Source of the DNA: Akkermansia muciniphila | GTDB taxonomy: Bacteria; Verrucomicrobiota; Verrucomicrobiia; Verrucomicrobiales; V1-33 | Length of the DNA: 64,000 bases | Assembly: GCA_945900785.1 (NCBI GenBank) | Contig: CAMDJM010000013.1 | Span: 20,636 to 84,635 of the forward strand | Direction of reading: 5' to 3' | Shown here: piece by piece, positions 1 through 64,000 of the stretch | Layout: each line of letters starts with the position of its first letter | How positions within the stretch are numbered: the first letter of the stretch is position 1 | Translations under genes and position numbers: made by a program | The notes under the pieces: generated by a model | Database searches by the model: none | Told to the model about the DNA's origin: nothing | What the model saw: the letters and a program-made list of their open reading frames with translations, nothing else

Positions 1-126
1 TACTTCATCCAGGGTGATCACCTGAAGCTCATGGCTGGCGCGGAATACTCACAACTCGACGGCGGAGCGAAGGGCGGTGATCTCGATTCCCTGACACTCC
101 TGACCGGAATCCGCCTTTCTTTCTAA
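1..126 (+). CDS. C-terminal end of an outer-membrane porin-like protein (partial)
   Basis: The window opens inside a reading frame that ends with TAA at 124-126. The 41 visible residues alternate polar and hydrophobic positions (KLMAGAEYSQL, then SLTLLTGIRLSF) and end in phenylalanine, the usual last residue of a Gram-negative outer-membrane beta-barrel. The pattern fits the last two strands of a phosphate-selective (OprO/OprP) type porin, but the stretch is too short to fix the family. Most of the gene lies upstream of the window. The next gene starts about 115 bp later on the same strand. Confidence 0.5.
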   Translation, partial: YFIQGDHLKLMAGAEYSQLDGGAKGGDLDSLTLLTGIRLSF

Positions 127-241
127 CTTAAAAATCATTCCCGGAAAACAAAATGAATCGCTGAGGTCAAAAAGCCGCACCGGAGGCAATCGAGCATCTC
201 GCCCGAACCGTCTTCGGGGAATAGATTAGCAGCATGACATC

Positions 242-1744
242 ATGACTCCAAGTCTGCATGCCGCGCAGATCGCTGTAACTTCGCTGCCCATCGCGCGATC
301 TTCACACAACGTGTCCCGCTTTTTCATCTCCTTCGTCCCGTTTGCGTTCCTGCTTTGCGGCAATCTCCATGCGCCCACCGGGCAGGAGGCCGAGGCGCGT
401 CTCCGTATGGCGCTGCAGATCGCCCGCGAAACGAATGGCCGTGCGCTCGTGGCCGGAGTCGAAAAACTGGGCCGTGATTTCAAACGCGCCTTCCCTGCGG
501 ATGCGGAGGAGCAGGTTTGCAAAGTGGAGAAATCGGTCGGCATTGATCCCGGCGGCTGGAGCATGGCGGGGGAGCCGCTTTTCCACCCGACGCAGGAGAT
601 GGGCGGGAAGCTGAAGGCCGCCAAGCCGAAGCTGGACGCGGCGATGAAATCCGACAATGCAGCGGCGGTGCGTGAAGTAACTGCGGAGGTGATAGCGATT
701 CTCGGTGACCAAGCGGGTGTGCCCGATGGCAGGCGCGCGGGGCGCAAGGTGGATGCGACTGCGTGGACGATGGGCGAGGGGGAGGCGGTGCGGCTTTTCA
801 TGGATGCGATGAAGGCCGAGGGCCCGATGGTGCGCGGACTTTCCGAGGGAAAAATGCTGCCGGATGCGATGGCGCGCACCTATGCCTACATCCTCACGGG
901 CGCGGTCACGGCGCGGCCATTTGTGGAGAAGCATCAGCCCGGCGATCTCGCGGCACTTGATGGGCTCGTGCGGGGCGTCGCGGGGATCCTTGTGAAACTC
1001 CAGCAGCCCGAAGGGCATTTCCCATTTCCTGACCTGCGCGGGAAAAGCATCCGTTTCGGCGACATGATCGGAAAGGCGATGGCCGATGGAAAGGCAGAGG
1101 TGCGCGATGGGTGGGTGGTGACGGCGGACCCTGACGGCGGGACGCAGTTCGACACCGGGCTGTGCGGAACGTCGCTGCTGCTCGCGGGGAAGATTTACGG
1201 CAGCGATGAGTGGAAGAATGCGGGCCTGCGCGCAGCGGATTGGGCGCTCGGCCAGCAGTGCTGTGGGAATTTCAACTATAATGCTTTCTCCGTATCGCTG
1301 CTAGCGAACGCGGCGCGCTTGACTGGCGGGGCAAAATATCTCGACGGCGCACTGCGGAAATTCCGCGTGGGCGTGGCACCGGGGCAGGCACCGAACGGGC
1401 GCTGGCTCGACAGCCATAACGCGCGGACGGTTTACCATGTGATCATCATGCGTGCGCTAGGAGATCTCGCGGTGGCGTTGCCTGCGGAAAAACGGGCGGA
1501 GGTGGAATCGGTGGCAAAGCCTGCGGTGCGCGCGATGCTGGATGAATTCGACGCGATGGGCGTCACCGTTGAGGCATTGCCGGAATTGATCACGCTGGCG
1601 AACATTTTTCCCGGAGATACGCGTCTCGCCGACAGCGTGAAACGGATGGCAGTCAGCATCGCGGCGAAATGCACGGACGGAAAACGGGTGAAGATGGGGG
1701 CCTCGCCGCATCAACTCGCGGCGCTCCCGCTTGCTATGAAATAA
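242..1744 (+). CDS. Secreted protein of unknown function, probable alpha/alpha-toroid fold
   Basis: A 500-codon open frame. I do not recognise the family. The ATG at 242 gives a long N-terminal leader, and an in-frame GTG at 311 begins a tidier signal peptide (VSRFFISFVPFAFLLCG), so the start is uncertain. The body is mostly helical. From about residue 290 it has helical-hairpin segments rich in Gly and aromatic residues (FDTGLCGTSLLLAGKIYG, CCGNFNYNAFSVSLLANAA), as seen in alpha/alpha six-barrel proteins such as pectate-lyase-like or terpenoid-cyclase-like folds. That resemblance is structural guesswork. The last 288 bp overlap antisense with the C-terminal extension of the halogenase-like gene. 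Confidence 0.6.
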   Translation: MTPSLHAAQIAVTSLPIARSSHNVSRFFISFVPFAFLLCGNLHAPTGQEAEARLRMALQIARETNGRALVAGVEKLGRDFKRAFPADAEEQVCKVEKSVGIDPGGWSMAGEPLFHPTQEMGGKLKAAKPKLDAAMKSDNAAAVREVTAEVIAILGDQAGVPDGRRAGRKVDATAWTMGEGEAVRLFMDAMKAEGPMVRGLSEGKMLPDAMARTYAYILTGAVTARPFVEKHQPGDLAALDGLVRGVAGILVKLQQPEGHFPFPDLRGKSIRFGDMIGKAMADGKAEVRDGWVVTADPDGGTQFDTGLCGTSLLLAGKIYGSDEWKNAGLRAADWALGQQCCGNFNYNAFSVSLLANAARLTGGAKYLDGALRKFRVGVAPGQAPNGRWLDSHNARTVYHVIIMRALGDLAVALPAEKRAEVESVAKPAVRAMLDEFDAMGVTVEALPELITLANIFPGDTRLADSVKRMAVSIAAKCTDGKRVKMGASPHQLAALPLAMK

Positions 1745-3004
1745 CGCACTGCGTGAGGGAGGGGTGACGCCCCGGATCAAGAGACGGGCGGCACTGCCCA
1801 GGATGAACTGGCTGCGCCGGGACTTTGTCAGGGCGCCAGCCGTCATGCAGGCGATGTGGCGGTTCAGCAGGCGGTCGATCCGCTGCTGGACGGGATGCGG
1901 CCGGTTCTGGCGCATCAGGTGGCCGGCTTCGTAGAGCGAGAAAATCGGCCCATCATAAAAGTAGCGGATGAGCCGCGTCCAATCGCGATACCAGCGCCGC
2001 ATCGTGGCATCGTAGGGCCGGAGACTGCGGCCTGCCGCCAGGGTGGCATCCAGTTGTGCCGCAGACTCCATCGCCAGAAAGAGACCGGACGAGAGCATAG
2101 GATCCACAAAGCCGAAGGCGTCACCAATGGCCGCCCAACCCGCACCGTGGGAGCGATGGGAGGTCAGTTGATAGTTGCTATAACTGCCGCAGGGGGAGAT
2201 GCGCCGGGCGTGGCGGCCGGCTTCCTCCAGCAGGGGCTCATGGGCGAGACAGTAGGCGAGGCGTTCCTCCGCCGTCGCGCCAGCAGCACGGGCAGCTGCT
2301 TTTCCCAAAACGATGCCAAAGGACATCTTCCGGTCCGGCAGCGGAATGCGCCAGCTCCAGCCCTGGTTGAGGCGGGTGATCAGCACCTGACCGGCAGGAG
2401 AGGGCATGCCAAAATCCTGATAGTGGGCAAAGTGCGAGATGTCATCCCGCAGACCACGCTCAGCGCCGATGCCAAGCAGGCGGGCGAAGAACCGGGAGCG
2501 TCCGGTGGCATCGACCAAAAGGTCAGGGGGCTGGCCCCGGAACGTGGGCGCAAAGGCGTGCAACGCCTCCCCGGCGGCGGGGTCGAGCGAGAGTTCTGTC
2601 AGGGCACCGGGGGCGTGGCGCACCAGCCCGGCCCGGTGCGGAATAAAGCAGGCCCCAAGTTCGGCTGCGCGGGTTTTCAGCAAGCCGTCGAAAGGCAGCC
2701 GGTCCACATTGTAGGCGTAAGCAGGCAGTTGCGGCGCAACGGGCGAGAAATTGAAGTGGATGGACGGTGCCAGGGGATGCAGGAAGGAAACCCCGGGCTT
2801 GTGCTGGCTGATGGCGGCGGTGCGTTCCTCAATCCCAAGACGGCGCAGCAGGGGAACCACCGCTGGGATGAGACTTTCCCCGACCAGCATTTCCGGGCGT
2901 TTCCCATCATCAAAAACCACCACCGGAACCCCTCTGGACGCCAGCAGCGCGGCCAGGGTGCAGGCCGCAGGACCAGCTCCGAGAATGGCGACACGTCTGG
3001 GCAT
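1457..3004 (-). CDS. Flavin-dependent halogenase-like FAD oxidoreductase
   Basis: The 515-residue product starts with a Rossmann FAD-binding motif (GAGPAACTLAALLASRG, residues 9-25) and carries GESLIP at 43-48. It also has the WxWxIP signature of flavin-dependent halogenases (WSWRIP, 216-221) and the late FAD motif GDAFGFVDPMLSSG (294-307). Lys69 in HKPGVSF falls where the catalytic lysine of phenolic and tryptophan halogenases sits. Family members use FADH2, O2 and halide, usually on a bound or free aromatic substrate. No flavin reductase or biosynthetic cluster is adjacent, so the substrate is unknown. The recognisable domain ends near residue 424. Residues 420-515 run antisense through the neighbouring gene and are basic and low in complexity, suggesting a lost stop codon. 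Confidence 0.75.
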   Translation of the reverse strand: MPRRVAILGAGPAACTLAALLASRGVPVVVFDDGKRPEMLVGESLIPAVVPLLRRLGIEERTAAISQHKPGVSFLHPLAPSIHFNFSPVAPQLPAYAYNVDRLPFDGLLKTRAAELGACFIPHRAGLVRHAPGALTELSLDPAAGEALHAFAPTFRGQPPDLLVDATGRSRFFARLLGIGAERGLRDDISHFAHYQDFGMPSPAGQVLITRLNQGWSWRIPLPDRKMSFGIVLGKAAARAAGATAEERLAYCLAHEPLLEEAGRHARRISPCGSYSNYQLTSHRSHGAGWAAIGDAFGFVDPMLSSGLFLAMESAAQLDATLAAGRSLRPYDATMRRWYRDWTRLIRYFYDGPIFSLYEAGHLMRQNRPHPVQQRIDRLLNRHIACMTAGALTKSRRSQFILGSAARLLIRGVTPPSRSALFHSKRERRELMRRGPHLHPFSVRAFRRDADCHPFHAVGETRISGKNVRQRDQFRQCLNGDAHRVEFIQHRAHRRLCHRFHLRPFFRRQRHREIS

Positions 3005-3188
3005 AGGGAGATGGATTAAGAGTCAATCGGGGTGAAAAGCGGCGAAGCCAGCACAGGTCCGGCCAGCCAGGACGGGAAACGATCCACCAATTTCCAAAGG
3101 AAGCAAATTGGAAGGACGCTCCTGATGACACGACAGATGCCATTCAGCCTCAGACATCCTGACCTGCCTGAAGGTGAGTGCTGAACCC

Positions 3189-3716
3189 TCAGTCGAAGGT
3201 GTTCCATTGCTTCGATGAGGAGTCGTAGCTGCACCGCAGCCACCCGGGAAGTTCGAATGAGACGTGGAAGCGGTCGGGAGCCACTGAAAGTGTAAAAGGC
3301 GTCCCGCGAAATCCCATCCGTGTGCGCGGCTCGATTGGGAGATAAGTCGGAACGAGGTCGCCGAGAGACTGTGGGTAGTAGCCGGTGGCAGAATAAAAAC
3401 GCCCGACAGCGGCGATGATGGGCTTTGCCGCCGCGATGGATGCCTCCCGCTGGCGGGCTGAGATGAAGCCAGCGGCCCATGAGGAAGATAAGACGACAAA
3501 GAGGCCAGTGCCGAAGTAGAGAACGACGCGCCATCGCCGACGAATCACGCCCACCACGACGGCGGCGAAAAAGCCGGCGAGCGATACCGCTATCAACAAG
3601 CCAAGCAGACCCGTCGCAGCAAAACCGAAGGACGCACCTACCTGAAACGCCACGAGAGCAGCCCACCCGGGTAGGACGCTGACAAGAAGCACGCTCTGTT
3701 TGGTTTTCGTTTTCAC
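3189..3716 (-). CDS. Three-helix membrane protein with pilin/GspG-like C-terminal segment
   Basis: 175 residues from a GTG at 3716; the frame stays open further upstream, but the sequence there is not protein-like. Three hydrophobic helices occupy about residues 8-75 (for example AATGLLGLLIAVSLAGFFAAV). The soluble part contains AAVGRFYSATGYYPQSLGDL. This resembles the region after the hydrophobic helix in type II secretion pseudopilins, where FY..TG.YP..L..L is common. It may be a small envelope protein with a pilin-like lobe. No secretion genes lie nearby and function is unknown. The 184 bp downstream contain a dispersed repeat also found near 29650. Confidence 0.6.
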   Translation of the reverse strand: MKTKTKQSVLLVSVLPGWAALVAFQVGASFGFAATGLLGLLIAVSLAGFFAAVVVGVIRRRWRVVLYFGTGLFVVLSSSWAAGFISARQREASIAAAKPIIAAVGRFYSATGYYPQSLGDLVPTYLPIEPRTRMGFRGTPFTLSVAPDRFHVSFELPGWLRCSYDSSSKQWNTFD

Positions 3717-3832
3717 GGGACGTGCCCTCCATCGACTAACGCCTAAGCTGTGCCGGCCGTCAGGTCGGGGATAGGCATGAAGACGGGGTAGCTGGTAGGT
3801 GTTGAGCCAGGCTGATGGTGGCCTGCGGAAGG

Positions 3833-4642
3833 TCAGTCCTTTTTGCCCAGTTCCCCACGCAGCCAGCCCGGGCGGTTGGTGGTGATGGCATCCACTCCTG
3901 CGGATTCCAACTGCTTTGCCCTGGTGGCGTCGTCCACGGTCCACATCAGTAATTTTAAATGCCTGGCCTTCACCGCTGCCGTGAATGCCGCTGTCACAGG
4001 CCAGTCCGAATGCAAATTCAGCCCGGCAAAGCCCGCCTCCTGACAAATGGCCAGCAGTGGCTCCAACGTGGGCAGCGCTCCCGTCTGGGAGTCCGCCTTG
4101 TAACTGCTTAAAAAATAATGCTCCAACTCCGGCAGGGCCTTTTGGGAAGCCCGCAGGGTATCTTCCTGGAAACTGATCACCCGCATCTGCCCGGCCTTCA
4201 GACCAGCCGCCCGGATGACCCTGACAAATTCCGGAATAATCTCCGGTCCATCCTTCAACTCCAGCACGATATGGCGGCCCGACGTCACCGTGGCGAGGAT
4301 GGCGTCCAGCGTGGGCACGCGTTCTCCCTTGAAGGCAGCCCCTTTGAATGCGCCCACATCCAGTTGCTGGATTTCAGCCAGATTCAACTCCTTGATCTTC
4401 CGCGCCGGCGTCTCAAACCGTTTCGTATCCGCATCATGGAACACCGCCAGCTTCCCATCCCGGCTCAGCCACAGGTCCAACTCCACCGCATCCGCACCCT
4501 GCTCCCAGCCCAGCTTCATGGAGTTCAGAGTATTTTCCGGCGCATCATGGGAGGCCCCGCGGTGGGCGATGATTTCCAAACCAGGCAACCACGCCGGCAT
4601 GAACAGGACCAGCGGCAAACAAAGGCGGAGAGAGGACTTCAT
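3833..4642 (-). CDS. Glycerophosphodiester phosphodiesterase (GDPD), exported
   Basis: The 269-residue protein hydrolyses glycerophosphodiesters to glycerol 3-phosphate and an alcohol. Family hallmarks are clear: the catalytic HRG triad with ENT (IIAHRGASHDAPENT, about residues 24-38), the metal-binding ELDLWLSRDGKLAVFHD block with its second active-site histidine, VLELKDG mid-protein, and a C-terminal MWTVDD followed by GVDAITTNRPG. A signal peptide (LCLPLVLFMPAWLPG) suggests export to the periplasm, like GlpQ rather than cytosolic UgpQ. The length is about normal for UgpQ-size members. The upstream neighbour trpS ends 43 bp away on the same strand, so co-transcription is possible. Confidence 0.9.
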   Translation of the reverse strand: MKSSLRLCLPLVLFMPAWLPGLEIIAHRGASHDAPENTLNSMKLGWEQGADAVELDLWLSRDGKLAVFHDADTKRFETPARKIKELNLAEIQQLDVGAFKGAAFKGERVPTLDAILATVTSGRHIVLELKDGPEIIPEFVRVIRAAGLKAGQMRVISFQEDTLRASQKALPELEHYFLSSYKADSQTGALPTLEPLLAICQEAGFAGLNLHSDWPVTAAFTAAVKARHLKLLMWTVDDATRAKQLESAGVDAITTNRPGWLRGELGKKD

Positions 4643-4685
4643 AACTAAATAAATAAAAAAGGTTGCCCCGTCTCCAATTTCCCGC

Positions 4686-5651
4686 TCAGGCCCCCAACCC
4701 CATCGCTTTCCTGACGCGTTCCAGGGTCACGCGGGCGACGCTGCGGGCGCGTCCGGCACCACCGGCGAGGACTTGGGCCACGTAGGCAGGGTCGGCCACC
4801 AATTCCGCGCGGCGCTGGCGGGGAGCTTCGAATTTCAGCCAGATGGCTTCGAAGAGACGTTGTTTGAAGTCACCATACCCAGTGCCGCCAGCGCGGAAGT
4901 CGTGCTCCATTTTTGCCACCGCTTCAGGATCCGCGACCAGTTTGTAGAGAGTCATGATGAGGGAGGAGTCAGGGTCCTTCGGATCCTCCACAGGGGTGGA
5001 GTCGGTCTGGATCTGCATGATGATTTTCCGGAGTGCCTTTTCGGGGGCAAAAAGCGGGATGATGTTATTGTAGCTTTTGCTCATCTTTTGGCCATCCAGC
5101 CCGGGCACCACGGCGGTGGATTCCTGGATGCGGGGCTCAGGGATTTTCAGGATTTCACCGTAGAGGTGGTTGACGCTTTTGGCGATGTCGCGGGTAACTT
5201 CCACGTGCTGCTTCTGGTCTTTGCCCACCGGCACGACGTCGCTGTCATACAACAGAATATCCGCCGCCATGAGCACGGGATAGGCGAAGAGGCCATGGAA
5301 AGCTTCCATGCCCCGGGCCGTTTTGTCCTTGTAGGAATGGCAGCGTTCCAGCAGGCCCATCGGCGTCACCGTGCTGAGCAGCCAGGAGAGTTCGCAGACT
5401 TCCGGCACGTCGCTTTGGCGGAAGAAGACGGCTTTTTCCGGATCCAGCCCGCAGGCCAGAAAATCCAGGGCCAGATCCTGGCAATGCTGGCGGAGCAGCA
5501 GAGGGTCCCTGACGCTGGTGAGGGAGTGATAGTCCGCGATGAAGTAAAAAGCCTCTCCTTCATGCTGCAGCTGCAGGGCAGGCTGCATCATGCCGAAGTA
5601 GTTCCCGAGATGAAGCCGGCCGGAGGGTTGGAGTCCAGAAAGGATGCGCAT
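4686..5651 (-). CDS. trpS: Tryptophanyl-tRNA synthetase
   Basis: 321 residues, close to bacterial TrpRS length. This class Ic synthetase activates tryptophan with ATP and charges tRNA-Trp in the cytosol. The HIGH-type signature appears as PSGRLHLGNYFG at residues 9-20 and the KMSKS loop as GQKMSKSYNN (about residues 190-199). The expected mid-domain D-Q-x-H segment (GKDQKQHVEVTRDIA) lies between them. The initiating ATG is at 5649-5651, 14 bp from the stop of the dedA-type gene upstream on the same strand, so the two are probably co-transcribed. Confidence 0.95.
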   Translation of the reverse strand: MRILSGLQPSGRLHLGNYFGMMQPALQLQHEGEAFYFIADYHSLTSVRDPLLLRQHCQDLALDFLACGLDPEKAVFFRQSDVPEVCELSWLLSTVTPMGLLERCHSYKDKTARGMEAFHGLFAYPVLMAADILLYDSDVVPVGKDQKQHVEVTRDIAKSVNHLYGEILKIPEPRIQESTAVVPGLDGQKMSKSYNNIIPLFAPEKALRKIIMQIQTDSTPVEDPKDPDSSLIMTLYKLVADPEAVAKMEHDFRAGGTGYGDFKQRLFEAIWLKFEAPRQRRAELVADPAYVAQVLAGGAGRARSVARVTLERVRKAMGLGA

Positions 5652-5665
5652 GGCTGCCAGTCGCG

Positions 5666-6340
5666 CTACGGTGAAGGGGTGTCAATCGCTCCCCGTTTAT
5701 TCGCCGCCCGGGCCTGCAGCAACCCGATGATGGCAGGCAGCAGGCTCACGAAAATAATCCCGATGACGACCAGTTCAAAGTGCTTCTTCACGGTTTCCAA
5801 CTGGCCGAAGAAATATCCGGCAGGAATGATGAGGGCTACCCAGAGCACGGCACCCACCACGTTGAAATACATGAACTTGCCGTAATCCATCCTTCCGCTG
5901 CCCGCCACAAATGGGGCAAAGGTGCGGACAATCGGGACGAAGCGCGCGATGATCAGCGTTTTGCCACCATATTTTTCGTAAAAGGCATTGGTCTTGTCGA
6001 TATGATCCTGTTTCACAATACGGGGAAATTTCCGCATCAGCCACTGGCTGAGGTGCCGCCCAATCCAGTAATTGACCGAGTCTCCCAAAATAGCCGCCGT
6101 AAGAATCACCAGGCTGACCAACCAGACATTCATGCCCATTTCCGGGCGCGCCGAGATGGCCCCCACGGCGAAAAGCAAGGAATCCCCCGGAAGAAATGGG
6201 GTGATCACCAGCCCGGTTTCGGCAAAAATGATGGCGAAAAGAATGCCATAGACCGCCACTGGATGCAATTGCTGAACCCAGCCTTCCAGATATTCATTGA
6301 TGTGGCGGATGAGATCCCAGGCTTTAAGTAGTAGTTCCAT
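5666..6340 (-). CDS. DedA family membrane protein
   Basis: 224 residues with several hydrophobic helices. It carries the DedA/SNARE-associated pattern: FAETGLVITPFLPGDSLLF near residue 40, ILGDSVNYWIGR mid-protein, the FYEKYGGKTLIIARFVPIVRTF segment split over residues 134-156, and the APFVAGSGRM motif that follows. DedA proteins are inner-membrane proteins linked to membrane energetics, and some members flip undecaprenyl phosphate or phosphatidylethanolamine. The exact activity here cannot be read from the sequence. The start codon lies next to a 348-bp non-coding stretch, so the promoter for dedA and trpS is probably there. Confidence 0.9.
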   Translation of the reverse strand: MELLLKAWDLIRHINEYLEGWVQQLHPVAVYGILFAIIFAETGLVITPFLPGDSLLFAVGAISARPEMGMNVWLVSLVILTAAILGDSVNYWIGRHLSQWLMRKFPRIVKQDHIDKTNAFYEKYGGKTLIIARFVPIVRTFAPFVAGSGRMDYGKFMYFNVVGAVLWVALIIPAGYFFGQLETVKKHFELVVIGIIFVSLLPAIIGLLQARAANKRGAIDTPSP

Positions 6341-6688
6341 GCTGAATTGGGTAGGGGCGGGAAGATGGGGTGCAAAGGCAGCTCAACGGCAAGGCTGGTT
6401 CCGTTCCACCCGGTGGGCGGATTTGGGGATTACTGGGCCATTCCATGGTGCGCGGACCATAGGTGGCGTTTGTGTTTTGTCACCGGAAGAAAAGCGCCGC
6501 CCCCTCCAATCCGGCCCAGGCCGGGTTTTCAGGGGCTGGGGATGAAGGCGGATCCACGCCGATGGATCAGCTCAAAATCCTGCCACCGGTTCAATTTTAC
6601 GGGTTTTGGGGTTTTGGCTCCATGGCAGTGCATTAAAAATTCAAAGTTGCAAATTGCACCGGGCAGAAAATGGGAAAAAACTAACCCC
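6341..6688. other. Non-coding stretch between divergent dedA and the lipid operon
   Basis: No convincing gene lies in these 348 bp; an open frame that crosses it in phase with the downstream gene has no protein-like composition. The final 60 bp become AT-rich, with an imperfect GTGCA/TGCAC inverted repeat at about 6629-6660. This is a plausible place for divergent promoters and an operator, although no clear -35/-10 pair could be assigned. Confidence 0.4.
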
Positions 6689-7381
6689 ATGGAACCTCCA
6701 TCCGCCCGGCGGCCTCTGACAACCCGCGACAAGGCCTGGGCGCAACGCCTTGCCCGGCTGATGGCGGCCTGCGGCATTTCGCCCAATGCCATCTCTCTTT
6801 GGAGCATCGGCTTTTCCGGGTTGGGGGCCTGGGCTTTGGTGCTGGCGGGCAAACCCGGGACGGGACAAGGACTGGGAATCATTTGCTATCTGGCCGCCGC
6901 CACTGCCATCCAGCTCCGGCTGTTGTGCAATCTGTTGGATGGCATGCTGGCCATCGAATGCGGGAAAAAAAGTGTCACCGGGGGGATTTACAACGAAGCG
7001 CCGGACCGGCTGGCAGACGTGCTGCTGCTGGTGACGGCAGGTCAGACTGCAGGCCCCTTGTGGGGGACTTCCCTTCCTCTGGGCTGGCTGGCGGCGGTAT
7101 TGGCCGTGGGCACCGCTTATGTCAGGGCACTGGGCGGCACCCTGACCGGCACGCAAAATTTCATGGGCCCCATGGCCAAGCAGCACCGCATGTTTGTGCT
7201 GACGCTGGCGTGCCTGGTTGCGGCCCTGTTCAGGATGGAAAGACCGGACATGATTAACGCCGAAGCCCACCTCTGGCCTGCCGTGATGCATCTCATCGTC
7301 CTCGGCTCAGCCTGGACCTGCGTGCGCCGTCTGCGGGAAATCGTCCGCTTATTGAAAGCCGGAACCGTGGAAAAATCCTGA
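6689..7381 (+). CDS. CDP-alcohol phosphatidyltransferase family protein (variant active site)
   Basis: 230 residues from the ATG at 6689, chosen because homology-like sequence begins there (TTRDKAWAQRLARLMAACGISPNAIS). The core LLDGMLAIECGKKSVTG followed by IYNEAPDRLAD occupies the place of the CDP-alcohol phosphotransferase motif DGxxARxxxxxxxxGxxxDxxxD, which transfers a phosphatidyl group from a CDP-lipid to an alcohol. Three positions differ: Asn for the first Asp (NLLDG), Ile for the Arg of AR, and Glu for the first Asp of the last pair. About six hydrophobic helices are visible. It heads a tight run with an acyltransferase and a CdsA-like gene (gaps of 12 and 37 bp), recalling the E. 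coli ynbA/ynbB pair. The alcohol acceptor is unknown. Confidence 0.8.
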   Translation: MEPPSARRPLTTRDKAWAQRLARLMAACGISPNAISLWSIGFSGLGAWALVLAGKPGTGQGLGIICYLAAATAIQLRLLCNLLDGMLAIECGKKSVTGGIYNEAPDRLADVLLLVTAGQTAGPLWGTSLPLGWLAAVLAVGTAYVRALGGTLTGTQNFMGPMAKQHRMFVLTLACLVAALFRMERPDMINAEAHLWPAVMHLIVLGSAWTCVRRLREIVRLLKAGTVEKS

Positions 7382-7393
7382 CCTGAACTTCCC

Positions 7394-8011
7394 ATGTTGC
7401 GCTCCTCTGCGGCATTTCTAACCAAGCTGATCACCGGCACCCGCCCGGTCTGGCAGGGGTGCGATCCGGCTTGTCGGGAGCGGCGCGTTTATTTCGCCAA
7501 TCATGGCAGTCATCTGGATTTCGCCACCCTCTGGGCTACCCTGCCGGCAGAAGCCCGTGAGCGCACCCGTCCCGTCGCGGCGGCTGATTACTGGAACCGC
7601 AACCGTTTCACCCGGGGCATCGCCTGTGGCCTCTTCAATGCCCTGCTGATCTCCCGCGAAGGCATCACGCGAAAGGAAAATCCCATCACCCGCATGGCCG
7701 ATGCCCTGCGTCAGGGCGAATCGCTGATCCTCTTTCCGGAGGGCACCCGCTCCCTCGACGGCACGGTAGCAGATTTCAAATCGGGCCTCTGGCACCTGGC
7801 CCACGCCATGCCGGAGGTGGCGCTGGTGCCGGTCTTTCTGCAAAACCTGAACCGCGTGCTGCCGAAGGGGCATGTCCTCCCCATACCTCTGCTGAGCACC
7901 GTGGTCTTTGGAACGCCGCTCCCCGCCGTGCCGGGCGAGACCAAGCCGGAATTCCTCCGCCGTGCCCGCACCGCTCTGACTGATTTGATCCCGGCCGGAT
8001 CCTTCCATTGA
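7394..8011 (+). CDS. 1-acylglycerol-3-phosphate O-acyltransferase-like (PlsC family)
   Basis: 205 residues with the acyltransferase block I motif NHGSHLDFATLW (HX4D, about residues 36-47) and block III FPEGTRSLDG (about 116-125). Between them, ADYWNRNRFTRGIACGLFNALLISREG matches the usual block II region. Members esterify the sn-2 position of lysophosphatidate, making phosphatidate, at the inner membrane. Phosphatidate is the substrate of CdsA, the next gene, and CDP-diacylglycerol is the substrate of the preceding CDP-alcohol transferase. The three genes therefore form a consecutive lipid-head-group pathway. A second PlsC-type gene sits at 56.8 kb. Confidence 0.85.
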   Translation: MLRSSAAFLTKLITGTRPVWQGCDPACRERRVYFANHGSHLDFATLWATLPAEARERTRPVAAADYWNRNRFTRGIACGLFNALLISREGITRKENPITRMADALRQGESLILFPEGTRSLDGTVADFKSGLWHLAHAMPEVALVPVFLQNLNRVLPKGHVLPIPLLSTVVFGTPLPAVPGETKPEFLRRARTALTDLIPAGSFH

Positions 8012-8048
8012 GCGGTTCTGTCCATCCACTTTCCATCCCTTTTTCTTC

Positions 8049-8996
8049 ATGCATTGGTCCTCCCCCGAAACCCGTCAGGTCATCCTTTGGATCGCCGGTA
8101 TCCTGCTCTTTTTCAGCATCCTCGGGCGCGTGCTCCGCTTCCGGGTGAAATCGGAAAAAGGGCTGGCCACCGTGAGCAATCTCATCGCCCGGGTGCGCGC
8201 CTGGTGGGTCATGGCTGGCGTGATCATCGGCTCCCTGCTCGGGGGCCGCACTGCCACGGAGATCGTCTTTGGGCTGATCTCCCTGCTGGCGTTGCGGGAA
8301 TTTATCACCGCCACCCCCACCCGCCGGGCTGATCACCAGGCCTTGTTCCTCGCTTTTTTCGCCGCCTTGCCCCTGCAGTATTGGCTGGTGCACACCGGCT
8401 GGTATGGGATGTTTGGAATCCTGATCCCCGTTTATGCTTTTGTGCTATTGCCCTGCCTCTCCGTTGTCAGGGGCGATACCCAGGACTTCCTCGCCCGCAC
8501 CGCCCGCACCCAGTGGGGCCTGATGGTTTGTGTGTATTTTATCAGCCACATCCCCATGCTGCTGCAGTTGCCTTTTGCGCCGCTCCCATTGGGCAATGCC
8601 GGGCTGGTCCTGTTTCTGGTGGTGGTCACCCAAGGCAGCGATGTCCTGCAATACCTCTGGGGAAAACTGTGCGGAAAACGCAAAATCGCCCCCAACCTCA
8701 GCCCCGGAAAAACCTGGGAAGGCTTCATCGGTGGCGTCCTGTCTGCCAGCCTGCTCGGGGCCTCCCTGCATTGGCTCACCCCCTGCCGGCCTTGGCAGGC
8801 TTTTGTGATTGCCCTGATGTTATGCGCCCTAGGCTTCCTCGGCGGGCTGATCATGTCCGCCATCAAGCGGGAGCGCGGCATCAAGGACTGGGGCACCCTG
8901 ATTGAAGGCCACGGCGGCATCCTCGACCGCATTGATTCGCTCTGTTTTTCCACGCCGCTTTACTTCCACATCATGAGTTATTGCTTTGGGAACTAG
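8049..8996 (+). CDS. Phosphatidate cytidylyltransferase (CdsA-like)
   Basis: 315 residues, rich in membrane helices. The C-terminal CDS signature is intact: SAIKRERGIKDWGTLIEGHG followed by GILDRIDSL, matching the S-x-x-K-R-x4-K-D ... HGG-x-DR-x-D pattern. LSPGKTWEGFIGG upstream is the second conserved element. The enzyme makes CDP-diacylglycerol from phosphatidate and CTP. It is longer than the minimal CdsA and resembles the YnbB-type paralogue found next to CDP-alcohol transferases, so it may not be the housekeeping enzyme. It is the last gene of the 6689-8996 operon and converges on the SDR gene 30 bp away. Confidence 0.9.
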   Translation: MHWSSPETRQVILWIAGILLFFSILGRVLRFRVKSEKGLATVSNLIARVRAWWVMAGVIIGSLLGGRTATEIVFGLISLLALREFITATPTRRADHQALFLAFFAALPLQYWLVHTGWYGMFGILIPVYAFVLLPCLSVVRGDTQDFLARTARTQWGLMVCVYFISHIPMLLQLPFAPLPLGNAGLVLFLVVVTQGSDVLQYLWGKLCGKRKIAPNLSPGKTWEGFIGGVLSASLLGASLHWLTPCRPWQAFVIALMLCALGFLGGLIMSAIKRERGIKDWGTLIEGHGGILDRIDSLCFSTPLYFHIMSYCFGN

Positions 8997-9026
8997 CTTG
9001 AAGCGGAAGGTGCCGGCGCTTTCAGG

Positions 9027-9749
9027 CTAGAAAATCCCGCCATCGATTTTGATGACGCTGCCGGTGAGGTAGGCGGCGGCGGGGCTGGCGAGGTGGAGGA
9101 CGGTGGCAGCGATTTCTTCGGGGAGACCTAGGCGGCGGGCGGGGACGCGTTTGGCGAGTTCCGCCAAGGCAGCGGGGTCGGAGCCGAGGGCTTCGGTTTT
9201 AATATAGCCGGGGCAGAGGGCGTTGACAGTGATACCGGCCCGGGCGGTTTCCTTGGCGAGGGATTGGGTCAGGGCAACGACTCCGGCTTTGGCGGCGGCG
9301 TAGTTGGTCTGGCCGGCGGGCGCGAGCAGGGCGCTGAGGGAGGCAATGTTGATGATGCGGCCAAAGCGCTGCGACATCATGGCTTTGATGACGGCCTGAC
9401 AGCCGAGGAAGGTGCCGGTGAGATTGGTGGCGATGACGCTGTGCCAATCCTCCACCGCCATGGTGGCCAGCAGGCTGTCCTTGTGGTTGCCGGCATTGTT
9501 GACCAGCACATCCACCCGTCCTGTGACGGCCAGGATGGCGGCGACGGCGGCGGACCAGGAGGTGGCATCCGTGACATCCAGGGTGAGAATGCCAACCCGC
9601 CCCGGGTAGGCGGCGGCCAGGGTTTCAGCGCCCTGGCGGTTTTCCCGGCAGCCCAAAAAAAGCCGGGCCTCCGGATCGTCAGCGAGAAAAGCAGCGGCGC
9701 AGGCGAGGCCCATGCCGCCATTGGCTCCGGTGATCAGGATGGATTTCAT
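9027..9749 (-). CDS. Short-chain dehydrogenase/reductase, 3-oxoacyl-ACP reductase-like
   Basis: 240 residues with a classical SDR layout. ITGANGGMGLACAAAF (TGxxxGxG cofactor loop) is at the N-terminus, VDVLVNNAGNHKDS at about residues 80-93, and the catalytic Ser-Tyr-Lys set is in INIASLSALLAPAGQTNYAA followed by AKAG. NALCPGYIKTEAL and LTGSVIKIDGG close the protein as in FabG. The fold reduces keto groups with NAD(P)H. Similarity to FabG or acetoacetyl-CoA reductase is clear, but the specific substrate is not. It stands alone on the minus strand, facing the lipid operon. Confidence 0.85.
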   Translation of the reverse strand: MKSILITGANGGMGLACAAAFLADDPEARLFLGCRENRQGAETLAAAYPGRVGILTLDVTDATSWSAAVAAILAVTGRVDVLVNNAGNHKDSLLATMAVEDWHSVIATNLTGTFLGCQAVIKAMMSQRFGRIINIASLSALLAPAGQTNYAAAKAGVVALTQSLAKETARAGITVNALCPGYIKTEALGSDPAALAELAKRVPARRLGLPEEIAATVLHLASPAAAYLTGSVIKIDGGIF

Positions 9750-9810
9750 GAGGATAGTGCTGGATCGGCGGGGTCCAAATTCGAGGTGGTGCAGCGGGAC
9801 AGGCCGTCAC

Positions 9811-9859
9811 GAAAAAGCGGCTTGGCTTCCGGCATTCAACCAGAGCACCAAGCCGCTTT
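9811..9859 (-). terminator. Rho-independent terminator for the 66-residue lipoprotein gene
   Basis: Twelve-base arms at 9814-9825 and 9848-9859 (AAAGCGGCTTGG and CCAAGCCGCTTT) are perfectly complementary. Read on the minus strand the second arm runs straight into TTTTTCG. It lies 14 bp past the stop of the gene at 9873. Confidence 0.75.
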
Positions 9860-9872
9860 CTGCGAAACGTGG

Positions 9873-10073
9873 TTACTGAGCCTTTTCGGCGGCGGCGGCA
9901 GCGGCGGCAGCAGCCTGACCCTGAGGGGTGGCGGCAGCCCCTTTTTTGGCCATGGCCATGGCTCCACCGGCGGTGGGTTTTTTCATGTCACCCGTGGCGC
10001 AGCAACTGGCGCAGGGCTGGGTGGAGGAGCAGGAACAGAAGACGAGGGCGGTGAGAACAGATAGGATGCGCAT
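9873..10073 (-). CDS. Small alanine/cysteine-rich lipoprotein, unknown function
   Basis: 66 residues from the ATG at 10073. The N-terminus MRILSVLTALVFCSCSS is a lipoprotein-type signal with candidate acceptor Cys15. It is followed by a cysteine cluster (CASCCATG), Met/Lys/Gly-rich sequence and a C-terminal alanine run (GQAAAAAAAAAEKAQ). The frame stays open upstream but is not protein-like there. A strong terminator follows the stop. The cysteine cluster could bind a metal, but nothing else supports a function. Confidence 0.6.
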   Translation of the reverse strand: MRILSVLTALVFCSCSSTQPCASCCATGDMKKPTAGGAMAMAKKGAAATPQGQAAAAAAAAAEKAQ

Positions 10074-10216
10074 GATGGTTGATGGGTGGGTTGGGGTGCT
10101 GATGCTGCGGATCCCGGAGGGTAGCCCAGGGGTCCTTCGCGGATCAGCGGTAGAGGGCAGGCCGGCTTTTCCAAGAGGGAAATGCAGCACCGCCGCGCGG
10201 GAACTGCCCCCGGACA

Positions 10217-10810
10217 TCAGGAGAGGGTTTTCAGTTGGAGGTGGCGGTATTCCATCTGGCCGCGATCGGCTTCCAGTCCAATAGGGCCGGTTTCCGGAAG
10301 CTTGAGCGCCGCTTCCAGGATCTCGCCATTGCAGGTGCAGTGCGCGATGCCGTCCTTCACCGTGACTTCGATCAGGTTCCAGTCCTGCGGCTTGTAGCTC
10401 TTCAGGGTTTTGTAAGAACCCGCCACAAGGTAATCCCGGCATTGGAGTTGGGGCTTGCGGATGAAGATCCCGCTATCAGCATTCACGGAGGCGCGGAATT
10501 CCAGTTTGAGGATGAAGTTTTTGGGGAATTCCTGAATGGTGTAGAGCTGGCGCAGGTGCGGGCCTTTGGCAGGGTCGTAGTCATTGACCACGATCATGCC
10601 ATCCTTGGCGGTATAGCGCCCGTCGCTGGATTGGGTTTTCCCATCCAATTTTTCGTCAGGTTGATAACCCCAGCCGGTCAGGTCCCTGCCATTGGTGAGG
10701 CTGACAAAGCCGGCATCCGGCACGAAATCAGCCGCAGGAGACGGGCAAAGACCAGCGGCTTGGAGAAACAGAAACGCCGGCAGAACACGGAGGAGCGTTG
10801 AAAAGATCAT
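10217..10810 (-). CDS. Secreted DUF1080 (3-keto-disaccharide hydrolase) domain protein
   Basis: 197 residues with a signal peptide (LLRVLPAFLFLQAAGLCPSPA). The mature part opens with FVSLTNGRDLTGWGYQPD, the standard opening of DUF1080 domains. It continues with KDGMIVVND, FILKLEFRASVNADSGIFIR and the closing PIGLEADRGQMEYRHLQLK. The domain has a concanavalin-like beta-sandwich. Some members hydrolyse 3-keto-glycosides, and expanded families are typical of Planctomycetes and Verrucomicrobia. Likely periplasmic or extracellular sugar processing. The PQQ-dehydrogenase gene lies about 100 bp downstream on the same strand, so the two may work together on oxidised sugars. Confidence 0.88.
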   Translation of the reverse strand: MIFSTLLRVLPAFLFLQAAGLCPSPAADFVPDAGFVSLTNGRDLTGWGYQPDEKLDGKTQSSDGRYTAKDGMIVVNDYDPAKGPHLRQLYTIQEFPKNFILKLEFRASVNADSGIFIRKPQLQCRDYLVAGSYKTLKSYKPQDWNLIEVTVKDGIAHCTCNGEILEAALKLPETGPIGLEADRGQMEYRHLQLKTLS

Positions 10811-10909
10811 GGGAGTGGATGGGATTTGAAGGGGCAGGCACTAAACGGGGAGTCACCGGGTCCTTTGTCATGGGCGGCAGGTGCCGCGCCAGCCGGCCAG
10901 GGTGTGAAG

Positions 10910-13525
10910 TCAGGGCTGCTTTTCTTTATGGGGCAGGAAATCCACCCACATCACATCCAGGAGGGCACCGGCAGGACCCGTCACGTGAATGCTCAGGTCG
11001 CTGAGCCCGCTGGTGACAGGGCCGGGCTGGAAGGGAAAGGCTAGCGTGGCAGCTCTGCCAGCGCCCTTCATGGGAGCGGCTTCCAGGGTGCTGAGGAGGC
11101 TGCCATCGCCTTGGCGGATTTCGATTTTCAGGGGGCCGGAGCCCTGGGGCCAGCCTTCCAGGGAAAGCCCGGCGCAGGCGCTCAGGTCGATCTGGCGGAA
11201 GCCCATCCAGCCCCCCGCCGGCACCCGGGCCACCATGCCGCCTTCATCCAGATTGTCCTGACGGATCGCCTGGAATCCGGTGTCGTAAAAGTAAGCGCGC
11301 TGGCGGCGGGAGCGCAGTTGGAGGGTGGCGGGTTCGGATGACAGGGCTGGCAGCGCCCCAGCCCCCTGATCGGTGGCGGTCGCAGTGAGGAGCAGCACGC
11401 CATTTTGGGGACGGCCCCATTCATTTTTCGGCTCCGGCACCTGCACGCTGCCGCTCAGTCCAAGGGGCAGGACGGTGCTTTCCAGGGAGGCCAGGGAGAG
11501 GATCCAATCCACCATGGAAGCACATTCGGCGGCGGTGTGCTGGGGATGGGGAGGCATGGGCATTTCCCCCCAGACGCCAGCACCGCCTGACATGATTTTT
11601 TGGGCCAGCCGGGCGGGGGCCGTGGCATCGCTGGCATAGCGCCGGGCCACCTCGGTGTAGGCGGGGCCGGCGGATTTCGTGGCGGCCTGGTGGCAGGCAA
11701 AACAAGTCGTGCTCCGCATCAGGGCCAGGCCAGGAGGGCTGGCCGCAGGGTCCGCCGGAGGCGGGGAGTCGCGGCGGGTCATTTCCACGCGCAACTTGTC
11801 AGGAGGAAGCGTCCCATCTTCCGCATCGGTCGCTGTCACCGCCCAGGGGACCGGTTTGCCATACTCAAAAAATCCACCGGTGCGCGGCGAGGTAAAGCGG
11901 GCCACGGGGGCTTCATTGCCCGCCGCAATGGTCAGGGTGGCGCTGCGGCTCAGTCCGGCGGCATCCGTCACCGTGGCGGTCAGGGGCCAGAGTCCACTGG
12001 CGGGGAAGGTGATCCTGCCCCGCTCCCCTTGTGGGGCGTTCAAGCCGGCCGGCAGTTCCCAGCGCACGCTCAAGGGGGCGGAGGGTTGGTCAGGATCCCA
12101 GACCCGGGCCTGCACCTGCACCTCCAGCGGCACCCGGCCGGTGGTGCGGTCGGCCGTCAGGGTGATGGCGGGGGGGCGGTTCCCCCGGCGGTAGATCACC
12201 CGGGAAATCTGCCCGCTGGTATTGCCGGTCCACTTTTCACCATACTCCGCAATATAGAGGGCACCCTCCGGGCCTATCTTAAAATCCGCCGGGCGTTTAA
12301 AAGTTAGGTTTCCCAGGAAGGGGCCGGCGGAAACCAGCTTGCCCTCCGGGGAGATGGCAGCTTCGGCCAGCCAGTTCCGCATCCAGTCGCCAAAAATCAG
12401 GTGCCCGCGCAAACTGTCAGGAAGGCGGCGTTCATCGGTGCTGGCCGTCCGGTAAAAGACCCCACCGGTCACGCTGCGGCCTCCGCTGCCGGTGAACGGC
12501 CATTCGGCCGATGCGGTATTGCTGTAATAAAAAACGGGAGGCAGGGCTGGGGGCAGCCGCTTCAGGCCCGTATTCACGGGGCTGTCATTCACGATTTGCT
12601 CCGGATTGAAAAAATCCCCGGCGGGCTGTTTATCCGCCGGGTTGAAGGGACGCCAGACCCCGCGGGCTCCTGACAACCAGGGCCAGCCAAAAAATCCGGG
12701 TCCGGACGTCACGTTGATTTCATCACTGCCCTCCGGACCCAGGCCATATTCCACCTTCACATTCCCGCCCACATCGCCCCAGGTGATCAGTCCGTTTTCC
12801 GGATCACAGGAGACCCGGAAGGGATTCCTGACGCCCATGGCGAAAATTTCCGGCCTGCCCTGGCTGGCATCCGCGAAGAGATTCCCCGCCGGGGAGGTAT
12901 AGCCGCCTTCCGCCGTGGGGGTGATGCGCAAAATCTTGCCGCGCAGGTCCTTGGAATTGCCGGCGGAGCGGCGGCTGTCGCGCTTTGGTTCCGCAGGGTG
13001 GATGGCGGGGACATCCTGGGGGGCGGAGTTATCGCCCGTGCTCAGCAGCAGATTCCCCTGCCGGTCCCAACCGAGGCCGCCGCCGCAATGATAGGGCCTC
13101 GTCTGCTGCTCCAGGGGGATTTCCAGGAGCCGTTTTTCATCCACCAGCGCTCCGGCCTGCCAGGTGTAGCGGGCCAGCCGCATCTGCTGCGGACCTTGCC
13201 CCACGGTGTAATACACATAGAGCCAGCCATTCCGGGCGAACCCCGGGTCCAGGGCCAACGCCAGCGCCCCCGCATCACCATCCACCAGGGTCACCAGTTG
13301 CAACAACTTGGAGGTCAATCCGCTGGCAGGATCAAAACACTTCACCGCCCCCGCCCGCTCAATGAAAAAAACCTTTCCATCTGCGGTCACCTCCAACTGC
13401 AGGGGATCCGCACAATTCGTCACGACAATTTCCTTCTCATACCGTTCCGCCACGATCTCTTCTGCCTGGATGGCAGGTCCGGAGAGCCAAATCGATATGA
13501 AGCAGGACAAAAAAGGGATTTTCAC
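10910..13525 (-). CDS. PQQ-dependent sugar dehydrogenase-type propeller fused to cytochrome c
   Basis: 871 residues from a GTG at 13525, which begins a signal peptide (VKIPFLSCFISIWLSGPAIQA); GGGAGG stands almost against this GTG, so the start is not certain. Order of domains: a glucose/sorbosone dehydrogenase beta-propeller over about residues 25-460 (GGGLGWDRQGNLLLSTGDN, VRNPFRVSCDPENGLITWGD, FGDWMRNWLAEA, GPEGALYIAEYG); PKD/Ig-like sandwiches; one class I c-type heme site CFACH near residue 625 with a later Met-rich MPMPPHPQ as possible axial ligand; and a C-terminal carbohydrate-binding-like sandwich (RQDNLDEGGMVARVPAGGWM). Electrons from sugar or alcohol oxidation could pass to the attached heme in the periplasm. 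The substrate is unknown. Confidence 0.85.
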   Translation of the reverse strand: MKIPFLSCFISIWLSGPAIQAEEIVAERYEKEIVVTNCADPLQLEVTADGKVFFIERAGAVKCFDPASGLTSKLLQLVTLVDGDAGALALALDPGFARNGWLYVYYTVGQGPQQMRLARYTWQAGALVDEKRLLEIPLEQQTRPYHCGGGLGWDRQGNLLLSTGDNSAPQDVPAIHPAEPKRDSRRSAGNSKDLRGKILRITPTAEGGYTSPAGNLFADASQGRPEIFAMGVRNPFRVSCDPENGLITWGDVGGNVKVEYGLGPEGSDEINVTSGPGFFGWPWLSGARGVWRPFNPADKQPAGDFFNPEQIVNDSPVNTGLKRLPPALPPVFYYSNTASAEWPFTGSGGRSVTGGVFYRTASTDERRLPDSLRGHLIFGDWMRNWLAEAAISPEGKLVSAGPFLGNLTFKRPADFKIGPEGALYIAEYGEKWTGNTSGQISRVIYRRGNRPPAITLTADRTTGRVPLEVQVQARVWDPDQPSAPLSVRWELPAGLNAPQGERGRITFPASGLWPLTATVTDAAGLSRSATLTIAAGNEAPVARFTSPRTGGFFEYGKPVPWAVTATDAEDGTLPPDKLRVEMTRRDSPPPADPAASPPGLALMRSTTCFACHQAATKSAGPAYTEVARRYASDATAPARLAQKIMSGGAGVWGEMPMPPHPQHTAAECASMVDWILSLASLESTVLPLGLSGSVQVPEPKNEWGRPQNGVLLLTATATDQGAGALPALSSEPATLQLRSRRQRAYFYDTGFQAIRQDNLDEGGMVARVPAGGWMGFRQIDLSACAGLSLEGWPQGSGPLKIEIRQGDGSLLSTLEAAPMKGAGRAATLAFPFQPGPVTSGLSDLSIHVTGPAGALLDVMWVDFLPHKEKQP

Positions 13526-13690
13526 GCCTCCCGCATAGCCTGGAACGGCCGGTGGTGTCCAGGGCGCTTCCTTCAAAAAATGGCGGGCCGCCCCGCGCCG
13601 TTAAAATTCAAGCCAGGGTGGATTTCCCTGCTTTCCCCGGCCAGGGTAGCGTGTTTCCTTCCCTCTGTCCCTGCAACACCGACGACCCAT

Positions 13691-15016
13691 ATGTTACGCA
13701 TTCTCTCCCCATGGCTGGCCTGCCTCCTTGCCGCGTCACCGGCTGTCCTGCGGGCTCAGGACAGCAGGGACAAGGAAAAAAAAGAAGCTAAAGGCGACGC
13801 CACCCTGCCCGAAGCCGCCCGGGCTGACATTGATGAAGGCTACGCCGAGATCGAACTCCTCACCCGCGCCCTCGAGACGGTGCGGCAAAACTACGTCGAC
13901 CCGGCCAGGGTCACCTATCCAAAACTGATGGCGGCGGCCCTCCGCGGCATGCTGGCAGAGCTGGACCCCCATAGCCAATTCCTCTCGCCGGAAGTTTTCC
14001 AGCAGATGAAGCAATCCACCGAGGCCACCTACGAAGGCGTTGGTATCACCATCGCCCCTGAGCCCGGCGGGTTGAGCATCGTTTCCGTCAGGGAAGACGG
14101 CCCCGCCGCCCGCGCCGGGGTGATGCCGGGCGACCGTGTCATCAAGCTGGGCAATTCCTTTACGGAAAAGCTGGGCTACCAGGAATCCATCAATCTGCTG
14201 CGCGGAAAACCCGGCGAAACCCTCACCCTTTCGATCCACCGGCCCGCCACCCGCGAGACCCGGGAATTCTCCATCATCCGGGAGGTCATCCGCCAGGAAA
14301 CCCTGCGCGATGCCCTGCTTCTGGAAGACGCTCTGACCAATGGCACGAAAATCGGTTATGCCCGCCTCGTCCAATTCAACGCCACCAGCCCCACCGAGCT
14401 GGCGGATGCGCTGGACCGGCTGGAAGACCAGGGCATGAGCGCCTTCATCTTCGACCTGCGCAACAACCCGGGCGGGCTGCTCAATGCCGCCGTGGAAATC
14501 CTCGGCGAATTCCTCCCGCCCAACACTACGGTGGTCACCACGGAAGGCCGTCCTGGCCGGGAAAATCCCCCGCCCCTGCGCACTCCTTCCCGCCAACGCC
14601 GCGCCCGGGCCTATCCGGTGGTCGTGCTGGTGAATCACGATAGTGCCAGCGCGTCCGAACTGGTGGCCGGAGCCCTTCAGGATCTTGGCCGCGCCGTCAT
14701 CGTGGGCACCACCACCTTTGGCAAAGGCAGCGTCCAGTCCATCATCCCCTCTGACCGCGGCACTGCCATCCGGCTCACCGTCGCCCGGTATTTCACCCCG
14801 TCCCACAAAATGATTCACGGCGTGGGCATCACGCCCAATCTCATCGCCACCCTCACCCCAGAGGAGGAAAAGCGTCTTTTTGAAACCTTCCGCGACCGCG
14901 CCCTTGCCAAGCCGGATCCCTCCGGTCTGGTGAAGCTGGGCGACCGCCAATTGGAACGCGCCATCACCGCCCTGAAGGGCATCCTCGCCTACAAAGCCCA
15001 ACCCGCCAAAAAGTAA
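13691..15016 (+). CDS. C-terminal processing peptidase, S41 family
   Basis: 441 residues from the ATG at 13691, which starts a signal peptide (MLRILSPWLACLLAASPAVL). The order is an N-terminal helical part, a PDZ domain over about 110-185 (YEGVGITIAPEPGGLSIVSV, AARAGVMPGDRVIKLG), and the S41 catalytic domain. The Ser-Lys dyad is Ser320 in DSASASEL and Lys345 in TTFGKGSVQ, 25 residues apart as in Prc/CtpA. FDLRNNPGGLL precedes it. These proteases act in the periplasm on substrate C-termini, trimming peptidoglycan hydrolases or envelope proteins. The GrpE-like gene starts 51 bp later on the same strand. Confidence 0.93.
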   Translation: MLRILSPWLACLLAASPAVLRAQDSRDKEKKEAKGDATLPEAARADIDEGYAEIELLTRALETVRQNYVDPARVTYPKLMAAALRGMLAELDPHSQFLSPEVFQQMKQSTEATYEGVGITIAPEPGGLSIVSVREDGPAARAGVMPGDRVIKLGNSFTEKLGYQESINLLRGKPGETLTLSIHRPATRETREFSIIREVIRQETLRDALLLEDALTNGTKIGYARLVQFNATSPTELADALDRLEDQGMSAFIFDLRNNPGGLLNAAVEILGEFLPPNTTVVTTEGRPGRENPPPLRTPSRQRRARAYPVVVLVNHDSASASELVAGALQDLGRAVIVGTTTFGKGSVQSIIPSDRGTAIRLTVARYFTPSHKMIHGVGITPNLIATLTPEEEKRLFETFRDRALAKPDPSGLVKLGDRQLERAITALKGILAYKAQPAKK

Positions 15017-15067
15017 TTCCCCCCCGGGACTCCCCTGATCCCTGACCCGCCATCCTATCTATTTTTC

Positions 15068-15862
15068 ATGATTCTGCCTTCCGATTCCGACCTGCCGCCC
15101 GAGCGGGATGATTCCACCCCCGGGGACCCACCGGAATCCGGCACCCCCTGGTGGGACGATCCGGATCTGACCGGGGACCATGATGACGACGATGATGATG
15201 ATAACGGGGAAGCGCCCAGCGGGGACGATGACATTTCCTATATGGGCGATCCTGACGATGGCGATGAATTGCCGCCCGCCCTGGCCTCCGTGGCCGGTCC
15301 CGGCTGGCGGAAGGATCTTTACAAAGACCTCCTCGACAGCCTGCGCGAACTCGAAGCCATTGAGGATCCTGACGATGAATTTGCCCCGCCCGAGCCACCG
15401 GATCTGTTCACCTTCTTCGGGGAGCTGGCCGCCCTGCGGAATGAACTCCGCCAGCAGGGAAAGCAAACCCATGAGACCCTGAATCAGATGGAAAAAGCCC
15501 TGGCCCCGGTGCTGCGCTCCAAACCCGGAAAAACCACGGTCACGGCAACCTCCCGCGAGGAGCCCGGGACGGCTACCCCGTGGCCAGTAGCCTCCTGCCT
15601 GGCCCTGATCAGCGCATGGGATCTCCTGCCGGAAGCCACCTCCACCGCCGCTTATGATGCCACCTTCGCGCCCCTCTTCCTCTTAGCGGGCCTCAGCCGC
15701 ATTTCCACGTTAGGCTTGCCTTTTGATCCGGCCCTGATGACGCTGGCCGGGACGGAAAAAGGCCCCGCCAAAACCGCCCACAAAGTCTTGCGGGAAACCA
15801 GCGCCGGATTTCTCCGCGACGGCAGCCTGCTCCGGCCCGCCGGGGTCATCATTGCCGTCTAA
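15068..15862 (+). CDS. GrpE-like nucleotide exchange factor with acidic N-terminal extension
   Basis: 264 residues. The first 100 are strikingly acidic with an Asp run (DHDDDDDDDNGE). A helical segment (FFGELAALRNELRQQGKQTH, ETLNQMEKAL) precedes a C-terminal part that follows the GrpE beta-domain pattern: LGLPFDPALMTLAGTEKG, then VLRETSAGFLRDGSLLRPAG with a final VIIAV. GrpE opens DnaK to release ADP. The long coiled coil of normal GrpE is reduced, and no dnaK or dnaJ lies in the window, so this is probably a second, specialised exchange factor. The zinc-finger gene starts 16 bp after its stop, suggesting one transcript. Assignment rests on the C-terminal pattern only. Confidence 0.65.
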   Translation: MILPSDSDLPPERDDSTPGDPPESGTPWWDDPDLTGDHDDDDDDDNGEAPSGDDDISYMGDPDDGDELPPALASVAGPGWRKDLYKDLLDSLRELEAIEDPDDEFAPPEPPDLFTFFGELAALRNELRQQGKQTHETLNQMEKALAPVLRSKPGKTTVTATSREEPGTATPWPVASCLALISAWDLLPEATSTAAYDATFAPLFLLAGLSRISTLGLPFDPALMTLAGTEKGPAKTAHKVLRETSAGFLRDGSLLRPAGVIIAV

Positions 15863-15877
15863 TCCTGCCACGGACCC

Positions 15878-16177
15878 ATGAATTGCCCTTACTGCCGCAA
15901 AATCATCCCACCCGGCAACCAAGCGCGCTGCCGGCATTGCAGTTGCGCGATCGCCATGCTCCGCACCATCAGCCAGGCGGCAGACGATTCCATCCTGCTC
16001 GCCCTGGAAGCGCTCCGCGAAGGCCGCGACCGGGATGCCCATGAATTCGCCTACGAAGCCTGGGGCCTGCACCACAGCCCGCAGGCCGCCGCCATCGGCC
16101 TCATCGCCGCCACCGGCCTGGCCGATCCCGTGGAAATCCCCCGCTGGATCCGCCGCCGCCGCAGTTTCAAAAGGTAA
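15878..16177 (+). CDS. Small zinc-ribbon protein, unknown function
   Basis: 99 residues. Two CxxC pairs (CPYC at 3-6 and CRHC at 18-21) make a zinc ribbon at the N-terminus. A helical repeat-like segment follows (DDSILLALEALREGRDRDAH, EFAYEAWGL), and the tail is very basic (RWIRRRRSFKR). Its position right behind the GrpE-like gene suggests a partner, perhaps a J-domain-like or adaptor role, but that is only context. The last 48 coding bases (16125-16172) recur with 44 of 48 identities at 18968-19015, beyond the Ig-repeat gene. Confidence 0.6.
   Translation: MNCPYCRKIIPPGNQARCRHCSCAIAMLRTISQAADDSILLALEALREGRDRDAHEFAYEAWGLHHSPQAAAIGLIAATGLADPVEIPRWIRRRRSFKR
16125..16172 (+). repeat. Direct repeat copy A: 3' end of the zinc-ribbon gene
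   Basis: A 48-bp stretch encoding PVEIPRWIRRRRSFK is repeated in the same orientation at 18968-19015 with four transitions only. The two copies bracket the Ig-repeat gene, 2.8 kb apart. Confidence 0.8.
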
Positions 16178-16234
16178 GTAAGTAAACCAACCGGAGCATG
16201 GAAACCGGAATGCGGTCTGCCGCATAAATATGCT

Positions 16235-16289
16235 ATAAATAAACAGGGAAGCGGCACCGGAGCACCCAAAACAGGTGCCCCGATGCCGC
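16235..16289 (-). terminator. Rho-independent terminator of the Ig-repeat gene
   Basis: On the minus strand, arms at 16289-16274 and 16266-16251 form a 16-bp stem with two G-T wobbles around a 7-base loop. The second arm is followed by a T-rich tract. It starts 25 bp past the stop codon of the gene ending at 16315. Confidence 0.75.
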
Positions 16290-16314
16290 CCGGGGAGAGG
16301 CCGCTGGGGATTAC

Positions 16315-18825
16315 TTATTCGCTGACGCGGAAATACAGACGCCCTGGGATAGGTGCGGCTGGGAAGAGATCGTCCAGGTCCACTGTCGTGGTTGTCGTCC
16401 CCGCACCCACGGCGGCGCTGATGCCCGTTTTAGCGTCCAACCAGCCTGACATCGTGGGCGAATACTGAACTTTGAAAGTCTGGCCCACGGTGGATTTCCA
16501 TTGGAAGGAGAGCACCCGGGTAGGGGCGTCCACGGTGAACGAGGTCATCTCGATCGGGGCAACGGTGTTCGCACTGACGCTGATGTTGTCCAAGGCCCAC
16601 CACCAGTTGTTGCCTGCGTCGAAGATCGTGAAGCGGAACTGCAATTGTGTGCCCCCAACGGGATTGTTCAACCCAAGGCGCACATTCTCGTTCACCGCGT
16701 CCTCGTGGCGGTCCGCTCCATCAGCGGTCCAAAGCAGCACTTCCTGCCAGGCACCGCTGTTGAAGGACACTTCCACTTTGGCCTTTTGCGGGGCCTCCCG
16801 CTGCCAACTGGAGTCAAACGTGAGCACCACCGTGCCAGGCAGGGCTGAAGCGATATTCACCTGAGGACTGGTCAGGATAGATTTGAAGCTGCCTGAATTG
16901 TGGGTCAGGTCATCCCACTCGTCCGGGTCGGCCACCGCGATGATACTGGGCAGACCGGACTCTGGTGGGGCAATGCCCGCCGTAAAGCCGGAACGTCCCT
17001 GATTGCCTGCCGTGGCGGTCCACCAGGTGGGCTCAGCGAAGGTCCAACCGAACCATTCGCGCACGCCGTCGCTCGCCGCCTCGTTGCCCGGGGTTGGCTG
17101 AGGCATCGCACTGTTATCAACGGCCCATCCGGCGGGAGCATTGGCGCTCCAGACCATTTCCTTCGCTCCTCCGGAGCCAGTGGTGATCCCTTCTTCCACA
17201 TTGGGGCCGAGCACCACGCTGTCCCACCCTTCGGTGAAAAGGACGGAAGTGGCCGGAAGGGCGTTCACCGTGAGCTTCGCCTCGGGGCTGTCCACGGTGC
17301 CGAAAGTGTTGGTTGCTGTCACGCTGTAGTAGCCGCCGCCAAACCGTGTGGCAGGGTTGATGCTGAGCACATCACTGACAGCTCCGGAGACAGCGGTCCG
17401 AGTGCCACCCGGGCTGCGGAAAAACCACTGGTAGGTGATGCCCGTGCCCGAAGCACTCACGCTGAAATCCGCCATCCCGCCCTCGTCTGTGATGACCGAC
17501 TGGGGCACCACCTCAAAAATCAGGGGCAGCACCGTAAGCGTCACTTCATTGCTCCAGGTGGTGGAGGTGCCCGTGGAAATCCGGACGCTGTAGATCCCGG
17601 AATCTGCCACCACTGCCACAGGGATGGTGAAGGTATCGGTGGTGGCGGTGGGAACCAGGGTCTTCTCTGCTCCGGTGCCCCTGAACCATTGGTAGGAAAG
17701 GGCTCCGAGGCCGCTCGCAGACGTGGACAGGCTGACACTGGAGCCCGCCGCCACGGTTTGCCCTGCCGGCTGTGTGATGATGGCAAATTCAACCACGTCC
17801 AGCCGGACCGTGCCGCTCCGGGTGGTTCCTGCGTCGTTGGTCGCTTCGCAGTAGTAGATCCCGTCATCCGCAAGTTCCAAAGCCGGGATGGTCAGGTTGG
17901 TCGTATTCTGCCCGGCCAGCAGGGTGCGGGTGGCACCTGTCTGGCGGAACCACTGGAGCGCCGCCGGTTCAGTGTCAGGGTTCAGGAGGACGTTCAGTTC
18001 AAAGGGGGCTCCGGCCTCTGAGGCAAAGAAGCTGCGCACCGTGGTCTGCGCGGCCGGCTGCTGATCGAACAGCGGCGGCTGCGTCCCGGTGTAGACGACC
18101 AGATTGTCCACCGCCCACCACCAGTTGTTCCCTGCGTCAATGGTGCCGAATTTCAGGCGCAGCGTCGAAGCACCGGGCGGTGCGCTGAGCGCGAGAGAGA
18201 CCGTTTCGTTTTCGGAATCCGGGTGGAAAAAGGTGCTGGCACTATCGCCTTCCCAGCGGAGGACTTCCGTATAGGCTGCTCCATCCCAGGAGGCCTGGAT
18301 GATCGCCTTCTGGGGAGCCTCAGGGCGCCAACTGGAGTCAAAACGGACGAGGAGGTCCTGCCCCGCACCGGCCACATTGATTGCCGGACTGATCAGGAAG
18401 GAATTATAGGGTCCCTGACGGGTCAGGTCATCCCACTCGTCCGGATCGGTCACCGCGATGGCACCACCGCCCTTGACGAACCGCGAACGGTTCTGATTTC
18501 CTGCGGTATTCATCCACCAGCCCGGGTCCGTGAAGCTCCACCCGGCCCATTCCACCACCCCGTCAGTGGCTGAACTGCCCAGGCCCTGCATGCCTGAATC
18601 GTCAATGGTCCAGCCGGTAGGTGGGGTCTCCGTCCAGACAAAGGGCCGTGCCCCGCGCTCCCCGGATCCGGTGGTAATACCCTCTTCAATGTTTGGTCCG
18701 AGGGTCACGCTGTCAAAATTTTCGGAATAGAGCACAGCAGCTCCAGCGGTGGGATATCCTGACAGCATGGCGCCGGTGGCAACGGTCACCGCCTTTACGA
18801 AAGACATTGGGTTGGTTCGGTTCAT
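16315..18825 (-). CDS. Secreted immunoglobulin-repeat protein with duplicated jelly-roll modules
   Basis: 836 residues from the ATG at 18825, chosen because a signal peptide begins there (FVKAVTVATGAMLSGYPTAGA). Two homologous modules of about 220 residues flank a centre of three Ig-like domains. Each module opens with the same pattern (SENFDSVTLGPNIEEGITTG and TEGWDSVVLGPNVEEGITTG), contains VADPDEWDDL or VTDPDEWDDL, and ends in DAGNNWWWA(V/L)DN. The Ig domains carry repeated signatures such as DDGIYYCEATNDAGT, DSGIYSVRIST and GGGYYSVTATNTFGT. The C-terminus (FQWKSTVGQTFKVQYSPTM) resembles tails of other secreted Verrucomicrobia proteins. Probably surface-exposed or secreted adhesion or polysaccharide-binding. 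No catalytic motif is seen. The gene sits between two direct repeats. Confidence 0.8.
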   Translation of the reverse strand: MNRTNPMSFVKAVTVATGAMLSGYPTAGAAVLYSENFDSVTLGPNIEEGITTGSGERGARPFVWTETPPTGWTIDDSGMQGLGSSATDGVVEWAGWSFTDPGWWMNTAGNQNRSRFVKGGGAIAVTDPDEWDDLTRQGPYNSFLISPAINVAGAGQDLLVRFDSSWRPEAPQKAIIQASWDGAAYTEVLRWEGDSASTFFHPDSENETVSLALSAPPGASTLRLKFGTIDAGNNWWWAVDNLVVYTGTQPPLFDQQPAAQTTVRSFFASEAGAPFELNVLLNPDTEPAALQWFRQTGATRTLLAGQNTTNLTIPALELADDGIYYCEATNDAGTTRSGTVRLDVVEFAIITQPAGQTVAAGSSVSLSTSASGLGALSYQWFRGTGAEKTLVPTATTDTFTIPVAVVADSGIYSVRISTGTSTTWSNEVTLTVLPLIFEVVPQSVITDEGGMADFSVSASGTGITYQWFFRSPGGTRTAVSGAVSDVLSINPATRFGGGYYSVTATNTFGTVDSPEAKLTVNALPATSVLFTEGWDSVVLGPNVEEGITTGSGGAKEMVWSANAPAGWAVDNSAMPQPTPGNEAASDGVREWFGWTFAEPTWWTATAGNQGRSGFTAGIAPPESGLPSIIAVADPDEWDDLTHNSGSFKSILTSPQVNIASALPGTVVLTFDSSWQREAPQKAKVEVSFNSGAWQEVLLWTADGADRHEDAVNENVRLGLNNPVGGTQLQFRFTIFDAGNNWWWALDNISVSANTVAPIEMTSFTVDAPTRVLSFQWKSTVGQTFKVQYSPTMSGWLDAKTGISAAVGAGTTTTTVDLDDLFPAAPIPGRLYFRVSE

Positions 18826-18967
18826 AGCAAATAAATGGGGTTGCGAATAAAAGGTGGAAGAATTTCGGGAGTCGAAAATCAGCACCCTCCCTGCCATGCC
18901 TGGGGTGAGTGTGCGAAATACTAAATGTGACAAGATTGAAAGTTCGGCACCGCCCCGGGCTGCGCCT

Positions 18968-19015
18968 ATCCTGTGGAAATCCTCCGCTGGATCCGCCGCC
19001 GCCGCAGCTTCAGAA
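18968..19015 (+). repeat. Direct repeat copy B: orphan 3' gene end
   Basis: 44 of 48 bases match 16125-16172. Translated in the matching frame it reads PVEILRWIRRRRSFR, then Ile and a TAA stop, with no gene body upstream. It is a fragment of the zinc-ribbon gene or of a lost paralogue. Confidence 0.8.
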
Positions 19016-19078
19016 TAATGTCAGCGGTCCTTTAAAAATCTTGAACGTCCCCGTCCTTTTCGACTCTATTCAACTCTT

Positions 19079-20194
19079 ATGAAAATTCTGCTTCTTCCCC
19101 TGCTGCTTGCTGTCCTTCCCATGGCCGCTCCGGCAGACACGCCGCCACCCGCCCGCACCATGATGAGCGATGCGCCCGCCTCTCCCCTGATCCTCCCGGA
19201 TGGCCGCGTCACCTTCCGCTGCCGGGCCCCCCAGGCGCGGGAAGTCAAGGTGTCCGGACAATTCGGCAAGGAAGCCCTCATGGAAAAAGCGGACGATGGC
19301 TGGTGGACCGTCACCATCGGCCCCGCCCCGGCCGGTGTGCATGAATATCACTTCGCCGTGGATGGCATGAATATCATCGACCACCTGAATCCCATGGTCA
19401 AACCCCAGCGGAATCCCGGCTCCAGCATCCTGCACATCCCGGCCAACCCGCCCGCCCCCTGGGACCTTCAGGACATCCCGCATGGGGCCGTGTCCGGGTA
19501 TTCCTATCCCTCGAAAGCCCTCGGAAAACCCCGTCGGCTCATGGTGTATTCCCCGCCCGGCTACCGCAGCGATGGCCCGGCGCTGCCCGTGCTTTATCTG
19601 GCCCATGGCTTCAGCGATAACGACCAGGCCTGGAGCGTGCATGGCAAGGCCCACTGGATTTTGGATCATCTGATCGCGGAAAAGAAAGCCGTGCCCATGC
19701 TGGTCGTCATGCCTGACGCCCATGCCCTGCCGCCAGGGGCTGGCTGGAAGGATGAATACGCGGACCATAACACCAAGGCCTTCTGTGCGGAATTGACCAC
19801 CGACGTCATCCCGCTGATCGAGTCCACCTATCACGTCAACCCCGCTCCTTCCGCCCGCGCCTTTGCCGGGCTCAGCATGGGCGGACGGCACGCCATCACC
19901 GTAGCCCTCACCCTCAGCCCCCAATTTTCCGCCGTCGGGGCCTTCAGCTCCGCCGTCCCTGCGGAAAATCTCATCGGCTCCGCCTTTGCAGACGTGCCCG
20001 GCCTGAACTCGCGGCTGAAACTCTTCTGGATCGCCTGCGGCAAGGACGACTTTTTGTTCAACGCCAACAACAGCTTCGATGCCCTCCTCAAAGAAAAAGG
20101 CATCCATCACGAATACGCCGTCACGGAGGGCAACCATTCCTGGCCGGTCTGGCGGAACTACCTCACCACCTTCGTGCCCCGGTTATTCAAATAA
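19079..20194 (+). CDS. Secreted esterase (feruloyl-esterase/XynZ-like) with CBM48-type N-domain
   Basis: 371 residues. After a signal peptide (LLPLLLAVLPMAAPA) comes a glycogen-binding-like E-set domain at about 37-120 (GRVTFRCRAPQAREVKVSGQ; WWTVTIGPAPAGVHEYHFAV). An esterase D-type alpha/beta hydrolase follows. The oxyanion region is VLYLAHGFSDNDQAW, the nucleophile serine is in FAGLSMGGRHA, the acid is likely in IACGKDDFLF, and the histidine is in EGNHSWPVWR. The same two-domain plan occurs in rumen feruloyl esterases acting on plant cell-wall polymers, but other ester substrates are possible. Upstream lie the orphan repeat at 18968 and about 60 bp of non-coding DNA. Confidence 0.88.
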   Translation: MKILLLPLLLAVLPMAAPADTPPPARTMMSDAPASPLILPDGRVTFRCRAPQAREVKVSGQFGKEALMEKADDGWWTVTIGPAPAGVHEYHFAVDGMNIIDHLNPMVKPQRNPGSSILHIPANPPAPWDLQDIPHGAVSGYSYPSKALGKPRRLMVYSPPGYRSDGPALPVLYLAHGFSDNDQAWSVHGKAHWILDHLIAEKKAVPMLVVMPDAHALPPGAGWKDEYADHNTKAFCAELTTDVIPLIESTYHVNPAPSARAFAGLSMGGRHAITVALTLSPQFSAVGAFSSAVPAENLIGSAFADVPGLNSRLKLFWIACGKDDFLFNANNSFDALLKEKGIHHEYAVTEGNHSWPVWRNYLTTFVPRLFK

Positions 20195-20287
20195 ATAAAT
20201 CCCGTTCCGCTCCGGAGTTGCCACTATCCGGAAATGCCCGAAAGTGTTCCACTCCCCAGCCTCAACTTCAGGTCGGGGTTGCCACCC

Positions 20288-20632
20288 ATGTCAGACTCTG
20301 AAAAAACACCTCCGGGCGGCACAGAATCCCCTGCTTGTCCCGATTGTGGTGCTGCCACCCTGCCGGGCGGTTTCACCGTGGATCAATCCCTCCCCGCCAT
20401 GGTGGTGAATGGTCCAAACTGGGTGGAACCCGATCTGTTTTTCACCGCCAGGGGAGATTCCAGATTCAGGCGTCAACCCGTGATGGGATTGGACGAACGC
20501 GCCGCTTGGCTTTGCCCCAAATGTGGTCTCATCCTCATCCGGGGAGCGGTGGCATCGAAAGTGGAAAGAGATCTCAGGGATTGGACAAAAATAAAAAAGG
20601 ACCGGGAAGTCCTGCCAAATTTCCGGGTGTAG
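20288..20632 (+). CDS. Zinc-ribbon protein, DUF6487-like
   Basis: 114 residues from the ATG at 20288; an alternative ATG at 20234 adds 18 residues without clear homology. Two CxxC pairs (CPDCG near residue 18, CPKCG near residue 79) bracket a hydrophobic middle containing SLPAMVVNGPNWVEPDLFF and the GDSRFRRQPVMG segment. Similar two-knuckle cytosolic proteins are common and mostly uncharacterised. It follows the esterase gene by about 90 bp on the same strand. Confidence 0.6.
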   Translation: MSDSEKTPPGGTESPACPDCGAATLPGGFTVDQSLPAMVVNGPNWVEPDLFFTARGDSRFRRQPVMGLDERAAWLCPKCGLILIRGAVASKVERDLRDWTKIKKDREVLPNFRV

Positions 20633-20753
20633 CGGACCGCCTATGGGAACGGGCTGGGCCCATCCGCGACTTGGATTGGAGAAGGCTTCTGCGGTAAACC
20701 CTTCGCGGGGCGTTTGGCATCGGCCAAGCCAGCCAAGGAATTCTGTGACTTTT

Positions 20754-21209
20754 TTACGGGGTGAGGAAGATCAACTTTAAACCATCCGGTTCGAAGCGCC
20801 TGTAGTCGCGGTCGGCGGTGACAAATTCCACCCCTGCGGTAATGGCAAAAGCGGCAAGGTAAGCATCCATCCAGACTTTGGGCGAAGCAGAGGGCAGACC
20901 TGCCGCGCGCTTCCATTCCGCCTCCAAGCCAGCAGGCTCAGCGAGCCAGATGACTTGCGGCAAGGCCAACAAATCCTGCGATTTTATCCAAGCGGCTTCG
21001 TTGGTAATCAGCGTGCTGCCGTAGGTGGTTTGGATGGCGGGTGTGGTCAGCAAACGCAAATAGCTTTGCTGGGTGGCCCGGCAAAAGGCGGCTGGCTGGG
21101 AAGAATCCGCTGCCGAAAAAACGGCAACTGCCTCTGCATGACAGGGATGACGGGCGAACGAAAGCGCCAGCCATACGTTTGTGTCAAATAGGCGGGCCGA
21201 GGCGTTCAA
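20754..21209 (-). CDS. PIN-domain toxin (VapC-type ribonuclease)
   Basis: 151 residues with the acidic PIN-domain residues in expected order: LFDTNVWLAL (Asp9), a mid-helix acidic region, KVWMDAYLAAFAI and the closing FVTADRDYRRF. VapC proteins are Mg-dependent endoribonucleases that cleave tRNA or rRNA and are held inactive by the cognate VapB. The ATG at 21209 lies 26 bp inside the upstream antitoxin-like gene, the usual overlap of toxin-antitoxin pairs, so the two are translated together. Confidence 0.85.
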   Translation of the reverse strand: MNASARLFDTNVWLALSFARHPCHAEAVAVFSAADSSQPAAFCRATQQSYLRLLTTPAIQTTYGSTLITNEAAWIKSQDLLALPQVIWLAEPAGLEAEWKRAAGLPSASPKVWMDAYLAAFAITAGVEFVTADRDYRRFEPDGLKLIFLTP

Positions 21210-21474
21210 GGTCTTCCTGAGTCAAAGTTGTGTGCTCCATGGCGGTCAGTTGTTCCATGCTCATTCGTGCCGCCGGAGCATCCGGTGCACAAGGAAATAG
21301 GGGCAAATCGATGTGTTGCCGACTGGGGGTTGCCAATGCCGCTTTTTCGGGATCCTGTCCGAGGCCACGCCGAAGCAAATCGGCAATGACATCTTTCAAT
21401 TTCCGCCCTTCATTCACGGCTTGGAGTTTGATCTCGCGCACGAGATCATTGGGAAGTTCCAAGGTTGTCTTCAT
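21184..21474 (-). CDS. VapB-type antitoxin with ribbon-helix-helix-like N-terminus
   Basis: 96 residues. The N-terminus MKTTLELPNDLVREIKLQAV resembles a ribbon-helix-helix DNA-binding segment, expected to bind the operon's own promoter. The C-terminal part (MSMEQLTAMEHTTLTQEDLE) would wrap the PIN toxin encoded next. The gene overlaps the toxin by 26 bp and begins 45 bp downstream of the alaS stop on the same strand, so alaS read-through could contribute to its transcription. Confidence 0.78.
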   Translation of the reverse strand: MKTTLELPNDLVREIKLQAVNEGRKLKDVIADLLRRGLGQDPEKAALATPSRQHIDLPLFPCAPDAPAARMSMEQLTAMEHTTLTQEDLERLGPPI

Positions 21475-21519
21475 CGACCCATATAACTGGTTTTCCAGCT
21501 TTCTGCAAGGATCTCCTGT

Positions 21520-24500
21520 TTATGGAATTGCAAGCCGTTTGGCTTCCGCCAGAGCCGCTTCCAAGCCGCTGACTTCCTTGCCGCCGCCGCGGGCGAAGTC
21601 GGGTTTGCCGCCGCCTTTGCCTCCGACGAGCGGGGCGATGGTTTGGATGATTTTGCCGGCGTGGATTTTAGCTTGGTGGTCTTTGCTGACGGTGGCGATG
21701 AGGGCGACGTTGCCGCCGCCGGTGGTGCCGAGCACGACGATGCCATTGAAGAGCGACTTCAGGGCATCACTGACAGCCATGGCGTAGTCGCCGTCCACGT
21801 CGCCGAGGTTGGCGATGAGGACCGGGCCTTCGGCTTGAGGCAGGAGTTCCTTGGCGCGGCCGGCGGCTTCGCGCTGCTGGGCGGATTTTAACGCCTTTTC
21901 GAGCGACTTGGTTTGCTCGAGGAGGAGGTCGATTTTCTTTTCCAGGTCGGGCAGAGGCGCGCCGATTTTGGTGGCGAGTTGCTTGAGGCGGGTGGCGTCA
22001 GCGGCGCCTTGCTCGTAAGCGGGGAGGCCGGCGATGGCTTCGATGCGGCGGATGCCGGCTCCGGTGGCGGCTTCGCTGAGGATTTTGAAGCTGCCAATCT
22101 GCCCGGTGCGGCGGATGTGGGTGCCGCCGCAGAGTTCCATGCTGTAGCCATCGAGGGCATTCGGGGAGCCGCCGATCTGGACCACGCGCACGGTCTCGCC
22201 GTATTTCTCGCCGAAGGCCTGCATGATTTCCGGACGGGATTTCACGTCCGTGTATTTGACTTCCGACCAGGAAACCGGGGCGTCCTCAACAATGCGTTCG
22301 TTGACGAGTTTTTCCACGTCCGCGACCTGTTGCGGGGTGAGGGCAGCGCTGTTGAAGTCGAAGGTCAGCTTCTCCGGACCGACGTATGAACCCTTCTGGG
22401 TGGCATCCTGGCTAACGACTTCGTGCAGCGCCCAGTGCAGCAGGTGGGTCACGCTGTGGTGGCGGGAAATGGCATCGCGCCGCGCTTCATTGATGCGCAC
22501 GGTGACGGCGGCTCCGGGTGTCAGGGTGACGTCGTCGGAGGCGAGGTAATGCAGGAAAGTGTTGCCGGATTTCTGGGTGTTGGCGATGGACAACACTTCG
22601 GCTCCAGCCAGCAGGGTGCCGGTATCGCCCAGCTGCCCGCCCATCTCCGCATAACAAGGAGTCGCATCCAGAATGACGGCGGTTTTGTCCCCGACGGTGA
22701 CGACTTCGAGGACCTTGGACTCGGTCTCTTCGGCATCGTAGCCGAGGAAAGTGGTGGGTTCCTTGGTTTCGATTTCGGAGAGTTTGATCACTGATTTTTT
22801 CTGGGCGGCGCGGGCGCGCTCGCGCTGCTGATTCATCAAAACCTCAAAACCATCCTTGTCCACCGTCAGGCCACGCTCGCGGGCCATCAATTCCGTCAGG
22901 TCCAACGGAAAGCCCTGTTCATCATACAAGCGGAACGCAAACGCCCCGGAAATCTGCCCGCCGCAGGCGGCAGCCGAAACGGGGAGAACAGGCGTCCCGC
23001 CTGTCCCGCCGGGTGTCCCACCCGGTGCCGGAGCATCGGCTTTTTCCAGAGCCCTTGTATTTTCCAAAACCCCAGCCTGCTCCTGCGGCACCCGCACATT
23101 CACCGCCTCGGTCCAAACAAACTCATAATCCTCGCCCTCCTTCACCAGCCCATCCTCCCATGGATTGCGGCAGACATAATGGAATTTTTCCTCCAGATCG
23201 GACTGCGACCTCATGAACCTATCAAAAGTTTCCTCCTGCCAGATGGAACGGCCTTTGACCTCATCAAGTTTATTGATGGATTTGGCCGTAAAGGATTTGA
23301 TGGAATGCATCAGATCTGCCAAGGACCAAAACACCGGATTCCCGGAACCATCGTTTTCTTTTGGCCATGGTTGGATCAGGACATGAACATGGTCCGGCAT
23401 GACGCAGGCCGCGAAAAGTTCGTAGCGGTCGCGGTGGAAATGCGTGAGGGTATCCAACGTGATTTGGCGGGCGGCGGGAGTGAGTTGAAAATGGTCGCGG
23501 GTTTTGAATATGAGATGGTAAACGGCCCAGGGTTTCTCGAAGTGGGGTAGGTTCCGGCGGGAGTAGGTGGTGCCGGGGGATTTGGTGGCAGAGGCGGGTG
23601 GGGCCGATTCTTTGAGTAAAGCCGATGCTCCGGCACCGGGTGGGACACCCGGCGTGACAGGCGGGACGCCTGTTCTCCCCGTTGCATTCGCCTCGCGAAT
23701 TCCGGTTAGGGCGTTCGCTTCGCTCTCGAAGAGTTGGATGCCTTTGTCGAGGGTGCGGTTAAACGCCTCCTCCTCGGTTTTGAGGGTTTGTTTGATGAAC
23801 TCCTTGCGGGCGCGGAGTTCGGGGAAGACTTCTCCCATGTGTGACGCGAGGGTGTCGGCGAGTTTGTAGAAAAAGGGCTCGGTAAAGCCGAGGGTGCGGC
23901 CATATTTGACGGCGCGGCGGAGGATGCGGCGCAGGACGTAGTTGCGGTCGTTGTTGCCGGGGGTGATGCCATCCGCGATGGAGAAACTGAGGGTGCGGAT
24001 GTGGTCGGCGATGACGCGGAAGGCGATGTCGATTTTCTCCTGCCCGGTTTCGCCGGTGGTGCCGGCGGCGGGGAGGGTGCTGAGGTATTTTTTCGGCGCG
24101 CCGGTTTGTTCGGTTAGCTTTTCAATCTCCGCGAAGAGCGGGCGGAAGACGTCGGTGTCGTAGTTCGAAATTTTGTTGGAGTGCTCGAAGGTAGTGAAAT
24201 TCTGGGTGCCGTGGATGATGGAGACGACGCGCTCGAAACCCATGCCGGTATCGACGTGCTGGGCGGGGAGGGGGACGAAGCTGCCGTCGGGGTTGGCGTT
24301 GTATTGGATGAAGACGTTGTTCCAGATTTCGATGCAGCGGGCGTCGGGACCGTTGACGAGCAGGGCGCCTTCCTTCTGGCGCTCGATGCTGGTGCGCACG
24401 TCGCCAGGGGTGAGGTCGACGTGGATCTCGGTGCAGGGGCCGCAGGGGCCGGTTTCGCCCATCATCCAGAAGTTGTCTTTCTTGTTCCCGTTGACGATGT

Positions 24501-24993
24501 GGATGTCAGGATCGAGTCCCGCACTGCGGAATTTTTCGGCCCAAAGATCCCAGGCTTCCTGGTCGCGGTCGGCGGGGTCGCCGAGGGATTTGTCCGGCTG
24601 GTAGATGGTGGCGTAGACGCGCTCAGCGGGGAATTTCCAGACGTCGATGATGAGTTCCCAGGACCAGGCGATGGCTTCCTTTTTGAAGTAGTCGCCGAAG
24701 GACCAGTTGCCCAGCATTTCGAAGAACGTGTGGTGATAGGTATCGAGGCCGACATCGTCCAGATCGTTGTGTTTACCGCCGGCGCGGATGCACTTTTGGG
24801 TATCGGCAGCGCGGCCGGGGTGGTAGGGGCACTCGATCTGGCCGAGGAAGATCGGGACAAATTGGTTCATCCCCGCGTTGGTGAAAAGCAAGTTCGGGCT
24901 GTCCGGCATCAGGCTGGCGGAAGGCACGATGGTGTGCTTTTTCGAGTGGAAGAAATCGAGGAAAGACTGGCGGATCTGGGCGGCGGAGAGCAT
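21520..24993 (-). CDS. alaS: Alanyl-tRNA synthetase with an in-frame RAYT transposase insertion
   Basis: 1157 residues from the ATG at 24993 (MLSAAQIRQSFLDFFHSKKH); bacterial AlaRS is usually 870-950. The catalytic domain (FTNAGMNQF, DTYHHTFFEMLGNWSFGDYF, TGPCGPCTEIHVD) comes first. The editing domain follows with the zinc set HHSVTHLLH and LCGGTHIRRTG, then a coiled coil and the C-Ala domain ending in GGKGGGKPDFARGGG. Between TGIREANATG (about residue 436) and the conserved AFAFRLYDEQGFPLDLTELM (from about 684), roughly 240 extra residues form a complete Y1/RAYT transposase with HUH motif MPDHVHVL (His535, His537) and candidate nucleophile Tyr606 in FHYVCRNPWEDG. No stop or frameshift interrupts the fusion. 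All AlaRS landmarks persist on both sides, so synthetase activity may survive with the insert as a looped-out domain. Confidence 0.9.
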   Translation of the reverse strand: MLSAAQIRQSFLDFFHSKKHTIVPSASLMPDSPNLLFTNAGMNQFVPIFLGQIECPYHPGRAADTQKCIRAGGKHNDLDDVGLDTYHHTFFEMLGNWSFGDYFKKEAIAWSWELIIDVWKFPAERVYATIYQPDKSLGDPADRDQEAWDLWAEKFRSAGLDPDIHIVNGNKKDNFWMMGETGPCGPCTEIHVDLTPGDVRTSIERQKEGALLVNGPDARCIEIWNNVFIQYNANPDGSFVPLPAQHVDTGMGFERVVSIIHGTQNFTTFEHSNKISNYDTDVFRPLFAEIEKLTEQTGAPKKYLSTLPAAGTTGETGQEKIDIAFRVIADHIRTLSFSIADGITPGNNDRNYVLRRILRRAVKYGRTLGFTEPFFYKLADTLASHMGEVFPELRARKEFIKQTLKTEEEAFNRTLDKGIQLFESEANALTGIREANATGRTGVPPVTPGVPPGAGASALLKESAPPASATKSPGTTYSRRNLPHFEKPWAVYHLIFKTRDHFQLTPAARQITLDTLTHFHRDRYELFAACVMPDHVHVLIQPWPKENDGSGNPVFWSLADLMHSIKSFTAKSINKLDEVKGRSIWQEETFDRFMRSQSDLEEKFHYVCRNPWEDGLVKEGEDYEFVWTEAVNVRVPQEQAGVLENTRALEKADAPAPGGTPGGTGGTPVLPVSAAACGGQISGAFAFRLYDEQGFPLDLTELMARERGLTVDKDGFEVLMNQQRERARAAQKKSVIKLSEIETKEPTTFLGYDAEETESKVLEVVTVGDKTAVILDATPCYAEMGGQLGDTGTLLAGAEVLSIANTQKSGNTFLHYLASDDVTLTPGAAVTVRINEARRDAISRHHSVTHLLHWALHEVVSQDATQKGSYVGPEKLTFDFNSAALTPQQVADVEKLVNERIVEDAPVSWSEVKYTDVKSRPEIMQAFGEKYGETVRVVQIGGSPNALDGYSMELCGGTHIRRTGQIGSFKILSEAATGAGIRRIEAIAGLPAYEQGAADATRLKQLATKIGAPLPDLEKKIDLLLEQTKSLEKALKSAQQREAAGRAKELLPQAEGPVLIANLGDVDGDYAMAVSDALKSLFNGIVVLGTTGGGNVALIATVSKDHQAKIHAGKIIQTIAPLVGGKGGGKPDFARGGGKEVSGLEAALAEAKRLAIP
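22981..23043 (+). repeat. REP-like inverted repeat, left copy (two TCC-loop hairpins)
   Basis: Contains two adjacent hairpins, ACAGGCG-TCC-CGCCTGT and CCGGGTG-TCC-CACCCGG, each with a 7-bp stem and a 3-base loop. The whole block is the inverse of 23618-23680. In the alaS frame it encodes a Pro/Gly-rich linker (APAPGGTPGGTGGTPVLPV). Confidence 0.88.
23618..23680 (-). repeat. REP-like inverted repeat, right copy
   Basis: The inverse of 22981-23043 with 62 of 63 bases identical; the one difference lies between the two hairpins. In the alaS frame it encodes GRTGVPPVTPGVPPGAGASA. Confidence 0.88.
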
Positions 24994-25133
24994 CGAAATT
25001 TTGAAGGATGAATGAGGAATGAGGAAAGGAGGACCGGCCGTTGCTGCTGGCCAGTGGGCCGGGGGGTGAAAATGGGGGCGTGGATTTCTAGAATGGAGAC
25101 GGGGCGTAGGAAACCACGGATTTTGGGTGACGA

Positions 25134-26168
25134 TCACGCCAAGGCCTCAAGAACGTGCTCTGCTTCGTTTCCGGCGGCGGGGCCATGGAATTCCGCATCC
25201 TTGGCCAGCCAGGCAGCGGCGATATCCTCCAACTCGGTGAGGCTCTGGATGTGGCAGAAGCGTTGACGCAGGGCACGGCCGCCAGGCAGGCCTTTGCTGT
25301 AGGCCATGAGCCGGGAGCGCAGGGACTGCATCAGGAAGCGCTCGCCGTCAAAGCGGCCGGTTTCCATGGCAAGCCGGGCGTGGCGGAGCATGAAGGCCCA
25401 GCGTTCCTCTGCTTCCACCGGGGCGGGCTGGGTGCCAGTTTCGAGGTAATGGCGGGCCTCCCGGAAGACCCACGGGTAACCCATGGCGGCGCGGCCGATC
25501 ATCAGTCCGCTGACTTGGGTGGTCTGGCACCGGTGCTCGATGTCACGGCCACTGGCAAGGTCACCATTGCCTATGATCGGGAGCCGGCTGGTGGCGGCGC
25601 ATTCAGCGATGACGTCCCAATTCGCCTGGCCGGTGTAGCCCTGGGCGCGGGTGCGGCCGTGGATGGTGACGGCGGCGATGCCGCAGTCCTCCAGGAGCCG
25701 GCAGACGTGCGGGGCGTTGATGCTTTGCTCATCCCATCCGATCCGGATTTTGGCCGTGACGGGGATGGGCACGGCCTGGGCCACGGCAGTGGCGACGGCG
25801 GTGAGCAGCGGGCAGTCTTTCAGGAGCGAGGAGCCGCCGTTTTTGGCGACCACTTTATTGACGGGGCAACCGAAGTTCAGATCGATGAAATCCGGGGCCT
25901 TCCAATCCATGACCTTGCGGGCGGCTTCGGCCATGTTTTCGGGGTGGGCTCCAAAGAGCTGCACGCCTACGGGGCGTTGGGTTTCCTCAAAATCGGTGTA
26001 GTGCCGCGTGCGGTCATCCCGCCGGATGATGCCTTCGCTGCTGACAAATTCCGTAACCATGACTTCCGCGCCCAGTTCCTTGCAAAGACGGCGGAAAACC
26101 GCGTCCGTGACCCCGGCCATGGGGGCGAGGTAAAGAGGAGGTCGGGAAACTTGAAGCCAGGGAAGCAT
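25134..26168 (-). CDS. dus: tRNA-dihydrouridine synthase (DusB-like)
   Basis: 344 residues from the ATG at 26168; a GTG at 26183 would add five. This FMN enzyme reduces uridines in the tRNA D-loop with NADPH. Seen in order: LYLAPMAGVTDAVFRRLCKE, the DLNFGCPVNKVVAKNGGSSL motif with its catalytic cysteine, KIRIGWDE, VTIHGRTRAQGYTG and IIGNGDLASG, then GLMIGRAAMGYPWVFRE. The length fits DusB. The stop is about 140 bp before the alaS start on the same strand, so dus and alaS may share a transcript. Confidence 0.93.
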   Translation of the reverse strand: MLPWLQVSRPPLYLAPMAGVTDAVFRRLCKELGAEVMVTEFVSSEGIIRRDDRTRHYTDFEETQRPVGVQLFGAHPENMAEAARKVMDWKAPDFIDLNFGCPVNKVVAKNGGSSLLKDCPLLTAVATAVAQAVPIPVTAKIRIGWDEQSINAPHVCRLLEDCGIAAVTIHGRTRAQGYTGQANWDVIAECAATSRLPIIGNGDLASGRDIEHRCQTTQVSGLMIGRAAMGYPWVFREARHYLETGTQPAPVEAEERWAFMLRHARLAMETGRFDGERFLMQSLRSRLMAYSKGLPGGRALRQRFCHIQSLTELEDIAAAWLAKDAEFHGPAAGNEAEHVLEALA

Positions 26169-26408
26169 GACGGGAAGGTGCACTGTTTTTGCCGGCTCAC
26201 AAAGGCGAAAGCATCACCGCTTCCTTTGGTGCTGGTGATGCCCAGGGAAAATGCCGCCCTGATGCTGATTTTGGAATTCAGCGGGCTGGAGGCTTCCTGG
26301 CCGCACCAGCTGGCAGCCTGCACCTCTGGCCAATTTTCAAAATAAAACGTCCCGTGGCGGTCATCAGCGCCAAATTCCCGAGAGGCGGTGGGAGCGGCGG
26401 GGGAACCA

Positions 26409-26879
26409 CTAATGCCACATGAAGGATTGGGTGGTGGCGATCTCCTTGCCGCCCTGCAGCAGGACCGCGCGCCAGGCCAGCACCTTGCCGTCCTTTTTGT
26501 ATTCACTGCCGGTGATTTGGAAATGGGTGACGTTTGAGCCTTTCACGCTGACAATGTCCAATTCCTGTTTTTTCACGGCGGAGCGGGTGTTCGCCTGACG
26601 GTATTCAAAGCGCAGCTTGACGGGCTGGGTGCGCTCGTCTGCGGTCCAAAAGAAAGTGTAATAATTCCCACGGCGGGCCTCGCGGTCCTCACGGCTCACG
26701 GCTCCGTAGAGCAGGTGGCTTTGTTCGAAGGGGATGCTGGGATCGACCGCGCTGATTTTCGCTTCAGGGTTGAGGCGGTAGATTTTGACCTTGGTGAAGC
26801 CCTGGGGTTTGGTGGCACAGGAGGAGAAAGCGACTGCAGCAAAGACCGGCAGGAGGCGGAGAAGAGAGCGGAAAGTCAT
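26409..26879 (-). CDS. Putative lipoprotein, unknown function
   Basis: 156 residues. The N-terminus RSLLRLLPVFAAVAFSSCAT carries a lipobox (FSSC, Cys21). The mature part looks like a beta-sandwich with KLRFEYRQANTRSAVKKQEL, DIVSVKGSNVTHFQITGSEY and a closing VLAWRAVLLQGGKEIATTQS. I do not recognise the family; the pattern of charged and aromatic strands suggests an envelope structural or interaction protein. It is divergent from the esterase gene at 26988. Confidence 0.65.
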   Translation of the reverse strand: MTFRSLLRLLPVFAAVAFSSCATKPQGFTKVKIYRLNPEAKISAVDPSIPFEQSHLLYGAVSREDREARRGNYYTFFWTADERTQPVKLRFEYRQANTRSAVKKQELDIVSVKGSNVTHFQITGSEYKKDGKVLAWRAVLLQGGKEIATTQSFMWH

Positions 26880-26987
26880 GCGGGCAGTATAAAACGGTGC
26901 TCCGGCTCAATGTCAACGCCCCGCCCTGGCTTTCGTGAATCGATTTTAAGCTGGCCAGGCGGCCATTCCTCCGCCACAGTCCCCGGC

Positions 26988-27722
26988 ATGAACTTCCGTT
27001 GCTTTTCCATTCTGTTGGGGTGTCTTGCCTTGATGCGTGCCCCACTCTGCGCTGAAACCGCCACTCCAGGAGCCATGGCCAAGGGATCGGCCACGGTGAA
27101 AAGCGATTCCGGCACCTCCACCACGATGGGTTATTGGACCTATCTGCCCAAAGCCGCCAAACCTGCCGCAGGTTGGCCATTGCTCGTTTTCCTGCACGGC
27201 TCCGGGGAACGGGGCACGGACCTGGAGCTTCTGAAAAAACACGGACCGCCCAAACTCGTGGGTCAAAAACCGGAATTGGAGTCCTTTTTCATGCTGGCCC
27301 CGCAGTGTCCAAAAACGCGATGGTGGGACACCGTGGCAGTGAAGGATCTAATCGACCAAACGCTCGCCTCCCAGCCCATCGACCGCAGCCGCATCTACAT
27401 CACCGGTATCAGCATGGGCGGATTTGCCACCTGGACCCTGCTGAAAGAGCACCCGGACTTCATTGCCGCCGCCGTGCCCATCTGCGGGGCAGGGGATCCC
27501 GCTGCCGCAGCCCGGTTTAAAAACGTCCCCATCTGGGCTTTCCACGGGGACAAGGATACATCAGTGCCGGTGCAGGGATCCATCCTGATGGTGGACGCGC
27601 TCAAAAAGGAAAAGGGCAATATCAAATTCACGCTCTACGAAGGGGTCACCCACGATTGTTGGACCCGGACCTTCGATAATCCGGACCTTTATTCCTGGTT
27701 GCTGGAACACCGCAAGGAGTAA
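26988..27722 (+). CDS. Secreted alpha/beta hydrolase (prolyl-oligopeptidase/esterase type)
   Basis: 244 residues from the ATG at 26988, which begins a signal peptide (FSILLGCLALMRAPLCA). The hydrolase core shows the oxyanion HGSGERGTDLELLKKHGPPK, the strand ahead of the nucleophile in IDRSRIYITG, the nucleophile elbow ISMGGFATW, the acid region FHGDKDTSVPVQGS and a final histidine in YEGVTHDCW. The pattern matches the dienelactone-hydrolase-like esterases often annotated as phospholipase/carboxylesterase in Verrucomicrobia and Planctomycetes. The substrate is unknown. A short terminator hairpin follows. Confidence 0.85.
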   Translation: MNFRCFSILLGCLALMRAPLCAETATPGAMAKGSATVKSDSGTSTTMGYWTYLPKAAKPAAGWPLLVFLHGSGERGTDLELLKKHGPPKLVGQKPELESFFMLAPQCPKTRWWDTVAVKDLIDQTLASQPIDRSRIYITGISMGGFATWTLLKEHPDFIAAAVPICGAGDPAAAARFKNVPIWAFHGDKDTSVPVQGSILMVDALKKEKGNIKFTLYEGVTHDCWTRTFDNPDLYSWLLEHRKE

Positions 27723-27757
27723 GCCAAGAAGCGCAGTGACCTTCATTGAATCCTGCA

Positions 27758-27775
27758 AAAGCCCCGGCTTTTTTG
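27758..27775 (+). terminator. Probable rho-independent terminator of the esterase gene
   Basis: AAAAGCCCCGGCTTTTTT forms a short stem running into a T-tract, 36 bp after the stop at 27722. The stem is short, so strength is uncertain. Confidence 0.55.
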
Positions 27776-27935
27776 AGGCGGGACGCTACACCTGACCCCG
27801 CTCCATGCTGAAGCTGGGACCGGTCACCGCAGGCCCCGCCCTCCTCCGGACCGCACCGTTGCATTTCCTGGCATCTAAATTGCAGTTTCAAACGCTATTT
27901 CCCAGACTCCTCCTGCCCCCGACTCCTTTTATCCC

Positions 27936-29213
27936 ATGAATGATTCGTCCGCCACCGCCGCCGTTGAAGCCCTCGACAGGCAGAGTGCCATGGACATTTC
28001 ACCGGGACTGCACCAGCGCCTCGTGATGGCTGCTTTGGAAAAAATGGACGCGGGTCACCTCCGCCTTCAGCTTCCAAATGGCACCGTGCAGCACCTCGGG
28101 GATCCTGCAGGGCCACACTCCGCCACCCTTACCGTGCTCCGGCCCGCGTTCTTCACCCGGGTGCTGCTCTACGGGGATGTCGGCTTTGGCGAAGCCTATG
28201 TGGAAGGCGACTGCGACACGGATGATATCGAAAAACTCATCGCCTGGGCGATTCTGAATCTGGATAAGTCCCCCACCTTCTCCGGTTCCCGCACCAAAAA
28301 ACTCGGCCTCAATCTCCTCCAGATTTCCAACCGCTTCCGCCACCTCCTGCGTCCCAACAGCCGCAGCATCGCCCGCCGGAATATTGCTGAGCACTATGAC
28401 CTGGGCAATGATTTCTATCAGCTCTGGCTGGATCCCACCATGACCTACTCCAGCGCCCGCTGGACCACGCCTGACCAATCGCTCGAACAGGCCCAAATCG
28501 AAAAATACGACATCCTTTGCCGCCAGTTGAAGCTCACGGCTGCGGACCATGTCCTGGAAATCGGCAGTGGCTGGGGAGGATTCGCCAGCCATGCGGTCCG
28601 CACCTATGGCTGCCGCGTCACCACCGTGACCATCTCCCAAAAACAGCACGACTACGCTGCCGCCCGCTTCCAGCGCGAAGGCATCGCCGGGCGAATCGAC
28701 CTGCGCCTCCAGGACTACCGGGACATCACCGGCACCTTTGATAAGATTGTCTCCATCGAAATGATGGAAGCCCTGGGCGATAAATACCTCGAAACCTACT
28801 TCGCCAAAATTCACGAGGTCCTCGCCCCGCACGGCCTCGTTGCCCTGCAATACATCACCTGCCCGGACAGCCGTCATCACCAGATGAAACGCGGCATCGA
28901 CTGGATCCAAAAACACATTTTCCCCGGCAGTCTGCTGCTCAGCATTGGCCGCGTCAGCCACGCCGCCCGCCGCACCGGCGACCTTTTCCTGCATAACCTG
29001 GATGATCACGGGCTGGACTACGCCCGCACCCTCCGGGAATGGCACAGCACCTTCAATGCCCGGCTGGAGGAAGTCCGGGCCCTCGGTTTTGATGAGCGCT
29101 TCATCCGCCGCTGGAACTATTACCTCCTCTACTGCGCCGCCGCCTTCGCCATGCGCAATATCAGCGTCGTGCAAGCCACCTACACCCGCCCAAACAATCC
29201 GCTGCTCCGCTGA
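27936..29213 (+). CDS. Cyclopropane-fatty-acyl-phospholipid synthase family methyltransferase
   Basis: 425 residues. The N-terminal lipid-binding region contains YGDVGFGEAYVEGDCDTDD. The SAM-binding domain follows with AEHYDLGNDFYQLWLDPTMT, YSSARW, then VLEIGSGWGGFASHAV (motif I) and KIVSIEMMEALGDKYLETYF; the C-terminal part has LQYITCPDSRH and WNYYLLYCAAAFAMRNISV. CFA synthases methylate unsaturated acyl chains in membrane phospholipids with SAM. Homologues also modify other lipids, so the exact product is not certain. About 210 bp of upstream DNA follow the previous terminator and probably hold its promoter. Confidence 0.92.
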   Translation: MNDSSATAAVEALDRQSAMDISPGLHQRLVMAALEKMDAGHLRLQLPNGTVQHLGDPAGPHSATLTVLRPAFFTRVLLYGDVGFGEAYVEGDCDTDDIEKLIAWAILNLDKSPTFSGSRTKKLGLNLLQISNRFRHLLRPNSRSIARRNIAEHYDLGNDFYQLWLDPTMTYSSARWTTPDQSLEQAQIEKYDILCRQLKLTAADHVLEIGSGWGGFASHAVRTYGCRVTTVTISQKQHDYAAARFQREGIAGRIDLRLQDYRDITGTFDKIVSIEMMEALGDKYLETYFAKIHEVLAPHGLVALQYITCPDSRHHQMKRGIDWIQKHIFPGSLLLSIGRVSHAARRTGDLFLHNLDDHGLDYARTLREWHSTFNARLEEVRALGFDERFIRRWNYYLLYCAAAFAMRNISVVQATYTRPNNPLLR

Positions 29214-29693
29214 TCACTGGAGAATCCTGGCCGAGGGGACATTTCTTGACGATGCAGGGCTTTCCGGTTATCCCTTGCGGCATGGTGAGTGCTTAACCTT
29301 ACCTTGGGGAAAGGAAATGAATCGGTCGCGCTGGCCGCTTTGGTGCGGATGGCTTGCCTCCGCTTTCCCGAAGACAGCTTGCTGCCGTTTTCGGTGGGGC
29401 AGCGCGCGAAGGGGGAAACGCCCCCGTCCGTCCGCGGGGCAAGCCCCGCTGGCGAAAGCGGAGGCAAGCCGTCCGCACTCCAAAGTTGGGCCGCTGCCGC
29501 TTTGAAGTGCGGATGGCTTGCCTGTCGCCCTGGCATTTGGCGGTCTCCAGGATCACTGTTCCCGGAGGGATCTCAGCAGGTAGCCGCTGTCAAGCCTCCG
29601 GCTTGATTGAATGTCGCAAACCGCAAACCGGTTCACCCGCTTTCCCGGCAGGTCAGGATGTCTGAGCCTTTTGCCGGCCCTGCCTCGACTTCC
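29214..29693. repeat. Non-coding region with clustered REP-like palindromes
   Basis: No gene is visible in these 480 bp. GTGCGGATGGCTTGCC occurs at 29344-29359 and 29508-29523, and inverted with one change at 29464-29479. The copies are extended by shared flanks (CTCCGCTTTC, GCCGCTTTG). Perfect hairpins lie between and beside them: GCGGGGC-AA-GCCCCGC at 29434-29449, GGGGG-AAACG-CCCCC near 29411-29425, and CAAGCC-TCC-GGCTTG at 29589-29603, which shares the TCC loop of the alaS REPs. It separates convergent genes (cfa and hflC) and may also end transcription from both. Confidence 0.75.
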
Positions 29694-30746
29694 TTACTGG
29701 GGAACCGCTTCCGCAGCGGGTGCGGGTGCTGCAGGCGGCGCTACTGGCAAAGCAGGTGGGTTTACCGCAGCGCTCTTTCCCGCCACTGCTGGTGGGAGGG
29801 GGGTCACGGTCTTCATCAGGCGGAAGAGGTCACTGCCAGTGCTGAAGACGACGGTGGTGTCAGGGCCGGCGGTTTTGCTGTAGGTTTCGAGGGTTTTCTG
29901 GAAGGCGTAAAATTCGGCTGCTTTGGGGCTGGAGGCGAAAGCTTCCGAGTAAATGGCGCTGGCCTTGGCTTCGGAAGCCCCGCGGATTTCCTGGATTTTC
30001 CGGTAGGCCTCGGAGGTGATTTTATTCAACTCGAGGGCGCGGGTGCCGCTGATGCGGGCAGCTTCGCCTTCCCCTTCGGATTTGAAGCGGGCCGCGATTT
30101 GCTCGCGCTCGCTGATCATTCGGTCAAAGATTTTTTTCAGCACCCCGGGGCTGTAGTTCAGCCGCTTGAAGCGGACGTCCAGAATTTCGATGCCGAACTC
30201 CTTCACTACGGGTTGAGCCTGTTTCAGGATCAATTCCTCAATGGCAATCCGGCCTTCCCTGATGCTGATCAGGGGGGCTGCATCGGTGCCTGCTGGCAGC
30301 GCGGAGGGGCTTACCTTGCGGTTCTTGTCGGTGCGGATCAGCTCAATGAGGTCGTGATTCGCCACGGTGCTCATGGTATTGCTGCCGATGATGTCGTCCA
30401 GGCGGGACTGGGCGCTGCGCTCGTCCCGCATGCGGATGAGGAATTGCAGGGGATCCGTGATACGCCAACGGGCGAAGGTCACCACTTCGAGGTATTGTTT
30501 GTCCCGCGTGGTCATGGGGGCGGGGCGGCCATCCCATTCGAGGATCCGTTTGTCGAAGCGGTTCACGGTATCCAGGAAGGGCACTTTGAAATGCAGGCCC
30601 GGTTCATTGATGCTGGAGCCCCGCACCTTGCCGAACTGCGTAATGATGACCTGCTCGGTCATAGCCACCGTATAAAAACTGTTCCAAAGCAGAAAAGCCC
30701 CTGCGAGGAAAATGGGAACCAAAGCCGATTTAATAAAAGTGTTCAT
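29694..30746 (-). CDS. hflC: HflC-type SPFH/prohibitin membrane protein
   Basis: 350 residues: an N-terminal membrane anchor (SALVPIFLAGAFLLWNSFYT), then the SPFH domain (VAMTEQVIITQFGKVRGSSI; EPGLHFKVPFLDTVNRFDKR; TTRDKQYLEVVTFARWRITD), a helical heptad region rich in Glu and Ala (SEREQIAARFKSEGEGEAAR), and an Ala/Pro-rich tail. HflC and HflK assemble into a large cage around FtsH and modulate membrane-protein degradation. The hflK stop lies 26 bp upstream, the conserved hflK-hflC order. The C-terminal low-complexity tail ends in a REP-rich spacer. Confidence 0.9.
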   Translation of the reverse strand: MNTFIKSALVPIFLAGAFLLWNSFYTVAMTEQVIITQFGKVRGSSINEPGLHFKVPFLDTVNRFDKRILEWDGRPAPMTTRDKQYLEVVTFARWRITDPLQFLIRMRDERSAQSRLDDIIGSNTMSTVANHDLIELIRTDKNRKVSPSALPAGTDAAPLISIREGRIAIEELILKQAQPVVKEFGIEILDVRFKRLNYSPGVLKKIFDRMISEREQIAARFKSEGEGEAARISGTRALELNKITSEAYRKIQEIRGASEAKASAIYSEAFASSPKAAEFYAFQKTLETYSKTAGPDTTVVFSTGSDLFRLMKTVTPLPPAVAGKSAAVNPPALPVAPPAAPAPAAEAVPQ

Positions 30747-30772
30747 AGCAAAAATCAGGGAGGGAGAGGGGA

Positions 30773-31795
30773 TTAGCGGCGGGGGGTGGCAGGGGCGGCA
30801 GACGCAGCCGGACGGGCGGCAGCCGGTGCGCCCGGATTCAGGGGCAGGAAGGGCAGGACGTTGGAAGCGGCTTCGTCGAGGATGACTTTGTTCCCCAGCT
30901 TGGGCAGGATCTCCGTCATGGTTTCGAGGTAAAGCCGTTGGCGGGTGACTTCGGGGGCCTTGCCGTATTCTGAAAAGACAGCTTTAAACCGGCCGGCGTC
31001 CCCGGTGGATTCATTGATGCGCTTGAGGGCATCGCCTTCGGCTTCGCTGAGTTTTTGATCGGCTTCCCCTTTGGCACGGGGCACGGCTTTGTTATATTCG
31101 CCCCGGGCGACGTTGATGAGCTGCTCGCGTTCCTGCTGGGCACGGTTCACTTCATCGAAGGATTCGCGGACCGGTGGGGGAGGATTTACCCCCTTGAGCT
31201 GCACCTGATCGACAGCCAGTCCGAGGTCATAAAGCTTGGCGATTTTATTCATTTTGCCGAGGGCTTCGGTCTCGATTTCGAGGCGGCCTACCGTGAGGAC
31301 TTCATCCACGGTGCGGTCTCCCACGATTTCACGCATCACGGATTCCGAGACATCGCGCAGGGTATCCGCTGCTTCACGGACTTTGAAAAGATAGTCCGGC
31401 AGGTTGGTGATGCGGTATTGCACGACCCATTCCACGTGGGCGGCATTGAGGTCGCCGGTGACCATGTTTTTCACGTTTTCCTCTTCACCCCGGGACCCGT
31501 ATTGGGCTTCATTGGTGGCCCCCCCAGTGCTGAACCCGAATTCCATTTTGAGTTGGCGCTGGACGGGCTGGATATTGACGGTGTCAACGCCGAGCGGCAA
31601 CTTAAAGTGCAATCCGGGAGAAATACCCTGCTCCACCAGTTTGCCAAACCGGAGTTTCACCGCTTCCGATTCTGCCGGGACCTGATACCAGAGTCCGTTC
31701 AGGGTGAGAAAAATGAACAGGGCGAGAATACCGAGGCCAATCCCTTTGGGGGAGAGTTTCGGAAGGTTGGGAACATCGATAACTTGACGTGACAT
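30773..31795 (-). CDS. hflK: HflK-type SPFH/prohibitin membrane protein
   Basis: 340 residues from the ATG at 31795 (MSRQVIDVPNLPKLSPKG), preferred over upstream in-frame starts that lie within pdxA. A single membrane helix (IGLGILALFIFLTLNGLWYQ) is followed by SPFH sequence: PAESEAVKLRFGKLVEQGIS, PGLHFKLPLGVDTVNIQPVQ, NMVTGDLNAAHVEWVVQYRI. The helical part has REQLINVARGEYNKAVPRAK and GEADQKLSEAEGDALKRINE. The start is 7 bp past the pdxA stop. It partners HflC as regulator of the FtsH protease. Confidence 0.9.
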   Translation of the reverse strand: MSRQVIDVPNLPKLSPKGIGLGILALFIFLTLNGLWYQVPAESEAVKLRFGKLVEQGISPGLHFKLPLGVDTVNIQPVQRQLKMEFGFSTGGATNEAQYGSRGEEENVKNMVTGDLNAAHVEWVVQYRITNLPDYLFKVREAADTLRDVSESVMREIVGDRTVDEVLTVGRLEIETEALGKMNKIAKLYDLGLAVDQVQLKGVNPPPPVRESFDEVNRAQQEREQLINVARGEYNKAVPRAKGEADQKLSEAEGDALKRINESTGDAGRFKAVFSEYGKAPEVTRQRLYLETMTEILPKLGNKVILDEAASNVLPFLPLNPGAPAAARPAASAAPATPRR

Positions 31796-31802
31796 AGGCG
31801 TT

Positions 31803-32750
31803 TTAGGGTGGAACCGGGCGATCTGTAGCACAGGAACGGCGGGCAGGCATGATAAAAGCGCACTTCGTTTGTAAAAAGGCCTCCTCCCCCACCAGCTCCG
31901 CAGCAAGGCGGATGGCAGCGATCATGCTGGCGGGATTCGCCACCCCTTTCCCGGCGATATCAAAAGCCGTGCCATGGTCCGGGCTGGTGCGCACCACCGG
32001 CAGGCCCAGGGTCAGATTCACAGCTTCATCAAAATCCAGCAGCTTCAGCGGGATCAGCCCCTGATCATGATACATGCAGAGCACCGCGTCATATTGTCCC
32101 CGGGCCGCATGGTAGAAAAGCGTATCCGGCGGCAGTGGCCCATGAAAGCTGGCGGGCAGACCTGACAAATTCAGCGCCTCCACCGCCGGGCGGATCAGGG
32201 TGATTTCCTCGGTGCCCATGCGCCCATTTTCCCCGGCGTGAGGATTCAGTCCCGCCACGGCGATACGGGTCGCCGGCTTGCCCCGGCGTTTACAAAAATC
32301 CGCGAGCAGCCGGCCGTGCTTTACGATCTCTGCGGTGCTCAGCAGGTCTGCCACGGCCCGCAACGGCTCATGAATCGTCACCAGGCCTACCGTCAGGTGG
32401 GGGCCCGTCAGGCACATTTGAAAATCCTGACAGGAAAAGCGCTGGGCGTAAAACTCGGTTTGTCCGGGAAAATCGAAGCCATACGCCGCCAGCAGATCCT
32501 TGCTGATGGGTGCCGTCACCACTGCCGCAATGGCCCCTGACTTGAGCAACTGCACCGATTCCTCCAGGGCCGCGACCGCAGCACGGGCACTGGCTTCATC
32601 CGGCCGGCCGGGCACCGCCTGGGGGCAGCGGCCGATCACCTGGTAATCAAACCGCGCGTCCAGCCGGCCACTGGTCAGGGCCGCCTGCGTGACCTCCGGG
32701 CCGATGCCGGCGGCGTCCCCGAGGGTGATTCCAATAACAGGGCGTGGCAC
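31803..32750 (-). CDS. pdxA: 4-hydroxythreonine-4-phosphate dehydrogenase
   Basis: 315 residues if translation begins at the GTG at 32750, five bases after the surA-like stop; this gives VPRPVIGITLGDAAGIGPEV, the normal PdxA N-terminus. PdxA oxidises 4-phospho-hydroxythreonine with NAD in pyridoxal 5-phosphate synthesis. Landmarks are VTAPISKDLLAAYGFDFPGQ, the metal-binding HxGE-like stretch AGLNPHAGENGRMGTEE, MYHDQGLIPLKLLDFDEAVN and RTSPDHGTAFDIAGKG. The order surA-pdxA is the same as in enterobacteria, and the near-contact supports translational coupling. Confidence 0.92.
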   Translation of the reverse strand: MPRPVIGITLGDAAGIGPEVTQAALTSGRLDARFDYQVIGRCPQAVPGRPDEASARAAVAALEESVQLLKSGAIAAVVTAPISKDLLAAYGFDFPGQTEFYAQRFSCQDFQMCLTGPHLTVGLVTIHEPLRAVADLLSTAEIVKHGRLLADFCKRRGKPATRIAVAGLNPHAGENGRMGTEEITLIRPAVEALNLSGLPASFHGPLPPDTLFYHAARGQYDAVLCMYHDQGLIPLKLLDFDEAVNLTLGLPVVRTSPDHGTAFDIAGKGVANPASMIAAIRLAAELVGEEAFLQTKCAFIMPARRSCATDRPVPP

Positions 32751-32755
32751 CTGCT

Positions 32756-33748
32756 TCAGTTGGGGGAATAGCGGATCGTCGCCTTGCGCTTGAGCTGCGT
32801 GATCCACTCTTCATAGCCCTTTTTGCGTTTCTCACCGAGCACGCGTTTTTCCAGCTCCGTCTGCACAAACTCGTCCGGCTTCATTTTGCCAGGATTACGG
32901 GCTTCGACGTAGAACAAGTAGAAGCTGTCATCAAACTCAATCACATCACTCACTTTTTTGGTGGGCAGACCAAAAACCATTTCCGCCATGCGCCGGGTCA
33001 GGTCCTTTTTGCTGATGAAACCCCAGTCTCCCCCATTCCCGGATTTGCTGTCCTGGGAATAGGTCCGGGCCAGGGTGCCAAATTCATCCCCCCGCAGCAA
33101 TTTGCTGCGGATCTCCCTGGCCAGAGCCATTTGGGATTTTGGGGTGGTGCCGACTTCCTCGCTGACTTTCGGGATGGTGATGGACCAGAGCTTGATCTGG
33201 TCGCCGTCGCGGAATTCATCGCCATGGGCAGCGAGATAAGCCCGCTTTTCATCTGATGTGATATAGCCAGGATCCTTCACATTCTGCGAGCGCATCATCT
33301 GCACAATGACCATGGTGCGCTGTTTCTCAAAAAACTTTTTGTAGGTAATGCCGCTGGACCCCAACTCCTGGAGAAACTTGGCCCGGTCTCCCTTGAACAG
33401 CTGATTCACATAATTGGTTTTGATATGCTCTTCCGCATAGGCGTCCACTTTTTCCTTAAAGTTCGCGGCGAAGGGCTCGAACTCCTTCAGGATCAATTCC
33501 TGGTCGATCAGGGTATCCAGGGCTTTTTTCCGCAGTTCACCCATTTCACGGTCCAGTTCAGCCTTGTCGCCAATGCTTTGTTTGAGCCCCATTTCCTGCA
33601 CTTTGATCACTTCCTCCACCTCGGAGCGCAGGATCGGCCGGCCATTGACCACCACGGCGATGCCGTTGGTCTGCTCAGCCATGGCATGTGTAACAAAACC
33701 CAAAGCCAGCGCAGCGCTGGCGGAACGGAAAAAAGGGAGCGTTTTCAT
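32756..33748 (-). CDS. SurA-like periplasmic peptidyl-prolyl isomerase/chaperone
   Basis: 330 residues with a signal peptide (FRSASAALALGFVTHAMA). The N-terminal SurA region begins GIAVVVNGRPILRSEVEEVI, typical of SurA/PpiC chaperones. A helical core (KALDTLIDQELILKEFEPFA) leads to one parvulin domain at about residues 185-300 (IKLWSITIPKVSEEVG; GDEFGTLARTYSQDSKSGNG, then GDWGFISKKDL). Only one parvulin domain is present, against two in E. coli SurA. It would help outer-membrane proteins fold. It heads the operon with pdxA, hflK and hflC. Confidence 0.88.
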   Translation of the reverse strand: MKTLPFFRSASAALALGFVTHAMAEQTNGIAVVVNGRPILRSEVEEVIKVQEMGLKQSIGDKAELDREMGELRKKALDTLIDQELILKEFEPFAANFKEKVDAYAEEHIKTNYVNQLFKGDRAKFLQELGSSGITYKKFFEKQRTMVIVQMMRSQNVKDPGYITSDEKRAYLAAHGDEFRDGDQIKLWSITIPKVSEEVGTTPKSQMALAREIRSKLLRGDEFGTLARTYSQDSKSGNGGDWGFISKKDLTRRMAEMVFGLPTKKVSDVIEFDDSFYLFYVEARNPGKMKPDEFVQTELEKRVLGEKRKKGYEEWITQLKRKATIRYSPN

Positions 33749-33945
33749 AGGAACTGGGGGTCGGGTGAGGAAGCGTCAGCGGGAAAGGGATTCGTCGGAC
33801 CAAGCGATAAATGACCGATCCCCGGGCAACTTTCCACCGATTAGAAATAAAATCACGGCCTAAACCTCCAGGCTCTGCTGGCCAACCCGGTCAGAAAGGA
33901 CCATTACCCATCGACAGCGACCAGCCGGCATGGCAGGTTACGGAA

Positions 33946-35157
33946 ATGAATCCTTCCTATTCCCGACGAAACTTCATCCGCCGCAGCACGCTCGCCACGG
34001 CAGCGATTGTGGCCGGGCGGGCGGGAGCCGGGGAGGCCTCCGTGGAATTGCCCTTCGTCAACGGGCACCGCCGGATGGTGGCTTTTCCAGGCAAGCGGCC
34101 CTTGATTTTGCTGACGCACCGCCCGCCGCAACTGGAGACGCCCTTCGCGGTTTTCAACGATGGGCTGATCACGCCGAACGATGCTTTTTTTGTCCGTTAC
34201 CATCTGTCAGGCCTGCCGGTGGAGATCGATCCGGCCGCCTTCCGGCTGGAGGTGAAAGGCTTGGTGAATACCCCGCTCTCGCTCTCCCTGGAAGACTTGA
34301 AAAAAATGGAGGCGGTGGAAGTGACGGCGGTGAACCAGTGCTCCGGAAACAGCCGCGGGTTTTTCAATCCACGGGTGAATGGTGGCCAACTCGCCAATGG
34401 AGCGATGGGAAATGCAAAATGGCGCGGGGTGCGCCTGAAGGACGTCCTGACCAGGGCCGGGGTGGCGGCCGGGGCCCGGCAGGTGGTGTGTGATGGCTTG
34501 GACAAGGGCGCGGTGCCCACCACGCCTGACTTTATCAAAGCCCTCGAAATCGACCACGCCCTTGATGGCGAAGCCATCATCGCCTGGGAGATGAATGGGG
34601 AAGAACTGCCCTGGCTGAACGGCTATCCACTCCGGCTGGTGGTGCCCGGCTATTACGGCACCTATTGGATCAAGCACCTCAATTCCCTTGAGGTGACCGG
34701 CGAAAACTTCGGCGGGTTTTGGATGGCGGCGGGCTATCGCATTCCGGACACGCCGGGCGGCTGCGTGGAACCCGGCACCGTGCCCGGCAGGACCCTTCCC
34801 ATCACCAAATTCAAAATCCGTTCCTTCCTCACCAGCCTGACGGATGGGGCTCAGGTGAAAGCCGGGCGCGAAACCCTGCTGCGCGGCATTGCCTTTGATA
34901 GCGGAGCGGGCCTGACCGAGGTGCAGGTCAGTCCTGATGGCGGATCCACCTGGCGTCCCGCCACGTTGGGCAAGGATCTGGGCCGCTATTCCTTCCGGGA
35001 GTGGACCCTGCCATGGACCCCCACCAACACCGGCCCTGCCGAAATCCGCTGTCGAGCCTTCAACCGCATCGGTGAAACCCAGCCACTGGTCTCCCTTTGG
35101 AACCCGGCCGGATACATGCGGAATGGCGTGGAAACCACCAAAATCATCATCACCTAG
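33946..35157 (+). CDS. Sulfite dehydrogenase molybdopterin subunit (SorA-like), Tat-exported
   Basis: 403 residues from the ATG at 33946, which begins a twin-arginine signal (SRRNFIRRSTLATAAIVAG). The sulfite-oxidase molybdopterin domain contains NDAFFVRYHLSGLPVEIDPA, the molybdenum-ligand cysteine in VTAVNQCSGNSRGFFNPRVN, GMGNAKWRGVRLKDVL-type sequence, and LPWLNGYPLRLVVPGYYGTY with WIKHL. The C-terminal dimerisation domain has RGIAFDSGAGLTEVQVSPDG followed by WRPATLG. It would oxidise sulfite in the periplasm. The next gene, a c-type cytochrome 10 bp downstream, is the natural electron acceptor, as in SorAB systems. Confidence 0.9.
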   Translation: MNPSYSRRNFIRRSTLATAAIVAGRAGAGEASVELPFVNGHRRMVAFPGKRPLILLTHRPPQLETPFAVFNDGLITPNDAFFVRYHLSGLPVEIDPAAFRLEVKGLVNTPLSLSLEDLKKMEAVEVTAVNQCSGNSRGFFNPRVNGGQLANGAMGNAKWRGVRLKDVLTRAGVAAGARQVVCDGLDKGAVPTTPDFIKALEIDHALDGEAIIAWEMNGEELPWLNGYPLRLVVPGYYGTYWIKHLNSLEVTGENFGGFWMAAGYRIPDTPGGCVEPGTVPGRTLPITKFKIRSFLTSLTDGAQVKAGRETLLRGIAFDSGAGLTEVQVSPDGGSTWRPATLGKDLGRYSFREWTLPWTPTNTGPAEIRCRAFNRIGETQPLVSLWNPAGYMRNGVETTKIIIT

Positions 35158-35167
35158 CCATTCTGCC

Positions 35168-35509
35168 ATGAAGCTCCTTTTCCCACTCCTTGGCGCTGCC
35201 GTCCTGCTCACCACCGCACTCGCCCAAACCCCCGCTCCCGCCACGCCCCCAGCCGTCACCGGAATCCGGAAGCTCGAACTCCCGCCCGAAACCGGGACCT
35301 ACCGCAACGCCCCCGGAGTGGAACTGGCGCAGGCCTTTTGCCTGAACTGCCACTCCACGGAATACACCGAATCCCAGCCTCCCCTGCCGGCCGCCTATTG
35401 GCAGGGCACCGTGAAAAAGATGAAGGAGAAATTCGGCGCCACCCTGCCGGATGAGGTGATGGCTCCCCTGACGAAATATCTGGTGGATGCCTACGGGAAA
35501 AAGCCCTGA
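35168..35509 (+). CDS. Small periplasmic c-type cytochrome (SorB-like)
   Basis: 113 residues with a signal peptide (MKLLFPLLGAAVLLTTALAQ) and one heme-binding motif (CLNCH, about residues 59-63). PETGTYRNAPGVELAQAF precedes it and a Met-containing helix (VKKMKEKFGATLPDEVMAPL) follows, a possible source of the second axial ligand. The gene is 10 bp behind the molybdopterin subunit on the same strand, so the two most likely act as a sulfite dehydrogenase/cytochrome pair. Confidence 0.88.
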   Translation: MKLLFPLLGAAVLLTTALAQTPAPATPPAVTGIRKLELPPETGTYRNAPGVELAQAFCLNCHSTEYTESQPPLPAAYWQGTVKKMKEKFGATLPDEVMAPLTKYLVDAYGKKP

Positions 35510-35736
35510 GCCATGGCAACCCCCGGAGGATGCCGGGGTGTGGCGTTTTGCCAGTGACGCCTTGGCAGAGCTTTGCAAAGCGCCATGAATTACCGTTCCA
35601 GGCACGGGAATTCATTTTTGCAAGCCGTTGCAGATGAGTGGGTTTTGCGATACAGCCGGCATCGGCACAAGGAATGCAGAAGCATGGATCCATCCGCTTT
35701 CCGGCGGATCCAATAGCAATCCAACCCTCTCCACCG

Positions 35737-35901
35737 ATGAAAAGCATCCCAATCAACTCCCGTTCCCGCACCACCCTTGCTCTGGTGGCACTTGCCGCTG
35801 CCATAGTGTTTGGAAGCTCCTGCCGCACTACCGAGGGCTTTGGCCGCGATTTGCAGAAGGTAGGCAACAAAATCTCCAACGAAACGGGGCGGCACGGCTG
35901 A
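35737..35901 (+). CDS. Entericidin-like small lipoprotein
   Basis: 54 residues. After a hydrophobic signal (TTLALVALAAAIVFGSSC, lipobox cysteine about residue 29), the mature part CRTTEGFGRDLQKVGNKISN follows the entericidin pattern C-x-T-x-x-G-x-G-x-D-x-x-K-x-G. Entericidins are tiny membrane lipoproteins; in E. coli EcnA/EcnB form an antidote/toxin pair linked to stationary-phase lysis. Only one copy is present here. Its stop abuts the stop of the convergent HD-domain gene with no spacer. Confidence 0.75.
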   Translation: MKSIPINSRSRTTLALVALAAAIVFGSSCRTTEGFGRDLQKVGNKISNETGRHG

Positions 35902-36996
35902 TCACTGCTGTGCGGCGGCTTCCTGACCGGAACCCGGTCCAGGCGACGGAGCCTCAGGGTCAAATGGCATTTCCAGTGGCTGATAGGCCTGCAGAGGCCT
36001 GACGGGATTTCCGGGAAGGGGCCGGCGTCTTTCAAAGATGTTGGGAGCGAGGAGAGCCGCAGTGTCATAGGCGTCGGCCAGCATTTCCAGCTTGGCATCA
36101 ATGTTATCCACGTGATGCAGCAGGATCGCTTCCGGCGTGCGGGGCAGCACGGGCGAGCCAAATTGGTATTCGCCGTGATGTGCGCCGATCAAGTGGAGCA
36201 GATGCAGGCGGACGCTTTCGCTGGCAGGCAGCAGTGGATGCCATGACGCCCCGGCGGTTTCCATGAGCTGGCGCCAGAGCCGGTTGACCAGTTCGATACC
36301 CATGGGGATGTGCCCCATCAGTTCCCCGGCCTCGGTGTAGGGCATGTTAAATCCCCCGCGGTCATAACAGTTTTCCCACAGCTTTCCGCAGTCGTGAAAG
36401 AGGACACCAGCCACCAGCAAATCCCGGTTGGAGGCGGGGTAAACTTCCGCGAGGGCGAGGGCGGCCCGCATCATTTGAGCGACATGTTCCACCAGTCCCC
36501 CGCGACGGGCGTGGTGGTATTCGCGGGCCGCGCCGGTGCGGCGGAAGCGCTCGCCAAATTCCTCCAAAAACAAGCGGCACAGGGCATGGAGGCGGGGATC
36601 CGCGATGGCCTGCGTCATGGTGAGGATGTCCGCGTAGTCCCGTTCCTGCTTTTCACGCAGGGCCACCGGCCCGCCGAGCACCGCCTCGCGTTCTGCCCCG
36701 TCGAGTTCCCGCCAGGTCCATTGCCGGGGCTCCAAACCATAGGTGCCGCTGCTCCATTCCCCCTTGATGGAAATGAAGGAACCGGCTGGCAGGTCCTTGG
36801 CGGCAGCATAGACCGGAGCATCGCTCCAGACCCGCAGGACGAGGTGATCGCTGGCGTCGGTCAGTTTCCATTCGAGGAATTCCGAGCCGCTTTTGGTGGG
36901 TTTCACCTGGCTGCGCTCGATCTGCAGGTGCACTTCCGCCGCGAGGGGGGACCCACTGGTGGCCTGACGGATTTGACGGATACTGAGGAAGTCCAT
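35902..36996 (-). CDS. HD-domain 3'-5' exoribonuclease (YhaM-like)
   Basis: 364 residues. The N-terminal OB-fold (EVHLQIERSQVKPTKSGSEF with LEWKLTDASD) is followed by an HD hydrolase domain with HHARRGGLVEHVAQMM, the metal pair in GVLFHDCGKLWENC, LIGAHHGEYQFG, and the last Asp in LLHHVDNIDAKLEMLAD. This is the YhaM plan: OB-fold for RNA binding and an HD site that removes 3' nucleotides, also acting on short DNA. The C-terminus has a Pro/Gln-rich tail. Cytosolic RNA turnover is the likely role. Confidence 0.85.
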   Translation of the reverse strand: MDFLSIRQIRQATSGSPLAAEVHLQIERSQVKPTKSGSEFLEWKLTDASDHLVLRVWSDAPVYAAAKDLPAGSFISIKGEWSSGTYGLEPRQWTWRELDGAEREAVLGGPVALREKQERDYADILTMTQAIADPRLHALCRLFLEEFGERFRRTGAAREYHHARRGGLVEHVAQMMRAALALAEVYPASNRDLLVAGVLFHDCGKLWENCYDRGGFNMPYTEAGELMGHIPMGIELVNRLWRQLMETAGASWHPLLPASESVRLHLLHLIGAHHGEYQFGSPVLPRTPEAILLHHVDNIDAKLEMLADAYDTAALLAPNIFERRRPLPGNPVRPLQAYQPLEMPFDPEAPSPGPGSGQEAAAQQ

Positions 36997-37027
36997 GGAG
37001 CCAGTCTGGCGCTATCTTTTGCCGGGA

Positions 37028-37312
37028 TCAATCCCGTGCGATGGAAAAGCCGGTGATGCCCTGGGGCGCAGGGGAGACGGGATGCTCCTCCCATTCCTTG
37101 ATATAATGGGCGACGGCAGAGTTGTCCTTCAATTCAGCTAGAAAAGCCACCAGTTCATCGTAGTCACGGGAAAGGACCAGCAATTCCACCCGGCCATCCG
37201 GCAGGTTTTTCACCCAGCCGGAGACCTCGTAGCCAGCCGCCAACTGGCGGACGGTGTATCGGAATCCCACCCCCTGCACGCGTCCACTATAAAAAACCTG
37301 TCTGGCAATCAT
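37028..37312 (-). CDS. acyP: Acylphosphatase
   Basis: 94 residues from the ATG at 37312. The family signature [19 protein letters not shown] contains the catalytic arginine, and [15 protein letters not shown] carries the catalytic asparagine and the second signature. The enzyme hydrolyses acyl phosphates such as carbamoyl phosphate and 1,3-bisphosphoglycerate. The start is chosen because sequence upstream in the same frame is not protein-like. It lies 31 bp upstream of the HD-domain gene on the same strand. Confidence 0.92.
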
Positions 37313-37456
37313 CCCGCATCCGTGGCGCAGAGCCGCCGCCTTCGCAAGCTGGCAAGCGGCTGGTGGCACCATTCCAGTCTTCGGATGGACTGCCCGCTTG
37401 CGAAAGGTGGTGCAAAATTTTGATGGCGGCCCGGGCAATCCAGCGTTTCCTGCCGC

Positions 37457-38241
37457 ATGCCCACCTCTTTCCTTCTGACACTTCTCCTTTTCTGTTGCTC
37501 CATCACCGCCAGCCGCGCCGGAGCCAAAATAGAAGGCGGCACCCGCTTCAAATTTATCACACCACCCGCGTCACCCTCGGCTGCGACCGAATAGTGAATC
37601 CCAGCCGGGAAAATGCCACCGGCACGCTCATGCTCCGCCTGTGGGCTGTGGACCAGCCTTACCAGGGGGGCGGCATCCAGGGCAAGGTAATCGCCAGTGC
37701 CCGGTTTGAAGGCCTGAATCCGGGAAATGTCTACACCAATCCCAGCCGCACCCCGGACGTCACGCTCCCCCCCGCCAAAAGGGCCTACACCCTTTGCCTG
37801 ACACTCATGGAATTCTCCGGCGGGGAATATGTGATCGCGGACTACCGGAACTTCCCCGGCACTACCGTGCTGGGTCCCATCGATCTGTTCAGCCTCACGG
37901 GCCCATGGAGCTGGCAAAGCAGCACAGAAGGCGGCACCATCGGGTTGGAGGTCGCCAAAATCTCGCATAACCGCCCCGGCGGCACCGGCAGCCTGCGTCT
38001 CGCGCTGTGGGCGACGAAGCAGCCCTATCAAGGTGGAGGCATCAAGGGTTTTATGATCGGCACCCTGCAAAAGGACGCCCTCAAGCCCGGCTACACCTAC
38101 ACCAATCTCAAAAACACCCTGAAATACATCAAGCCTCCCGCAGGCCAGTATTATGTTAATCTCGTCCTCACCGAATTCAACGGAAGCGATTATCTGATTG
38201 TCGACTCCATCGCAGGCGCCAAGCCGGTGGTTTTCCGCTAA
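37457..38241 (+). pseudogene. Frameshifted secreted protein with two tandem repeats
   Basis: The ATG at 37457 begins a clean signal peptide ([20 protein letters not shown]), but this frame stops at about 37594. The body continues one frame over, from about 37560 to 38241, and holds two homologous units of about 90 residues: WAVDQPYQGGGIQGKVIA... NPGNVYTNPSRT and WATKQPYQGGGIKGFMIG... KPGYTYTNLKNT. In the second unit the part before LRLALWA is complete; in the first the equivalent ([20 protein letters not shown]) is in the body frame while the signal is not. A single-base indel near 37530-37590 explains this. Either the gene is broken or the base is a sequencing error. Function unknown. Confidence 0.65.
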
Positions 38242-38291
38242 GAGACTCTGCTGCCTCCATTCCCTGCTGGCAAAGGAGGGAGGGGCGGCGT

Positions 38292-38819
38292 TCACTTGAT
38301 GCGGACGAAGCGGTTGCGGGGCACGCCATTCACAAAGGAGAAATCGCCGCCGAGGATGACCTTGCCGTCAGGCTGCACCGCGACGCTGAGGACATCGCCG
38401 CCGCTGGCCTGGGGATTGAAACCGGGGTCGAGCGTGCTGTCCGCGAGAAGCCGGGCGATGTGGCTGCGGGGAGTGCCCAGGACGGACGAGAAATTCCCGG
38501 CGAGGAACGTGCGGCCTTCCGGGTCCACCACCGTGGCATTCATGGTGAAGCCGGAGACGGAGGGGTTCAAAAAGTCAACCTCGCCGGGCGAGCCAGGCAA
38601 GGTGCGGAAGGCGGTCAGGGTGTAAAGCCTGGTGGTGGTGCGGTTTGGCGCGGTGACGAGGATTTCGATGGGATTGCTGCCGGGGTTGAGCGGCAGCAGC
38701 GCACTGGTGCCCCCGTTGGGCACGCTGATATAGCTGCCGCCATTGATCCGCACCTCGACTGTTGCGGCGGCCTCCACTGCAAACGGCGACACCGTGAAGG
38801 TGGTGGTGTCAGGGTTCAC
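38292..38819 (-). pseudogene. Remnant of a cadherin-like/delta-60 repeat protein
   Basis: The 175 readable residues contain the end of a cadherin-like beta-sandwich (TFTVSPFAVEAAATVEVRIN, NPIEILVTAPNRTTTRLYTL) and about two delta-60 propeller repeats (GRTFLAGNFSSVLGTPRSHI; GKVILGGDFSFVNGVPRNRF). Such proteins normally exceed a thousand residues. Here there is no signal peptide, the homologous reading frame continues upstream as SAYTSTV for only a few codons before a TGA, and the protein stops in the middle of a repeat (VRIK). The gene is truncated at both ends. Confidence 0.65.
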
Positions 38820-39029
38820 CGTGCTGGTATAGGCTGATTTTCGATTTCATAAAGTTCATGATGATGGTCTTCTCCCTGTCATGAGCGAAACGAGGACGAA
38901 AAGGCTCACGGGCCGCGCTTTTATTTTTTTTCCCGGCGTGATTCCCCTAATTTGCGCCACGCAGCGCCGGGCTTTTGTCACTTGCCATCCGGAGGGGGGC
39001 GTGTTTTTATCCCTCCTCCATCAAGACAA

Positions 39030-39113
39030 GCCGGTGTGGCGGAATGGTAGACGCGGCGGACTCAAAATCCGTTGCCCTTTAAAGGCGTGTAGGTTCGAGT
39101 CCTATCGCCGGTA
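39030..39113 (+). tRNA. tRNA-Leu (anticodon CAA)
   Basis: The 84-base sequence folds as a class II tRNA. The acceptor arm GCCGGTG pairs with CGCCGGT (G-T wobbles at 1:72 and 6:67). The D arm contains TGGCGGAATGGTAGACGC. The anticodon stem GCGGA/TCCGT holds loop CTCAAAA, giving CAA. A long variable arm (TGCCCTTTAAAGGCGT) and a T arm with TTCGAGT follow, with discriminator A at 39113. The encoded 3' end is not CCA. CAA reads UUG leucine codons. It stands alone between a gene remnant and a hypothetical gene. Confidence 0.92.
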
Positions 39114-39229
39114 GTCTTGGAGCTATTTTGTGGATGGATGAAGTGGGAAAATCGCGGGGTGGGAAGGTGTGGCGGAACGGACGGACTTTCCAGACTTGCG
39201 GAACCCCTGTTTTCAGCGGTCAATGGATA

Positions 39230-39997
39230 ATGAAAAGGCAAATCTCCCTATTGGTTGTCACGCTCTGGGCCTGGCTCGGGCCGGACACCGTCTCCGCTCA
39301 AGCCAAAGTATCTGGACCTGCTCTGGAACCAATAGTCGCCGCCCTGGAACCGGTAGCACTGCGCACTGCCCTCGCCCGCCCGCTGCAGGACGCGAAACGC
39401 ACCGTGATCGTGCCGGCGAAGGAGGACTCCGTGCTGGGTCTGACCCATCTTTCGAAGGAGGAATTCGAAGCTGCCGGGCTGAACTGGGATCAATTCATGA
39501 CCAAAGCCGCCGCCGCCGCCACCCGGCTGTTGGTCAGCATCAAGCCCGTGGTGGCACGGGACAAGGCGGGACAAATCGCCTACATCAAGTTAAAGAGCGA
39601 ACGTCCTTTTGCCGCCAGCATGATCCTGTCGCCCCGGATCGTTCCTCTGTTTCAAGGGTTTTTGGGGGATCGCTTGGTCGCGCTGGTGCCGGACCGGCAC
39701 ACGGTTTACCTGTTTTCGAGGAATTTTGGGGAGTTCCAGGCTTTCGGGCAAAAAATCATCGATGACCATGCAGATGCGGTATATCCCTGCAGCATTGAAG
39801 CCTTTGAAATCACCCGCGAAGGAGTGGCCTGCATCGGTGGTTTTGATGACGGAGCGGATCCCCTGCCCTCCTTTGAAATTACTGGGAGTAAGGAAAAGGC
39901 GGTCCCGGTGAAGCCCGAGTTGCCCCCGGCGGAAGAAAAGAACCTAAAAAATTCCTCTTTCGTGCCGAAACGAAAGGAAGCCAATTCTAAACCTTAA
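39230..39997 (+). CDS. Secreted protein of unknown function
   Basis: 255 residues from the ATG at 39230, where a signal peptide begins (LLVVTLWAWLGPDTVSAQA). The mature protein has VPAKEDSVLGLTHLSKEEFE, a helix (FMTKAAAAATRLLVSIKPVV) and strands such as GQIAYIKLKSERPFAASMIL and RLVALVPDRHTVYLFSRNFG. The tail is Lys/Glu/Pro-rich (PVKPELPPAEEKNLKNSSFV). I recognise no family. Codon use is less GC-biased than in the neighbours, and the next 190 bp are AT-rich. Confidence 0.6.
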   Translation: MKRQISLLVVTLWAWLGPDTVSAQAKVSGPALEPIVAALEPVALRTALARPLQDAKRTVIVPAKEDSVLGLTHLSKEEFEAAGLNWDQFMTKAAAAATRLLVSIKPVVARDKAGQIAYIKLKSERPFAASMILSPRIVPLFQGFLGDRLVALVPDRHTVYLFSRNFGEFQAFGQKIIDDHADAVYPCSIEAFEITREGVACIGGFDDGADPLPSFEITGSKEKAVPVKPELPPAEEKNLKNSSFVPKRKEANSKP

Positions 39998-40191
39998 ATC
40001 CAGCTTGAAATTTAAGTTTTAACGATATTTTTACTGGTCATTCTCAGCCTTGTTAATATACCGGGTGAAACAGAAGTGTCACCAAGGAGGCTTTGCGAAT
40101 CCTGAGAAAGAATCGCAGTTCCAGGAAAACCTTAGGAGAAATTCACGAAATCGGTCGCAAAATTGCATTCCTGTGCTAAACTGTCCGATCT

Positions 40192-40506
40192 ATGGCTACC
40201 ACCAAACGAACCAGGTTCTCCCGACGGCTTCCGGATCATGTTACAGACGAACTCGTGGCTGCCCTTCTTAAACCGAAGGTGTATGACTTCAATAGTCTGT
40301 TTGAAGCTGTTTATGAGTGCCTGAAATTGAGGAACGCCGTGAGTGGCGGGGAAGAGATGCTGCGTCTGCGGGCGTATGAAAAGCTTCAAAATCTCGTCTC
40401 GCGCGGCATGGTCGAAAAAAACGTGAAGCAATACCGCGGTCTCGAAAAACTCAAGGACGCGCTGACGCCCCCTGAGCCCATCGTGCCGGTCGCGGCGACG
40501 GCTTGA
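40192..40506 (+). CDS. Small basic helical protein, winged-helix-like
   Basis: 104 residues, basic, with a compact helical core: RRLPDHVTDELVAALLKPKV, DFNSLFEAVYECLKLRNAVS and EEMLRLRAYEKLQNLVSRGM, then VEKNVKQYRGLEKLKDAL. The last part resembles a winged helix (helix, turn, recognition helix, wing) of the kind seen in small regulators. No close family comes to mind. It ends in Pro/Val/Ala sequence and is followed by a strong terminator, so it is a single-gene unit. Confidence 0.55.
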   Translation: MATTKRTRFSRRLPDHVTDELVAALLKPKVYDFNSLFEAVYECLKLRNAVSGGEEMLRLRAYEKLQNLVSRGMVEKNVKQYRGLEKLKDALTPPEPIVPVAATA

Positions 40507-40583
40507 CGGCTTCTGGTTCGACCAGCGTTCCAAACACCACCACCCAACACCAAAACCCCATACCAAAACCCAACCCATTTGCC

Positions 40584-40619
40584 GTCCCAGTCAGTTTCCC
40601 TGGCTGGGACGCTTTTTTT
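40584..40619 (+). terminator. Rho-independent terminator
   Basis: Arms at 40584-40594 and 40600-40610 (GTCCCAGTCAG and CTGGCTGGGAC) pair over 11 bases with one G-T wobble and are followed by GCTTTTTTT. It ends the transcript of the small gene at 40192. Confidence 0.88.
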
Positions 40620-40706
40620 GGGGATTGGAATGGGAAAGGGAACCGGGAGCAACGGAGGAAAAAGAAGGATTTGCATCAAGTCAGGAATGAGTGACGTTTC
40701 CAGACC

Positions 40707-42068
40707 ATGGATAAGCACGCCACTTCCGCCCCCCTCTGGCAGCAACATGCCCGGCGCACCGAGCGCCGGATTAATCTGGCCTGGTGGCTGGAACTCTACG
40801 CCCCGTGGGCGGCGGGCCTCAGTCTGGCGGTGCTGGCAGTGGTGCTGGTGATGCGCCGTCAAGGCTGGCCGCTGCCCGGAGGAGCCACCTCGGCTGCATT
40901 GTTGGGCCTCTACCTTCTGGCGGGCTTGGGCTGCTGGTGGGTGGGCAGGCGGCACTTCTGCGCCGGGCAGGCTGCTATGGTGCGTTTGGAGTCCCACCTG
41001 CACTTGAATAATGCTCTCAGCGCCGCCGCCGCTGGGGTCACCGCCTGGCCGCCCGCGCCCGCGCAGGTGGAAGATGGACTGCGCTTCCGGGCCGCATGGT
41101 TGATCGCGCCGGTCCTGCTCACCGTCAGCAGCCTGCTGCTGGCCTTCCTGCTGCCGGTTTCCGGAAAAGCGGTGCCTGCTGCCCTGCCCCCGCCATTGGC
41201 CCTGACGCGGACCGCAGACCTGCTGAAGCTTTTGGAAAAAGAGGAAGTCGCCGACCCTGCGGCATTGGACAAGGCCAGGGAGCAATTGGAAGCCCTGCTC
41301 AACCAACCTCCGGAAGATTACTACAGCCACCACAGCCTGGAAGCGGCCGATACCCTGGAAACCGCTCTGGCAGAAGCCGCCGGCCAGTTGGGAAGCCAAT
41401 TGAAGACCGCGGCAGACGCGGCGGAGTCACTGGAAAAATACGATAGCAGCCTCAGTCCCACCGCCCGCCAACAGTTGCAGAGCGAAATGGAAAATGCCGT
41501 CGAGGGCATTAAAAACTCTTCCCTCGGGGCCAGTGAGGAATTGAAAAAACAATTGGGCAATCTGGATCCCTCGAAACTGAAGGAGATGAACCCGGAGCAG
41601 TTGAAGAAGATGCTGGAAAACTTCAAGGCCAAATCCGAAGCCTGTAAAAACTGTCAGGGAAAAGGTGGCACCGGAGGCAAAAGCGAGGCAGAGCAGGCCC
41701 TCGCGGATTTGCTCAATGGCAAGCCCGGCGAAGGAAGCGGAGAGGGCCAGGGGGAAGACGGAAAAGACGGCGAAGGCAAAGGGCGTGGCGGAGTGAACCG
41801 GGGTCCCGGCACAGGCGACCTGACATTTGAAAAGAATGCCAGCGACCTTTCGACCAACAAGCTGGAACAGTTGGAAAGCGGCGACCTCAGCCGCAGCCTG
41901 CCCGGAGATCACCTGGGCACCAGGGACATTGAACATCAGCTGGATAAATCACCCTCCGGCCCTGCCGGCGGTGGGGCGGCGGCCCAGCCAGCCGGGGGAG
42001 GGGATGCCGTCTGGCGGGATCAGTTGATGCCGGCGGAACAAAAAGTGTTGCGGCGTTATTTCAAATAA
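40707..42068 (+). CDS. Membrane-anchored coiled-coil protein with Gly/Lys-rich tail, unknown function
   Basis: 453 residues. Three hydrophobic helices sit within the first 150 residues (WAAGLSLAVLAVVLVMRR; AALLGLYLLAGLGCWWVG; WLIAPVLLTVSSLLLAFLLP). Next come a long coiled coil (roughly 170-310, Leu/Glu/Lys heptads such as KAREQLEALLNQPPEDYYSH), a Gly-rich linker containing a CKNCQGKGG cysteine pair, and a Gly/Asp/Lys-rich tail ending in EQKVLRRYFK. The layout resembles proteins encoded beside MoxR/BatA loci in related bacteria, but no such gene is here. It is 7 bp from the following ABC permease gene and probably co-transcribed. Confidence 0.6.
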   Translation: MDKHATSAPLWQQHARRTERRINLAWWLELYAPWAAGLSLAVLAVVLVMRRQGWPLPGGATSAALLGLYLLAGLGCWWVGRRHFCAGQAAMVRLESHLHLNNALSAAAAGVTAWPPAPAQVEDGLRFRAAWLIAPVLLTVSSLLLAFLLPVSGKAVPAALPPPLALTRTADLLKLLEKEEVADPAALDKAREQLEALLNQPPEDYYSHHSLEAADTLETALAEAAGQLGSQLKTAADAAESLEKYDSSLSPTARQQLQSEMENAVEGIKNSSLGASEELKKQLGNLDPSKLKEMNPEQLKKMLENFKAKSEACKNCQGKGGTGGKSEAEQALADLLNGKPGEGSGEGQGEDGKDGEGKGRGGVNRGPGTGDLTFEKNASDLSTNKLEQLESGDLSRSLPGDHLGTRDIEHQLDKSPSGPAGGGAAAQPAGGGDAVWRDQLMPAEQKVLRRYFK

Positions 42069-42075
42069 CCCTCCC

Positions 42076-43293
42076 ATGAGAACCGGCACGACCTTCCGCA
42101 CTTCCCTGCGGGCCCTGCAGCGCAATAAAATGCGCTCGCTCCTCACCGCGCTGGGCATCATCATCGGCGTCGGGGCGGTGATCGCCATGGTCAGCATTGG
42201 CAATGGGGCCAAGGCCATGGTGGAAAACCAGATCGCCAGCCTGGGGGAAAACGTCATCCTCGTCATGTCCGGCAGCATGAACAGCCGGGGAGTCAGCAGT
42301 GGCTCCGGCGGGGTCTACACCATGACCATTCCTGACATGGAAGCGATCCGCAGCGAGGTGGATGGCGTCAAGGCCATCAGCCCGGAAGCGCGCCGCAGCC
42401 AGCGGGTGGCCGCTGGAAATCAGAACTGGTTGACCACCATCAACGGCGTCGCCCCGGAATACTTCGACCTGCGGCGCTGGCCCTTGGCAGAAGGCACCTG
42501 TTTCACCGAGCGGGATGTGCGCGGCGCGACGAAGGTAGCGGTGGTAGGAGCCACCGTCGTCGAGGAACTCTTCAACGGGGAAAACCCGGTGGGCGGGACT
42601 ATCCGGGTGCGCAATATCCCTTTTCTCATCACCGGCGTGCTCACCCGCAAAGGCTCTTCCCTGATGGGCAGCGATCAGGATGACGCCGTCTTCGTCCCAT
42701 ACACCAGCGCCATGAAACGCATCATCGGCACAGAAACCGTGCGCACCATCCACGTCCAGGCTGAACAGGCCTCCGCCATGCCGGACATGCAGGCCCAGAT
42801 CACCAGCCTGCTCAACCAACGCCACCGCATCGGACCGGAAAAGGATTCTGACTTCATGGTGCGCAGCCAGGAAGACATCGCCCAGACCGCCAATGCCACC
42901 TCCAAAGTCATGACCGGACTGCTGGCTGCGATCGCCAGTGTATCCCTCCTCGTCGGCGGCATCGGCATTATGAATATCATGCTGGTCAGTGTGACAGAAC
43001 GCACCCGTGAGATCGGCATCCGCATGGCGGTGGGAGCGCACGGGCGGGACATCCTCCTGCAGTTTCTGGTGGAATCCATCGTCCTGAGCTGCCTTGGCGG
43101 TGTTTTCGGCATTCTCGTTGGCGTTGGCACCGCGAAACTGGTGACCATGATCACGGGCTGGAATACCCTGATTTCCCCCTCGGCGATCCTCATGTCTTTT
43201 ACCTTCAGCGCGTTCATCGGAATTTTCTTCGGCTTTTACCCTGCAAAAAAGGCCGCTGCCCTGGACCCGATTGAGGCGCTGCGGTATGAATAA
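42076..43293 (+). CDS. MacB-type ABC transporter permease
   Basis: 405 residues. It begins MRTGTTFRTSLRALQRNKMR and continues SLLTALGIIIGVGAVIAMVS, the first membrane helix of MacB/FtsX-type permeases. A large periplasmic domain follows (about residues 60-265; VEEQIAS-type sequence with GAKAMVENQIASLGENVILV and PEYFDLRRWPLAEGTCFTER). Three C-terminal helices come next (LLAAIASVSLLVGGIGIMNI; FLVESIVLSCLGGVFGILVG; LMSFTFSAFIGIFFGFYPAK) and the closing AAALDPIEALRYE. These permeases couple ATP hydrolysis to export or lipoprotein movement without moving substrate through themselves. Its likely ATPase is encoded 195 bp downstream. Confidence 0.9.
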   Translation: MRTGTTFRTSLRALQRNKMRSLLTALGIIIGVGAVIAMVSIGNGAKAMVENQIASLGENVILVMSGSMNSRGVSSGSGGVYTMTIPDMEAIRSEVDGVKAISPEARRSQRVAAGNQNWLTTINGVAPEYFDLRRWPLAEGTCFTERDVRGATKVAVVGATVVEELFNGENPVGGTIRVRNIPFLITGVLTRKGSSLMGSDQDDAVFVPYTSAMKRIIGTETVRTIHVQAEQASAMPDMQAQITSLLNQRHRIGPEKDSDFMVRSQEDIAQTANATSKVMTGLLAAIASVSLLVGGIGIMNIMLVSVTERTREIGIRMAVGAHGRDILLQFLVESIVLSCLGGVFGILVGVGTAKLVTMITGWNTLISPSAILMSFTFSAFIGIFFGFYPAKKAAALDPIEALRYE

Positions 43294-43487
43294 GGAATGG
43301 CACGAACGGCTCATTGGCGGGATCATTCCCCCCGTCAGATTAACAATCAGGGTTCCATTCCTAATTAATTTGAAAAATTTGGGTAACGATTTACTGGTAA
43401 TAGCGTATAAAATTAAATAAGACTATAGCGGGACTGCGGTTCTTTTGAACCGGTTGATTTATCTGAGTGGTCTTCTGCTTACCCATT

Positions 43488-44177
43488 ATGATCAAAATCA
43501 GCCATGTGACGCGCACTTACCAGGAGGCCAATGGACGGCAAGTCCGTGCGCTTCAGGATGTTTCATTAAATCTGGAGGCTGGCAGCATGACGGCGATCAC
43601 GGGCCCCAGCGGTTGTGGGAAAAGCACCCTGCTTCATCTCCTGGGGGCTTTGGACCAGCCGGACGCGGGCGAGATTACGGTGAACGGTATCGCCCTCCAG
43701 CACGCGACGGAATCCCAACGCACCCGCTACCGCCGGGAGACCGTGGGCATCGTCTTCCAGTTTTTTCATCTCCTCCCAGGCATGACCCTTCTGGAAAACG
43801 TGGCGCTGCCCCTGATTCTGGGCGGCAGCGGGCAAGCCGTAGCCACCGTGCGCGCCGTGGAACTTATTTCCCTCGCCGGGCTGCGGGAAAAAGCCAACCG
43901 CCTGCCCCACGAAGTCAGTGGCGGGGAATTGCAACGGGCCGCTGTGGCCCGTGCCTTGGTCCACCGGCCCCGCCTCCTCCTCGCGGACGAACCCACCGGA
44001 AATCTGGATTCCGCCAACGCCACCCGCGTCCTTGACCTCTTTCATAACATCCATCAGGAAGGCCTCGCTACTATCATCATGGTCACCCATAGCCGGGAAA
44101 TCGCCGCCCAAATGCCGAATCACCTGGAAATGGCTGATGGGGCTCTGCAATCCATGGCCCAAGGCATGGCTTATTGA
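43488..44177 (+). CDS. ABC transporter ATP-binding protein (MacB/LolD type)
   Basis: 229 residues from the ATG at 43488; a GTG at 43467 is an alternative. The Walker A motif GPSGCGKST, Q-loop VFQFFHLLPGMTLLENVALP, signature HEVSGGELQRAAVARAL, Walker B LLLADEPTGNLD and H-loop IIMVTHS are all intact. The small size fits MacB/LolD-type ATPases that pair with a separate permease, the gene just upstream. A 194-bp AT-rich spacer separates the two, longer than usual for one operon, so this gene may have its own promoter (GCGTATAAAATTAAAT near 43403). Confidence 0.92.
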   Translation: MIKISHVTRTYQEANGRQVRALQDVSLNLEAGSMTAITGPSGCGKSTLLHLLGALDQPDAGEITVNGIALQHATESQRTRYRRETVGIVFQFFHLLPGMTLLENVALPLILGGSGQAVATVRAVELISLAGLREKANRLPHEVSGGELQRAAVARALVHRPRLLLADEPTGNLDSANATRVLDLFHNIHQEGLATIIMVTHSREIAAQMPNHLEMADGALQSMAQGMAY

Positions 44178-44207
44178 AATGGAAAGCGGGGATCGCCGGC
44201 GTGCTCC

Positions 44208-45905
44208 TCAGGATTTGGCCGCTTTGGCGGCGGCTTCTGCTTGGGCGAGATGATCCAACAGTTCCTGCGGGGGCTGGGGTTGGGCCAGTTTGACCGCGCG
44301 GTGCAGGTGCGTCAGGGCGGCAGGGTAGTCTTTTTTCAGAAAATAAAACCAACCGAGACTGTCCAGATAGGGCGGATAATCCTTCACGAGGTCGTTGGCG
44401 GTGTGCAGCAGTTCGCCAGCCGCTTCGAGGTTTTTGTTTTGCGAGAGCCACAGAAATCCCAGATCGTTGTAGGCCGGAGCCGCCCGTTCGGGTTCTTTCG
44501 GCGGGGCTTTTTCGATGGATTGCCGGTAGCGGGCCTCGGCTTCATCCAGACGCCTGGCCCGGGCAGCGGTGGAGCCCCAACTGTAATAAAAGGCGGAGTC
44601 GAGCAGCTTCGGCGCGGTTTCCCTGGCCATGGACTCGGCGGTGGCCAAGGCATCAAGGGCAGCCAGGGGATCGCCTTTTTCCGACAACACCCGCGCGTGC
44701 AGGTAGGGCAGTTGGGCGGCCTTCGGGTTGAAGAATATTCCGCGCCGGATCAGCGTCAGGGCCTCGGTGGGACGCTTGGCGGCGAGCAGTTCATTCGTCG
44801 TGGTGGCGTAATCGCGGGGATCGCCGCCATCAAGGCGGAGGATCTCCGCCCGGTGCGTCAAGGCGCGGGCGGGATCCGTTTTTTCGTAAAGGGAGACCAA
44901 GGCCTTCAGGGAGACCAAATCGGCGGAGTCAATACTGAGCAGGGATTCAAACAGGGTGATGGCTTCGAGGTTACGGTCCGCCATGCGCAGGAGTTGACCG
45001 AGCTTTTGCCGCGTTTTGAGATCGCCGGGACGGGTGGAGGCGGCTTTTTCATAAAGCGCGAGCGCCCGGGCCGGCTGCTGGTTGCGGGCGAAGAAATCCC
45101 CTGCTGCTTCCTGAATATCGGGCTGGTCCGGACCAAGCGAGAGCGCCTTTTCGATGCCGGTGCTGACCAAAGCAAAATGTTTTCCGTATAGAGCCCGGTC
45201 GTCCAGCGGATAGGCGTTCCGTGTGGGGGTGACGAGGGAGAGCCAGTAAAACGGGTCGGTGCTCCTGGAACGCAGCGCGGCGTCGATCACGGCCTGGGCT
45301 TTCCCGCGGTTCTGATCGCTCAGATGGAGACTTACGAGCTGATCCACGGCATCCGTGCAGGTGGGGAATTTGGCGATGACGGACTCCACCGTGCGGAGCG
45401 CCCGCAGTTTTAGCTCGGGAGAGTCAGCGTGGTGCTTCTCCAAAAACCGGGCCAAACGGAGCAGGGGCGCGGGGTCCTGGGGGGCGCGGGCGGCGTTTTG
45501 TTCCAACAGGGCCAAGGCTTCATTCATCCGGCCAGTGCGGGTATAGATGCCGATAATGCGTTGAGTGATTGTGGCTTGCGCGGGATTCAAGGCCTCCGCT
45601 TCCAGATAAACCGCGAGAGCGGAGGGATCGTCGCTTTCCTGTTCCAGCCAGTGGGCCTTGTAATATAGCGAAAGGGCCCGGGCCCGTTTCCCGGCGGCAG
45701 TTTGGATGGCTTCCGGGACGGCGCTGGCAGGGGTCAGCTCTGATCCGGGCATGACAGATGCCCACGGGGCTGCTCTGGGAGCATCCGCGTGGGCTTTCAG
45801 ATCAGGGAGAAATCCAGCGATACAGGCCGTGAGTCCAATCCGGGACGCGTTGATCAAACGACGGGGTAGACCGGCGCGGGGCGGGGCGGACTTCCGGGTT
45901 TTCAT
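44208..45905 (-). CDS. TPR-repeat protein
   Basis: 565 residues with an N-terminal signal-like segment (NASRIGLTACIAGFLPDLKA) and at least nine tetratricopeptide-type repeats. Examples are ALAVYLEAEALNPAQATITQ, EALALLEQNAARAPQDPAPL, AGDFFARNQQPARALALYEK, DEAEARYRQSIEKAPPKEPE and GWFYFLKKDYPAALTHLHRA. TPR proteins are scaffolds for other proteins; no partner is evident. The C-terminus is Ala/Lys-rich. The small AURKAIP1-like gene ends 18 bp upstream on the same strand, so the pair may form one transcript. Confidence 0.85.
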   Translation of the reverse strand: MKTRKSAPPRAGLPRRLINASRIGLTACIAGFLPDLKAHADAPRAAPWASVMPGSELTPASAVPEAIQTAAGKRARALSLYYKAHWLEQESDDPSALAVYLEAEALNPAQATITQRIIGIYTRTGRMNEALALLEQNAARAPQDPAPLLRLARFLEKHHADSPELKLRALRTVESVIAKFPTCTDAVDQLVSLHLSDQNRGKAQAVIDAALRSRSTDPFYWLSLVTPTRNAYPLDDRALYGKHFALVSTGIEKALSLGPDQPDIQEAAGDFFARNQQPARALALYEKAASTRPGDLKTRQKLGQLLRMADRNLEAITLFESLLSIDSADLVSLKALVSLYEKTDPARALTHRAEILRLDGGDPRDYATTTNELLAAKRPTEALTLIRRGIFFNPKAAQLPYLHARVLSEKGDPLAALDALATAESMARETAPKLLDSAFYYSWGSTAARARRLDEAEARYRQSIEKAPPKEPERAAPAYNDLGFLWLSQNKNLEAAGELLHTANDLVKDYPPYLDSLGWFYFLKKDYPAALTHLHRAVKLAQPQPPQELLDHLAQAEAAAKAAKS

Positions 45906-45923
45906 GCTCCCGATGCTGCGGGA

Positions 45924-46028
45924 CTAGGACTTGTAACGCAAGCGCTTCTTGTGGCGGTTCGCACGCATGCGCTTCTTCCGCTTATGCTTGTTGATCTTGG
46001 TCTTTCTCCGTTTTTTGAGGGATCCCAT
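45924..46028 (-). CDS. AURKAIP1/COX24-like small basic protein
   Basis: 34 residues encoded from the ATG at 46028 to the TAG at 45924. The product is extremely basic: it begins MGSLKKRRKTKINKHKRKKR and ends MRANRHKKRLRYKS. This matches the bacterial AURKAIP1/COX24 domain, whose mitochondrial relative (mS38) is a small ribosomal-subunit protein. A role as a tiny ribosome-associated protein is likely by family analogy. It lies just upstream of the TPR gene. Confidence 0.8.
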   Translation of the reverse strand: MGSLKKRRKTKINKHKRKKRMRANRHKKRLRYKS

Positions 46029-46181
46029 GGTAAGTAAATTGGTTCAGAATGGCCCCAGGTGGGGGGTGGTCACTAAAAACGGTTCGGAGCGTTTTGCAAA
46101 CAAAAATCCAGACGGAAAAGGATTTGGCGGATTTCCGCAAAAACCGGATGGCGGCTCAGGCGCAGTCCGCCGGAGCCCCCC

Positions 46182-47330
46182 TCAATAAACGTCCCGGCGG
46201 TAGCGTTTGTCCTTGCGGAGTTGTTCGATGTATTCGGCTGCCTCCCCGGGCGATTTTCCTCCGGCTTTTTCCACCACGGTGTGCAGGGCCTGATCCACGT
46301 CCACCGCCATACGGCTGGCGTCCCCGCAAATGTAAAAGATCGCCCCGGCTTCCAGCCATTCCCACAGTTCCTGGGCGTGTTGGGCGATGCGGTGCTGCAC
46401 GTAGATTTTTTCCGGCTGATCACGGCTGAAGGCGGTGGTCAGTTTGGTCAGGACACCGGTCTTCAGGTATTCGTTGAATTCCTCCTCGTAGAAAAAATCC
46501 GTCCTGGAGCTGACTTCGCCAAAGAAGAGCCAGGCCTTGCCCTTGGCCGCAGTGGCGCTGCGCTCCTGCAGAAAACTCCGGAACGGCGCGATGCCCGTGC
46601 CCGGCCCGCAGAAAATCACCGGCGTTTCGTCATCCGGCGCGGGGAGCCGGAAGCCTTTGCCTTCCTTGATGAAGGTGGGGATGACAGTCTCATGCAATGC
46701 GACACGCTCGGCGAGGTAGGTGGAGGCAACGCCCTTCCGGTCCCGTCCAAAAGTGTGATAGCGCACCGTAGCCACCGTGAGGTGCACGCTGTCTGGATTC
46801 GCCTTCAGACTGGAACTGATCGAGTAAAGGCGGATCAGGAGCTTTTTGCAGAGGCTGATGAATTCCTGGGGCTCGAATTTGGCGTCGGGAAAATCGTGCA
46901 GAAAATCGATCAGTTCGCGGCCATGCAGGTGGGCTTCCAATTGCTCCTTCCGTTCAGGTTCCAGCAGCTTTACCAACTCCGGCGCGTTGCTGGTTTTGGC
47001 GACGATGGCGTTGAGGAATTTCTTGTCCGGAGTGGCCAGATTGCAGGTGGTGGTGAGAGCCCCGCGCAGCGTGGAGGGTTTTTTGTTGAGATCTTCCACA
47101 GCTTCCCCGCCGGTCCAGCCCTGGGCCTTGAGGATATCCTGGACAAGATCCGGGCAATTGGCAGGCAGGACAGCAAGGGAATCTCCGGGCTCAAACGTCA
47201 ATCCGCTGCCGCGCAGGTCGATCTCAAAATGCCGCGTGTCCTTGGGCGAGCCTTCCCTGGAGAGTTTACGGGCCAGTTTCATCGTGGCCAGGCAGGGGTT
47301 TTTAAGATTGAAGACGGGGGCAGTGCTCAT
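46182..47330 (-). CDS. Sulfite reductase flavoprotein-like FAD/NADPH subunit lacking flavodoxin
   Basis: 382 residues. It starts directly in the CysJ/P450-reductase FAD-binding region (KLSREGSPKDTRHFEIDLRG, FEPGDSLAVLPANCPDLVQD). The FAD motif RLYSISSS is at about residues 167-174, VHLTVATVRYHTFGRDRKGV follows, then the NADPH-binding GPGTGIAPFRSFLQER. The protein closes with YICGDASRMAVDVDQALHTV and the C-terminal aromatic RRDVY that stacks on FAD. The N-terminal flavodoxin (FMN) domain of CysJ is absent, so electrons must pass to a separate acceptor. No cysI lies in the window. Its partner, perhaps assimilatory sulfite reductase, is elsewhere. Confidence 0.88.
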   Translation of the reverse strand: MSTAPVFNLKNPCLATMKLARKLSREGSPKDTRHFEIDLRGSGLTFEPGDSLAVLPANCPDLVQDILKAQGWTGGEAVEDLNKKPSTLRGALTTTCNLATPDKKFLNAIVAKTSNAPELVKLLEPERKEQLEAHLHGRELIDFLHDFPDAKFEPQEFISLCKKLLIRLYSISSSLKANPDSVHLTVATVRYHTFGRDRKGVASTYLAERVALHETVIPTFIKEGKGFRLPAPDDETPVIFCGPGTGIAPFRSFLQERSATAAKGKAWLFFGEVSSRTDFFYEEEFNEYLKTGVLTKLTTAFSRDQPEKIYVQHRIAQHAQELWEWLEAGAIFYICGDASRMAVDVDQALHTVVEKAGGKSPGEAAEYIEQLRKDKRYRRDVY

Positions 47331-47656
47331 AAGACGGATTTTATCAGGAGTTCAGAATTCAGTTTCGGGCCTCGGGCACCTGAAATGGGAAGCGCGCCCC
47401 GAAGATGGAGGGCGCGCAGGCATGGCAAACAGGCTTGTGGGACGGCTTTAGGCATGGAGCACAGGCTGTGCCCGGCGGCTACCGTAAAATCCAGCGGAAT
47501 GGCCACGCAGGGAACGGGAACGCGCAGGAACAGTCCGCCGTGGACCCAAACGCAGCACGAACATGTTCCGGCAAATGCCATCGCGTGAATTTATTCAAAG
47601 CCGCCTCCCCGCCCCCTTGCCTTGCATCCCTCACCGGACCGCGCCTTGGTCCGCGT
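47331..47656. other. Non-coding spacer with a GC hairpin
   Basis: A 326-bp gap between divergent genes with no convincing reading frame. A hairpin with 8-bp arms GCGCGCCC (47392-47399) and GGGCGCGC (47410-47417) is the only clear structure; no T-tract follows it on either strand. Promoters for the flavoprotein and exonuclease genes should lie here, but none could be assigned. Confidence 0.4.
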
Positions 47657-48430
47657 ATGAAACTTATCACCTGGAACGTCAATGGCCTCCGCTCCGTCAT
47701 GGGCAAAGGCCTCCCTGAATTCGTCCTCGCCGAGCAGCCCGGTTTTCTGCTCCTCCAGGAAACCAAGGTCGACCCTGCCAGTGTCAGTTTCGAGTGGCTG
47801 CCAGGTTACCAGCGGTATTGGAACCGCGCCGCCAAACCCGGCTACAGCGGCACAGGAATCCTCACCAAACACCCGCCCCTCGCCGTCCACCACGGCATCG
47901 GCCACGCGGACCATGACCGCGAAGGCCGCGTCCTCACCCTTGAATACCCCGCCTGCTACATCGTCTGCGTCTACACCCCCAACGCCCAGGCCGAACTGGC
48001 CCGCCTCCCCTACCGCATCGCCTGGGACGCCGCCTTTCTCACTTACATCTCCAGCCTGGAACAACAAAAACCCGTCCTCGCCGCCGGCGATCTCAACGTC
48101 GCCCACAAGGAAATCGACCTCGCCAATCCCCGCTCCAACCGCTTCAACCCAGGCTTTTCCGCCGAAGAACGTGCCGGCTTCGATAATATCCTCGCCGCCG
48201 GCTTCCACGATGCCTTCCGCGAGTTCGATCCCAGCCCCAAACAATACTCCTGGTGGAGCTACCGCGCCAACGCCCGCGCCAACAACATCGGCTGGCGCAT
48301 CGACTATTGGTGCACCTCCCCCCAGCTCCGCCCCGCCCTCACGCAATGCAAAATCCGCCATGACATCCACGGCTCCGACCACTGCCCTGTCACCCTGGAA
48401 ACCGACGACCGCATCCTCACCGGCCTCTGA
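47657..48430 (+). CDS. xth: Exodeoxyribonuclease III
   Basis: 257 residues from the ATG at 47657 (MKLITWNVNGLRSVMGKGLP). This is the ExoIII/AP-endonuclease family of DNA repair. Landmarks: NVNGLR with the metal-binding Asn, FLLLQETKVD with the catalytic glutamate, GYSGTGILTK, VCVYTPNAQ, the AAGDLNVAHKEIDLANP block with the catalytic Asp and Asn, PKQYSWWSYRANARANNIGW, and the closing GSDHCPVTL with the catalytic histidine. All catalytic elements are intact and the length is normal. The frame stays open upstream without homology, so the chosen ATG is secure. Confidence 0.93.
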   Translation: MKLITWNVNGLRSVMGKGLPEFVLAEQPGFLLLQETKVDPASVSFEWLPGYQRYWNRAAKPGYSGTGILTKHPPLAVHHGIGHADHDREGRVLTLEYPACYIVCVYTPNAQAELARLPYRIAWDAAFLTYISSLEQQKPVLAAGDLNVAHKEIDLANPRSNRFNPGFSAEERAGFDNILAAGFHDAFREFDPSPKQYSWWSYRANARANNIGWRIDYWCTSPQLRPALTQCKIRHDIHGSDHCPVTLETDDRILTGL

Positions 48431-48447
48431 TCTCCCGGCACCGTCCC

Positions 48448-49209
48448 TCAAAAAAGCGCCATCAGCGCCATCGCCAGCATCACCCCATCCTCCACGACCG
48501 TCACCGTGGACATCGGCAGGTTGAACCCCGTGCCCAGGCAGGCACAGCGGATTTTCTGTTTCGACCACACCGCCCGGAGCACCCCGGCCAGACTCACCGC
48601 CATCACCAGGGCGGTCACAGCGTTCACCCCCCTGGGCTGCCAATCCGCCAAATAGGCCAGACCCAGCCCCAGCTCCACAAATGGATAGACCAATCCCCAG
48701 GCCGGCACGGCGGCCGCCACCAGATCATAACTCCGGTAGGCGGCCGCGAATCCCCGCAAGTCCAGCATTTTAAAAAATGAAAAAGCCACAAAAAAGCCGC
48801 CCATAAACAAACGCATGGAAAAAGCCACCTCAAAGCCCCCCCGGGCGATATTCGCCGCCCCAACGGCTGCCAGCAGATACCCCATCAGGATCAGCAGCGG
48901 CCGGTAAGTCGTCACCCCTGCCCGGCCCCCCCCAGCTGCTGCGGCCTTCCCAGGGCTCACGGGCTCAGGTCCACCCGCCACCGGCACGCCCGCCACGGCC
49001 CGGTATTTCCCGAGCGGAGCCAGCCATTCATTCACCTCATCCACGGTCACCATACGCTCCACCACCAACCGGGCCTGCGGCGGCACCAGCGTCACCTCCA
49101 CCTTCCCAACCCCGGGCCATCCCAGCAGCCGCTCCTTCACCTTGCCCACACACGAGCCGCAGGATAACCCTGACAATTCAAAAACCACCTCCGGCGATAC
49201 GTTATTCAT
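48448..49209 (-). CDS. Heavy-metal-associated domain fused to MauE/DoxX-like membrane domain
   Basis: 253 residues from the ATG at 49209. The N-terminal ferredoxin-like HMA domain carries LSGLSCGSCVGKVKERLLGW (CxxC, as in copper chaperones) and VEVTLVPPQARLVVERMVTV. An Ala/Gly/Pro linker leads to a four-helix membrane domain: PLLILMGYLLAAVGAANIAR, FSMRLFMGGFFVAFSFFKML, AAAVPAWGLVYPFVELGLGL and a closing MSTVTVVEDGVMLAMALMAL. This resembles MauE-type membrane proteins. The arrangement suggests metal handling or thiol/redox transfer at the membrane. It heads a local cluster with DUF302, a His/Met-rich protein and a membrane protein. Confidence 0.75.
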   Translation of the reverse strand: MNNVSPEVVFELSGLSCGSCVGKVKERLLGWPGVGKVEVTLVPPQARLVVERMVTVDEVNEWLAPLGKYRAVAGVPVAGGPEPVSPGKAAAAGGGRAGVTTYRPLLILMGYLLAAVGAANIARGGFEVAFSMRLFMGGFFVAFSFFKMLDLRGFAAAYRSYDLVAAAVPAWGLVYPFVELGLGLAYLADWQPRGVNAVTALVMAVSLAGVLRAVWSKQKIRCACLGTGFNLPMSTVTVVEDGVMLAMALMALF

Positions 49210-49441
49210 CCGGAACCATAGCCCACTCCAAGGGGGATGCACTTAAATTCCGGGCCTCAGGGGGCGGCATCGTGTTCCTTCCAGAATTCCGCCGCCGTCT
49301 GGGAGGGCTCCCTTTGGAGTCCGACCCGCAGAAAATATGCCTGTTCCAGCCGCAGCGCAACGGGCACAGGCAGGGTTTCACCCCATGGTGCGCCCGGCCA
49401 TAACCATCCAAGGTGCCGTTCAACCCGGCGACCCCCTCCTT

Positions 49442-49828
49442 ATGCTGATAATACGCTCCACCGATAAAACCGTAAAGGAAGCAGCGGTGTCCCTGCGGGC
49501 CGCTGTCGAGGCCAATCAGTTTGGCGTCATGCAGATTCTCAACCTCCATGAGTCCATGACCAGGAAGGGCGTGGAGTTCGACCATGAGTGCCTGATCTTC
49601 GAAGTTTGCCAGCCGCATCAGGCGAAAAAAGTGCTCGATGAAAACCTGAGTATCTCCACCGTGCTGCCCTGCCGGATCTCCATCTACGAGCAGGACGGCA
49701 GGACCACCCTGGCCACCTTGAAGCCGACCACCCTGCTGGCGATGTTCAACACCCCGCAACTGACTGAGGTGGCGCAGGAAGTGGAGGCCACCCTGGTCAA
49801 AATCATCATGGAAGCGGCATCCATGTGA
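49442..49828 (+). CDS. DUF302 family protein
   Basis: 128 residues from the ATG at 49442; earlier in-frame starts at 49337 and 49385 precede sequence without homology. The DUF302 pattern is visible: STDKTVKEAAVSLRAAVEAN, QFGVMQILNLHESMTRKGVE, CLIFEVCQPHQAKKVLDENL, and ISTVLPCRISIYEQDGRTTL with TLKPTTLLAMF. DUF302 proteins are small, often near redox or metal genes, and their function is not established. It lies between the HMA-membrane gene and the split membrane gene. Confidence 0.75.
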   Translation: MLIIRSTDKTVKEAAVSLRAAVEANQFGVMQILNLHESMTRKGVEFDHECLIFEVCQPHQAKKVLDENLSISTVLPCRISIYEQDGRTTLATLKPTTLLAMFNTPQLTEVAQEVEATLVKIIMEAASM

Positions 49829-49860
49829 TGGGCTGAAACCCTATCTTTAAATTCCCTATC

Positions 49861-50145
49861 ATGAATGAACTCCACCCTCCCATTGCCCCCGAATCCGGTT
49901 CCAGCAGGATCCCCCAACCTGCTTACGCGGATCCTGTTCCTGAACCTGCCGCTCCGCACCGCCAGCCGCGTCAAACCAGCATCCGCATCTACAGTCACTC
50001 CTCGCTCCTCTTCTGGTGGCCGGTCTGGGTAATCGGTTATGCAATGGCGGCCCTCACTTGGTGGCATGGCCGGCCGGAGTCCGTAGGTTCCAGCGGACAG
50101 GCGATGGCATGGGTTCATCCCAGCAATAACCCCGGGGTGATCTAA
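49861..50145 (+). CDS. N-terminal part of a membrane protein split by an in-frame stop
   Basis: 94 residues: a Pro-rich start (PEPAAPHRQPRQTSIRIYSH) then SSLLFWWPVWVIGYAMAALT, a membrane helix, and a short tail ending SNNPGVI before a TAA at 50143. The frame continues without interruption after the stop (FLSLFLIIMITNFSVRGLAS), and the fragment starting at 50170 carries the rest. As I recall the family, NPGVI runs directly into the next helix in a single protein of about 265 residues. The stop may be a real nonsense mutation, a read-through codon or a base error. Confidence 0.6.
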   Translation: MNELHPPIAPESGSSRIPQPAYADPVPEPAAPHRQPRQTSIRIYSHSSLLFWWPVWVIGYAMAALTWWHGRPESVGSSGQAMAWVHPSNNPGVI

Positions 50146-50169
50146 TTTCTCTCACTCTTCCTCATCATC

Positions 50170-50661
50170 ATGATCACGAACTTTTCCGTGCGCGGCCTGG
50201 CATCCGGAATCGTCATTCTGGTGGCCGCGCTGGCGACCGTTGTTTTGGCTTATTTTGGCAGGTGGGATGAGGTGTTTCGTTGGTTTGGAAACCTCACCAT
50301 CCATCTCTCCATGGGAGCTTATTTCTGGTTCTCCACCCTGATGTTTGTGACCTGGGTCTTCACCGTGATTGGGATTGACCGCCTGAGCTACTGGGAGGTC
50401 ACGCCCGGGCAGATTACCCACAAGAGGCTGTTTGGCAGCGGCTCCAAAAGCTACAACGCCCTGGGCATGGCCCTGGAAAAACATCGCGATGACATCTTCC
50501 GCCACTGGCTTCTCGGTTTCGGTTCCGGAGACCTGAAAATTCAGACCTCAGGAGCCACGCATGAACAAATTGATTTGCTGAACGTGCTCTTTATCGGCTC
50601 AAAAGTGGATGCCATTCAGCGCCTCATTGCCGAAGTGCCCGAAGGCCCGGAGGACGCCTGA
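50170..50661 (+). CDS. C-terminal part of the split membrane protein
   Basis: 163 residues from an ATG at 50170 that lies within a transmembrane segment (ITNFSVRGLASGIVILVAAL, then YFGRWDEVFRWFGNLTIHLS, GAYFWFSTLMFVTWVFTVIG). A cytosolic domain follows: RLSYWEVTPGQITHKRLFGS, SYNALGMALEKHRDDIFRHW, LGFGSGDLKIQTSGATHEQI, NVLFIGSKVDAIQRLIAEV. It is in frame with 49861-50145 across a TAA, and only together do the two make a complete protein. It could still be made as a separate piece by reinitiation at the ATG 25 bp past the stop. Confidence 0.65.
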   Translation: MITNFSVRGLASGIVILVAALATVVLAYFGRWDEVFRWFGNLTIHLSMGAYFWFSTLMFVTWVFTVIGIDRLSYWEVTPGQITHKRLFGSGSKSYNALGMALEKHRDDIFRHWLLGFGSGDLKIQTSGATHEQIDLLNVLFIGSKVDAIQRLIAEVPEGPEDA

Positions 50662-50857
50662 AGCCAGCCCTCCCGCCCACCCGCCGGCCAAAAAATCTTT
50701 TCCTGAATCCACTTTGGGGTGATCACCCCATCGCGACGCCAGCCCACCGGGGATAACATGACCCGTGGCAGCCGTGCCGGGAAACCGGGGAATCCGGTAT
50801 TCACCCACCTGCTGCCGGCCTGGCACCAGCCACCCACCACCAAAAGAAAACAAAAAG

Positions 50858-51334
50858 ATGATGAAAAACCAAAAACAAAATAGCATCCTCACCTGTTCCT
50901 GCCTGGCCTTGGCTATGACTTTGGCCATCTGGTCTCCCGTGCCAAGGCATTCCGAAGAAGCAGCCGGGGGGGAGAAAATGGCGGACTCCAAAATGATGGA
51001 GCAATGCAGGGAAATGAAGGAGCAGAAAGCGAAGATGAATGCGGACATCAAGGCCCAGGACATCAGCCTTGCCGGGGAGATCGCCGCGATGAACAGCGCA
51101 CCGCAGGACAGGAAATCAGAACTGATGGCAGCCATCATCACCAAAATGGTGGAGCAGCGCACTGCCACCGATGAGCGCAAGGCAAAAATGGACGAGGAGA
51201 TGATGAACCACATGATGCAGCACATGCACATGGGCAAAAAATCCATGGCACAGTGTCCCATGATGAAGGGGATGAAAGGCATGAAGGAAAAATCGGATAG
51301 CGACCACAAAGAACACCATCAGGAACAGAAATAA
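50858..51334 (+). CDS. Secreted Met/His-rich protein, possible metal binder
   Basis: 158 residues from the ATG at 50858. A signal-like segment (NSILTCSCLALAMTLAIWSP) precedes a Lys/Glu/Met-rich helix (EKMADSKMMEQCREMKEQKA; DRKSELMAAIITKMVEQRTA) and a strikingly Met/His-rich block (MMNHMMQHMHMGKKSMAQCP, MMKGMKGMKEKSDSDHKEHH). Such composition occurs in periplasmic copper- or silver-binding proteins. Together with the upstream HMA-domain gene it hints at a copper-handling cluster, but no biochemical family is recognised. Confidence 0.65.
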   Translation: MMKNQKQNSILTCSCLALAMTLAIWSPVPRHSEEAAGGEKMADSKMMEQCREMKEQKAKMNADIKAQDISLAGEIAAMNSAPQDRKSELMAAIITKMVEQRTATDERKAKMDEEMMNHMMQHMHMGKKSMAQCPMMKGMKGMKEKSDSDHKEHHQEQK

Positions 51335-51536
51335 GGATTGGGCACCACGGGGTCCGGCAGCGGTGAAACGCCACAGCCTTGTCCGGCAGCTCCAAATCAT
51401 TCATTCAAATGCTCCCGCCCACCATCCGGCTGACCAGATGGTGGGCTGGAGGCAGTGCTGTGATGGAGATTCTGCGTATATTTGTGATGATCAGTTTTAT
51501 CCGTGCCATCCGTGGCCCGTCAGCATTCTTTTAAAG

Positions 51537-53315
51537 CTAAATCGCAGCGGCTTCAGGAGGGGCGTCGATCCATTTTCCATGGCTGCGGATGAGTCCGGTG
51601 AGGCGCTGCACGGCTTCGGCTTCGGGGATGTTGAATTCCACCGCCGTTTTGCCGACGTAGAGATTGATCTTGCCGGGGGCTCCACCGACGTAGCCAAAAT
51701 CAGCATCCGCCATTTCCCCCGGGCCATTGACGATGCAACCCATCACGGCAATGCGCACGCCCTTGAGATGACCGGTGGCTTCGCGGATTTTGGCGGTGGT
51801 GCTTTGGAGATTGAACAGCGTGCGGCCGCAGCTGGGGCAGGCGACGTAGTCCGTCTTGAAGATGCGGGTGCCGGCGGCCTGCAAAATGTTATAAGCGAGC
51901 CGCAAACCGGCATTGGGAGCGGCTTCTCCCTGGATGAGCACGGCGTCGCCAATGCCATCGCAAAGCAGTGCTCCAATGTTGGTGGCGGCGGGCAGCAGCG
52001 CATCCAGGAACGGCTTTTCCTCCGTGGTGGAGGGAAAACAGGTGTCCTTTAAAACAATCGGATGGCGGGCATCCACCCGGGCGGCCATAAGACGATAGGA
52101 AGCAATCACCGGATGCTCCCAGCCATCCGGCAGGGTGATGGCCCGGGGCTCCAGCAGGGCATTGACGGCGCTCACGGCGGCGTCATCCAGAGGATTCAGC
52201 GGGAGGATGCCGCTGGTTTCAGTGATAATTTCCGGCTGATATTCGCCGAGCTGTTTGAGCTTGTGGGCAACAGCGTTCCAATGGGCCTGACTGACGAAAA
52301 CGCGGACGGTTTCCCCACCGCCAATACCGAGGCCCTGGATTTCCACGCGCCCGCTGGCCCGGCGGTTATAGCTGAAGGGATCATAGGAAAGCGGATGCCC
52401 CTGTTCCGGCAGGGCAGGGCGGCCAGTTTCAGCGGCGAGGCTGCCCACCATGGCCTGGGCCACGGGAATTTCATAAACGGCATCTTCCGTCAGGGAAACG
52501 CGGATGGTGTCCCCGATGCCATCGCCGAGCAGGGAACCGATGCCGATAGCGCTCTTGATGCGGCCGTCCTCGCCATCACCGGCTTCCGTAACACCGAGGT
52601 GAATCGGATAGTTCCAGTCCGGTCCCTCGGCATCCAATCCGGCCACAAGGAGGCGGTAGGCTTCGATCATCACCTTCGGGTTGGAGGCCTTCATGGAGAA
52701 GACAAAATTATGATAGTTCAGCGAGCGGGCGATGCGGGCGAACTCCAGGGCACTCTCCACCATGCCACGCGGGGTATCGCCATAGCGGTTCATGATGCGG
52801 TCGCTCAGGCTGCCGTGATTCGTGCCGATGCGCATGGCCCGGCCTTTTTCCTGGCAAAGTTGCACCAGGGGGATGAAAGCCGCTTCAATGCGTGCCAGTT
52901 CGTCGTTATACTGATCGTCGGAGTATTCGCGGACTTCGAATTTCTTTTTATCAACAAAGTTGCCGGGATTGATGCGCACCTTCTCCACCCATTTGGCGGC
53001 TTCCATCGCGGCATCCGGCTTGAAATGGATATCCGCCACCAACGGCACATCACAGCCCGCCGCGAGCAGGCCTGCTTTGATGTGCTCCAGATTGGCCGCA
53101 TAGACGCGGGTCTGGGCGGTGACCCTGACGATTTCACAGCCCGCCTCCACCAAACCCAGGGCTTCCTTCACGCAGGCTTCCGTGTCCCGGGTGTCACTGG
53201 TGAGCATGCTCTGCACGCGCACGGGATTGTCCCCGCCGATGGCAACCTTCCCCACCATGACGACACGGGTGGGACGGCGCTGGAAGCGGTAAAAGTCAGG
53301 GCAATAGCGGTGCAT
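51537..53315 (-). CDS. ispG: 4-hydroxy-3-methylbut-2-enyl diphosphate synthase (IspG, long form)
   Basis: 592 residues, the long form found in chlamydiae, plants and PVC bacteria; the usual bacterial enzyme is about 370. It uses a 4Fe-4S cluster and reductant to open the MEcPP ring in the MEP isoprenoid pathway. Seen are VGKVAIGGDNPVRVQSMLTS, ADIHFKPDAAMEAAKWVEKV with RINPGNF, RIGTNHGSLSDRIMNRYG, VFSMKASNP and HLGVTEAGDGEDGRIKSAIG. After the extra inserted domain (about 290-460), the cluster cysteines appear in YVACPSCGRTLFNLQ and VMGCIVNGPGEMADADFGYV. Its ATG at 53315 has MHRYCPDFYRFQRRPTR directly before the core. Confidence 0.95.
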   Translation of the reverse strand: MHRYCPDFYRFQRRPTRVVMVGKVAIGGDNPVRVQSMLTSDTRDTEACVKEALGLVEAGCEIVRVTAQTRVYAANLEHIKAGLLAAGCDVPLVADIHFKPDAAMEAAKWVEKVRINPGNFVDKKKFEVREYSDDQYNDELARIEAAFIPLVQLCQEKGRAMRIGTNHGSLSDRIMNRYGDTPRGMVESALEFARIARSLNYHNFVFSMKASNPKVMIEAYRLLVAGLDAEGPDWNYPIHLGVTEAGDGEDGRIKSAIGIGSLLGDGIGDTIRVSLTEDAVYEIPVAQAMVGSLAAETGRPALPEQGHPLSYDPFSYNRRASGRVEIQGLGIGGGETVRVFVSQAHWNAVAHKLKQLGEYQPEIITETSGILPLNPLDDAAVSAVNALLEPRAITLPDGWEHPVIASYRLMAARVDARHPIVLKDTCFPSTTEEKPFLDALLPAATNIGALLCDGIGDAVLIQGEAAPNAGLRLAYNILQAAGTRIFKTDYVACPSCGRTLFNLQSTTAKIREATGHLKGVRIAVMGCIVNGPGEMADADFGYVGGAPGKINLYVGKTAVEFNIPEAEAVQRLTGLIRSHGKWIDAPPEAAAI

Positions 53316-53398
53316 GGTGGCGGGATTTATTTTAAGTTTTTAAATTCTCCACCAACTTTTTACGGCAAGCGCACAGTCCCGGGGAGGAGAACCCCGTC

Positions 53399-54886
53399 TC
53401 AGCCCTGGTGGCCAGGGGGGGCAAATTTTAGTTCGATCTCAGGCTCTTTGTTGAGCAAGCCGCCAAAGTCCTTCATGCTGACATAAAGCACAAAGGAGAG
53501 CAACATCAGGACGCAACCCAACTGAAGATACTCCATGATTTTAATATTGGCGGCCTTGCCCCGGATGATCTCGATCAGGGACATGGTGATATGACCGCCG
53601 TCCAACACGGGAAGCGGCAGCATGTTGAAAATGGCGAGACCGATGTTCAGCATGACGCTGAAAAAGAGCACCATCTGCCATGCATGATCCTGTTTCAGAA
53701 TGCTGTAGTAGGTGCTCAAAATTCCCACGGGACCACTCATGTGATCGATTTTCACACTGGATTTCCGGAAAATAAGCGCCTTCAGGTTTTCAATCGAGGT
53801 GGCCCCCATGGTATAAATCAGATTGAAGGGATTGGGCTTGTCGAGGATGACGGCGTCAGGATCAGCAGCGGAAAGGACCATGCCGGCATTTGGTTTTTCA
53901 AAGAATTCGGCCATCTCCTTGAGTTCGGAGGTCTTGACCGGTTTCACGGGAGTCATCACCACGTCCAGCATCGCTCCATCCCGCTTGATCCCCAATTTGA
54001 TAGGCTTGCCGCCCCCTTCCGCAGCCATGTCGAAAAGGGAGGTTGCATTCATCACCGGAAGTCCATCCGCAGAAACGATCACATCCCCCTTTTTCAGCCC
54101 TGCCAGCTCGGCTGGGCTGTGCGGCTTTGTGCTTTCCACCATGTATTCCACGGCAGGGCCGATGCCGACCCGCCTGAAGGGAGGCCGGGACCAGAGTCTG
54201 CTCCATAAGGAATTCCTGGCATACTCCTTGTCGGCCTCACCCTCACCCTGGGGAGCATTGACGGCGATGGTGCGGGGCTGTGCTTCGCCTGGGCGTTGCA
54301 CCAGGAATTCGATTGGATTTTTCTCACTGGAGGCGATGCCCCATTGCACGCTGCGGTAAGCACCCAAAAATCCAAGAACCTCCCGGCCCTCGATTTGCAG
54401 AATACGGTCCCCCATCTTCAGCTCCGATTTGGCGGCAGGGCCACCGGACAGAATATACCCAATCGTGGGATTGCGCTCCGCAGGATGCAGCGGGCGTCCA
54501 TAAATGCTGACCAGAGTGGCAAAAAACAAAGCCAGCAGGGCGCTGAAAAGTGGCCCCGCAAAAGCGACGATGATTTTATCGATAGGCTTGATGGGTGCCA
54601 ACTTTTCCGCACCATCAACTTTTCCTTCGATGGCATCCATCGGTGCCATTTGCGGCAAAGCGACGAAACCGCCAAGGGGCAGCCATCCCAAGCCATACTG
54701 CACGCCGTTGTAAGTTTTTTTCCAGATTGGATTCCCCATCCAGATCTGGAATTTTTCAATCTTCAACCCCCGCCAGCGGGCCGCCAGAAAGTGCCCCCAT
54801 TCGTGAACCAAAATCATCAGATTAAACACCAGCAGCACCAGCAGCATGGTGCCGGCAAATTGAAGCACGGAGGAAACAGTGGCCAT
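53399..54886 (-). CDS. rseP: Site-2 intramembrane metalloprotease (RseP-like) with PDZ domains
   Basis: 495 residues. The zinc motif HEWGHFLAARW is in the first membrane region (LLVLLVFNLMILVHEWGHFL). Two PDZ domains lie in the middle (PTIGYILSGGPAAKSELKMG with DRILQIEG, and SPAELAGLKKGDVIVSADGL). Near the C-terminus the second zinc-ligand motif sits in FNMLPLPVLDGGHITMSLIE. RseP-type proteases cut transmembrane anti-sigma factors and signal-peptide remnants. All catalytic residues are present. The stop lies 84 bp before the ispG start on the same strand. Confidence 0.93.
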   Translation of the reverse strand: MATVSSVLQFAGTMLLVLLVFNLMILVHEWGHFLAARWRGLKIEKFQIWMGNPIWKKTYNGVQYGLGWLPLGGFVALPQMAPMDAIEGKVDGAEKLAPIKPIDKIIVAFAGPLFSALLALFFATLVSIYGRPLHPAERNPTIGYILSGGPAAKSELKMGDRILQIEGREVLGFLGAYRSVQWGIASSEKNPIEFLVQRPGEAQPRTIAVNAPQGEGEADKEYARNSLWSRLWSRPPFRRVGIGPAVEYMVESTKPHSPAELAGLKKGDVIVSADGLPVMNATSLFDMAAEGGGKPIKLGIKRDGAMLDVVMTPVKPVKTSELKEMAEFFEKPNAGMVLSAADPDAVILDKPNPFNLIYTMGATSIENLKALIFRKSSVKIDHMSGPVGILSTYYSILKQDHAWQMVLFFSVMLNIGLAIFNMLPLPVLDGGHITMSLIEIIRGKAANIKIMEYLQLGCVLMLLSFVLYVSMKDFGGLLNKEPEIELKFAPPGHQG

Positions 54887-54968
54887 AGAAGAATTTGGAG
54901 GAGGGAAATAAAGGGGTGTTAATTATCCTGGGAAAACTCGAATTATACGAATTTCCATACAGTTTACC

Positions 54969-55094
54969 ACTGATTTTCGGAAAGGCAATTGCCGGTATTC
55001 AAGGGAGCGGCACCACCAGAAAAGTTGGTCCTGGAAATCGCGGTGGATCGTTTCCCGCTGATGCGTATCTGCAGGGCACCTTCCGAAAATCAGT
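54969..55094. repeat. Inverted repeat upstream of the lipase gene
   Basis: ACTGATTTTCGGAA at 54969-54982 is perfectly inverted as TTCCGAAAATCAGT at 55081-55094, enclosing 98 bp that contain smaller complementary pieces. The repeat ends 20 bp before the start codon of the lipase lipoprotein, between divergent genes. It could be a small non-autonomous insertion or a regulatory hairpin. Confidence 0.5.
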
Positions 55095-55114
55095 TTTTTC
55101 CCTTCCTTTACCAT

Positions 55115-56746
55115 ATGCGCCATCTGATCATTTTGCTAGTAATCGTTGCATGCAGCAGCTGTGCCCGCATCGCTGAACTCAGGGAAATCAAGCCCCTGTA
55201 TCACCCGGCTGGCCTCACCGCGCTGGTGCCCAGCCCTGCGGAATCCTTCGCCAAAGCGACCAAACTGGAACAAAAGGAACCCTTTCTCGCCGGTGAGTTG
55301 TATTTGAGCACGCTCCGTGACGTCGCCAATCAACTGGACCGTCAACCGGCCGGCCCTGAGATCCGGCGGGCCTACAATTTTGCCCTCGGCCGCATTTTTT
55401 CCCTGATCCGCTCCCATGACTTCAACCCGTGGCAGAGCCCGCTCAAGGTCGGCCGCTTCACCTTCACCTACTATAAAATCCCCCGGGATGGCTGGGCGCC
55501 TGCTCTCTACGAATTTCTTCCCACGGATCAGGTCGAAGTCGGCGGCGAATACCTGAACAGCCGCGCCACCCGGGATGGCCTGGGGGCTTCCCTCGTGGCC
55601 ATCAGCCGCACCGTCAAGGCGGACGCCCGCAGAACCTTCAGCCAGAACCGCACCTATTACGGGGTCACCGCCACCGCCACCTTCAAGGGGGATACCTGTG
55701 TGATCTCCTTCCAGGATCCTCTCAACGATGACACGACCAAAATCGGCCGGCACACCTTCCCTCTGGCCGCCGACTACACCACGCCGCTCGCCGTCCTCCT
55801 CACCCGCGAGCGCCCGGAGCGGTTGGGGCTCGCCCGCCTCATTGATCCTGACAAATACGCCGAAACCGCCCGCCTCTCCCGCCTCCGTCCTTACGATAAA
55901 AACCGTATCCCCCTGCTCCTCGTCCACGGCCTGCTGGACACTCCCGCCACCTGGGTCCCCATGGTCAATGCCCTGCGCATGGATCCCGTGATCCGTGCCA
56001 AATATCAAATCTGGGTTTATTCCTACCCCAGCGGCTATCCCTATCCTTATTCCGCAGCCCTGCTCCGGAAGGAACTGGACCGCGTCCGCGAAGTCTTCCC
56101 TGACCACAAACCGATCGTCTACATTGGCCACAGCATGGGTGGCATGATCGGGCGTCTCATGCTCACGGATACCGGCGATAAAATATGGAACGGCTACTTC
56201 CATGAGGCCCCGGATAAGGTCCGCATCCCCTCCCGCGAGAAAAAACTCATGGAGGATATGCTCATTTTCAAATCCCGTCCTGACATCGCCCGCGCCATCT
56301 TCATCTGCTCCCCCCACCGCGGTGCCAAACTCGCCGGAAACTGGGTCGGCAAGCTGGGCCGCCGTCTCGTCCGGGTGCCCCAGACGCTGATCTCCCTGGG
56401 CGATGCCATCAGCCAGCTCGCCATGTTCTCCCAGGGAGGCCTCGCCTACGAAAGCCTCCCTACCAGTATCGACACCCTCACTCCCACCAATACCTTCGTC
56501 AAAACCATCGACAGCCTTCCCCTTACTCCACGCATCCCATATCACAACATCATCGGAGACTGCGGCAAGGCCGATGCCAAAACGAATCCCCTCCTTGGCA
56601 GCGACGGCTTTGTCGCCTACACCAGCAGCCACCTGGACGGTGCGGCCAGCCAATGCATCATCCCTTCCAACCACAGTGGGCATCAACATCCGGATGGCAT
56701 CGCGGAAGTGATCCGCATCCTGCACCTGCATCTTCAAACGAAGTGA
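55115..56746 (+). CDS. Lipase-like alpha/beta hydrolase lipoprotein
   Basis: 543 residues from the ATG at 55115, which begins a lipoprotein signal (MRHLIILLVIVACSSCARIA, lipobox SSC). The hydrolase core begins near residue 267 with RIPLLLVHGLLDTPATWVPM (oxyanion region). The nucleophile elbow is YIGHSMGGMIGRLM, an ICSPHRGAKLAG segment follows, and a late histidine is in SNHSGHQHPDGIAE. The N-terminal ~260 residues (FAKATKLEQKEPFLAGELYL, FALGRIFSLIRSHDFNPWQS) are specific to this secreted-lipase type. Probably anchored in the outer membrane, acting on ester lipids. The acyltransferase gene follows by 22 bp. Confidence 0.85.
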   Translation: MRHLIILLVIVACSSCARIAELREIKPLYHPAGLTALVPSPAESFAKATKLEQKEPFLAGELYLSTLRDVANQLDRQPAGPEIRRAYNFALGRIFSLIRSHDFNPWQSPLKVGRFTFTYYKIPRDGWAPALYEFLPTDQVEVGGEYLNSRATRDGLGASLVAISRTVKADARRTFSQNRTYYGVTATATFKGDTCVISFQDPLNDDTTKIGRHTFPLAADYTTPLAVLLTRERPERLGLARLIDPDKYAETARLSRLRPYDKNRIPLLLVHGLLDTPATWVPMVNALRMDPVIRAKYQIWVYSYPSGYPYPYSAALLRKELDRVREVFPDHKPIVYIGHSMGGMIGRLMLTDTGDKIWNGYFHEAPDKVRIPSREKKLMEDMLIFKSRPDIARAIFICSPHRGAKLAGNWVGKLGRRLVRVPQTLISLGDAISQLAMFSQGGLAYESLPTSIDTLTPTNTFVKTIDSLPLTPRIPYHNIIGDCGKADAKTNPLLGSDGFVAYTSSHLDGAASQCIIPSNHSGHQHPDGIAEVIRILHLHLQTK

Positions 56747-56768
56747 TCCCAAGCGACCCGGCTTTTTC

Positions 56769-57380
56769 GTGAACCGCCTCTTTTACCACTGCCTGACTGC
56801 CCTTGGCAAAATCCCGGTCTACGCAGCCTCCCGGCAACGCTTTGCCGGGCGGGAGCACTTTGCCACGGTAAAGGGAGCCCTGCTGGTTTCGAATCACCCT
56901 CACTACTTTGACTCCATGATGATCATGGGGGCGTGTCCCCGCATCGTGCGTTGGCTCTCCATGACGGAGGTTTCCCTCGGGCCCTTCCGCTGGTTTTTCC
57001 GGCTCATCGGCACGGTGCCCCTGCGGCGGGGAGGCAGGGATTCTGCCGCCACCCGCACCCTCATCCGCCTCCTGCGGGATGGTGAAATCATCGGTGCCTA
57101 TCCGGAAGGCCGTATCCAATGTGGCGCTCAATCCGTGGTCCACGGCGGCCCGATGGGTGAGGGCCTCTTCCGCCTGGCCGCTCTGGCCGGCGTGCCGGTT
57201 ATCCCCTGCGCGGTGGCCGGTGGCGGGGAATTTGTGAAATGGCACGCCTGGCTGCCACTGCGGCGCATCCGCTGGGCAGTCGCTTTTGGTGCGCCCATCC
57301 CCCCATCAGACCATACCATCGCAGAAGTCAGGGCCGCCTTCACCACTCTCCACCAGCAAGCCGTTTCGATGTTGGATTGA
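56769..57380 (+). CDS. 1-acylglycerol-3-phosphate acyltransferase-like protein
   Basis: 203 residues starting at a GTG (56769). Block I is SNHPHYFDSMMIMGACPRIV (HX4D) and block III AYPEGRIQCGAQSVVHGGPM, with VPLRRGGRDSAATRTLIRLL between them. The family transfers acyl chains to lysophosphatidate or related lysolipids. The protein is short but complete for this motif set. It is a second paralogue in the window beside the one at 7.4 kb and is probably co-transcribed with the lipase 22 bp upstream, so it may recycle acyl chains. Confidence 0.82.
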   Translation: MNRLFYHCLTALGKIPVYAASRQRFAGREHFATVKGALLVSNHPHYFDSMMIMGACPRIVRWLSMTEVSLGPFRWFFRLIGTVPLRRGGRDSAATRTLIRLLRDGEIIGAYPEGRIQCGAQSVVHGGPMGEGLFRLAALAGVPVIPCAVAGGGEFVKWHAWLPLRRIRWAVAFGAPIPPSDHTIAEVRAAFTTLHQQAVSMLD

Positions 57381-57449
57381 ATAGCAGAACGAGGAATCCA
57401 TCGACGCTCTATCCATTCCGCACCTGGCGGACTACTCTGACTTTTTCTC

Positions 57450-58190
57450 ATGACCCTGCACCGCTTTTATATTGCACCGGAAGACTGGAACGAACGCCTC
57501 CCCAGCCTGGATGAAGCCGAAAGCCGTCACGCCATGAACGTGCTGCGCCTGCGGGAAGGAGATCCTGTCAGTGTTTTCAATGGCAGGGGCACCGAAATCC
57601 ATGCCCGCATCGCCACCTTGAACAAACGGCAGACCCTGCTGGAAACGGAGCAGATCATCACCAAACCGCCCGCACCCGCCCGGCTCATTCTGGCGCAGGC
57701 GATCCCCAAGGGGAAAAACCTGGATCTGGTCCTGCAGAAAGCTACCGAGTTAGGCGCGGCGGACATTTTCCCTCTCATCACGGAGCGCACCGTCGCCCGG
57801 CCTGACGCGGCGGAGGCTGCCGACAAACAGGAAAAATGGCAACGCATTGCCATTGAGGCCTGCAAGCAATGCGGGCAAAACTACCTGCCCAAGGTGCACG
57901 CGCCCATGAGCCTAAGCCTGTTTTTGCAGGATCTCCCCGCGACCCAACTGCCCCTCATCGCCGCCTTGGATGACACCGCCCGGCCCCTGTATGACATTCT
58001 CGCCGGCATGCCCCGGCGCCCAGTGAGTGCCCTGATCCTGATCGGTCCGGAAGGCGACTTCACCCCCGCCGAGGTGCTCGCGGCCAAAGCCACCGGTTGC
58101 CAGCCAGTCAGCCTGGGTCCTATCATCCTGCGCACAGAAACCGCAGCGGTCTATTCCATGAGCGTGCTGGGCCATGAATTATTCCGCTAA
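57450..58190 (+). CDS. rsmE: 16S rRNA (uracil1498-N3)-methyltransferase
   Basis: 246 residues of the SPOUT family. RsmE uses SAM to methylate N3 of U1498 in 16S rRNA. Evidence: the N-terminal PUA-like domain (LDEAESRHAMNVLRLREGDP, VSVFNGRGTEIHARIATLNK), then the trefoil-knot methyltransferase domain (LAQAIPKGKNLDLVLQKATE, LGAADIFPLITERTVARPDA, IAIEACKQCGQNYLPKVHAP) and the SAM-binding knot at the end: LILIGPEGDFTPAEVLAAKA with LGPIILRTETAAVYSMSVLG. Length is normal. Confidence 0.94.
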   Translation: MTLHRFYIAPEDWNERLPSLDEAESRHAMNVLRLREGDPVSVFNGRGTEIHARIATLNKRQTLLETEQIITKPPAPARLILAQAIPKGKNLDLVLQKATELGAADIFPLITERTVARPDAAEAADKQEKWQRIAIEACKQCGQNYLPKVHAPMSLSLFLQDLPATQLPLIAALDDTARPLYDILAGMPRRPVSALILIGPEGDFTPAEVLAAKATGCQPVSLGPIILRTETAAVYSMSVLGHELFR

Positions 58191-58284
58191 GCAGGGACCC
58201 GGGTCTGAACCGCGCGCTGAATTTTCCACGCGCTTTGATCAAATCGTGCTAAGCATGGATTTCCGCCCCTGATTTTCACCCTTC

Positions 58285-59337
58285 GTGTTCCCCCATTCCC
58301 ACTCCTCTGCCGATGCGTCAGCGATGCAACTCGCTCTGGCCCAAGCGCGGCAAGGGATCGGACTGACCGCCCCTAATCCCCCCGTTGGAGCCGTGATCGT
58401 AAAGGATGGGCAGGTGCTGGGGCAGGGCTACCACCGGAAAGCCGGAGGACCTCACGCCGAGATCGAAGCCCTGCGCTCGGCCAGCTCCTCAGGGGCCGAT
58501 CTGGCCAAGGCCACCATTTATATCACGCTGGAACCCTGCTCCACCCATGGCCGCACCCCGCCTTGCGTGGATGCCCTAATTGCCGCCCGGCTGGGACGCG
58601 TCGTCTGGGGAGCGCGGGATCCCAATCCAGCCCATCAAGGCCGGGCGGAATCCATCCTTCTCGGGGCTGGGCTGTCCGTCACCACCGGCGTCTGTGAATC
58701 GGAATGTCAGGACATTCTCCGTCCTTTTGCCAAGCGGATCACCACCGGCCTGCCCTGGGTCATCGCCAAAGCCGGCATGAGCCTGGATGGGCGCATCACC
58801 CGTCCCGCCGGGGAAGGCCCATGGCTCACAGGTCCCGCCGCCCGGGCCGATGCCATGCGGCTGCGCAGCACCTGCGAAGCCATCCTCGCCGGGGCCGGAA
58901 CCATCCGGCAGGACGATCCGGCCCTCACCGTGCGCGGCGAAGCCCTCCGCCCCGGCCAACTGCAGCCATGGCGCGCCGTCCTGACAAAATCTGGAAATCT
59001 CCCGCCCGGTGCCCGGATCTTCACGGATGAACACGCCGCCCGGACCTTGGTTTTCCAAAACCAGGAACTGGAAACCGTGCTCCGTGACCTCGTCTCACGG
59101 GGAGTCATGTCGGTGTTCGTTGAGGGCGGCGGGCAGGTGCTCGCCAGCGCCTTTTCCGGTAGTTGGGTGGATGAAGTCATTTTTTACACCGCGCCACTCA
59201 TCAGCGGCTCCGGCCAATCCGTGGTAGCCAGCCCTCCCTTTACCGGCAGCTCAATTCAGTTGCAATTCGTTGATATTAAACAAGTTGTGGATGATATTCG
59301 GATCCACGCCCTCGTCCTGAAATCCCCTCCCCCATGA
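58285..59337 (+). CDS. ribD: Bifunctional riboflavin deaminase/reductase
   Basis: 350 residues from the GTG at 58285; an ATG at 58324 is too far into the domain. RibD deaminates the pyrimidine from GTP cyclohydrolase II and then reduces its ribose. The N-terminal deaminase has QARQGIGLTAPNPPVGAVIV, the zinc ligand GGPHAEIEAL and the paired ligands LEPCSTHGRTPPCVDALIAA. The C-terminal reductase has MSLDGRITRPAGEGPWLTG, SEAILAGAGTIRQDDPALTV-like sequence and FVEGGGQVLASAFS. The next gene overlaps it by 4 bp (ATGA-type junction at 59334-59337), so translation is coupled. Confidence 0.95.
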   Translation: MFPHSHSSADASAMQLALAQARQGIGLTAPNPPVGAVIVKDGQVLGQGYHRKAGGPHAEIEALRSASSSGADLAKATIYITLEPCSTHGRTPPCVDALIAARLGRVVWGARDPNPAHQGRAESILLGAGLSVTTGVCESECQDILRPFAKRITTGLPWVIAKAGMSLDGRITRPAGEGPWLTGPAARADAMRLRSTCEAILAGAGTIRQDDPALTVRGEALRPGQLQPWRAVLTKSGNLPPGARIFTDEHAARTLVFQNQELETVLRDLVSRGVMSVFVEGGGQVLASAFSGSWVDEVIFYTAPLISGSGQSVVASPPFTGSSIQLQFVDIKQVVDDIRIHALVLKSPPP

Positions 59338-59870
59338 AGCTTCGTCCCGCCATTTTTTTCGACCGCGATGGAGTCGTCAATCTCTCCCCCGGATCCGGCT
59401 ACGTCACCTCGCTGTCTGATTTCCACCTCATGCCGGGGATCATCGATTTGCTCGCCTGGTGCAAAGCACAGGAATTTTACACCGTGCTCGTCACCAGCCA
59501 GCAAGGCGTTGGCAAAGGCCTAATGTCCCAGGCGGACCTGGATGCGATTCACGATTTCCTGCAAACTCAACTCGCCGCGCATGATGCCGCTTTTGATCTG
59601 ATCCGGAGTTGCACCCACCTCGACGGCACCTGCTCCTGCCGTAAGCCTTCGCCCAAAATGATTCAGGACGCTGCTGCGCTGCTACCCATTGATGTCCCTA
59701 ACAGCATCATGATTGGCGATCACGATCGGGACATCCTGATGGGCCGAAACGCCGGAGTAGGCCACACCATTCGACTCGCGGGTGAAAAGGAAGTCAATGA
59801 ACCCGGAGATTTGCTCACACATTCCATCCCGGAAATCCAAGCTGCCTTGAAGCAGTTGATGCAGGCCTGA
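59334..59870 (+). CDS. HAD-IIIA phosphatase (GmhB/HisB-N-like)
   Basis: 178 residues. It opens with the HAD nucleophile motif IFFDRDGVVNLSPG (DxD). The second motif is in LVTSQQGVGKGLM, and the C-terminal acid motif is IMIGDHDRDILMGRNAG. The zinc loop C-x-H ... C-x-C (CTHLDGTCSCRKPSPKM) is typical of GmhB, which dephosphorylates heptose bisphosphate for lipopolysaccharide, and of HisB-N. Neither heptose nor histidine genes are adjacent, so I assign only the subfamily. It overlaps ribD by 4 bp; a linked flavin phosphatase role is conceivable but unproven. Confidence 0.85.
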   Translation: MKLRPAIFFDRDGVVNLSPGSGYVTSLSDFHLMPGIIDLLAWCKAQEFYTVLVTSQQGVGKGLMSQADLDAIHDFLQTQLAAHDAAFDLIRSCTHLDGTCSCRKPSPKMIQDAAALLPIDVPNSIMIGDHDRDILMGRNAGVGHTIRLAGEKEVNEPGDLLTHSIPEIQAALKQLMQA

Positions 59871-59953
59871 GGACGGTGGACTTTCTTATCCGAACATTTC
59901 CAGCAATGCCGGTGTCGACGCCCCAGCGATACCAGCCGGTTTTCCGGCATGGT

Positions 59954-61846
59954 TCATCCAACTTCTGCCGCTGAGGCTTCCGGGCGTCCCTTTTCCAGGA
60001 TCACCGTCAACAGCGCCACATCCGCTGGGGTGACGCCTTGGATGCGGCCGGCCTGACCGAGGGTCTGGGGACGGATCGACATCAGCTTCTGCTGGGCTTC
60101 TTTTTTTAAACCCCGCACACTCGCGTAGTCGATCCAGTCCGGCAGGATGCGGTGTTCCATTTTGGAGGTGCGGGTGATCATGTCCTGCTGACGCACCAGG
60201 TAGCCGGCGTATTTCAGATCGATCTCCAGCAGGTCCCAGATGACGGGGGAAAACTTCGCGCGCAGTTCCTCCGGCAGGAGCCGCCAATCACTTTCGGTCC
60301 GGCGGAACCACTTTTCCAAATGCACCCCCTCGTGGACGATCAAAGCGGCCATGGCATGGGCTTCGGCCAAGGCGGCGGCCTTTTCCTCGGTGCGGCGTTT
60401 GCGTTCCGGGCCAATGAAACCCAGCTCCGCCGCTTCCGGGGAGAGGCGCAGGTCGCAATTGTCCTGGCGGAGCAGCAGACGGTATTCCGCCCGGCTCGTG
60501 AACATGCGGTAAGGTTCGGTCACGCCCTTCGTCACCAGATCGTCCACCATCACGCCGAGATAAGAGGTCGTGCGCGACGGGATGTAGGCCGGTTTCCCGG
60601 AAAGTTTCAGCGCGGCATTCAGACCAGCGATGAGTCCCTGCCCAGCAGCTTCCTCGTAGCCTGAGGTCCCATTGATCTGCCCCGCGAAATAGAGATGCTC
60701 CACCCGCTTCGTCTCCATGGTTGGGTAAAGTTGGGTGGGAGGGCAGAAATCATACTCCACCGCGTAGCCTGGCCGGATGATCTCTGCCTGCTCCAGCGCA
60801 GGGATGGATCGGATGAAGGCATACTGCACCTCGTAGGGCAGGGAGGTGGAGACCCCGTTGATGTAATATTCGTTCGAATGCCGGCCCTCGGGTTCGAGGA
60901 AGAGCTGATGCGATCCTTTCTCGGCAAAGCGGACCACCTTGTCCTCGATGCTGGGGCAATACCGGGGCCCAATACCTTCGATCACTCCCGCATACATCGG
61001 GGATTGGTGCAGGTTCGCCCGGATGATGTCGTGAGTCTGCGGGGAAGTGTGCGTGATCCAGCAGGGCATTTGTTCCACGTGGAACGCCGGATCGGCCCAG
61101 CGGTTGAGGGTAAAGAGTTCCCCAGGATCCCGCCCGATGGTGTCCGTCATGTAGGAGAAGAAAGCCGGGGGGGTATCTCCATCCTGCCGTTCACAGCGGG
61201 AGAAATCGATGGACCGCCCATTCAAGCGGCATGGGGTGCCGGTCTTGAAGCGCTGCACCTCAAAGCCGAGGTCCCTCAGCGAATCGCTCACCGTGGACAT
61301 CGCGTCACCCATGCGACCCCCCACCGCGTTCCGCATGCCGACATGGAGCAAGCCTCGCATGAAGGTGCCTGCCGAGATGACAATAGCGCGGCAACGGAAG
61401 TGGATCCCCAGATTGGTCCGCAATCCCACCACCTTATCGTTCTCCACCAGAATCTCCGCCACGTTCCCTTGGTGCAGCTCCAGGTTCGGCGTGTTCTCCA
61501 GCACCCACTTCATCCGGAACTGATACGCCTTCTTATCCGCCTGAGCGCGTGGGGAGCGCACGCTCGGTCCCTTGGTCGCATTCAGCATGCGAAACTGAAT
61601 CGCAGTCGCGTCCGTGTTCAAACCCATCCCTCCCCCCAGGGCATCAATCTCCCGAACCATGTTCCCCTTCGCCAGTCCACCGATTGCCGGGTTGCAAGAC
61701 ATCTGGGCAATCGTATCCAGATTCTGCGTCAGCAAGGCGGTGCGCGCCCCCAAGCGGGCCGCCGCCAGCGCCGCCTCCACCCCAGCATGGCCAGCGCCGA
61801 CGATAAGGACATCATAATGGGTGGGGTAGGTGAAATCGGAGGTCAT
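59954..61846 (-). CDS. mnmG: tRNA uridine 5-carboxymethylaminomethyl modification enzyme (GidA)
   Basis: 630 residues from the ATG at 61846. MnmG with MnmE installs the cmnm5 group at the wobble uridine of tRNA using FAD, glycine and methylene-THF. The FAD motif is VLIVGAGHAGVEAALAAARL at the N-terminus. Conserved segments CNPAIGGLAKGNMVREIDAL and GGGMG, TGTFMRGLLHVG-type sequence, FKTGTPCRLNGRSIDFS, CPSIEDKVVRF and AGQINGTSGYEEAAGQGLIA are present, and the C-terminal helical domain ends in GVTPADVALLTVIL. mnmG often lies near oriC, which fits the two parS-like sites in and before it. Both lie on the strand between mnmG and the SecD-like gene. Confidence 0.95.
   Translation of the reverse strand: MTSDFTYPTHYDVLIVGAGHAGVEAALAAARLGARTALLTQNLDTIAQMSCNPAIGGLAKGNMVREIDALGGGMGLNTDATAIQFRMLNATKGPSVRSPRAQADKKAYQFRMKWVLENTPNLELHQGNVAEILVENDKVVGLRTNLGIHFRCRAIVISAGTFMRGLLHVGMRNAVGGRMGDAMSTVSDSLRDLGFEVQRFKTGTPCRLNGRSIDFSRCERQDGDTPPAFFSYMTDTIGRDPGELFTLNRWADPAFHVEQMPCWITHTSPQTHDIIRANLHQSPMYAGVIEGIGPRYCPSIEDKVVRFAEKGSHQLFLEPEGRHSNEYYINGVSTSLPYEVQYAFIRSIPALEQAEIIRPGYAVEYDFCPPTQLYPTMETKRVEHLYFAGQINGTSGYEEAAGQGLIAGLNAALKLSGKPAYIPSRTTSYLGVMVDDLVTKGVTEPYRMFTSRAEYRLLLRQDNCDLRLSPEAAELGFIGPERKRRTEEKAAALAEAHAMAALIVHEGVHLEKWFRRTESDWRLLPEELRAKFSPVIWDLLEIDLKYAGYLVRQQDMITRTSKMEHRILPDWIDYASVRGLKKEAQQKLMSIRPQTLGQAGRIQGVTPADVALLTVILEKGRPEASAAEVG
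61071..61086. promoter_or_regulatory. parS-like ParB-binding site within mnmG
   Basis: TGTTCCACGTGGAACG contains the perfect 14-bp palindrome GTTCCACGTGGAAC, matching the bacterial parS consensus TGTTNCACGTGNAACA except at the last base. In the mnmG frame it encodes FHVEQ, so it fits the coding sequence without disturbing it. parS sites load ParB for chromosome segregation and cluster near the replication origin. An identical 16-mer lies at 61920. Confidence 0.75.
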
Positions 61847-61919
61847 AGAGGAGTTGGAAACGGAAAGCCCCAGAGGTTCCAGCAGGGGTGAAGAGGAATA
61901 CAGTAGCACAGGATGCAAA

Positions 61920-61935
61920 TGTTCCACGTGGAACG
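61920..61935. promoter_or_regulatory. parS-like ParB-binding site upstream of mnmG
   Basis: The same 16 bases, TGTTCCACGTGGAACG, as at 61071, about 850 bp away and 73 bp upstream of the mnmG start, in the spacer with the divergent SecD-like gene. Two exact copies of a rare palindrome so close together are very unlikely by chance. Confidence 0.82.
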
Positions 61936-62034
61936 ATTATTGGAGTGGACCAGCAGACCATGGACCACGGGACAGTTGGACTTTGTGTGCGATCAAGGCT
62001 TGCCCAAATTGTCCAGGAGAACTATATTACGGGA

Positions 62035-63057
62035 ATGAGAATTCCTCTTTTGGTTTGTTTCCTCTTGGGTGAAATCCACGCAGATGGTCGCGCGAGTGAG
62101 GCGACAGAAATCAAAAGCAAGGCGGAAACAGCACTCCTCGAAGGCCATGAGAAACTCATTGACGCATACCGGATACAGTTGGCAGCAGCTGTGGCAAAAG
62201 CAGATCGCGTGGAGGTTTTCCAACTGGACGACAGGGTAACTGGCAATGAAAAAATAGGTGATCCGAACGACCCATTTAACGGGCAGAGCAAAGACAAGTG
62301 GTTCAGGGTAGATGTTCCGGAAACACCCTCTTCAAAGATCACGGAAAAATTATTAGTGCCTCAGGAAAAACTGGAGCCCTTGCTTCGCATTATTTCGAAT
62401 ATGCTGGAGCATCCAGGTGAAGAGTTGGCGGCTTGTCATGACCCAGTTCATGGAATCAGAGTCTATTCCGGAGAGGAGCTGCTTTTTGAAACAAGCCTCT
62501 GTTATAAATGTCTGAACTTCACCATGGGAAGCCCCATCGGGGGGGAATATGTGCCGCTGCCGGAGAATGGAATCAAAGCGATGATGCTGAAGCTCCTCCC
62601 CCTTCACGGGAAAGTGATCCCAGCGGCTGGCTTGGAGCTTCGATTGGTAGTAAGCGAGGCCAGCTCAGAGACAGAAAGTTTATCATTCAAAACCAGTCCA
62701 AACTCCGGAGCCAAGGATGATTTAATTACGAAGAAAGCCGTGGAATTTGCAGAAACAGACCTGGAATCCGTGAGCATGGCTGAATATGCGGAACCGATTC
62801 CTGAGCAGGACGGGAAGAAGAGCAATGCAAACTCAGCAGCGATTCAAATCGTGCTCACACCAGAAGCCGGAAAGAAAATGGAACAATTGAGCGAACAAAA
62901 CCTGGGAAAGCGAATCGCCATTTTGGTGGATCATGAAATCGTCATGGCCCCGACCATTCAGACAATCATGGGGCGGAATTTGATGATTTCCGGAAATTTC
63001 ACCCCGGAAGAAGCGAAGCGAGTGATTGGTAAAATCCAGCAAGCCGCCCGGAAATAA
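62035..63057 (+). CDS. Secreted protein with SecD P1-head-like C-terminal domain
   Basis: 340 residues from the ATG at 62035, where a signal peptide starts (MRIPLLVCFLLGEIHADG). The long N-terminal part (LLVPQEKLEPLLRIISNMLE, YKCLNFTMGSPIGGEYVPLP) is unfamiliar. The C-terminal ~75 residues follow the SecD first periplasmic domain head: AAIQIVLTPEAGKKMEQLSE, GKRIAILVDHEIVMAPTIQT and ISGNFTPEEAKRVIGKIQQA. There are no membrane helices after the signal, so it is not a SecD translocase subunit. Base composition is visibly more AT-rich than that of its neighbours. It lies just beyond the second parS-like site. Confidence 0.7.
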   Translation: MRIPLLVCFLLGEIHADGRASEATEIKSKAETALLEGHEKLIDAYRIQLAAAVAKADRVEVFQLDDRVTGNEKIGDPNDPFNGQSKDKWFRVDVPETPSSKITEKLLVPQEKLEPLLRIISNMLEHPGEELAACHDPVHGIRVYSGEELLFETSLCYKCLNFTMGSPIGGEYVPLPENGIKAMMLKLLPLHGKVIPAAGLELRLVVSEASSETESLSFKTSPNSGAKDDLITKKAVEFAETDLESVSMAEYAEPIPEQDGKKSNANSAAIQIVLTPEAGKKMEQLSEQNLGKRIAILVDHEIVMAPTIQTIMGRNLMISGNFTPEEAKRVIGKIQQAARK

Positions 63058-63067
63058 ATTCTGGCAT

Positions 63068-63103
63068 CAAATAAATAAATAGAAACGCTCCATGGAAGGA
63101 GCC
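63068..63103 (-). terminator. Probable terminator of folA
   Basis: On the minus strand GGCTCC-TTCCAT-GGAGCG is followed by a T-rich run (TTTCTATTTATTTATTT), about 50 bp past the folA stop. The stem is only 5-6 bp, so the call is tentative. Confidence 0.5.
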
Positions 63104-63152
63104 AAATTGAATTCCGAGGCCAACGAAAAATCAAAAGCTTTATAATATATCG

Positions 63153-63593
63153 TTAAAAACGACGCGCGTAACGGCGCCACTCTGCTTTACCGGGGATGGA
63201 ATCCAGCACTTCCTCCAGACGAAAATCAGCTTCGAAGGGAGGAAAAATGGTGTCTCCATCTGCCTCATCAGAAAGAACGGTGAGCAGAATTTCCTGGGTC
63301 CGTCCCAATAACAACTGATAGATCTCGGCTCCACCGATGACGTAGACCGGCCCCTCCAGGTCAAGGGCATCGAGATCCGCCAGACTGCGCAACACTTCGG
63401 CCCCGGGCTGGTCCGGGAGGGTGCGGGAGAGAATGAGATTCCGGCGGTTCGGCAAAGGACGGCCGAGGCTTTCCCAGGTTTTCCGGCCCATGAGAATGGG
63501 ATGGCCGGTGGTGGTTTTTCGGAAGAACTTTAAATCTTCCGGCAGGTGCCAAGGCAAGGCACCATTTTTCCCAATAATGCGGTTGGCCGCCAT
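63153..63593 (-). CDS. folA: Dihydrofolate reductase
   Basis: 146 residues from the ATG at 63593. The enzyme reduces dihydrofolate with NADPH. Clear motifs: ANRIIGKNGALPWHLPEDLK with the active-site Trp and Glu/Asp region, FFRKTTTGHPILMGRKTWES, GRPLPNRRNLILSR, and the NADPH loop VYVIGGAEIYQLLL. The first beta-strand of DHFR (about seven residues before this methionine) is missing from the ATG model, yet the codons just upstream read YIAIAA in frame, exactly the expected strand. No ATG, GTG or TTG lies between them and an upstream TGA. thyA is 125 bp upstream on the same strand, the usual pairing. Confidence 0.88.
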   Translation of the reverse strand: MAANRIIGKNGALPWHLPEDLKFFRKTTTGHPILMGRKTWESLGRPLPNRRNLILSRTLPDQPGAEVLRSLADLDALDLEGPVYVIGGAEIYQLLLGRTQEILLTVLSDEADGDTIFPPFEADFRLEEVLDSIPGKAEWRRYARRF

Positions 63594-63718
63594 GGCGGCG
63601 ATGGCGATATAATAAAAAGGAGTTTTCAGAATTATTAGGTTTTAAAATTCAGTTTCGAAACCAACCGGTAGACAGGCGGCTCCTCAAGGAAATAGGCATT
63701 TTAGTGTAGTTCTCCGGC

Positions 63719-64000
63719 CTACACGGCAATCGGAGCTTTGATCGCCGGATGGGGTGCGTAACCGGCGAGGGTGATGTCGTCGTAGGTGAAAGCGTCGATT
63801 TCCTTGACTGCGGGATTCAAATGCAGCGTGGGAAGGGGGCGCGGCTCGCGGCTGAGTTGTTCCTGCACCTGATCGAGGTGATTTTGATAAAGATGCAAAT
63901 CGCCGATGGTGTGGATGAAATCGCCGGGGAGGTAGCCCGTCACCTGGGCGATCATGTGGGTGAGCAGGGCGTAGGACGCGATATTGAAGGGGACCCCGAG
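63719..64000 (-). CDS. thyA: Thymidylate synthase (partial, C-terminal part)
   Basis: The gene enters from beyond the window's end; 93 residues and the stop are visible. [20 protein letters not shown] followed by [20 protein letters not shown] is the strongly conserved dUMP-binding and catalytic-core end of Thy[21 protein letters not shown] and [21 protein letters not shown] sequence close the protein as in E. coli. It methylates dUMP using methylene-THF, producing dihydrofolate that the adjacent folA recycles. Confidence 0.95.

What the first reader, a model, noticed from the sequence alone, without database searches (positions are those of the whole stretch)
22981..23680. A complete RAYT transposase is embedded in frame inside alaS
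The alaS frame runs 1157 codons without a stop. Between the catalytic half and the editing half it contains a full Y1/RAYT domain with HUH motif HVHVL and candidate Tyr606. The insert sits in a loop just before the conserved AFRLYD-GFP segment. No start codon precedes the transposase's first conserved strand, so it can apparently be made only as a fusion with an essential housekeeping enzyme. Possible meanings: a selfish element that escapes loss by in-frame residence, a domesticated nuclease tethered to AlaRS, or a recent neutral insertion tolerated in a loop.
Basis: partly seen in the sequence, partly recalled or inferred. Interest (0 to 1): 0.93.

Follow-up and report, generated by a model that had tools for sequence, protein, structure and literature searches.

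The report
Transposon riding in-frame inside essential genes
A complete REP-type transposase gene with its inverted-repeat ends lies in frame inside the only alanyl-tRNA synthetase gene found in this bacterium, and similar elements lie in frame in more than a dozen other kinds of enzyme gene in other bacteria, where they likely persist as selfish passengers because losing the host gene would be lethal.

Summary
Window 22978-23683 is a REP-RAYT element: an HUH/Y1 transposase domain between 66-nt inverted repeats, 98% complementary, read without a stop as part of a 1157-aa AlaRS, the genome's only alaS hit. The same genome has RAYTs in frame in leuS and carB. 1024 proteins of about 660-2100 aa match this RAYT and 638 match the leuS one (120 of each examined). 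Hosts include AlaRS, LeuRS, ThrRS, ValRS, RecG, PriA, HsdR, MetH, CarB and IspG. In 387 genomes of the phylum, own included, 19 of 26 strong matches lie in host frames. In-gene copies keep the HUH histidines and tyrosine (206 and 203 of 208); dN/dS is mostly 0.05-0.2. Three congeners have an empty alaS site. Best reading: a selfish element whose main niche is in-frame residence in essential enzymes, like an intein without splicing. Movement, translation of the chimera and both activities are inferred; domestication is the main rival. The paper listings and passages that I saw report short in-frame REPs but no in-frame whole transposase.

The parts
21520..24993 (-). alaS with in-frame insert, 1157 aa (frame open from GTG 25137)
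   Evidence: P0003
22978..23683 (-). whole REP-RAYT element, repeat to repeat, 706 nt; the exact insertion point is not resolved
   Evidence: AlaRS of congeners G001, G003 and G004 lack it
23618..23683 (-). left terminal inverted repeat (REP, GGAG-tagged hairpin GGAGAACAGGCGTCCCGCCTGT), read in frame as TGRTGVPPVTPGVPPGAGASA
22978..23043 (-). right terminal inverted repeat, read in frame as KADAPAPGGTPGGTGGTPVLPV
23071..23568 (-). RAYT (HUH/Y1) domain, residues 476-641 of the 1157-aa protein
   Evidence: only PDB match of the RAYT profile: TnpArep 4er8, E 5.8e-8
23377..23391 (-). HUH motif HVHVL (535-539)
23176..23178 (-). predicted catalytic tyrosine (606) in YVCRNP

Best explanation
The insert is a complete REP-RAYT element, a Y1 (HUH) transposase domain between inverted REP repeats, lying in frame and stop-free in the only alaS found in this genome, where it likely lives as a selfish in-frame resident: it would have entered as single-stranded DNA at a variable loop and is predicted to be translated as an extra AlaRS domain that is not spliced out. 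Shown: element ends, open frame, intact HUH and Tyr, empty sites in congeners, the same arrangement in alaS, leuS and carB of one genome and in many other host genes, low dN/dS in related in-gene copies, and an in-frame RAYT-less repeat pair in the same leuS loop of a congener. Inferred: that the RAYT nicks REP hairpins and moves the element, that the chimera is made and still charges tRNA, that the REP-encoded stretches serve as linkers, and that essentiality of the host gene protects the element from loss. Out-of-frame arrivals in such genes would kill the cell, so only in-frame ones would be seen.
For: Ends: 66-nt repeats, 65 of 66 complementary. Of 73 in-gene copies examined, 72 have a terminal inverted repeat scoring above the best of 6 letter shuffles. 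A GGAG- or GTAG-tagged hairpin is in the left end of 47 of 69, against 7 of 1380 shuffles. Recurrence: own leuS and carB. 1024 proteins of about 660-2100 aa match this RAYT, against 271 of about 100-320 aa with a slightly longer query. In the 80 loci kept by the genome scan, 72 lie in a recognisable host frame, 59 with at least 100 aa on both sides. In 387 genomes, own included, 19 of 26 strong matches lie in host frames, including all 8 that score 218 bits or more. Activity kept: HUH histidines 206 and 206 of 208, tyrosine 203 of 208 in-gene domains. Own carB RAYT against congener G002: dS 0.75, dN 0.056; the five other unsaturated pairs 0.13-0.22. Turnover: RAYT in leuS of G000, G011 and G041 of 56 relatives, plus a contig-end piece in G008 whose assembly also holds an empty leuS piece; in carB of 3 of 55. 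The empty G008 piece and occupied G011 leuS are 96-97% identical on both sides of the insert. Congener G002 has a RAYT-less GTAG repeat pair in the same leuS loop. At leuS the own and G011 RAYTs are far more diverged (dN 0.54) than the host (0.11-0.15). Several hosts carry two RAYTs.
Against: No transposition, expression or enzyme activity was tested. At AlaRS site B and in RecG the RAYT co-diverges with its host (Mantel r 0.56 and 0.51, 0 of 2000 permutations each), so movement is rare and domestication is possible. Of 28 other loci of this REP examined in the genome, most are outside long frames. This copy is below NCBIfam's cut-off. The repeat being open in all six frames is not special (299 of 4000 shuffles). 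G011's leuS element has three tandem tagged repeats on the left and no clear inverted partner. One leuS pair gives a higher ratio, 0.41. Exact target sites and target-site changes were not resolved.
Confidence: 0.7

Rival explanations
1. Domesticated domain: the RAYT is kept because it gives the host enzyme or cell a benefit, for example a single-strand nuclease tethered to helicases, restriction and tRNA enzymes.
For: Low dN/dS and conserved catalytic residues; co-divergence with the host at AlaRS-B and RecG; clustering by host on a quick RAYT tree, 30 host changes over 248 rows, stand-alone counted as one label; many hosts handle nucleic acids.
Against: Some twenty unrelated hosts including MetH, CarB and IspG; patchy presence with empty congeners; inverted-repeat ends retained; two RAYTs in one protein; no host/RAYT correlation at AlaRS site A (r 0.08).
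Confidence: 0.2
2. Neutral, recent insertion tolerated in a loop, with no continuing activity.
For: Site B is a loop of variable length in AlaRS; it is empty in the three congeners examined.
Against: Shared by three related AlaRS proteins with 85-89% RAYT identity; catalytic residues kept in almost all in-gene copies; dN/dS far below 1 in related copies. dN/dS was not computed for this very copy.
Confidence: 0.05
3. Intein-like or intron-like removal: the insert is taken out of the protein or RNA.
For: Position in conserved enzymes resembles inteins.
Against: No HINT/intein domain was reported in the protein; no intron family reached threshold in the window; the host frame runs through both repeats.
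Confidence: 0.03
4. Assembly artefact or misread frame.
For: The genome is a 172-contig assembly, 86% complete. G008's assembly holds both an occupied and an empty leuS piece, so mixed strains or contamination occur in some of the assemblies compared.
Against: Orthologues in other assemblies (P0013, P0015); the same arrangement in proteins that sources name Haloferula sargassicola LeuRS and Chlorobium phaeobacteroides HsdR, and in AlaRS on a RefSeq Ereboglobus contig, cut at the contig end (L187).
Confidence: 0.02

Closest known systems
REPtron / RAYT (TnpAREP) systems
   Same: HUH/Y1 transposase of the REP family flanked by inverted, tagged REP hairpins; the only PDB match of the RAYT profile is TnpArep
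   Different: RAYTs are described as single-copy, vertically inherited genes (PMC8049555, passage); here the whole element is a domain of a housekeeping enzyme, and the tag is mostly GGAG instead of GTAG
TIRtrons / TIRYTs (PMC3733652, passages)
   Same: RAYT-like gene between long terminal inverted repeats
   Different: The passages that I read do not describe in-frame residence of the transposase in a host enzyme
Intragenic REPs of Opitutus terrae and Rickettsia RPEs (PMC3733652, passages)
   Same: Palindromic elements translated in frame inside host proteins, in Verrucomicrobia too
   Different: Those are short palindromes, singly or in clusters up to 82 codons, without a transposase; here the transposase travels inside the frame
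Inteins (recalled, no call)
   Same: Mobile elements in frame in conserved enzymes, often at the same site in different species
   Different: No splicing domain; the insert is predicted to stay in the mature enzyme

Membership tests
RAYT (REP-associated tyrosine transposase) | HUH motif and single catalytic tyrosine of the Y1 family | tested here: met
RAYT (REP-associated tyrosine transposase) | score over the curated NF047646 model | tested here: inconclusive
   70 bits against a cut-off of 80, full model length
RAYT (REP-associated tyrosine transposase) | flanked by inverted REP sequences that also occur elsewhere in the genome | tested here: met
   66-nt inverted repeats; 35 matches in the genome, the element's own two included, many as inverted pairs
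RAYT (REP-associated tyrosine transposase) | GTAG tetranucleotide 5' of the hairpin | tested here: inconclusive
   GGAG here; in 69 left ends GGAG 40, GTAG 7, neither found 22
RAYT (REP-associated tyrosine transposase) | cleaves its REP as single strand | not testable with these tools
   needs an in vitro assay; shown for other TnpAREP (PMC8266576, passages)
Intein | HINT self-splicing domain | tested here: not met
   no such domain listed
IS200/IS605 insertion sequence | passes the curated IS200 transposase model NF033573 | tested here: not met
   20 bits against a cut-off of 55; IS-type ends were not tested
Functional alanyl-tRNA synthetase | catalytic, editing and DHHA1 domains in one frame | tested here: met
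   (TIGR00344, 806 bits over both stretches); activity not tested

The most novel reading that the evidence does not exclude
Bacteria host a class of 'protein-domain transposons': REP-RAYT elements whose main niche, for at least two RAYT subfamilies and in several phyla, is permanent in-frame residence inside essential or DNA-handling enzymes, like inteins that never splice, with REP ends that double as peptide linkers and host essentiality as the defence against loss.
Probability: 0.55. Interest if true: 0.93.

Novelty: new variant of a known kind. Interest (0 to 1): 0.88.

Why it matters
It would show a way for a transposon to persist without splicing or toxin-antitoxin addiction: become a domain of an enzyme that the host cannot lose. 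It could explain where in-frame REP and RPE peptides come from, supply hundreds of natural domain-insertion experiments that show which loops of AlaRS, LeuRS, RecG, CarB and MetH tolerate a domain of about 165 residues, and warn annotators that such 'fusions' are real; one survey set aside unexpectedly long members as fusions or annotation errors (PMC6006769, passage). It also makes the selfish-versus-domesticated question about RAYTs directly testable.

Tried and rejected
Rejected: that a REP open in all six frames is a special adaptation (299 of 4000 letter shuffles are also open). That the used frame is strongly linker-like: it had the fewest order-promoting residues in 39 of 69 copies, only a mild excess. 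That all in-gene copies lack a start codon. That REPs of this family in the own genome are mainly intragenic: of 28 loci examined most are not in long frames. L130's long frame has no host domain and was dropped as chance. L132 and L133 are one-sided fusions, and L131 starts at a contig end. L125 (TPR protein) was judged by reading only. No structure model was obtained. dN/dS for the alaS copy itself was not computed, because the DNA of P0013 and P0015 was not fetched. An earlier count said 37 AlaRS among the 120 listed proteins; the recount is 36.

Full report
1. Observation. The minus-strand ORF 21520-25137 is open for 1205 codons; from the likely ATG it is the 1157-aa database protein P0003. 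One frame holds the AlaRS catalytic part, a Y1 transposase domain, and the AlaRS editing and DHHA1 domains. HVHVL is at 535 and Tyr606 in YVCRNP, as reported. No ATG/GTG/TTG lies in frame between the left repeat and the first conserved strand. The genome (5.08 Mb, 172 contigs, 86% complete) shows no second alaS.

2. It is not alone in this genome. A search with the RAYT found five places, and the NF047646 family seven. Two more than alaS lie in frame in housekeeping genes: leuS (contig 12, 1119-aa frame) and carB (contig 20, 1356-aa frame). Each again has inverted-repeat ends: 29 of 29 nt in leuS, 33 of 35 in carB. Each is the only copy of its gene found. The other places are in short frames without an assigned host.

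3. How general: proteins. Search with the alaS RAYT, candidates limited to about 660-2100 aa: 1024 proteins (1222 candidates). The 120 listed are 75 RecG, 36 AlaRS (this one included), 6 MetH, 1 ThrRS, 1 pyruvate-formate-lyase-like and 1 DNA methylase (hosts by motif, Pfam and reading). A slightly longer query against proteins of about 100-320 aa gave 271 (294 candidates), some of them with host domains, so fragments of host genes. With the leuS RAYT: 638 proteins (1239 candidates). The 120 listed, counted by eye from the listing, are 55 HsdR, 46 LeuRS, 7 DinG/Rad3-like helicases, 5 Eco57I-type methylases, 2 MetH, 1 IspG, 1 AlaRS and 3 others. Of these 120, 115 have at least 100 aa on both sides of the RAYT; of 125 domains all have an HUH motif and 120 also the Tyr motif.

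4. How general: genomes. RAYT is in a recognisable host frame in 72 of 80: AlaRS 30, RecG 22, MetH 5, ThrRS 5, CarB 2, PriA 2, IleRS 1, RdgB-like 1 and methylase-like 4; 8 have no host (hosts by motif and reading). In 59 of 80 there are at least 100 aa on each side; the other 13 host frames are short on one side, many of them at a contig end, though L162, L212 and L213 are not. By record title most of the 80 are Verrucomicrobiota; in-gene cases also come from Planctomycetota (L211, L212), Chloroflexi (L215) and a betaproteobacterium (L217).

A sample of 387 genomes drawn evenly from the phylum, own genome included, gave 26 matches at E<=1e-25 in 22 genomes (at most 9 candidates per genome were scored, so this is a lower bound). 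Nineteen are in frames of 594 aa or more, and in all 19 the frame belongs to a host: AlaRS, RecG, LeuRS, ValRS, IspG, MetH, HsdR and others, by motif and reading. In 18 the host lies on both sides; L234 is cut by a contig end 55 aa upstream. The eight matches of 218 bits or more, the alaS-type subfamily, are all among them. Of 19 frames of at least 500 aa listed, I fetched the 17 not in the own genome: 13 have a host on both sides, 1 is cut by a contig end, 2 are one-sided, 1 has no host.

5. Element anatomy. Of 73 in-gene copies, 72 have terminal inverted repeats scoring above the best of six letter shuffles; 69 by a clear margin. The left end carries a GGAG (40) or GTAG (7) tag before a hairpin in 47 of 69, against 7 of 1380 shuffles. 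TnpAREP enzymes recognise a GTAG tag and hairpin and cut single-stranded REPs at CT (PMC8266576, passages); that GGAG works alike is inference. The only solved relative of the RAYT profile is TnpArep, 4er8. Short relatives such as P0129 and P0160 read through REP-like peptides at both ends; 84 of 116 show such a peptide before the core by a loose pattern.

6. Selection and history. Among 208 in-gene domains the two HUH histidines are present in 206 and 206 and the tyrosine in 203; among 123 short proteins in 122, 117 and 120 (overlap between the protein and genome sets was not removed). dN/dS of in-gene RAYTs: 57 pairs computed, many saturated at silent sites; the five unsaturated pairs with differences (dS below 1.1, four AlaRS loci) give 0.13-0.22. 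The own carB RAYT against congener G002: dS 0.75, dN 0.056, ratio 0.07; against G006 0.22; own leuS against G011 0.41. RAYT distances follow host distances at AlaRS site B (n 46, r 0.56) and RecG (n 90, r 0.51), 0 of 2000 permutations reaching either, but not at AlaRS site A (n 22, r 0.08, 366 of 2000). A quick tree of 248 domains needs 39 changes of host and site label, 30 of host label, stand-alone counted as a label (95 of 241 inner branches are open). So residence is long, with occasional moves.

7. Empty and half-empty sites. Congeners G001, G003 and G004 have a short loop where this alaS has the element; G002 gave no alaS. P0013 and P0015 share it. leuS carries a RAYT in G000, G011 and G041 of 56 genomes with leuS; G008 has an occupied piece at a contig end and an empty piece on another contig, so strains are mixed there or the assembly is contaminated. 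That empty piece and occupied G011 leuS are 95.7% and 96.9% identical in DNA on the two sides; about 35 nt of loop stand against about 800 nt, and G011's element has three tandem tagged repeats on its left and no clear partner on the right. carB carries a RAYT in G000, G002 and G006 of 55. In all 26 listed LeuRS with both flanking motifs the RAYT begins 37-62 aa after one and ends 25-38 aa before the other. At that loop the own and G011 RAYTs differ far more than the hosts (dN 0.54 against 0.11-0.15), which suggests separate arrivals or replacement. G002's leuS loop holds a RAYT-less pair of GTAG-tagged arms of 34 nt, in frame. Several AlaRS carry RAYTs at two sites, and some have a RAYT-less repeat-pair peptide at a third site (read by eye).

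8. Mechanism. Inferred: RAYT nicks REP hairpins in single-stranded DNA and the element joins at a new site; insertions that break an essential gene die, while rare in-frame ones at tolerant loops survive and then cannot be lost by deletion of the gene; loss is still possible, as the patchy pattern suggests. Domestication (about 0.2) remains: conserved catalysis and co-divergence are expected under it too, and many hosts handle nucleic acids.

9. Literature. I ran ten searches of the open-paper library and saw the listed rows only, at most 20 each, of which none is a report of a whole RAYT in frame in a host gene; several searches matched more papers than were listed. PMC3733652 (passages) reports short in-frame REPs, most GTAG ones in Opitutus terrae, recalls Rickettsia RPEs, and describes TIRtrons. 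PMC6006769 (passages) discarded unexpectedly long family members as fusions or annotation errors. PMC8049555 (passages) calls RAYTs single-copy, vertically inherited, domesticated. Subscription papers, preprints and supplements were not searched, so novelty is relative to these listings. Automatic annotations already print names such as 'alanyl-tRNA synthetase/REP element-mobilizing transposase RayT'.

Noticed in passing
L072 (G006 alaS), loop before AFRLYDEQGFP: A short in-frame stretch IPHYEKPHDEMEARTPAS resembles the start of a RAYT core: possibly a relic of a decayed insertion.
   Followed up: partly
L219 (G002 leuS): RAYT-less, GTAG-tagged inverted repeat pair in frame at the loop where the own leuS has its RAYT.
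   Followed up: yes
L231 and L131 (both G008), L122 (G011): One assembly holds an empty and an occupied leuS piece; the empty one is 96-97% identical to occupied G011 leuS on both sides of the insert: possible polymorphism or contamination.
   Followed up: partly
P0003, P0013, P0015: Incongruent divergence: P0015's AlaRS is 97% identical to ours but its RAYT only 85%, while P0013's AlaRS is 92-94% and its RAYT 89%; possible replacement or conversion of the element.
   Followed up: partly
L099, L101, L102, L103, L105 (alaS of relatives): The same AlaRS loop (site B) carries other inserts of some 50-120 aa without a RAYT in several relatives; nature unknown.
   Followed up: no
P0009, P0005, P0262, P0242: Single proteins with two RAYTs each (AlaRS sites B and C; MetH; IspG; planctomycete AlaRS).
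   Followed up: partly
host lists: Many hosts are helicases, restriction or methylase enzymes and tRNA synthetases; whether tethering to DNA-handling enzymes helps the RAYT reach single strands is untested.
   Followed up: no
window 20754-21474 (-): Two small overlapping ORFs downstream of alaS look by eye like a PIN-domain toxin and its antitoxin (VapBC-like); not tested.
   Followed up: no
own genome, 35 matches to the 66-nt repeat: Most of the 28 other loci examined lie outside long frames; many of the matches form inverted pairs about 50 bp apart.
   Followed up: partly
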